From a virus, in the IMG/VR virus record IMGVR_UViG_3300028115_000120, positions 1-23,364 of that record: a stretch of 23,364 nucleotides of DNA. One strand, 5' to 3'. Below the pieces are notes generated by a model. The model saw nothing but the letters and a program-made list of their open reading frames with translations, did not search any database and was not told the DNA's origin. The position numbers and the translations under genes are program-made. The first letter of the stretch is position 1; every line of letters begins with the position of its first letter. Below, piece by piece: positions 1-23,364 of the stretch.

Positions 1-65
1 CCATTGGCGATAGTTTCTTTAATAACGCCAAAGGCCGCATTAGCGGCGGCGAGTTCAGCTATCAT
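1..65 (-). CDS. Small lysis-region protein, N-terminal fragment (runs off left edge)
   Basis: An ATG at 65-63 opens a frame that stays open to the window edge, giving 21 complete codons that begin MIAELAAANAAFGVIKETIA. The start lies inside the end of the upstream holin-like gene with an 11-nt overlap, which suggests translational coupling. The Ala-rich amphipathic opening resembles small proteins found beside holins in marine T7-like phages; this is recollection of a family pattern, not a search result. It could be a spanin-like or other lysis accessory protein, but the fragment is too short to assign a function. Confidence 0.6.
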   Translation of the reverse strand, partial: MIAELAAANAAFGVIKETIAN

Positions 66-237
66 CGGGGCGATCCTTGCCCAATAACCTCTGTACTGTC
101 TTAGTTTCGTAGATCCTTATTGCTGTCCATACTAATGTAAACAACGCCGCCATCGGAGGCAACAGTTCACCTATCGTTCCTACTACAGTGACTACACTTA
201 AACCGTCTACTAAAGTTTTCGTGCTTTCTGTTGCCAT
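55..237 (-). CDS. Holin-like small membrane protein
   Basis: A 60-aa protein with one long hydrophobic stretch (about residues 12-42, containing VGTIGELLPPMAALFTLVW) and a short charged C-terminal tail (GKDRPDDS). Size, topology and position at the end of the late operon, after the tail-fibre genes, fit a phage holin that would permeabilise the inner membrane at lysis. The start was moved to the second ATG at 237: the GGAG in the leader lies 6 nt before it, whereas the first ATG (243) abuts that GGAG with no spacing. The gene overlaps the next one by 11 nt. No endolysin gene is seen next to it, so one may lie to the left of the window. The holin role is inferred from topology and context. Confidence 0.65.
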   Translation of the reverse strand: MATESTKTLVDGLSVVTVVGTIGELLPPMAALFTLVWTAIRIYETKTVQRLLGKDRPDDS

Positions 238-252
238 TGTCATCTCCGTTCC

Positions 253-801
253 TTAGATTGCATCCGGCCAGTCGTTAATGGGAGCATTACCTGTCGGCAT
301 ACCGTCAGCGTCCACAGGAGCGTCATAGAGAGCCATAAATGCTTCTAGGGTAGTGACCCCTGCTATGGCAGTCTCGATAGCCTCTGACGCAGTTCTGACA
401 GCCGTTCTGTAATCTCCAACGGCACTTGGTACTTCCGTTCCCGTCTCTGCTTTTCTCGTAACCATCCAATCAGTTGGTTGTAGGAGTCCACCCGCTGTTG
501 CTTTGACTTGTGCGATGGCATTGCTCTTGAGTCCCTTGGTGACGATCTGTACACCGTCTTCATCCAGTACAGGATTGCCGTCCTCGTCTACTGCGTTGAC
601 ATCATCCAGTGCCTTTGGAACTCCTGCGCTCCAGTAGAAGCGGTTGTCGAACGGTACAGGCTGTAAGTCCTGATTCCACACCAGACCTCTAGCGGCCTTC
701 TCCTCGTCTGTCCAACGATTCCATTGAGCAGGATGCTGTGTACCTTCAGCGTCAGTCCACGCCCTGCCTTGCTTGATGACTCGACCTAAGTAAGTCCACA
801 T
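253..801 (-). CDS. Tail-fibre-assembly-like protein
   Basis: A 182-aa acidic soluble protein directly downstream of two fibre genes, where tail fibre chaperones or accessory proteins commonly sit. Its C-terminal third contains LQPTDWMVTRKAETGTEVP followed by a helical segment (about residues 125-150, DYRTAVRTASEAIETAI). This resembles the conserved tail of phage fibre-assembly proteins, which end with a pattern like (P)TDWxVxRKxExGxxxP. The N-terminal half (about residues 15-80) is Trp-rich and probably binds or caps the fibre. AGGAGATAG lies 5-12 nt before the ATG. It could instead be a minor structural fibre component. Assignment rests on the C-terminal motif and position. Confidence 0.6.
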   Translation of the reverse strand: MWTYLGRVIKQGRAWTDAEGTQHPAQWNRWTDEEKAARGLVWNQDLQPVPFDNRFYWSAGVPKALDDVNAVDEDGNPVLDEDGVQIVTKGLKSNAIAQVKATAGGLLQPTDWMVTRKAETGTEVPSAVGDYRTAVRTASEAIETAIAGVTTLEAFMALYDAPVDADGMPTGNAPINDWPDAI

Positions 802-816
802 TGTTTCTATCTCCTA

Positions 817-1884
817 TCAGCGAGCGTTGCTGTACTTAAATGGGTTTTCGGCAAAGGCCATGTAGATGTAGGTTCCAGAGCCATCCCATACATCGTCTGA
901 GTTTCGTAGTTTAAATCCGTTTGATAGGAAATCTACATCATGTAAGTCACCTGTATAAGCGGCTAGTTCTGAGTTTGGGTACAAACTATCTCGTGTTGGA
1001 TTATACGGGCTTCTTGTATTGTCTTTGATGCCCCATTTGGCTGTACCTGAGTCAATATTTTTGCAAATAATCATTGCAGGGCTAAAGCCTGTGTAAACAA
1101 ATGCATCTGATCCTCCTTCGTATGAGCCAAACTTTGAGTAGCCTTCGACACTGTGGAAGCAGTACATGATGTAAGTGTTTGAGGTAGCGTTCATAAACGC
1201 ATCTGTACCGTTCAGAGTTACAACAGAACCGTCTTGATCTGCCCAGTTGTAGTTAATACTAGCCGCATCATTAGTGCCGTTAAGATAAAGCCTGTTTACG
1301 TCAGGTGTAGTTACTGCCCAGTTATCTGCAGCAGTTCTACGCTTTACAATAACAACTTCAGGTGCGCTGTCTAAATGATGCGGGATTGAATGACCTGTTG
1401 TTCCATTCCCTGCATATCCAATAATTCCAAATCCAGAAATTGGGCTAACTGATCCAGTATAACTTTGGCTAGTACCTGACCCAGTAGTCGACCCTGATAC
1501 AGATGTTCCTGCTTTCCATGCCCAAGCTACATATGAGTCACCAGAAAAGTTCAGGTGATCGCCAAGAGTTCGTACAATTCTTGAGCCGCCAGTTATAAAT
1601 GACTGGGTGTGATACGTTGGAAACTGGCTATCTTCTGAGAAGTTATCATTAGAATAAAGAGGTAAATCATCACCACGAACTTGGTCAAATAAATAATGGT
1701 ATGTGTTCGTTCTACCTCTGTTTTTGTACCAGACTAGATCACAATCAAATCCAAAATCCGAATCAATCGTTCCGCCATTACCAGTGTAGGTATCTATGCC
1801 AAAGTAATCCTCTGGACTGCTTCCCTGTGCAGGGTCTATCGCAGGATCGGGTAGGTTGGCTGTGCTGAGTGGTAAATATGCCAT
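817..1884 (-). CDS. Tail fibre / receptor-binding protein with DUF7483-like domain
   Basis: A 355-aa protein. From about residue 25 to the end it matches the central part of the neighbouring 854-aa protein: FDCDLVWYKNRGR and HYLFDQVRG (there FEPDLVWIKARDG and HILFDSVRG), YVAWAWKAG (there YVAWGWKAG), PEVVIVKRRT (there PDVVIVKNRD), GYSKFGSY (there GYSKFDSF) and TYIYMAFAENPF (there TYVYMAFADTRD). These beta-rich repeats belong to a domain common in tail proteins of marine phages (my recollection is DUF7483). It lacks the LamG and SPRY modules of its neighbour, so it looks like a stripped-down paralogue. A separate short RBP or a cap on a shared fibre are both plausible. It sits 9 nt after the 854-aa gene in the same operon. 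Confidence 0.7.
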   Translation of the reverse strand: MAYLPLSTANLPDPAIDPAQGSSPEDYFGIDTYTGNGGTIDSDFGFDCDLVWYKNRGRTNTYHYLFDQVRGDDLPLYSNDNFSEDSQFPTYHTQSFITGGSRIVRTLGDHLNFSGDSYVAWAWKAGTSVSGSTTGSGTSQSYTGSVSPISGFGIIGYAGNGTTGHSIPHHLDSAPEVVIVKRRTAADNWAVTTPDVNRLYLNGTNDAASINYNWADQDGSVVTLNGTDAFMNATSNTYIMYCFHSVEGYSKFGSYEGGSDAFVYTGFSPAMIICKNIDSGTAKWGIKDNTRSPYNPTRDSLYPNSELAAYTGDLHDVDFLSNGFKLRNSDDVWDGSGTYIYMAFAENPFKYSNAR

Positions 1885-1893
1885 GTCTAGTTC

Positions 1894-4458
1894 CTACGCA
1901 GGTGGATCGTGTTTGAATGGTTGTTGGCCAAAGTTGATAACCATTGTGCTGTTAGATGCTCCAACACCGATATAATATGTACCAGACAAGCCTGTTACGA
2001 CTGCGTTACCAGAATAAACAGGATCACCATTTTTATATACATACATATCCCCTGCATCCATATCTAACGCCATACCTACAACATCTCCAACGGTATAAGT
2101 AGTTCCAGTATTCAATACAGAAGAACCACCATTGTAGATATTGCCATCTGTTGCATAGCACCAACTATCTGCTGTTTGTCCAAGATAACTCGTTGTGCCT
2201 AAATGACTTTGTGCAGTTATTCCTATGTTTAGGTTGTTAGATAAAGTTTGTGCCTCTACATACCACTTGCCACTTGAGACACCAATAGTAGAAACAGCAG
2301 GGGAATATGGTGATCCTGATACGGCTTTTAAATTTCCATCCGATAACGTCACATTATTTCCTTTGGACAGCGGATTCAACGTAGCAAAGTTATCAGTCGG
2401 ACTGTCTGCAACGGTATCGTTATGGTCTAGGTTGACTGGTTGCCAGTCATTGTCATTACCAGACTGATCTAACCAGAAGGCCGCATCTCTTGTGTCTGCA
2501 AAGGCCATGTAGACGTATGTGCCACCTGCCCCGCAGTAGTCTTGATACGCCCGTACAATAGTAAAACCATCGTCATTAAATTCAATAACGGATTCTGTAC
2601 CACCTTCAGTATAAGTTTGATCTGGGAATAACGGGTGACCTACAACAGAATCAGTATCTCTTGTGCTGTCAAACATATACCAACCATTGACGCTATCAAT
2701 ATCAGTGCGCTTGAATATAATCATTGATGGTCTAAATCCGCCAGTGCCTGACACAGTTCCATCATTAGTTGTATAAATTCTTTTGCTTATCGTTGTGTTG
2801 TTAGAACCTTCACCTGCAAAACTATCAAACTTGGAATATCCTGCCGTCTCTGCCCAACAGTAGGCGATGTAGTCTTCATTTAAGTTATTTACATCAACAG
2901 CACTGCCTAAAGTAAAAACAGAGCTTGATGGCGCAGTGTCATTCCATCGAGTATTACTGTCTTCTGCCTTACCAAGGTAATTTAACCTTAAATATTTTTC
3001 TTCAGCGTTTGCTATCCCAGAATGATAGACTTGCCAAGAATCACTATCGTCACGGTTTTTCACGATGACCACATCAGGCACACTATCAAGCTCGTGGCCA
3101 ACCGTGTCCCCTGCTGTGCCAGTACCAGTATAACTAACAATCGAGAAGCCATAGGTAGTGCTAGCAGAAAGTCTTGTGGCAGGGATAGTACCCGCTAGTT
3201 CAGACGTAGAGTTAACGCCATCAATCTTGACACTACCTGTTGTTGGAATATTCCCTGCACCTGCTGAGTTATCAACGGTAGGTGCGCCACCTGCTTTCCA
3301 ACCCCAAGCAACGTATTTTTTACCGGATTCGTTTATGGATACGTTTAAATGCCCGTCAACAATAAAACCATCGGTAGTTGGTTTTGAATTTGGGAATAAG
3401 TCACCTGCCCAGTTTTCTGCAAATGCTTCACTTGATGGAAGATACTTACCAACCCCACGAACTGAATCAAATAAAATATGATTGTATGCGCCATCACGAG
3501 CTTTTATCCACACTAAGTCAGGCTCAAAGCCCATCCCTGTAACAGAACTTGAGCTAAGGCCATTACCCCGATACAACACAGTATTGAACGCCTCAACCTC
3601 TGTATCGTCTTGGAAGTCTAGGTAGAACCCATTCGTACCGTAGGTGACATCTGGAGTCTTAGCCACCCACACACCGTTCTTCAACTCACCGAACGCATCT
3701 TGCAAGGGTGTGAATGCTAAAGTTGCGCTTGCATTCGTAGCAGTTGCATTTTCACTCATAGTAATTTGAGTGCTACTATCTATTGACGTAATAACAGCAC
3801 CACTAGCAATACCAGTACCACCTACCGATAAACCAATTTGTAGTGTTGACGTATCAGACAGTCCCGTAACAACAGCACTTCCACTAGTAATACTAGCAGT
3901 GTCTGACTGTCCATCAATGAAGTGGACTTCGGCCATGTAGCCGTCATACGAACTTCCAGTTCCTGAGTGACCCATTCCAATAAACTGTGCTTCCGCATTG
4001 TTTATGTCGCCATCGTAGTTTTGAGATGGAAATGTTGTGTTGTTATCAAAAGCAATTCGTTCGCCATTGACGTACAACTTAACTCTGTTTGATGCTGTGG
4101 CTTGCGTTGTGTCAAAAGCTAAAACAATGTGATACCAAGCAGACGGATCACGGAATAGCGCAGTAGTGCTTAAATAGCTTGATGCTGATCCATTATTAAA
4201 CCAAAAGATTCTACTATCTGAAAAAGCTAACTTGTCACCTTCTGAAGCAGTGCCGAACAGTTCAGTATTAGCGTTATCAACACGGCCACGCTTTGTCCAT
4301 AATGATAGCGTCCAAGTCTTACGATTACCCGCACTGTCAGGAGTCCAACTCAGGTACGCAGAATCATCATCGTTAAACCGTAGCGATCCTTCAATGGTCT
4401 TAGGATAGAAGCCACCTGCCGCTGTGGACTTTTTAGCGTTACCTTGGATGATCGCCAT
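1894..4458 (-). CDS. Multidomain tail fibre (LamG + DUF7483-like + SPRY-like)
   Basis: An 854-aa adhesin-type protein. Residues about 25-183 look like a LamG/concanavalin-like lectin fold (SLRFNDDDSAYLSW, WTLSLWTKRGRV, WYHIVLAFDT, VKLYVNGERI). About residues 185-252 form an inserted Ser/Thr/Gly/Ala-rich module (SGSAVVTGLSDTSTLQIG), after which the lectin core resumes at DAFGELKNGVWV. About residues 295-660 are the DUF7483-like repeats shared with the 355-aa neighbour. About residues 730-854 resemble a SPRY-type beta sandwich (SGKWYVEA, VGMALDMDAGDMYVYKNGD, YYIGVGA). All modules suggest glycan or surface binding at the cell envelope. The start ATG shares its A with the stop of the stalk gene (TAATG), so translation is probably coupled. 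Domain names are from motif recognition only. Confidence 0.75.
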   Translation of the reverse strand: MAIIQGNAKKSTAAGGFYPKTIEGSLRFNDDDSAYLSWTPDSAGNRKTWTLSLWTKRGRVDNANTELFGTASEGDKLAFSDSRIFWFNNGSASSYLSTTALFRDPSAWYHIVLAFDTTQATASNRVKLYVNGERIAFDNNTTFPSQNYDGDINNAEAQFIGMGHSGTGSSYDGYMAEVHFIDGQSDTASITSGSAVVTGLSDTSTLQIGLSVGGTGIASGAVITSIDSSTQITMSENATATNASATLAFTPLQDAFGELKNGVWVAKTPDVTYGTNGFYLDFQDDTEVEAFNTVLYRGNGLSSSSVTGMGFEPDLVWIKARDGAYNHILFDSVRGVGKYLPSSEAFAENWAGDLFPNSKPTTDGFIVDGHLNVSINESGKKYVAWGWKAGGAPTVDNSAGAGNIPTTGSVKIDGVNSTSELAGTIPATRLSASTTYGFSIVSYTGTGTAGDTVGHELDSVPDVVIVKNRDDSDSWQVYHSGIANAEEKYLRLNYLGKAEDSNTRWNDTAPSSSVFTLGSAVDVNNLNEDYIAYCWAETAGYSKFDSFAGEGSNNTTISKRIYTTNDGTVSGTGGFRPSMIIFKRTDIDSVNGWYMFDSTRDTDSVVGHPLFPDQTYTEGGTESVIEFNDDGFTIVRAYQDYCGAGGTYVYMAFADTRDAAFWLDQSGNDNDWQPVNLDHNDTVADSPTDNFATLNPLSKGNNVTLSDGNLKAVSGSPYSPAVSTIGVSSGKWYVEAQTLSNNLNIGITAQSHLGTTSYLGQTADSWCYATDGNIYNGGSSVLNTGTTYTVGDVVGMALDMDAGDMYVYKNGDPVYSGNAVVTGLSGTYYIGVGASNSTMVINFGQQPFKHDPPA

Positions 4459-5759
4459 TATAGACCTTGTGAAGTTAATGCGGGAGTTACAGCAACGAAC
4501 ACATTAGTGCCATCACAGAAGTAACTCAACCAGTATTTACCTGCTGTATTGATTGTCGTCAGGTCAGCAGAGCTAATGAATACCGCTGTATCAGCCGATA
4601 TGGTTGCGCCAGTATTGTTAAGGTAAATGTTTCCTGACTGTCCTTCAGCATTTGTAAGCGTTGATGTTGAGTTATATTGGAATGTCAGCGTAGGTGTTCC
4701 ACTAGATACAGCCGCTTTGAAGTTGTTTGTTGTAATCATGTCGAACGTAAGCGAGGTTGTATTGTCTGTGATAGTGCCACGCATCGGTGCAGTGATTGTG
4801 TCTGCTGTGTCTGCCCGGAGAATATCAGTATCGACAGGCTCGTATGTACCCAAGTCACTAATCTGGCTTTCAGTAATAGACAAAGCCGCTTGGTGTTGTG
4901 TAACAGAAGACTGAGTAATGTTTGCATCAGGAACATTGGCCCATGTAACAGCCGCCGTGAGATCATTAGTTTCTGTCGTGAGGTAAGTCTGAAGGTCACT
5001 GATCTGAGACTCTGTGATGGATAGAGCCGCCTGATGCTGTGTAACAGATGACTGTGTGATGTTAGCGTCTGGTACGTTAGCCCAAGTTACTGAGGCTGTT
5101 AAGTCGTTAGTCTCTGTGGATGGTGTAGCCCAGTTTAAATCACCGACTGTGTTGTATGTTAATACCTGACCGTCTGAAGGAGTCTGTGCAGAGACATCGA
5201 GGATATTAACTTCAGCCGCATTAGCCGTAACGTCAGAGACTTGAGAGAGTGTAACCGTCTCACTAGGTGTTACGTTGATCCACTCTTCATCGCCTTCGTT
5301 GTATACGAACAAGAAATTAGAATCACCGTTAAAGTACAAAGCACCGTCACGCAGAGCGTTACCTTGGTTATCTACAACAGGAGGAATTGTATCACCACCT
5401 GCTACTGTCTTAGTACCAAGGAAGAGTGTTTGGAAGTCTAGGAATGCACCGTTAGTTAGAATATAAGATGCGTTTGCATTGGTTGCATCGTCTGCCGCTG
5501 AAACAGCACTAGCCGCCGCCTCAGATGCTTTAGTTGTTGCAGTGCTTGCAGAAGCTACCGCAGTGTCTTTAGCCGCTTCTACAGCCGCTAGATCACCATA
5601 GAGATTTTCAGCATTTGTCTTCGCTGTCTCTGCAAGTCCCTGAGCAGTCTCTGCCGCAGTCTGTGCCGCTTCAGCGTCTACAACAGCTTGAGTGACTGTA
5701 TCAATGGTAGTTTGATCTGAAGTTGTAGCCGCACTACCTGTGCCACGAAAGATTGCCAT
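4458..5759 (-). CDS. Tail fibre stalk protein with coiled coil and tandem repeats
   Basis: A 433-aa protein. Residues about 15-105 are an Ala/Thr/Glu/Asp-rich heptad region (AETAQGLAETAKTNAENL, KASEAAASAVSAADDAT) predicted to form a trimeric coiled coil. A small beta domain follows at about 120-165 (GALYFNGDSNFLFVYNEGDEE). Two 47-residue-period repeats start at residues 216 and 263 and are almost identical (ETNDLTAxVTWANVPDANIT, then SSVTQHQAALSITESQISDL). The C-terminal part is beta-rich (TGATISADTAVFISS, GKYWLSYFCDGTNVFVAV) and resembles fibre domains that bear distal adhesins. It precedes the two adhesin-like genes and probably forms the shaft connecting them to the tail. No catalytic motif is seen. 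Confidence 0.7.
   Translation of the reverse strand: MAIFRGTGSAATTSDQTTIDTVTQAVVDAEAAQTAAETAQGLAETAKTNAENLYGDLAAVEAAKDTAVASASTATTKASEAAASAVSAADDATNANASYILTNGAFLDFQTLFLGTKTVAGGDTIPPVVDNQGNALRDGALYFNGDSNFLFVYNEGDEEWINVTPSETVTLSQVSDVTANAAEVNILDVSAQTPSDGQVLTYNTVGDLNWATPSTETNDLTASVTWANVPDANITQSSVTQHQAALSITESQISDLQTYLTTETNDLTAAVTWANVPDANITQSSVTQHQAALSITESQISDLGTYEPVDTDILRADTADTITAPMRGTITDNTTSLTFDMITTNNFKAAVSSGTPTLTFQYNSTSTLTNAEGQSGNIYLNNTGATISADTAVFISSADLTTINTAGKYWLSYFCDGTNVFVAVTPALTSQGL
4851..5114 (-). repeat. Two 123-nt tandem coding repeats in the stalk gene, synonymously diverged
   Basis: Copy 1 occupies 4992-5114 and copy 2 occupies 4851-4973, separated by 18 nt. By hand alignment, 40 of 41 residues are identical (one Ser/Ala change), yet 28 of the 41 codons differ synonymously. 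The repeat is therefore conserved as protein and not as DNA. Confidence 0.85.
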
Positions 5760-5777
5760 TAGTCTCTCCAGTGATTA

Positions 5778-5807
5778 GAATAAGGAAGGGGCCACGAATG
5801 TGACCCC
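5778..5807 (-). terminator. Hairpin terminator between capsid and stalk genes
   Basis: Read on the minus strand, an 8-bp stem GGGGTCAC/GTGGCCCC (one G-T pair) closes an ATTC loop and is followed by TTCCTTATTC. It begins 9 nt after the capsid stop and ends before the Shine-Dalgarno of the stalk gene. The U-tract is interrupted, so it is likely a partial (attenuating) terminator that lowers expression of fibre and lysis genes relative to capsid, a common arrangement in T7-like phages. Confidence 0.6.
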
Positions 5808-5816
5808 TAGGTTGCT

Positions 5817-6779
5817 TTAGGCGTTGAAGACCAATGCCAAAGCAGACTCAGGACGTAACACCTTGACACCGTAGAGAGTGTCGGCAGTGAACAAGTCACC
5901 AAGGTATTCTTGCTTGTACTGAGTTTGAGTACGCACACCCATTTGCTCTGCAAATACCGCAAAGTCTTTATGACCCAGGATACCTGCTTTCAAATCACCA
6001 CCGGCAGTGTTTTGCGCGGCAGTTTCAATGACTGGGCAGTTAGTAGAGACGTAGATGTCAATACCGTAGAGGCTACCAATGTTACCATTCACTGTTGGCT
6101 GACCTGATACAAAATCAGATGAGTTGTAGCGAGTGATGCCACGGATAGTTTGTACGACTGAAGGAGGAACTACGAGGAAACGCTGATCCATAGGAACGTC
6201 AGCATCGTCAAGTGTTTTAATTGCTTCGCGGAATGCCGCATCAGAAAAAACATCAGCCGCTGCTACAGTGTCAACCGCATAAGCAGTTAATCCTGTAGAG
6301 TCATCCATGTAGTATGAGTTACTATGAATCCAGTCAGTACCTGCGTTTGCAGTTGTACCATCAGCTTCATAAAGACCTACACTTTTACCCAAAGAAAATA
6401 GGTCAGTGTCAACCTGCTTTGCAAGTGCATAACCTGCGTCTGAAGTGTAGAACTGACGCATAGAAGCAAGAGCTTGTACATCAGTAATATCTTCAATTAA
6501 GCGTGAGTATTCGTAGTGCTTGTCTACAGTTACCTGTACTTCTGACTCAGTTGCCGCAATCAGTGTGACCTGAGTTTCAGCAGACTTAGCAGATGCATCG
6601 CCACGAGTAGGCTTAGGAATGTGAAGTGTATCACCCTTCTTACCAGTCATTGGCATACGGTTTACAAGATTGGCAAGTACGAGAGACTTCTCATATGCCG
6701 CGATAATTTCATCACTCCAAATTTCGGGGATGAAAGTTGCACCAGTAGTATTGGTGACGTGGTTAGTACCAAGTGCCAT
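5817..6779 (-). CDS. Major capsid protein
   Basis: A 320-aa protein directly downstream of the scaffold gene and followed by a terminator, the classical site for the major head protein. The N-terminus (TGATFIPEIWSDEIIAAYEKSLVLANLVNRM) and following KKGDTLHIPKPTRGDASAK match the pattern of HK97-fold coat proteins of marine podoviruses: an N-arm, then a helix and a beta-hairpin. VTVDKHYEYSRLIEDITDVQ and the C-terminal GVKVLRPESALAL fit the same family. It should form the icosahedral shell, assembled around the 268-aa scaffold. AAGGAG lies 8 nt before the ATG, consistent with very high translation. The capsid identification is strong by context; the fold is inferred. Confidence 0.85.
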   Translation of the reverse strand: MALGTNHVTNTTGATFIPEIWSDEIIAAYEKSLVLANLVNRMPMTGKKGDTLHIPKPTRGDASAKSAETQVTLIAATESEVQVTVDKHYEYSRLIEDITDVQALASMRQFYTSDAGYALAKQVDTDLFSLGKSVGLYEADGTTANAGTDWIHSNSYYMDDSTGLTAYAVDTVAAADVFSDAAFREAIKTLDDADVPMDQRFLVVPPSVVQTIRGITRYNSSDFVSGQPTVNGNIGSLYGIDIYVSTNCPVIETAAQNTAGGDLKAGILGHKDFAVFAEQMGVRTQTQYKQEYLGDLFTADTLYGVKVLRPESALALVFNA

Positions 6780-6797
6780 GTTAATAACTCCTTAACG

Positions 6798-7604
6798 TTA
6801 CTTGACACGACCCTCTGCATATGCCGCCATGATCTCATCACTTAAGGCTTGATAACGCTTAGGGTCTGTTTGCATTAGTTTAATAATATCAGCACGTCGA
6901 TAGATTTTACGACTTGGTGACTCTCCTGATCCTTTCGCATTACCAGTTGAAGCTGACTTCAATTGGCGTTTACGATCAGTCTCTTGCATATCAACAGTTT
7001 CTTTAACTAAGTTTTGACGTTCTTTCCACAACGTGAGAAGTTCATCAGCACTATCATAATCAAACTTTTGATCTGCTCGTTGGTACAATTCAGTACGCAC
7101 TTTAGATTTAGCAACCCACTCACCAAACTTTTCATCTTGAATAATCTCTCGAAAGTCAGGATGATTAGATTGTAGTTTGTTGAAAATCTCTGCTTGTTTC
7201 ATCTGACGAGAAAGCTCTTCAGCTTCCTTAATCTTTGGATGATTAGCAAGTTTGTTATCAATGTACTTATCAGGATCGTCAAAGATGTCAAAGTCTTCGA
7301 CAGTTTCTTGTGGGCTATTCTTGGCTTCTATCTGTGTCTTAACGAAATCATCAACTATCTTACGGAGTTCTCCGACCTCTGAAGATTGTTTACCTAAAAG
7401 TTTCTCAGCCTCTTGATGCATCCGGACAATATCCTTAATGTCCTTACCCTGATACTTTTCAGGAATATCATCTTCTTCTTGGGCTTCTTGAATCTCTTCT
7501 GGTTCTGCAGGTTGTTCCTCAATAGGAGTCTGCTCTTCTTCAACAGGTGAGTATTCTTCTCCGTCCTCTAGTTCTTCGGGACTTACATCTAAAAAACGTG
7601 CCAT
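6798..7604 (-). CDS. Capsid scaffolding protein
   Basis: A 268-aa, highly charged, mainly helical protein immediately before the major capsid gene. The N-terminal 45 residues are very acidic and Pro/Glu-rich (EELEDGEEYSPVEEEQTP). Residues about 48-90 contain KYQGKDIKDIVRMHQEAEKL, a segment typical of scaffold proteins in T7-like marine phages, followed by predicted coiled coil. The C-terminal part is basic (RKIYRRADIIKLM, DPKRYQALSDEIMAAYAEGR), as expected for the region that contacts coat subunits. It would direct procapsid assembly and then exit. A GGAG lies 9 nt before the ATG. No protease motif is seen. Confidence 0.8.
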   Translation of the reverse strand: MARFLDVSPEELEDGEEYSPVEEEQTPIEEQPAEPEEIQEAQEEDDIPEKYQGKDIKDIVRMHQEAEKLLGKQSSEVGELRKIVDDFVKTQIEAKNSPQETVEDFDIFDDPDKYIDNKLANHPKIKEAEELSRQMKQAEIFNKLQSNHPDFREIIQDEKFGEWVAKSKVRTELYQRADQKFDYDSADELLTLWKERQNLVKETVDMQETDRKRQLKSASTGNAKGSGESPSRKIYRRADIIKLMQTDPKRYQALSDEIMAAYAEGRVK

Positions 7605-7639
7605 ATTGTTAAACTCCGTGCCGTAGCATTATGGATATG

Positions 7640-7849
7640 TTATTGTCTAGCGGCTCTTTCGTGATCCTTAGCCCACGCATCATCGGCATCAGGCCAACCT
7701 GAACCTTTGAAATGTGTTCGGACACTAGAGATTATCCGCTGTGCGGTGTCACCACATTCAGGACAAGTTGCAAATAGATCGTTAGAATCTACCCATTGTT
7801 CTTCAATATGTTGACAGTTGGTACATTTGAAATCATATCGCCTAAGCAT
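7640..7849 (-). CDS. FmdB-like zinc-ribbon protein
   Basis: A 69-aa protein starting MLRRYDFKCTNCQHIEEQW. Two CxxC knuckles (C9/C12 and C28/C31, in KCTNCQ and TCPECG) form a single zinc ribbon of the FmdB/regulatory type, followed by QRIISSVRTHFKGSGWPDAD, a typical tail for that family. The start at 7849 was preferred over an in-frame start at 7873, because 7873 would give a 32-nt overlap with the upstream gene while 7849 gives 8 nt (AATGCTTAG). It lies just before the scaffold gene; similar small zinc ribbons occur near head genes in other marine podoviruses. Its function is unknown; a nucleic-acid or protein-binding role is only a guess. Confidence 0.7.
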   Translation of the reverse strand: MLRRYDFKCTNCQHIEEQWVDSNDLFATCPECGDTAQRIISSVRTHFKGSGWPDADDAWAKDHERAARQ

Positions 7850-8075
7850 TCTCAGACTCCATGTCAAATGCATTTTTTATTCCAGTTTCAAAGCGTACAA
7901 TGTTTAACAATGCTGTACGTTGTCCTTGCAAAAGGAATAATTCTTTTTCACTCTTGATATCTTCAATGATATGTGTATCAAGAGTTTCTTGAGCTTCTTC
8001 TACGAATTGTTTCCAACCCGGATGTAAAAATAAGTCAAGATAAATTTCATAATACTTTTCTTCTTCAGGACTCAA
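7842..8075 (-). CDS. Small conserved phage protein of unknown function
   Basis: A 77-aa acidic helical protein (LSPEEEKYYEIYLDLFLHPG near the start, DIKSEKELFLLQGQRTALL in the middle). The TTG at 8075 was chosen as start because ACAGGAGA lies 7 nt before it. The longer frame beginning at the TTG at 8102 would start upstream of the transcription start predicted from the promoter at 8105-8133. It is the first gene of the scaffold/capsid/fibre operon. Similar small proteins occur beside portal genes in marine podoviruses (recollection). No catalytic motif is visible; it may be a minor head-assembly factor. Confidence 0.7.
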   Translation of the reverse strand: MSPEEEKYYEIYLDLFLHPGWKQFVEEAQETLDTHIIEDIKSEKELFLLQGQRTALLNIVRFETGIKNAFDMESENA

Positions 8076-8104
8076 TCGAGTTTCTCCTGTTAATTGATGC
8101 AAAT

Positions 8105-8133
8105 ATTATACCACATTTTTAATCATTTGTCAA
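8105..8133 (-). promoter_or_regulatory. Consensus sigma70 promoter of the capsid/fibre operon
   Basis: On the minus strand: TTGACA (8133-8128), a 17-nt spacer, and TATAAT (8110-8105), with an extended -10 TGG. All 12 hexamer positions match consensus. Predicted start is about 8098, giving a leader of about 22 nt with AGGAGA before the TTG at 8075. The -35 box lies inside the last codons of the 51-aa gene. It would drive the 77-aa protein, zinc ribbon, scaffold, capsid, fibres and lysis genes. Confidence 0.88.
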
Positions 8134-8274
8134 GTCTTTTGCTTGACTTTTTGTATTCCTTGTGGTAGTTGGTTTTTTATTCTCCGATTCTAGTGCGGAA
8201 ATCCTATCGTCTAATCTTTGCAATATGGCATTCACTTGTTGGAGAATGTTATCCACATCTTGCTTAGTTACCAT
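8119..8274 (-). CDS. 51-aa coiled-coil protein
   Basis: Start ATG at 8274 overlaps the portal stop by 11 nt. The protein begins MVTKQDVDNILQQVNAILQR, continues with a heptad stretch (LDDRISALESEN) and ends in a basic/polar tail rich in Thr, Lys and Asn. A short coiled coil plus basic tail suggests an oligomeric accessory protein; similar small proteins follow the portal gene in other marine T7-like phages (recollection). A GGTAAC-type overlap start with no separate strong SD suggests coupling to portal translation. Its last codons contain the -35 element of the next promoter. Confidence 0.65.
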   Translation of the reverse strand: MVTKQDVDNILQQVNAILQRLDDRISALESENKKPTTTRNTKSQAKDLTND

Positions 8275-10210
8275 TGGCTTGCCTCATTTGTTGCTCAACA
8301 ATATCTTCTTTACTTGCGATCTCACGTTCTTTAAGTACAAGCTCTGCAAGTTTAGCTCTACGATCAAACTCTTTATCAGTTTCATCTTTGTCTGGTATTG
8401 CACCCTTCATAGCGGCAATCCGTTTAGTCTGTGCATCTTCAGGAAGGAGTTGAGTTTCTACTTCGTTCTGACGCACACGAGACATAATCTCTTCATTCTG
8501 TGCTTGGATGTTTGCAATGGTAGCTTGCTTCTGCGCCATATCCATTTCCATAGCCGCTTGTTGCATTGCTTGTTGTTCTGGGTTAGGCTGATTGGCTTCA
8601 CGTAACTTTGCAATAATTTCTTCACGGTTACTGAGGTTCATGTTATCTACAATAGACTCAATTAGTAATGGATACATCGGAGAGTCAGGTGACATTGTTT
8701 GTAACAACTGTACCAACTGAGTAACTTCATACTCACGTGCAATGATACCTAGTGATGAAGTTGTAATGAACTTAAAGTCTTTTGCAGGATAACGCTCTGG
8801 ATCAAACTGCATGTAACGGTGGGCAACTTTCTTGACCATTGGAATCAAGAACGCTTCTTGGAAGTTAATCAATGTACGCTTGTGACGTTTAATAATAGCC
8901 CCAAGTGACATTGAAATCCCTGCGGCTGTAGAGTCGCCATTAATACTTCCCGGTATTCCTGCCGCATCAATTGCACCAGTAGCCATTTGCACCATTTGTT
9001 GTAATGATGTTGATTGATTAAACGTGTTAGGGTCAAGCTGACCAAAGTTAAATGGTTGTAAGATCTCAGCAGGGTTACCATTAGTCAAGATTGCTTTACC
9101 CGGACGTACCTCTAGCTTAGCACCACGAGGGAGCCTAGAAGCGTCTACAGCCATCATTGGATGTACAGTCAATGCCAAGGCATCAATACGTGCGCGTAGT
9201 TCTGTATCGAGAGCTTTCTGTGCGTTGTAACCTTTTTCACAAACACCACGACCCCAAAAACGACCTGGTACGATATCCCAAGGGAATGCAATAACAGGAC
9301 GATCTTCCATCATATATGGGTTTGCTTCTACTTTCAGAAGTGTACTGTTGTTTGCAATGACAATGATTGCTTCGATATATTGATCTTTTGACTCTTCGGT
9401 CTCATCGTCCTCCATGTCGTATGCACTCTGTTCAAAGAGATCACGAGGAACAAGACCATAATACTTAGTCAAACGCACCTTGTCTTCAAAATGTACTGTC
9501 AAGTCTTGATCTGGCTCAAGATCGCTGTCAGGAGGTGCAGTTCCTACTTCAGTATCATTATAAATACCTTGCTCTTGTAATATTTTAACTTGGTGGTAAG
9601 GAACAAACTCATCAATCGCAACGCCCAGTGCTTCTTCAACGCTAGTCGCAACAGGATCAATCAAAAAGTTCTGGGGCATAACAGGACGTAAAGTAAAAAC
9701 AGTACGTGTTGTTTCCATCACACCAACTGCCTGCATTTCACCGTCAAGGATTGGTTGGGTTGCAGGAATAAACTCTTTAATTTCGTTGGCTACAATCTCT
9801 GCAACACCAGTACCAAACACGGCGGCATTGATAAGACACTCAGCGATTTGCTTACGCACCCCCACATACTGGAAATCTTCTGTGAGTTGTTCCCGTACAA
9901 GTTGGATGTCACCTTGGTTAGGATCAACCATGTCATCCTTAATATCAAAGAACTTACCACGACCAAACGTAGCTTCTTCGACTTCTGCGACACTAGACTC
10001 AACAGCTTGTTGTAATGCGGGAGAAATAATACGAGATCGTTCAGACGCTCGCATACTATCTTCTTCTGCCCAGACACCACGCCATAATCTATAGTATTCG
10101 TCAAACTTTTTTTGATAGTTGGCTTCGTAATGATCACGCCAAGTATTACATTTCTGCATTACCCAGTTTTCAAGTGATCCGTCTTTTGTAAAATCCTGTT
10201 CGTAATCCAT
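8264..10210 (-). CDS. Portal (head-tail connector) protein
   Basis: A 648-aa protein immediately downstream of the large terminase. The N-terminus (about 10-75) is helical and charged (WRDHYEANYQKKFDEYYRLW, RSRIISPALQQAVES), typical of P22/T7-type portals of marine podoviruses. VVEEATFG-like and FGTGVAEI segments, AFPWDIVPGRFWGRGVCEKG (about 330-350) and ALDTELRARIDALAL fit the stem/wing core. The C-terminal 110 residues (from about NPEQQAMQQAAMEMDMAQKQ) are Gln/Met/Glu-rich coiled coil, a usual barrel or tunnel extension. It should form the dodecameric DNA channel at one vertex, docking the terminase and tail. Length is within the range expected for this portal type. Confidence 0.85.
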   Translation of the reverse strand: MDYEQDFTKDGSLENWVMQKCNTWRDHYEANYQKKFDEYYRLWRGVWAEEDSMRASERSRIISPALQQAVESSVAEVEEATFGRGKFFDIKDDMVDPNQGDIQLVREQLTEDFQYVGVRKQIAECLINAAVFGTGVAEIVANEIKEFIPATQPILDGEMQAVGVMETTRTVFTLRPVMPQNFLIDPVATSVEEALGVAIDEFVPYHQVKILQEQGIYNDTEVGTAPPDSDLEPDQDLTVHFEDKVRLTKYYGLVPRDLFEQSAYDMEDDETEESKDQYIEAIIVIANNSTLLKVEANPYMMEDRPVIAFPWDIVPGRFWGRGVCEKGYNAQKALDTELRARIDALALTVHPMMAVDASRLPRGAKLEVRPGKAILTNGNPAEILQPFNFGQLDPNTFNQSTSLQQMVQMATGAIDAAGIPGSINGDSTAAGISMSLGAIIKRHKRTLINFQEAFLIPMVKKVAHRYMQFDPERYPAKDFKFITTSSLGIIAREYEVTQLVQLLQTMSPDSPMYPLLIESIVDNMNLSNREEIIAKLREANQPNPEQQAMQQAAMEMDMAQKQATIANIQAQNEEIMSRVRQNEVETQLLPEDAQTKRIAAMKGAIPDKDETDKEFDRRAKLAELVLKEREIASKEDIVEQQMRQANGN

Positions 10211-10211
10211 G

Positions 10212-11468
10212 TTAATATCCTGCTACGGTATCTAAAACTTCAAAATCATCTTCTTCGTAGTCGTAGTAGTAGACTACTTTAGCAAGTTGGTCAATGTAAG
10301 CGAGGGCATCAACCAAGTCATCGTGTACTAATGCATTAGGGAACTGAAAGAGTTCATCAAGAAAGTTTGCATTCCATTCGCCTTTATTAAGTGTTATTTG
10401 CTTATGTTCAAAACGGCCTTGAAGTCCCCAGATAATACGATCAATCTTTTTCTTGTTACCGTGTGTAAGTTCTTCAACACGAAAGAAACGCTGACTCGAT
10501 TTCATAATATCAGTTAGGTATGGAAGCACAGCATTTTTTAATGCACCTTTTTCAATCCCAACTGCAATTGGTTGGTAATGAGATACTGCATCAAATATTT
10601 TCTTTGCAGTTTTTTTAATATCCCATCTACCGTGAATAATGTTTGCTACCCACCATCCGTCTTCATTAACTTTTACAACGGCAATAGCGGTCTGGTCTAG
10701 TTTTTTGTTTTTTGATTTCGTTGCGGATTCAACATCTGCAAAACCTGCAAGGTCAACTGCAATATAATAATCCCCATGCTCAGGCTCTTCATCATCAAAC
10801 TGTACCCAGTCTTCTTTAAATATTTCTGAACCACTAGCTTCAAAGCTTGCAAGGAATTCTTGCCTGAACGCATAGCTCGACATGGATTTTTTAGCTGTAT
10901 CAATTTCGTTTGGATCGAGTAACGGATTGTCATAAGATGTGAAATGCCATGCTTTATATGACTCATCATCCTCTAACTCCGCATACTGATACAACTCATA
11001 AAAGTGATTACGACCCATTGGCGTACCAATAAACATGGCTTCACCCTTCTGGTCAGCAAGCGCAGGACGTAGAATCTGTTCCCATACACTAGGTTTCATA
11101 TCCGCATATTCGTCCATCACAAGGAACTTAAGGGATACACCACGCATGGTCTCTGGTCTATCAGCACCTTTTAGTGAGATAGTACAACCGTTAATGAGAG
11201 TGATTTGCAAGTTGTTAATGTGGGAACTTTTAATGACAGGATGCGCTAGCTCTAGCAATGTTTGCCACATAATATCACGAGCCTGCCCTTGAGTTGGCGC
11301 AACATAAAACACATGACCACGTTCAGTCTGTAATGCGTTAATGATTAACAACCAAGCGGCAAGTCGTGATTTACCTGTACGTCTTCCTGCCGCAACAATC
11401 TTAAATCGTGCCTTATCTTCAAAGACATCTTGTTGCCACGGTAGTAGTTCTACATTAAGTTCTGTCAT
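10212..11468 (-). CDS. terL: Terminase large subunit (ATPase/nuclease)
   Basis: A 418-aa packaging motor. Walker A is GRRTGKS (residues 28-34, with the preceding KIVAAG), Walker B is LVMDE (residues about 116-120, catalytic Glu 120) and the coupling segment lies near GTPMGRNHFYELY. The C-terminal RNase H-like nuclease has its first Asp in YYIAVDLAG (about residue 235) and the late acidic cluster in HDDLVDALAYI. It hydrolyses ATP to drive DNA into the procapsid through the portal and cuts the concatemer. It overlaps the upstream gene by 4 nt and is followed by the portal after a 1-nt gap. Length is typical of compact terminases. Confidence 0.92.
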   Translation of the reverse strand: MTELNVELLPWQQDVFEDKARFKIVAAGRRTGKSRLAAWLLIINALQTERGHVFYVAPTQGQARDIMWQTLLELAHPVIKSSHINNLQITLINGCTISLKGADRPETMRGVSLKFLVMDEYADMKPSVWEQILRPALADQKGEAMFIGTPMGRNHFYELYQYAELEDDESYKAWHFTSYDNPLLDPNEIDTAKKSMSSYAFRQEFLASFEASGSEIFKEDWVQFDDEEPEHGDYYIAVDLAGFADVESATKSKNKKLDQTAIAVVKVNEDGWWVANIIHGRWDIKKTAKKIFDAVSHYQPIAVGIEKGALKNAVLPYLTDIMKSSQRFFRVEELTHGNKKKIDRIIWGLQGRFEHKQITLNKGEWNANFLDELFQFPNALVHDDLVDALAYIDQLAKVVYYYDYEEDDFEVLDTVAGY

Positions 11469-12181
11469 TTACGAGCGTAAGGTGTTCCTTGTAAGAGTAA
11501 ACTATCAAGCTTGTCAAATTCACTTTCTAGTCCTGTTGCTTCTCCTTTCAATTCATCTATTGTAACAGACTCCTCCTGTACTGGTTGAGCCGTTGGCTCT
11601 GGTCCTTGCTGTACAGGAGGTAACTCAAAATCCAGACGACCCGGCTCCGTTGGAGGTATAGGAATATCTTTGAAACCGGGTTCTCCTAATAGATCTGCTT
11701 CATACAATTCCGCATGAGTTCTAAATTTTGCACGCTTACTTGGATCATTCTGTGTTTGATGGTAGCGACCCCACCATTCATCAACAGGCATTGATTCTAA
11801 CTTTTTAAAATCAGAGCGTGGACGCATTCGATGGTCTGCAAGGAATAGTACTTGCTGTTGGTCTAAGTCTAGTTCAGCAGGATTATAATCAATAGGTAAC
11901 TCTTGTACCCACTCTGGTGGTTCTTCTTTCAATACCTCTTCGTAGAATGCTTTGATTCTATTAAGACCTACTTCAGCAGATTTACCTTCTCCAATTTCAT
12001 ACTGGAACGCACCACGTCCGGGACCACCACCCATCTGAACACGATCAGGAATAATACCCATACGTTGTTCTGAGTCCCAACTTTCATGGTATGCAATTTT
12101 ATTCATCGCATCAGCAATCAAATCAGGAGACATTTCTTTTTCTTCTGCAATTAGATTTAAAATTCTCTGAGCTTCACTCAT
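11465..12181 (-). CDS. Lytic-transglycosylase-like virion protein (putative)
   Basis: A 238-aa protein. Residues about 20-80 carry ADAMNKIAYHESWDSEQRMG followed by GGPGRGAFQYEIGEGKSAEVG. A helix ending in a Glu within an (A)xHES motif and then a G-x-FQ(Y/I)E loop is the signature layout of SLT/lysozyme-like peptidoglycan-cleaving domains (ESg...G.fQ). The remaining C-terminal half is Pro/Glu-rich and probably disordered. In this family such a domain would be carried in the virion and open the cell wall during DNA entry. Lying between TerS and TerL is unusual for a lysozyme. It overlaps TerL by 4 nt and the previous gene by 8 nt. Catalytic Glu identity is an inference from motif spacing. Confidence 0.5.
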   Translation of the reverse strand: MSEAQRILNLIAEEKEMSPDLIADAMNKIAYHESWDSEQRMGIIPDRVQMGGGPGRGAFQYEIGEGKSAEVGLNRIKAFYEEVLKEEPPEWVQELPIDYNPAELDLDQQQVLFLADHRMRPRSDFKKLESMPVDEWWGRYHQTQNDPSKRAKFRTHAELYEADLLGEPGFKDIPIPPTEPGRLDFELPPVQQGPEPTAQPVQEESVTIDELKGEATGLESEFDKLDSLLLQGTPYARK

Positions 12182-12548
12182 GATCTATGATTTCTCCTTT
12201 ACCCTCAGTGCTGATTGTAGTCTCACCGCCTACACCAGTGATCGTAATGTTTACAGATGACCTACCACCGCTTGCATCTTTTTCAAAATAACTCACAGGT
12301 AGCATACGATCCATTAATAATTTCCATGCCGCCGCTTGATTCTTATGTTCATCGTCTAATGCGGCGTTGACAATACTATCAAGTACCTTTCGAGACTTCG
12401 GACTGGCTAACAAACGAGCTTTCATCTCATTGATTGCCGCCGCATCTCCGGGAGGTCTTCCACGTTTTACGCGATTGCCCACCTTTTTAGACTCAACATC
12501 ACTCTTAGGGGGTCTTCCAATTCTTTTTGTTGGAGTATTCTCTGTCAT
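12174..12548 (-). CDS. Terminase small subunit-like DNA-binding protein
   Basis: A 124-aa protein directly upstream of the packaging genes. Its N-terminal 35 residues hold two AT-hook-like motifs (KRIGRPPKS and KRGRPPGDA), known to bind the AT-rich minor groove. A helical middle follows (about 40-90: INEMKARLLASPKSRKVLD, NQAAAWKLLMDRMLP), resembling small terminase oligomerisation regions, with a Gly-rich/acidic C-terminus (ITGVGGETTISTEGKGE). It would recognise phage DNA for packaging. The start at 12548 was preferred to the TTG at 12584, which adds residues unlike the family. It is the first gene behind the strong promoter at 12651-12679. Identity is inferred from position plus the DNA-binding motifs. 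Confidence 0.65.
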   Translation of the reverse strand: MTENTPTKRIGRPPKSDVESKKVGNRVKRGRPPGDAAAINEMKARLLASPKSRKVLDSIVNAALDDEHKNQAAAWKLLMDRMLPVSYFEKDASGGRSSVNITITGVGGETTISTEGKGEIIDHE

Positions 12549-12650
12549 ATACAGTACTCTGTAGTTATCGCAACAGAAATGCAAGAGATATTAACATTAA
12601 AAGTAATTAACTACTTGCGTTTTTCTCTTGCGTTTCTCTAAAGTGTATAT

Positions 12651-12679
12651 ATTGTACCATACTTTTGTTGATTTGTCAA
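12651..12679 (-). promoter_or_regulatory. Sigma70 promoter of the packaging/portal operon
   Basis: On the minus strand: TTGACA (12679-12674), a 17-nt spacer, TACAAT (12656-12651), with extended -10 TGG. It shares TTGACAAAT and the TGG before the -10 with the promoter at 8105-8133. Predicted start is about 12644, giving a leader of about 95 nt to the TerS ATG. The leader contains a short direct repeat (AAACGCAAG twice, 12614-12635). Confidence 0.85.
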
Positions 12680-12773
12680 GACCTTTTAACATAATCAGTG
12701 CATATTCTTCCCTTGTCCCTTTCTCTGGCGGGTCTCAGCCATGCTGTTTATCTCCGCAGACGCGGTTAAGTCT

Positions 12774-12802
12774 TTGTAAATGCAAATGATTCGCATTAAG
12801 AT
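12774..12802 (+). promoter_or_regulatory. Candidate plus-strand sigma70 promoter spanned by a Fur-like site
   Basis: TTGTAA (12774-12779), a 17-nt spacer and TAAGAT (12797-12802): four of six matches in each hexamer. The spacer is almost filled by the palindrome TGCAAATGATTCGCA (12781-12795), the geometry of a Fur-repressed promoter. It would transcribe toward the 174-aa gene with a leader of about 350 nt. Promoter strength is uncertain. Confidence 0.4.
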
Positions 12803-12813
12803 AACCATTATCA
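12781..12813. promoter_or_regulatory. Two tandem Fur-box-like palindromes
   Basis: Site 1 TGCAAATGATTCGCA (12781-12795) is a near-perfect 7-1-7 palindrome. Site 2, read on the minus strand as TGATAATGGTTATCT (12813-12799), matches 12 of 14 non-central positions of the gammaproteobacterial Fur 7-1-7 consensus TGATAATNATTATCA. Fur is a host iron-responsive repressor. Function here is inferred from sequence only. Confidence 0.5.
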
Positions 12814-12901
12814 TTTAGATTTTTATTTTACCTTTTTTTGTATCTGAGTAGGTACACTATCGACACGTTTACCGGTGTGCCCTCCCCCCGGCCTGCGGAG
12901 T

Positions 12902-12943
12902 TGGCATGGTTGTTGCATGGCGAAAACTGGCACGATTCTTGAT
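12902..12943 (+). promoter_or_regulatory. Two tandem sigma54-like -24/-12 elements
   Basis: Element 1: TGGCATG-N4-TTGCA (12902-12917) differs from the consensus TGGCACG-N4-TTGCW at one base. Element 2: TGGCACG-N4-TTGAT (12928-12943) has a perfect -24 part but TTGA in place of TTGC at -12. They are 26 bp apart and both point toward the 174-aa gene. Sigma54 promoters need an enhancer-binding activator; none is encoded nearby. Confidence 0.45.
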
Positions 12944-12985
12944 TAGTTCAACATGTCAAATGATTTCTGACTATGGAAGTGTGAG

Positions 12986-13052
12986 TATCGATACAGTACC
13001 CCTATGGATATCTTTCTAATAGACCCCACCTATCACCCCAGTCATATCGATA
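12986..13052. repeat. Two TATCGATA octamer palindromes (possible operators)
   Basis: Perfect octamers at 12986-12993 and 13045-13052, 59 bp apart, with a 7/8 match at 12858-12865 (TATCGACA). They lie between the sigma54-like elements and the first plus-strand gene. Role unknown; the spacing would allow binding of a dimeric regulator at both sites. Confidence 0.4.
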
Positions 13053-13130
13053 GATATATACAATGAAACTAACATGCTCCAAACACGGTCTAACCTAACA
13101 AGAGCGCAATACCGCGTCTCGAATCCAGAG

Positions 13131-13146
13131 TTTAAGCATACTTAAA
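13131..13146 (+). repeat. 16-bp palindromic leader element, copy 1
   Basis: TTTAAGCATACTTAAA: inverted half-sites TTTAAG/CTTAAA around CATA. It ends 12 nt before the ATG of the 174-aa gene, just upstream of the GAGG ribosome-binding site. An identical copy lies at 13708-13723. Confidence 0.8.
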
Positions 13147-13158
13147 GAGGTAGTAAAA

Positions 13159-13683
13159 ATGGATATCAAAACGCATGTAACAAAAATGGCATCTGCTCTG
13201 AAGAGTCAGCAGACAGCAGGCATTAAGACTGTTGGTGTTCTGAAGGCATTCATCAATGAGGCCACATTAGGCGATGCACTGATTCAGAACTACATTGATC
13301 AAGTCCAAGAACAGGCGATTGCGAAAGGGGTTCTTAAATCATCATCGGCAACGATGAAGTCTCAAATCAAGAAAGTCCTTAAACTGGCAATGACGCATAA
13401 AGAGGATGTGATTAAACTGGCAGAAAATGCGGGCAATTTAGACCAGTGGTATAAAGCCTGTCTAGACGCTAAAGATCCGAGCAGGAATAAAACGCATAAG
13501 GTTAACAAGCCGAAAGCGCAAGACCTACCGAAACTTCAGGATGAAGCGAAAGAACCGAGCGAAGTGACCAGTCCGATCGATCAATTCAAGACGGCATTGC
13601 GAGCGATGCTTGATTCGGGAATGACGATGCATCAAATACAGACGATCATCGCTCAAGAGATCGAGGTCGCGAAAGCGGCCTAA
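13159..13683 (+). CDS. Early protein of unknown function (174 aa)
   Basis: First gene of the plus-strand block, with its own leader element, a GAGG site 9 nt before the ATG, and an intrinsic terminator 4 nt after its stop. I do not recognise the family. The sequence suggests a helical N-terminal domain (about 1-105, Lys-rich: LKSQQTAGIKTVGVLKAFI, MKSQIKKVLKLAMTHKEDV), a basic/Pro linker (NKTHKVNKPKAQDLP) and a short helical C-terminal segment (about 138-174, DQFKTALRAMLDSGMTMHQI). Basic linker plus helical domains suggest a nucleic-acid or host-protein binder, such as an early host-takeover factor or regulator. No enzymatic motif is seen. Isolated transcription and high expression signals are seen; function is inference. 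Confidence 0.75.
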   Translation: MDIKTHVTKMASALKSQQTAGIKTVGVLKAFINEATLGDALIQNYIDQVQEQAIAKGVLKSSSATMKSQIKKVLKLAMTHKEDVIKLAENAGNLDQWYKACLDAKDPSRNKTHKVNKPKAQDLPKLQDEAKEPSEVTSPIDQFKTALRAMLDSGMTMHQIQTIIAQEIEVAKAA

Positions 13684-13686
13684 TCT

Positions 13687-13710
13687 GGAGGGGCGAAAGC
13701 CCCTTCTTTT
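13687..13710 (+). terminator. Intrinsic terminator after the 174-aa gene
   Basis: An 8-bp stem GGAGGGGC/GCCCCTTC (one G-T pair) with a GAAA tetraloop, followed by TTTT. It isolates the first gene from the following cluster, although the short T-run may allow readthrough. Confidence 0.8.
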
Positions 13711-13723
13711 AAGCATACTTAAA
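13708..13723 (+). repeat. 16-bp palindromic leader element, copy 2
   Basis: Identical TTTAAGCATACTTAAA, overlapping the terminator T-run and ending 13 nt before the GTG of the next gene, directly upstream of AAGGAG. Placement relative to the start codon is the same as for copy 1. Confidence 0.8.
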
Positions 13724-13736
13724 AAGGAGTACATTT

Positions 13737-13850
13737 GTGGATACACTTGTGACATTGTTTGTGATTTCATTTGTGGCCTTTATGTTGGGCACAGGTGGTT
13801 GGTTGTTCAAGAGTATATGGGAATTGATAACAGGAGAAGATTGTGAATAG
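13737..13850 (+). CDS. Micro membrane protein (37 aa)
   Basis: A GTG start preceded by AAGGAG at 8 nt. The protein has one predicted transmembrane helix (about residues 3-24, LVTLFVISFVAFMLGTGGWL) and a short acidic tail (ELITGEDCE). It is too short for standard gene callers but has an excellent ribosome-binding site and overlaps the next small gene by 8 nt. It probably acts in the inner membrane early in infection. Function unknown. Confidence 0.6.
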   Translation: MDTLVTLFVISFVAFMLGTGGWLFKSIWELITGEDCE

Positions 13851-13953
13851 TTTTGAGTTAATGAATCCGCTGTTGCATTCAGCGTTACATGGTGCAGAGC
13901 TTGTAGTTCTGTTGTTTGTTGGTATATATTTTGTGAGTAAACTTGGAGAGTAA
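13843..13953 (+). CDS. Micro membrane protein (36 aa)
   Basis: A GTG start inside the end of the preceding gene, with AGGAGA 5 nt before it. One predicted transmembrane helix spans about residues 15-33 (GAELVVLLFVGIYFVSKL). The pair with the preceding 37-aa protein, overlapping by 8 nt, suggests translational coupling and possibly joint function. Function unknown. Confidence 0.55.
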   Translation: MNSFELMNPLLHSALHGAELVVLLFVGIYFVSKLGE

Positions 13954-13954
13954 C

Positions 13955-14194
13955 ATGAAATTAGAATGTAAGTTGTTTGATCTTAAGGATCTACGTGAGA
14001 GTCAAGTGTCATTTATTGCTGAGGCATTCTTCAGCGAGGCGAATGAGGACTTTGATGGTGGCTATATGTCGTTGGCTCGTGGTAACTACTCGACGGCATA
14101 CGATTTGTTCAGTATGATGGGCGGTAATGAGTGGTATCAATTACGCGCTCGCAGATGTCAAGAACGGTTGAATGAAATTGAGGAGGCAGAGTAA
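13955..14194 (+). CDS. Small early protein (79 aa), unknown function
   Basis: Starts at the ATG at 13955, one base after the previous stop, with GGAGAG in the preceding codons. A longer frame from a TTG at 13943 is not needed. The helical protein contains DLRESQVSFIAEAFFSEANE and GNYSTAYDLFSMMGGNEWYQ, resembling a TPR-like helical pair. It ends in an acidic stretch (RLNEIEEAE). No catalytic motif is recognised. It is part of a tightly packed early operon. Confidence 0.65.
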   Translation: MKLECKLFDLKDLRESQVSFIAEAFFSEANEDFDGGYMSLARGNYSTAYDLFSMMGGNEWYQLRARRCQERLNEIEEAE

Positions 14195-14421
14195 TGAGTA
14201 AAGATTATATGTATGAACCGTATGAAGAGACTCACCACTACATTGTGGTGCAAGAGATTAAAACCATGCGTGAATATTCTTTGGAGGCGACGAGTCTTCA
14301 GGATGCGATCACGCAGATCGAGCAGGGTGATCACAATAATGTCTCGATTGAGGACGATTGTGGTACAGAGGAAATCAAAGGCCGTGTTGTGTCGGCCCGT
14401 ATTGATGAGGAGATGGAGTAA
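14194..14421 (+). CDS. Small acidic early protein (75 aa), unknown function
   Basis: The ATG at 14194 overlaps the preceding stop (TAATG) and GAGGCAGAG precedes it. The sequence includes THHYIVVQEIKTMREYSLEA then TSLQDAITQIEQGD, an alternating strand-helix layout like small alpha/beta domains; the VVQEIKT...EATSLQDA pattern resembles the 70-aa protein at 15055-15267 (FTVPYKETVTG...AESLEEATNKL). Both may therefore share one fold. Function unknown. Confidence 0.65.
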   Translation: MSKDYMYEPYEETHHYIVVQEIKTMREYSLEATSLQDAITQIEQGDHNNVSIEDDCGTEEIKGRVVSARIDEEME

Positions 14422-15053
14422 TGTTTAAAGATATCAACCCGCGTATCAATGAGTATATGCAACTGAGTCCTATCGGTATGCAAGACGGTATCATGTTTGT
14501 TGTGTTGTCGATCAAGACACCATTCCATACCATGAAGACGCAGATGCTTGACTACAAACAGAATGGTCTTGACTCCAAGTATGTGTGGGGTTTCAAGAAG
14601 GATACACTCAAGTATCTGTTGGAGCATAGTGGTGAGTTGTACGATGACCTTATGGAGTTGTGGGTCACACCTAAGAAGGAGTTGGGTGGTACTGCTGACA
14701 CCAAGGATGCGGCCATGATGATGCGACTGATGGATGTTCCCGGTCTTGGTATGGTCAAGGCAGGCTTTGTCATGCAGATGATGTTCGGTCGCGTGGGGTG
14801 CATGGATGTACACAATACCCGCAGGTTCTACAAGGTTGACTCCAAGGATGTACAGATATCCGCAGGAGTGCGTAAGGACTCGACTAAGTTCAGAAAGATC
14901 ATTGGGTATGTGCAGTTGTGTAAAGGTAACCGCAGTACATCCAAGCTATGGGACTCATGGTGTGAGCAATTAGTGTACAAGCCTTGCAATCGTGGTCGCT
15001 TTGCCGATGGTAATGCGGTATCTCAATTCCATTTACAAGCATTGGTGGTGTAA
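14421..15053 (+). CDS. HhH-GPD (DNA glycosylase-like) protein
   Basis: A 210-aa protein. Residues 103-120 hold a helix-hairpin-helix (LMDVPGLGMVKAGFVMQM) and residues 127-134 hold CMDVHNTR. In endonuclease III-type glycosylases the matching pieces are LPGVGRKTA...VDTH(I/V)xR, with a catalytic Lys in the hairpin and a catalytic Asp. Here Asp 129 is present, whereas the Lys position reads Val 112 followed by Lys 113, one residue displaced. This would favour a monofunctional or divergent enzyme. The N-terminal 85 residues are helical. It may act on modified or damaged bases, or just bind DNA. GGAG precedes the start and the ATG overlaps the previous stop. Confidence 0.55.
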   Translation: MFKDINPRINEYMQLSPIGMQDGIMFVVLSIKTPFHTMKTQMLDYKQNGLDSKYVWGFKKDTLKYLLEHSGELYDDLMELWVTPKKELGGTADTKDAAMMMRLMDVPGLGMVKAGFVMQMMFGRVGCMDVHNTRRFYKVDSKDVQISAGVRKDSTKFRKIIGYVQLCKGNRSTSKLWDSWCEQLVYKPCNRGRFADGNAVSQFHLQALVV

Positions 15054-15054
15054 T

Positions 15055-15267
15055 ATGAAAGAGTTTGTGTTTACTGTACCATACAAAGAGACGGTAACAG
15101 GACTGACCACGTTTAGTGTAGAGGCTGAATCTCTTGAAGAGGCAACAAACAAACTTAACAAAGAATCGTATATGTATTATGTAGATTCAGAGGAGCATTC
15201 TTCAGATGACTATGAAGAGTTCTGGGGTGAGTTATCGTTAGAACGTGTAAAGGAGAAAGACAAATGA
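15055..15267 (+). CDS. Small early protein (70 aa), unknown function
   Basis: Starts at ATG 15055, one base after the previous stop; an in-frame earlier start at 14992 would overlap the HhH gene by 62 nt and is unlikely. The N-terminal half is an alternating strand pattern (FVFTVPYKETVTGLTTFSVE) followed by the helix SLEEATNKLNKE and an acidic Tyr-rich end. It looks like a small alpha/beta domain with similarity in layout to the 75-aa protein at 14194-14421. Function unknown. Confidence 0.65.
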   Translation: MKEFVFTVPYKETVTGLTTFSVEAESLEEATNKLNKESYMYYVDSEEHSSDDYEEFWGELSLERVKEKDK

Positions 15268-15611
15268 AAGGTGTATTAGTAGATCCGTATCTCAAGACTA
15301 TTGAGAACGTGGAAGTAAATGACTGGCGTGATATCCAGAATCACTTACAGTGTATGTGGTTTGGTTCTGGCGGATACGATGAGGGTGGCGATGCCATCTA
15401 TGTCAACGATGAGGGCTTGTATGAGGAGACAGAGTTCTGGTATGCACCTGATGTGTACCCTTATCCGTATGCAGGGCGTGTGTTGTTCCTTGGTATCAAT
15501 CGGGCCAATGGTGAGTCACAGGATGCATGGTTGGATGCAGAGGATGTTGCGGACATGGATCACAAGTTCATGACGCGCGATGAAGTAGCAGTGATGGGAG
15601 ATTTGCACTGA
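15264..15611 (+). CDS. DUF3846-like protein (115 aa)
   Basis: AAGGAG lies 9 nt before the ATG, which overlaps the previous stop by 4 nt (ATGA). The pattern MKGVLVDPYLKTIENVEV, then a helix, an acidic loop (DEGGDAIYVNDEGLYE) and PYPYAGRVLFLGIN resembles the phage/plasmid family DUF3846: a short domain with an N-terminal (K)xxLxDPxxxT strand and a late xGxxLxxG strand. It is of unknown function and common in phage early regions. The C-terminal ALWLDAED-like tail is acidic. The family match is by pattern memory. Confidence 0.55.
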   Translation: MKGVLVDPYLKTIENVEVNDWRDIQNHLQCMWFGSGGYDEGGDAIYVNDEGLYEETEFWYAPDVYPYPYAGRVLFLGINRANGESQDAWLDAEDVADMDHKFMTRDEVAVMGDLH

Positions 15612-15886
15612 TGTTTAAAGATGGTAGGGAGTATTACGGTACTCATTGGTGGTATGACCCAGAGGACAATGAGTTCTGTCTCAATGTCGTGTGGAAGTTT
15701 GAGAAGGGTGGAGACATTCCTGACTCATGGCACTTGCAGTCTGTTGAGTTGGAAGACTACAGTGATAGTTTGCCTCAAGGCTTCATCGAGGAAGTCAAGT
15801 GGATGTGCGGAACAGATAGAGAAATCTGGCGTTATGTTGTGAATGAAGGACCGTCAATGAAAATGGAAGAGGTAAGCTACGAATGA
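15611..15886 (+). CDS. Small acidic early protein (91 aa), unknown function
   Basis: The ATG shares its first base with the stop of the previous gene (TGATG) and GGGAG precedes it. The sequence is Trp/Tyr/Asp-rich (REYYGTHWWYDPEDNEFCL, KGGDIPDSWHLQSVELEDYS) and largely beta-like. I do not recognise it. The acidic, compact character is typical of phage-encoded inhibitors of host proteins or DNA mimics, but nothing specific supports that. Confidence 0.6.
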   Translation: MFKDGREYYGTHWWYDPEDNEFCLNVVWKFEKGGDIPDSWHLQSVELEDYSDSLPQGFIEEVKWMCGTDREIWRYVVNEGPSMKMEEVSYE

Positions 15887-16098
15887 AACATTACTATACA
15901 ATTGAAGAACTTGTGAACTTTTTAGAGAATTTAGATCCACTTACAATTGAGTTTGCTGACACTGAAGGTGCGCTCGATGCCATCATAGCGAGGCTGAAAT
16001 CACAGAGCGATCACATCGAGTGGATGCGTGGTCGTCTTGCGTTGGCTGAGCATGTCATCGGTGAGTTGTATCTCATGCAGAGGGAGTATGAAGAATGA
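15883..16098 (+). CDS. Small helical early protein (71 aa), unknown function
   Basis: The ATG overlaps the previous stop by 4 nt (ATGA) and AGAGGT precedes it. The protein is mainly helical (EELVNFLENLDPLTIEF, GALDAIIARLKSQSDHIEWM, RLALAEHVIGELYLM) with coiled-coil potential from residue 40 on. Function unknown. Its end overlaps the next micro-ORF by 4 nt. Confidence 0.6.
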   Translation: MKHYYTIEELVNFLENLDPLTIEFADTEGALDAIIARLKSQSDHIEWMRGRLALAEHVIGELYLMQREYEE

Positions 16099-16175
16099 GT
16101 TCGTTTGACAAACTATGGCATGGTGTGATACCATGTGGTCACTGGATGATCACAAAACCGTGGGGTAATCGATGA
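16095..16175 (+). CDS. Micro-ORF (26 aa), uncertain
   Basis: An ATGA overlap with the previous stop and another ATGA overlap with the next frame place this in the operon chain. It is rich in Trp, His and Gly (DKLWHGVIPCGHWMITKPWG). Its DNA contains a TTGACA and a small palindrome that could be regulatory, so the frame could be incidental. Low support. Confidence 0.35.
   Translation: MSSFDKLWHGVIPCGHWMITKPWGNR
16105..16134 (+). promoter_or_regulatory. Weak candidate promoter with palindromic -10 region
   Basis: TTGACA (16105-16110), an 18-nt spacer, extended TGA and TACCAT (16129-16134, 4 of 6). The -10 lies in the palindrome CATGGT-N5-ACCATG (16119-16135), a possible operator. It is weaker than the five consensus promoters. 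Confidence 0.35.
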
Positions 16176-16261
16176 GTATCAGTAAAGGATTCTTAATCTA
16201 TGCTGTCATCATTGCCTGCTCACTAGCAGGGAGATATATGAATGAGATGTCTGGGATGTAA
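16172..16261 (+). CDS. Micro membrane protein (29 aa)
   Basis: Starts by ATGA overlap with the previous micro-ORF. Residues about 4-20 (SKGFLIYAVIIACSLAGRY) form a single predicted transmembrane helix, followed by a short polar tail. Its end overlaps the zinc-ribbon gene by 20 nt. It resembles other tiny phage membrane proteins; function unknown. Confidence 0.45.
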   Translation: MSISKGFLIYAVIIACSLAGRYMNEMSGM

Positions 16262-16427
16262 CAAAGAGTTGACTGACTTTGAAGCGACTCGCAGGTATGC
16301 CGACTCAGAAGAGTTTATTGATATGTGTAATGATTGTTTCAAGCACACTGACATCAAAGCTCTTGAGCGTCATGACCTGATGAGTATCTCTGATGTGATG
16401 GAGCTTGACTCAGATGAAAATTCATGA
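16242..16427 (+). CDS. Small zinc-ribbon protein (61 aa)
   Basis: Two CxxC knuckles (CLGC at residues 3-6 and CNDC at 29-32) form a zinc ribbon with a long insert (RRYADSEEFIDM) between them. The remainder is helical and acidic. Such small zinc proteins are frequent in T7-like and T4-like phages of marine bacteria and are of unknown function; they may bind nucleic acids or host proteins. The last codons contain the -35 and spacer of the next promoter. Confidence 0.7.
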   Translation: MRCLGCNKELTDFEATRRYADSEEFIDMCNDCFKHTDIKALERHDLMSISDVMELDSDENS

Positions 16428-16433
16428 TACAAT
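16405..16433 (+). promoter_or_regulatory. Sigma70 promoter before the 94-aa gene and primase-helicase
   Basis: TTGACT (16405-16410), a 17-nt spacer, extended -10 TGA and TACAAT (16428-16433). Predicted start is about 16440. It lies at the end of the zinc-ribbon gene and would raise expression of the replication block. Confidence 0.75.
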
Positions 16434-16708
16434 ATTCTTACTTTATAGATACGCAAGAGATTTTAGTTATGGTTAATATCTTTAATATCCCTGAAGAGGA
16501 CTTCAGAGTTGCAATGGAGGAACACAATGATCATCAGACTCTTGTGGATTGTTGTGAGATGATTTATAAATATGGTCTGTTGCGTACACTCAACAGTCTC
16601 TCTGATTATTGTGAGGACAACAAGGAGGCGTATGCGTTGAGGATGTTGAGTCAATATTACAAGGAGAACGAGAGTGCCTTTTGTAAAGATGCACCAACCA
16701 TGCAATGA
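16424..16708 (+). CDS. Small helical protein (up to 94 aa), unknown function
   Basis: The frame from ATG 16424 overlaps the previous stop (ATGA), but transcripts from the promoter at 16405-16433 would begin near 16440. On that mRNA the usable start is ATG 16469 (MVNIFNIPEEDFRVAM), giving 79 aa and a more ordinary N-terminus. Both starts may be used. The protein is acidic and helical with several Cys and Tyr (LVDCCEMIYKYGLLRTL, YALRMLSQYYKE). It overlaps the primase-helicase start by 35 nt. Function unknown. Confidence 0.6.
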   Translation: MIQYSYFIDTQEILVMVNIFNIPEEDFRVAMEEHNDHQTLVDCCEMIYKYGLLRTLNSLSDYCEDNKEAYALRMLSQYYKENESAFCKDAPTMQ

Positions 16709-18278
16709 CTGTGGTTCAAGCGATGCGCTTGCAACTAACGATGACGGGTGGACTCATTGCTTCTCCTGTGAGGCACGTAGACCGCCTGAGTCAGACGATT
16801 GGGTAGAAAGGAATAGCGAGGTACTAATGCACGCAACAACACACGACAGTAAGCCTGTCCATGCGTTTGAGGACGCAAACTATCGAACGATCATTGACCG
16901 TGGTATCAGCAGTGACACTGCACGTACATACAAATGTGTTCAGTACGATGGACAAACCGCGTTCGCATACACAGATGACAATGGCAACATTATAGCTGAG
17001 AAGGTACGCTCTGCTGATAAGAAGTTCTTTGTCAATGGCAACTGGAAAGACGCACAGCTATATGGTCAGCATCTCTTCAGCAAGGGCGGTAAGTTTGTCA
17101 CCATTGTCGAGGGCGAGTTCGATGCGATGGCCGCGTACCAAATGCTTGGGTCTAAGTATCCGGTGGTTTCTATCCGGAACGGCGCGGCCTCTGCCGCCAA
17201 AGACATACGGTCTCACTACGAGTGGCTTGATTCCTTTGACAACATCGTGATCTGCTTTGACGCTGACGATGCAGGACAGAAGGCGGCATCACAGGTAGCT
17301 GAGATCTTTGGCAGTAAAGCCAAGGTGTTCAAGCATCTCGATGGTATGAAGGATGCGTGCGACTATCTTCAGAACAAGAAGATGAAGGAGTTCTCTGACA
17401 AGTGGTGGGCCTCTGAGCAACACGTACCTGATGGCATCATTGTCGGTAGCCAATTGTATGAGGATGTGATGAAGCCTCTTGCACCTGCCGATGTTGACTA
17501 TCCGTTTGCGGGTGTAAATGGGTTAACATATGGTATCCGAAAAGGTGAGTTAGTGACGATCACTGCAGGATCTGGGCTTGGTAAGTCTCAGTTTGTACGT
17601 GAGATTGTGTGGCATGTTCTCAACAAGACTGAGGAGAACCTTGGTCTGATGTTCCTTGAGGAGTCAGTACGCAAGACAGGTCTGTCACTGATGTCACTGG
17701 CGGCTAATCAACCACTTCACTTACCTGACTCAGATGCAACCACAGAAGACAAGAGGGATGCCTTTACCAAAACTTTAGGGACAGAGCGTATCTACTTGTT
17801 CGATCACTTTGGTAGCACCAGTGTCGATAACATTATCAATCGAGTGCGGTATCTTGCAAAAGCGTTGGGCTGTGGCTACGTCTTCCTTGACCACATCAGT
17901 ATTGTTGTGTCTGCTCAGGCTAGTGGTGATGAACGTAAGGCTATTGATGAGATCATGACCAAGCTACGTATGCTTGTGCAGGAGACTGGTATTGCTCTGA
18001 TTGTGGTGTCGCATCTCAAGCGTCCTGATACCAAGGGGCATGAAGAAGGTGCGGCTACATCACTGGCACAACTGCGTGGATCTGGTTCCATTGCTCAGCT
18101 ATCTGACATGGTGATTGGACTGGAGCGTAATGGTCAGGCTGAGGATGTTACTGAGCGCAACACTACCCGTGTGCGTGTTCTAAAGAACCGCTTCAGTGGG
18201 ACTACTGGTCCTGCGTGTAGCTTGCTGTACTCCCGTGACACTGGTAGAATGACTGAGGTAAATGATGAGGAGTTGTAA
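16674..18278 (+). CDS. Bifunctional primase-helicase (T7 gp4-like)
   Basis: A 534-aa replication enzyme; T7 gp4 is about 566 aa. A zinc-binding domain has C10-x2-C13 and C29-x2-C32 (CNDCG, HCFSC). The TOPRIM primase core carries VEGEFDA (about residue 146) and ICFDADDAG (about 190). The helicase domain has Walker A AGSGLGKS (about 296-303), a Walker B strand ending YVFLDHIS, and the gp4-type motif LRGSGSIAQLSD. It makes RNA primers for the lagging strand and unwinds the fork as a hexamer together with the DNA polymerase downstream. The start is a GTG at 16674, with AAGGAG 7 nt before it; the next ATG (MHQPC) lacks such a site. The stop overlaps the polymerase ATG by one base (TAATG). Confidence 0.9.
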   Translation: MPFVKMHQPCNDCGSSDALATNDDGWTHCFSCEARRPPESDDWVERNSEVLMHATTHDSKPVHAFEDANYRTIIDRGISSDTARTYKCVQYDGQTAFAYTDDNGNIIAEKVRSADKKFFVNGNWKDAQLYGQHLFSKGGKFVTIVEGEFDAMAAYQMLGSKYPVVSIRNGAASAAKDIRSHYEWLDSFDNIVICFDADDAGQKAASQVAEIFGSKAKVFKHLDGMKDACDYLQNKKMKEFSDKWWASEQHVPDGIIVGSQLYEDVMKPLAPADVDYPFAGVNGLTYGIRKGELVTITAGSGLGKSQFVREIVWHVLNKTEENLGLMFLEESVRKTGLSLMSLAANQPLHLPDSDATTEDKRDAFTKTLGTERIYLFDHFGSTSVDNIINRVRYLAKALGCGYVFLDHISIVVSAQASGDERKAIDEIMTKLRMLVQETGIALIVVSHLKRPDTKGHEEGAATSLAQLRGSGSIAQLSDMVIGLERNGQAEDVTERNTTRVRVLKNRFSGTTGPACSLLYSRDTGRMTEVNDEEL

Positions 18279-19930
18279 TGCAACCAAATGTACTGGTACT
18301 CGATATCGAAACCAACCTCGCGCATGACACCATCTGGTGTTGTGTGACCAAGGGTAATTGGTTTCCTGCGAGTGAAGGTAATGTGTTTACGCATGGACAA
18401 GGTGGACTGCAAGACTTAATCAATCAGGCTGACATTGTTGTTGGTCATAACATCATTGGGTTTGATGGTCCTGTCTTGTCAAGAGTATGGGGTATCAAGA
18501 TTCCTGTACGCAAGGTGCGTGATACATTAGTGATGTCAAGGCTATGGAATCCACAACTGGAGGGTGGTCATAGTCTACGTATGTGGGGTCAACGTCTTGG
18601 TGATTTCAAAGATGAGTTCACTGACTTTGACGGTGGCCTCACGCAAGAGATGATCAAGTATTGTAGGCAGGATGTCCATGTGACTACGCTGTTGTATGAG
18701 AAGCTCGACAAAGAGTTACAGGGCTACGCATACTCTGTTGATCTTGAGCATCGTGTTGCATACATCATGAAGAAGCAGGAAGACAATGGTTTTAAACTCA
18801 ATGAGAAAGAAGCTATCTCTTTATTGGCTCAACTTAAAGATCGAATGGCTTATATTACTGACCACTTGCAAAATATATTTCCTCCGATTGTGGAAGAGCG
18901 TTGGTCAGAGAAGACAGGCAAACAACTTAAAGACAGGGTTACCGTATTCAATGTGGGGTCAAGACAACAGATCGCACAGCGTCTGCAGGAACGTGGTGTT
19001 AAGTTTACTAAGACGACTGAGAAAGGGACTATCATAGTTGATGAGGGTACACTGAAAGCTATTGACTTACCTGAAGCACAACTGATTGCTGAGTACCTGA
19101 TGATACAGAAGCGGGTTGGTCTGCTTGAGTCATGGATTGATAACGTCAAGGATGACGGTAGGGTACATGGCAGGGTCATTACTAATGGTGCTGTGACTGG
19201 ACGCATGACACACCAGAAGCCCAATATGGGTCAAGTACCTAGTGTCAACAGCGAATATGGACCTGAGTGTCGTGGTCTGTGGACTGTTGATGATGGTAAC
19301 ATCTTATGCGGGACGGATCTTTCGGGGATCGAGTTACGTTGTCTTGCACATTACATGCAGGATGACGAGTGGACAGAGGAACTATTGAATGGGGACATCC
19401 ATCAGAAGAACGCTGATGCCGCAGGCATTACGAGACCGCAGGCTAAGACTCTTATATACGCGACATTGTACGGTGCAGGACCGGCCAAGGTTGGTAGTAT
19501 TGTCGGCGGAGGTGCGCGTGAAGGGAGTGAAGTACTCCAGAATTTTTATCGCAACACCCCTGCGTTATCAAGACTTATGGAGAAAGTTAAGAAGGTGGCG
19601 GTCAAAGGGTACGTACCCGGCTTGGATGGTAGAAGAATACTGGTGCGTAGCGAACACGCCGCACTTAATTCATTACTGCAAGGATGTGGTGCTATTATTG
19701 CGAAGCAGTGGTGCATCGAGGCGCACAAAGAGTTCAAGAGACAAAGACTTCCTGTACAGCAAGTTGCATTCGTGCATGATGAAATCCAGATTGAAGCACA
19801 GAGACCACATGCGGAAACTGTTGCGTCAATCATGGTAGCCTCTGCTCGCAAAGCGGGTGAGGTGTTGGGGTTTCGGTGTCCCGTAGATGCCGAAGCAAAG
19901 ATTGGTAACAATTGGTTTGACACGCACTAA
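18278..19930 (+). CDS. Family A DNA polymerase with 3'-5' exonuclease (T7 gp5-like)
   Basis: A 550-aa replicative polymerase. Exonuclease motifs: Exo I D9/E11 (VLDIETN), Exo II with D63 (VGHNIIGFD), Exo III Y128/D132 (YCRQD). Polymerase motifs: A with D347 (GTDLSGIELRCLAH), the O-helix with K390 and Y394 (RPQAKTLIYATLYGAG), and C with H500-D501-E502 (VHDEIQ). It closely parallels T7 gp5 in these motifs but is about 150 residues shorter. The thumb loop that carries the thioredoxin-binding domain in T7 is cut to about 25 residues (about 200-222), so another processivity mechanism is expected. Tyr at the 762-equivalent position matches T7. It sits between the primase-helicase and SSB. Confidence 0.93.
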   Translation: MQPNVLVLDIETNLAHDTIWCCVTKGNWFPASEGNVFTHGQGGLQDLINQADIVVGHNIIGFDGPVLSRVWGIKIPVRKVRDTLVMSRLWNPQLEGGHSLRMWGQRLGDFKDEFTDFDGGLTQEMIKYCRQDVHVTTLLYEKLDKELQGYAYSVDLEHRVAYIMKKQEDNGFKLNEKEAISLLAQLKDRMAYITDHLQNIFPPIVEERWSEKTGKQLKDRVTVFNVGSRQQIAQRLQERGVKFTKTTEKGTIIVDEGTLKAIDLPEAQLIAEYLMIQKRVGLLESWIDNVKDDGRVHGRVITNGAVTGRMTHQKPNMGQVPSVNSEYGPECRGLWTVDDGNILCGTDLSGIELRCLAHYMQDDEWTEELLNGDIHQKNADAAGITRPQAKTLIYATLYGAGPAKVGSIVGGGAREGSEVLQNFYRNTPALSRLMEKVKKVAVKGYVPGLDGRRILVRSEHAALNSLLQGCGAIIAKQWCIEAHKEFKRQRLPVQQVAFVHDEIQIEAQRPHAETVASIMVASARKAGEVLGFRCPVDAEAKIGNNWFDTH

Positions 19931-19946
19931 CAATGTGTGTTATAAT
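19917..19946 (+). promoter_or_regulatory. Consensus sigma70 promoter of the SSB operon
   Basis: TTGACA (19917-19922), an 18-nt spacer, TATAAT (19941-19946), with extended -10 TGT. Predicted start is about 19953, giving a leader of about 26 nt that contains AGGAG before the SSB ATG. The -35 and part of the spacer lie in the last codons of the polymerase gene. Confidence 0.87.
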
Positions 19947-19978
19947 ATATGTTCTATTACTTCCTATAGGAGAAAAGT

Positions 19979-20404
19979 ATGAGCGAAGTATTTAAACTTG
20001 ACAACGTAGAGTTGATGTGGCCCTTCCTGTATGAGCGTAACAAGCTCAGCGGTAAGTACCAAGTCGATATTGTGAACCTCGATGACGATCAGATCGAGGC
20101 TATCGAGAAGACTGGCGTGACTGTACGCTCTGATGCTAACAAGCCAGAGAAAGGGTTCTTCATTACGTGCAAGTCTAAGAACTACGAGATCACACCACAC
20201 GATAAGAATGGTGACGTGATTCCTTCAAGCATCAAGGTAGGCAATGGTTCTAAGGCGAACATTATGGTCAAGCCTTATTCTTGGAAGTCACCGACTGGTC
20301 AGTCAGGTATGTCGTTAAGCATTGCTAAACTTGTGATCACTGACCTGAACAAATATGAAGCACCTGAAGTCAATGAGATGGCTGAGGACGAAGAGACTCT
20401 GTGA
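19979..20404 (+). CDS. ssDNA-binding protein (T7 gp2.5-like)
   Basis: A 141-aa protein with AGGAG 8 nt before the ATG and a dedicated consensus promoter. The N-terminal FKLDNVELMWPFLYERNKLS and central beta-rich segment (about 40-120: KGFFITCKSKNYEI, GNGSKANIMVKPYSW) fit the OB-fold of gp2.5-type SSBs in T7-like phages. The acidic C-terminus (NEMAEDEETL) is the tail that contacts the primase-helicase and polymerase. It coats single-stranded DNA during replication. The strong promoter fits the need for stoichiometric amounts. It overlaps the next GTG start by 4 nt. Confidence 0.8.
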   Translation: MSEVFKLDNVELMWPFLYERNKLSGKYQVDIVNLDDDQIEAIEKTGVTVRSDANKPEKGFFITCKSKNYEITPHDKNGDVIPSSIKVGNGSKANIMVKPYSWKSPTGQSGMSLSIAKLVITDLNKYEAPEVNEMAEDEETL

Positions 20405-21099
20405 TCGCACTGATTGATGGCGACATCCTCTGTTACCGCATAGGATTTGCAACTCAAGAGGAATCTGAGGACATAGCTATCAGGACGATGGCTAGGTTCT
20501 TGGAAGACATGCTGATGTTTGATATCGACTGTTCAACATGGAGGACATACTTAACTGGCAGTTCAAACTATCGGCATGACTACGCCATCACTGCACCTTA
20601 CAAGGGCAACCGCAAGGGAGAGAAACCAGTACATCATGGTCTCTTGCGGGAGTACCTTCAATACTCATGGAACGGTGACGTGTACGAAGGGATCGAAGCT
20701 GACGATGCAATTGCAATCGAGGCAACCAAGTTCGGTGACGATTCCATCATCGTCTCCTTGGATAAAGACTTTGATCAAGTGCAAGGATGGCACTACAACT
20801 TTGTTAAGAAGGAGAAGTATTACATCACCGCAGAGCAGGGATTGCTCAACTTCTATATGCAGTTTCTTGTTGGTGACCGCATTGACAACATCATAGGTGT
20901 CAAAGGTATTGGCCCTAAGAAAGCTCACAAATTACTCAATGGACTGAGTGAACGGGAGATGTTTGATGTTTGTGTTGAGGAGTTAGGAAGCCACGAGAGG
21001 GCTGTCGAGAACGGAGTGTTGTTATACTTACAACGCAAGGAGAATGAGTTATGGAGTCCGCCAAGTGAAAACGCAGTCAGCGAAAGCGAAGGGGCGTAA
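20401..21099 (+). CDS. 5'-3' exonuclease, FEN family (T7 gp6-like)
   Basis: A 232-aa nuclease of the FEN superfamily. Acidic clusters: D6/D8 (LIDGDIL), E99/D101/D102 (IEADDA), D121/D123 (SLDKDFD), D159/D162 (VGDRIDN). The helix-hairpin-helix follows at about 165-177 (GVKGIGPKKAHKLL). These are the two-metal site and DNA-binding hairpin of phage exonucleases that remove RNA primers and degrade host DNA. The start is a GTG at 20401 overlapping the SSB stop by 4 nt; no better start is seen downstream. The C-terminus overlaps the next gene by 35 nt. Confidence 0.88.
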   Translation: MIALIDGDILCYRIGFATQEESEDIAIRTMARFLEDMLMFDIDCSTWRTYLTGSSNYRHDYAITAPYKGNRKGEKPVHHGLLREYLQYSWNGDVYEGIEADDAIAIEATKFGDDSIIVSLDKDFDQVQGWHYNFVKKEKYYITAEQGLLNFYMQFLVGDRIDNIIGVKGIGPKKAHKLLNGLSEREMFDVCVEELGSHERAVENGVLLYLQRKENELWSPPSENAVSESEGA

Positions 21100-21409
21100 G
21101 CTACAGCAGTGGGCGCGTGACCAAGTTCTCGATGTGTATCCCCATCTGGAGGAGGATGATGTTAGAAGTACAAGCATGGGTGTTAGTGGCAGTGATCTTC
21201 AACTTAGCCCTTTGGCTCGCAAGTCTTTCCCGTTCGATGTCGAATGCAAGTCGCTTGCGAGAGTTGGAGTCTATCGTTTTATTGACCAGTGCAACAATCG
21301 AGGCGATGCACAGCCACTTGTCATCGTTAAAGAAAACAGAAGAAAGCCTTTAGCTGTTGTTGATGCAGAGTATTTCTTTGAACTATTGAAGAAGGTTAAG
21401 CATGATTAA
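21065..21409 (+). CDS. PD-(D/E)xK endonuclease / resolvase-like protein
   Basis: A 114-aa protein starting at GTG 21065 (with GGAG 8 nt before it), preferred to ATG 21044. It begins VKTQSAKAKGRKLQQWARDQ. Asp 44 (SGSD) and E60-x-K62 (DVECKS) form a PD-(D/E)xK-type site; the preceding VRSTSMGVSG and following LSPLARKSFPF are typical of small nuclease proteins next to the exonuclease in T7-like marine phages. It could resolve branched DNA or trim host DNA. An assignment to T7 gp3 endonuclease I is not certain. Confidence 0.7.
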   Translation: MKTQSAKAKGRKLQQWARDQVLDVYPHLEEDDVRSTSMGVSGSDLQLSPLARKSFPFDVECKSLARVGVYRFIDQCNNRGDAQPLVIVKENRRKPLAVVDAEYFFELLKKVKHD

Positions 21410-22166
21410 ACATATGGTCATACCTGACACGCAAGTAAAACCTGATCATCCAATTGATCACTTGCGTTGGGCAGGAGAATATGCCGTAGATAAAAAGCCT
21501 GATGTGATCATACACATTGGTGACCACTTTGATCTACCTAGTCTATCAACGTATGATGTCGGTAAGAAATCGTTTGAGGGCAGACGCTACGTCAACGATA
21601 TCAACTCAGGCATCGAGGCTATGCAAGAGTTCCTTGATCCTATTCGTAAGGAACAAGAGAGGCTCAAGCGTAACAAGGACAAGCAGTGGAACCCTCGCAT
21701 GGTATTCACACTTGGTAACCACGAGTACCGTATTGCTCGTGCTATCAACGCTGACCCTAAACTAGACGGACTGATGTCCTTTGATGATTTATATTTAACA
21801 GAGATGGGATGGGAGGTGTATGATTTCTTACAGCCTGTGGTCATTGATGGTGTGTGTTATAGCCATTACTTTGTTAGTGGTGTTATGGGAAGACCAGTAA
21901 GTTCCTCTAACGCACTGTTGAACAAACAGCATATGAGTTGTGTCATGGGTCACGTACAGGATCGTAGTATCTCCTACGCTAAACGTGCTGATGGTAAGCG
22001 CATCACTGGATTGTTTGCAGGAATCTATTATCAACATGATGAGGACTACTTGAACCCGCAGACTAACGGATCATGGTCTGGTATCTGGATGTTGCATGAA
22101 GTCTTTGAAGGTACGTTCGATGAGATGCCAGTGTCAATCAACTACTTGAGGGAGAGGTATGCCTGA
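21402..22166 (+). CDS. Calcineurin-like metallophosphoesterase
   Basis: A 254-aa phosphoesterase. Motifs: D9-T-Q (MVIPDTQ), G40-D41-x2-D44 (HIGDHFD), GNHE (about 107-110) and GHVQD (about 186-190) are the metal-binding stations of the calcineurin-like superfamily. Substrate cannot be read from sequence; DNA, nucleotides or protein phosphates are possible. The same gene lies between nuclease and nucleotide genes in other marine podoviruses. It overlaps the previous gene by 8 nt and the next by 8 nt. Confidence 0.85.
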   Translation: MIKHMVIPDTQVKPDHPIDHLRWAGEYAVDKKPDVIIHIGDHFDLPSLSTYDVGKKSFEGRRYVNDINSGIEAMQEFLDPIRKEQERLKRNKDKQWNPRMVFTLGNHEYRIARAINADPKLDGLMSFDDLYLTEMGWEVYDFLQPVVIDGVCYSHYFVSGVMGRPVSSSNALLNKQHMSCVMGHVQDRSISYAKRADGKRITGLFAGIYYQHDEDYLNPQTNGSWSGIWMLHEVFEGTFDEMPVSINYLRERYA

Positions 22167-22389
22167 TCTAAATTCTATGGCCCGTGAGTATCAGCTTGGT
22201 GGTAACCATTACACATCCAAAGACATACAACCTTGGGATGCAATGCAGTCATGGATGACTGAGGATCAGTACCGTGGATACTTAATTGGTAATGTAATCA
22301 AGTACATCGCTCGCTTTCAGGACAAGGGTGGTGTATTAGATTTGCAAAAGTGCAAACATTATCTTGACAAACTAATTGAAGTATGGTAA
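22159..22389 (+). CDS. DUF3310 family protein (SaV-like)
   Basis: A 76-aa protein with GGGAGAGG before the ATG. YQLGGNHYTSKDIQPWDAMQ, GYLIGNVIKYIARFQDKGG and DLQKCKHYLDKLIEV are the family signatures of DUF3310, a small protein found widely in phages beside nucleotide-metabolism genes and often annotated as nucleotide kinase. No P-loop is present here, so kinase activity is not supported by the sequence. Its terminal codons contain the promoter for RNR. Confidence 0.85.
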   Translation: MPDLNSMAREYQLGGNHYTSKDIQPWDAMQSWMTEDQYRGYLIGNVIKYIARFQDKGGVLDLQKCKHYLDKLIEVW

Positions 22390-22392
22390 AAT
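22364..22392 (+). promoter_or_regulatory. Sigma70 promoter before ribonucleotide reductase
   Basis: TTGACA (22364-22369), a 17-nt spacer, extended -10 TGG and TAAAAT (22387-22392). Predicted start is about 22399, slightly past the ATG of the 58-aa gene (22395), so this promoter probably serves the RNR gene and the 58-aa protein relies on readthrough. Confidence 0.75.
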
Positions 22393-22394
22393 AG

Positions 22395-22571
22395 ATGTTT
22401 ACGCTTGAAGATATTAAGGATAAGCTCAAGCAGTTAGATGAGGTAACTCTGATGGAGACGTTAGAGATTACTTCAGAAGACTTAGTTGAAAGATTCGTAG
22501 ACCGGATCGAACAAAAACAAGAGACACTGGAGATAGACTTAGATGACTCAACACCTTGGGATAACGATTGA
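22395..22571 (+). CDS. Small acidic protein (58 aa) next to RNR
   Basis: ATG at 22395, 5 nt after the DUF3310 stop, without a clear Shine-Dalgarno site, so coupled translation is likely. The sequence begins MFTLEDIKDKLKQLDEVTLM, is helical and ends in an acidic tail (DLDDSTPWDND). A near-identical small protein precedes RNR in other marine podoviruses (recollection of the opening and end motifs). It overlaps the RNR start by 29 nt. Function unknown. Confidence 0.65.
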   Translation: MFTLEDIKDKLKQLDEVTLMETLEITSEDLVERFVDRIEQKQETLEIDLDDSTPWDND

Positions 22572-23364
22572 TTATGAAAGAGACAGTCGCCTTAGTGAGC
22601 AAGCACTTACGCTTATGCGTGACTACTATATGCTTGAGAATGAAGAGTCTCCTCAGCAGGCTTTTGCTCGTGCGGCAGTTGCCTACTGTTATGGGGATCT
22701 GGATTTGGCACAACGTATTTATGACTATGCCTCAAAAGGTTGGTTCATGTTTGCGTCACCTGTGCTCAGTAATGCCCCAGAACCGAATGGAAAGATTGGT
22801 GGGTTGCCTATTAGCTGTTTCCTTACTTACGTGGGGGACAATCTTGATAGCCTTATTGAACATAATGGGGAGGTAGCATGGCTTTCCGTAAAGGGCGGAG
22901 GTGTGGGTGGGCACTGGTCAGACGTGAGAGGAGTGAGCAACAAAGCTCCGGGACCAATCCCATTCATGAAAGTAGTAGACGCGCAGATGACAGCGTACAA
23001 ACAGGGGAAGACACGGAAGGGAAGCTACGCGGCGTACCTAGACGTAAGTCATCCTGATATCGAGGAGTTTATCTCCTTCAAGGTAGCGACTGGTGGTGAC
23101 ATCAATCGCAAATGTTTTAATCTTTTTAATGCAGTGAACATCACTGACGCTTTTATGGAGGCGGTAATTAATGATACAGAATGGAATCTCACAGACCCAA
23201 GTACAGGAATTGTCAGAGATACAGTCGAGGCTCGCAGACTTTGGCAACGAATACTTGAAGCTCGCTTCAGAACTGGCAGTCCTTACCTTAACTTTATCGA
23301 CACAGCCAGACGAAGTTTACCAGAAGCTCAGAGACGGCTTGGACTCACAATTATGGGTAGCAAC
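22543..23364 (+). CDS. Ribonucleotide reductase large subunit, N-terminal part (runs off right edge)
   Basis: An open frame of 274 codons to the window edge. ASPVLSNA (about 71-78), GLPISCFL with Cys 92 (the first catalytic Cys position), LSVKGGGVGGHWSDVR (about 114-129), KTRKGSYAAYLDVSHPDIE and FNLFNAVNITDAFM identify a class I/II RNR catalytic subunit of the type seen in marine cyanopodoviruses. It makes dNTPs for phage replication. The N-terminus goes directly into the catalytic domain with no ATP-cone, so overall-activity dATP regulation is not expected. Class I versus II cannot be decided because the C-terminus and any beta subunit gene lie outside. The ATG has GGAG about 10 nt upstream. 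Confidence 0.9.
   Translation, partial: MTQHLGITIDYERDSRLSEQALTLMRDYYMLENEESPQQAFARAAVAYCYGDLDLAQRIYDYASKGWFMFASPVLSNAPEPNGKIGGLPISCFLTYVGDNLDSLIEHNGEVAWLSVKGGGVGGHWSDVRGVSNKAPGPIPFMKVVDAQMTAYKQGKTRKGSYAAYLDVSHPDIEEFISFKVATGGDINRKCFNLFNAVNITDAFMEAVINDTEWNLTDPSTGIVRDTVEARRLWQRILEARFRTGSPYLNFIDTARRSLPEAQRRLGLTIMGSN

Follow-up and report, generated by a model that had tools for sequence, protein, structure and literature searches.

A 16-bp palindrome and a 174-residue early protein as a candidate operator-regulator pair in an uncultured HMO-2011-like phage and its relatives

The operators and stoperators of cluster A mycobacteriophages, such as L5 and TipsytheTRex, are asymmetric sites of 13 bp that occur more than 20 times per genome (PMC9283540). 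Their binder is a small phage-encoded protein (183 aa in L5) that acts as a monomer and carries an N-terminal HTH; the orientation of the sites follows transcription, and a bound site halts transcription elongation (PMC9283540). The element-protein pair described here most likely resembles this system in its manner, by analogy, and not as a member of it. Like the cluster A stoperators, the element occurs several times in a genome, both in promoter regions and within short gaps between genes (two to three in the window, six in the contig G013 and five in G011). This is in contrast to the cluster A sites in that the element is a 16-bp palindrome of few copies, with a slight polarity only in the variants of the MDIK group, and the 174-aa candidate binder possesses no detectable HTH. 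Furthermore, the cluster A mycobacteriophages are temperate, whereas the scan of proteins from the window phage detected neither an integrase nor a CI-like gene.

Operators of the P22 c2/CI type (XRE), the consensus of which we take to consist of TTAAG-type half-sites, are palindromes of a length similar to that of the element. In the P22-like immunity region of an isolate's unrelated prophage (G010, L064; reverse-complement coordinates 7251-8075), an identical core, TTAAGCATACTTAA, is flanked by P22_Cro-like and CI-like genes and is also observed as a pair 21 bp apart; its location between such genes makes a sequence of this kind plausible as a DNA operator. Unlike P22-type operators, the element is not accompanied by adjacent divergent CI/Cro genes among the window proteins scanned, and in contrast to the lambdoid OR/OL clusters its copies are scattered along the early region beside ribosome-binding sites.

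The window, i.e., the whole stretch of 23,364 bases that was analysed, represents a podovirus-like genome, in which the structural genes occupy the - strand left of 12.6 kb and the rightward genes include primase-helicase, DNA polymerase A, a gp2.5-like protein, exonuclease, RusA, metallophosphoesterase and RNR. The portal is closest to those of HMO-2011-like phages (~25% identity), and the primase shares up to 55% identity with that of Pelagibacter phage HTVC115P. The source is an uncultured, marine-type phage of the HMO-2011-like kind. Scans of proteins from the window and from G001, an overlapping relative of 35 kb, detected neither an RNA polymerase nor an integrase, and the window proteins scanned include no CI/Cro pair and no HTH protein. 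A strong sigma70-like promoter (TTGACA-17-TACAAT, 11/12, with TG before the -10) at 12679-12651 on the - strand points at the leftward terminase and structural genes. The divergent intergenic region further contains, on the + strand and 26 bp apart, two sigma54-like -24/-12 motifs, TGGCATG-GTTG-TTGCA at 12902-12917 and TGGCACG-ATTC-TTGAT at 12928-12943, of which the former is retained by nearly all relatives in the window's group, at -246 to -292 of the 174-aa gene. Such motifs are unusual in phage, and a literature search for sigma54 promoters in such phages found no paper; they could alternatively constitute a packaging or other site.

The preliminary description of this DNA had reported an identical 16-bp element at two positions, 12-13 nt before start codons and ahead of the ribosome-binding sites, and both copies proved to be exact (Table 1). 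GAGG lies in the 12 nt between copy 1 and the ATG of the 174-aa gene, and AAGGAG in the 13 nt between copy 2 and the GTG of the 37-aa gene. The dyad of TTTAAGCATACTTAAA comprises 7 of 8 possible base pairs, with the arms TTTAAG/CTTAAA and the centre CATA rather than CATG. There is no third exact copy in the whole record. When up to three mismatches were allowed, 7 matches were obtained in the window against 0.24 expected, a count that includes both strands of palindromes. The occurrence of two copies is far beyond chance.

Table 1. Features of the window associated with the palindromic element.
Feature	Coordinates	Strand	Support
Hairpin in the leader before copy 1 (GAGCGC...GCGTCTC)	13102..13120	+	Structure kept, sequence changed in relatives
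Copy 1, TTTAAGCATACTTAAA, in the leader of the 174-aa gene	13131..13146	+	Conserved there in all window-group relatives having the gene
174-aa early gene, first rightward gene, product proposed to bind the element	13159..13683	+	Family alignments
GNRA-loop hairpin directly before copy 2, GGAGGGGC-GAAA-GCCCCTTC	13687..13706	+	Terminator-like in the window phage
Copy 2, TTTAAGCATACTTAAA, between the 174-aa stop codon and the 37-aa Shine-Dalgarno site	13708..13723	+	Exact match
37-aa gene after copy 2	13737..13850	+	Orthologs after copy 2 in relatives
Candidate third site, GTTAAGCATGATTAAA, over the RusA stop and the metallophosphoesterase start (ATG 21402)	21395..21410	+	Three mismatches

The hairpin that copy 2 abuts is real and is followed by TTTT, three of which are letters of the palindrome. 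Its earlier designation as a terminator is insecure, because it is absent from the list produced by the terminator scan of the window and because G014 and G016 carry a different hairpin before copy 2 that lacks a T run. The division of the region into two consecutive transcription units is likewise unproven, and copy 2 could lie within a single operon. The promoter scan detected no sigma70-like promoter for a separate second unit at copy 2. No sigma70-like -35/-10 pair was found at the element itself either. The product of the 37-aa gene is hydrophobic and, by inspection, looks like a small membrane protein. We also note that a block upstream of copy 1, GTCTAACCTAACAAG at 13088-13102 (+), is alike across all aligned relatives and is a possible -10 region or other regulatory site.

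The candidate third site recurs at the same place as GTTAAKCATGMTTAAA in G001, G002, G005 and G014. Coding constraint may partly account for this conservation; the RusA reading changes there from K to N and from D to A. The site is retained, as a candidate only, because all of its variants obey the half-site code.

A search of viral_contigs with the 174-aa protein returned 12 contigs encoding homologs of 100% to 34% identity. These contigs were found through the protein alone and not through the site, and the element precedes the homolog in every one of them (12/12); it also precedes the next gene wherever the contig extends that far. The half-site is TTAAKYAT, and the variants are mostly symmetric, with both halves changed alike (GTTAAGCATACTTAAC, TTTAATCATGATTAAA and ATTAATCATGATTAAT), while some combine two half-site types, e.g., GTTAAGCATGATTAAC. 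An extra site is located ~80-125 bp upstream of copy 1 in G003-G006, G014 and G017, that of G017 carrying one additional central base. Altogether, the element accounts for 40 sites in 14 dereplicated contigs, which are related, so that the sites are not 40 independent events; the pattern TTAAKYATRMTTAA gave 0.000 matches in order-1 Markov shuffles of each contig. All sites are confined to the rightward early/replication half of the genome or its border. In 7 of 9 genomes, the core variant of copy 1 is also that of copy 2 (permutation p 0.024), an agreement that serves as supporting evidence only, since the genomes are related; G009 and G002 each contain two different core variants within one genome.

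Conversely, every contig in viral_contigs with at least two exact copies of TTTAAGCATACTTAAA encodes a protein of the 174-aa family. Elsewhere in viral contigs, the 16-mer occurs in single copies, most of which were attributed to chance, as they possess neither a Shine-Dalgarno context nor a homolog, and L099/G018, which likewise lacks both, was set apart. Relatives of the same gene order strongly support the earlier suggestion that the two copies are a shared regulatory site in a fixed position; copies at unrelated coding sites and absence from relatives of that gene order were both looked for, and the outcome favours the suggestion. No homolog of the 174-aa protein was found in genome_contigs, and hence no host is indicated from that set. 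Among isolated phages, neither a tblastn match to the protein nor a DNA match was obtained, and HTVC115P, HMO-2011, MW202701, CRP-9 and HTVC104P (50 kb each, examined by HMM and by a search for repeated palindromes) yielded neither a homolog nor a repeated palindrome.

A scan of the collection for the site pattern with a Shine-Dalgarno site and a start codon after it identified G011, G012, G013 and G017. For three of these, G011, G013 and G017, the site was the means of discovery, and the homolog of the 174-aa protein that each encodes was recognised afterwards. G011 and G013 belong to a second, more distant phage group, of which G012 is a fragment, and in both the first rightward gene encodes a distant homolog (hhalign probability 91%, E 1.2e-6). 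The 31.5-kb contig G013 contains GTTAATCATGATTAAC five times and one copy with an extra central base, for six sites, whereas G011 has five copies, one with a changed end. The contigs with at least two exact copies of GTTAATCATGATTAAC in viral_contigs are G011, G012 and G013, and the homolog is encoded by G011 and G013. In both of the latter, the promoter predicted for the homolog itself has a site 14 nt ahead of its -35. Other sites are found in gene leaders that have a sigma70-like promoter ~14 to 60 nt upstream, in a gene junction of ~30 nt, and in the gap from the RNR stop codon to a terminator; the promoters and the terminator in these two contigs were read by eye. At positions 13571 of G013 (GTTAATCACTGATTAAC) and 5138 of G017 (GTTAAGCAGTGCTTAAC) in the reoriented contigs, the half-sites are kept and the spacing is increased by one central base.

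The AlphaFold model of the 174-aa protein displays an all-helical N-terminal domain (residues 1-109; pLDDT 83, pTM 0.71), followed by a low-confidence, predicted disordered linker and two C-terminal helices. Members of the family repeatedly match PF13102, PF13495 and PF14659 (Phage_int_SAM_3/4/5) in register over residues ~20-86, with best E values of 0.0017 and 0.0022, all of these matches being below the Pfam gathering cut-off; the window's own protein has no Phage_int_SAM match in the Pfam search. Two members also match a PHROG integrase family weakly. The SAM-like domains of tyrosine recombinases bind inverted-repeat DNA. The 174-aa family resembles these domains in its predicted helical nature and in the sub-cut-off matches of several members; in contrast to tyrosine recombinases, it has no catalytic domain, carries separate C-terminal helices, and no structural match was found. 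Foldseek/VIA searches of both the full model and the N-terminal domain gave no convincing fold, integrases being absent from the rows, and sequence searches of the PDB with the protein returned nothing meaningful. No significant HTH match was obtained in the family, and sub-threshold Pfam matches to Dna2, YppG, CsgF and Sulfatase_C were dismissed as chance. The SAM-like matches are taken as a lead towards a DNA-binding function and not a statement of family membership.

The position of the element beside Shine-Dalgarno sites raises the question of whether it acts as DNA or as RNA. As many as 29 of the 40 sites precede a Shine-Dalgarno-like sequence by 0-10 nt, even where a predicted promoter is 50-60 nt upstream, and a translational mechanism would explain this placement too. 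The element would then be a 5'-UTR hairpin through which the 174-aa or another protein controls translation, and the asymmetric variants of the MDIK group, which always have the canonical half-site 5', agree with such an RNA operator, as does the element hairpin predicted wholly or partly in 6 of 9 copy-2 contexts. Against it, the predicted RNA folding energy of most variants is 0 to -1.3 kcal/mol, several sequences that are perfect palindromes as DNA form no fold at all, and the hairpin is predicted in just 3 of 11 copy-1 leaders. The TTAA arms are invariant, and hence show no compensatory change, in contrast to the neighbouring hairpin just upstream of copy 1, which retains its structure despite sequence change in nearly all relatives. 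In most variants the dyad extends through the centre (CATG), which is unexpected for an RNA loop, and the half-sites TTAAGCAT and TTAATCAT occur mixed. The invariant arms, the full-dyad centre and the weak RNA folding favour recognition of duplex DNA. Sites ahead of a -35, or in the gap from a stop codon to a terminator, also disagree with an RNA operator, which we regard as unlikely; the translational control proposed earlier is disfavoured in the form of an RNA hairpin, but the constant closeness to Shine-Dalgarno sites leaves it some probability. With copies at these two kinds of location in relatives, and with no phage RNA polymerase found among the proteins scanned, the further suggestion that the element is part of a phage-specific promoter is not supported. 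That the element is simply an AU-rich enhancer or spacer, aiding ribosome binding from directly upstream of good Shine-Dalgarno sites, is very improbable in view of its palindromic symmetry, its concerted variation and the copies in G003, G004, G014, G011 and G013 that lie away from any ribosome-binding site.

The identity of the binder may be questioned separately, since the core within the P22-like prophage immunity region is accompanied by CI/Cro-type HTH genes and presumably resembles the half-sites of P22 c2. A host regulator or another phage-encoded one could, by this account, recognise the element in place of the 174-aa protein. Multi-copy contigs are observed only in phages that have the 174-aa family or belong to their group, no HTH protein is found among the window proteins scanned, and the HMO-2011-like isolates searched contain neither partner; a different regulator appears unlikely as well. 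We infer the 174-aa protein to be the candidate binder because its gene co-occurs with the sites and because the sites vary in concert.

Our preferred reading, to which we assign a probability of roughly 0.6, is that the element serves as a palindromic operator in DNA, built from the half-site TTAAKYAT, to which the 174-aa protein binds as a dimer, with autoregulation and lowered early transcription as the consequences. The 174-aa protein, the product of the first rightward gene, would accumulate; its dimer would occupy the site in its own leader, resulting in autoregulation, and would also occupy the sites at downstream gene junctions. There, the bound protein would probably act as a roadblock or repressor and reduce early transcription in a stoperator-like manner. 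The two sites with one extra central base, in G013 and G017, count against the dimer model, because a rigid dimer would tolerate such an insertion badly.

We know of no described regulator for the HMO-2011-like kind of phage. It is conceivable, although doubtful at present, that small proteins related to the core-binding (SAM-like) domain of tyrosine recombinases, but devoid of the catalytic domain, serve as early regulators by acting as dimeric roadblocks at palindromic junction sites. They would then constitute a palindromic stoperator system of probably lytic podoviruses, for which no RNA polymerase of their own and no lysogeny genes were detected. The site and the protein stay together through strong divergence, and, if the proposed operator function is true, the pair would represent a new DNA-binding family and provide the first regulatory wiring map for these uncultured phages.
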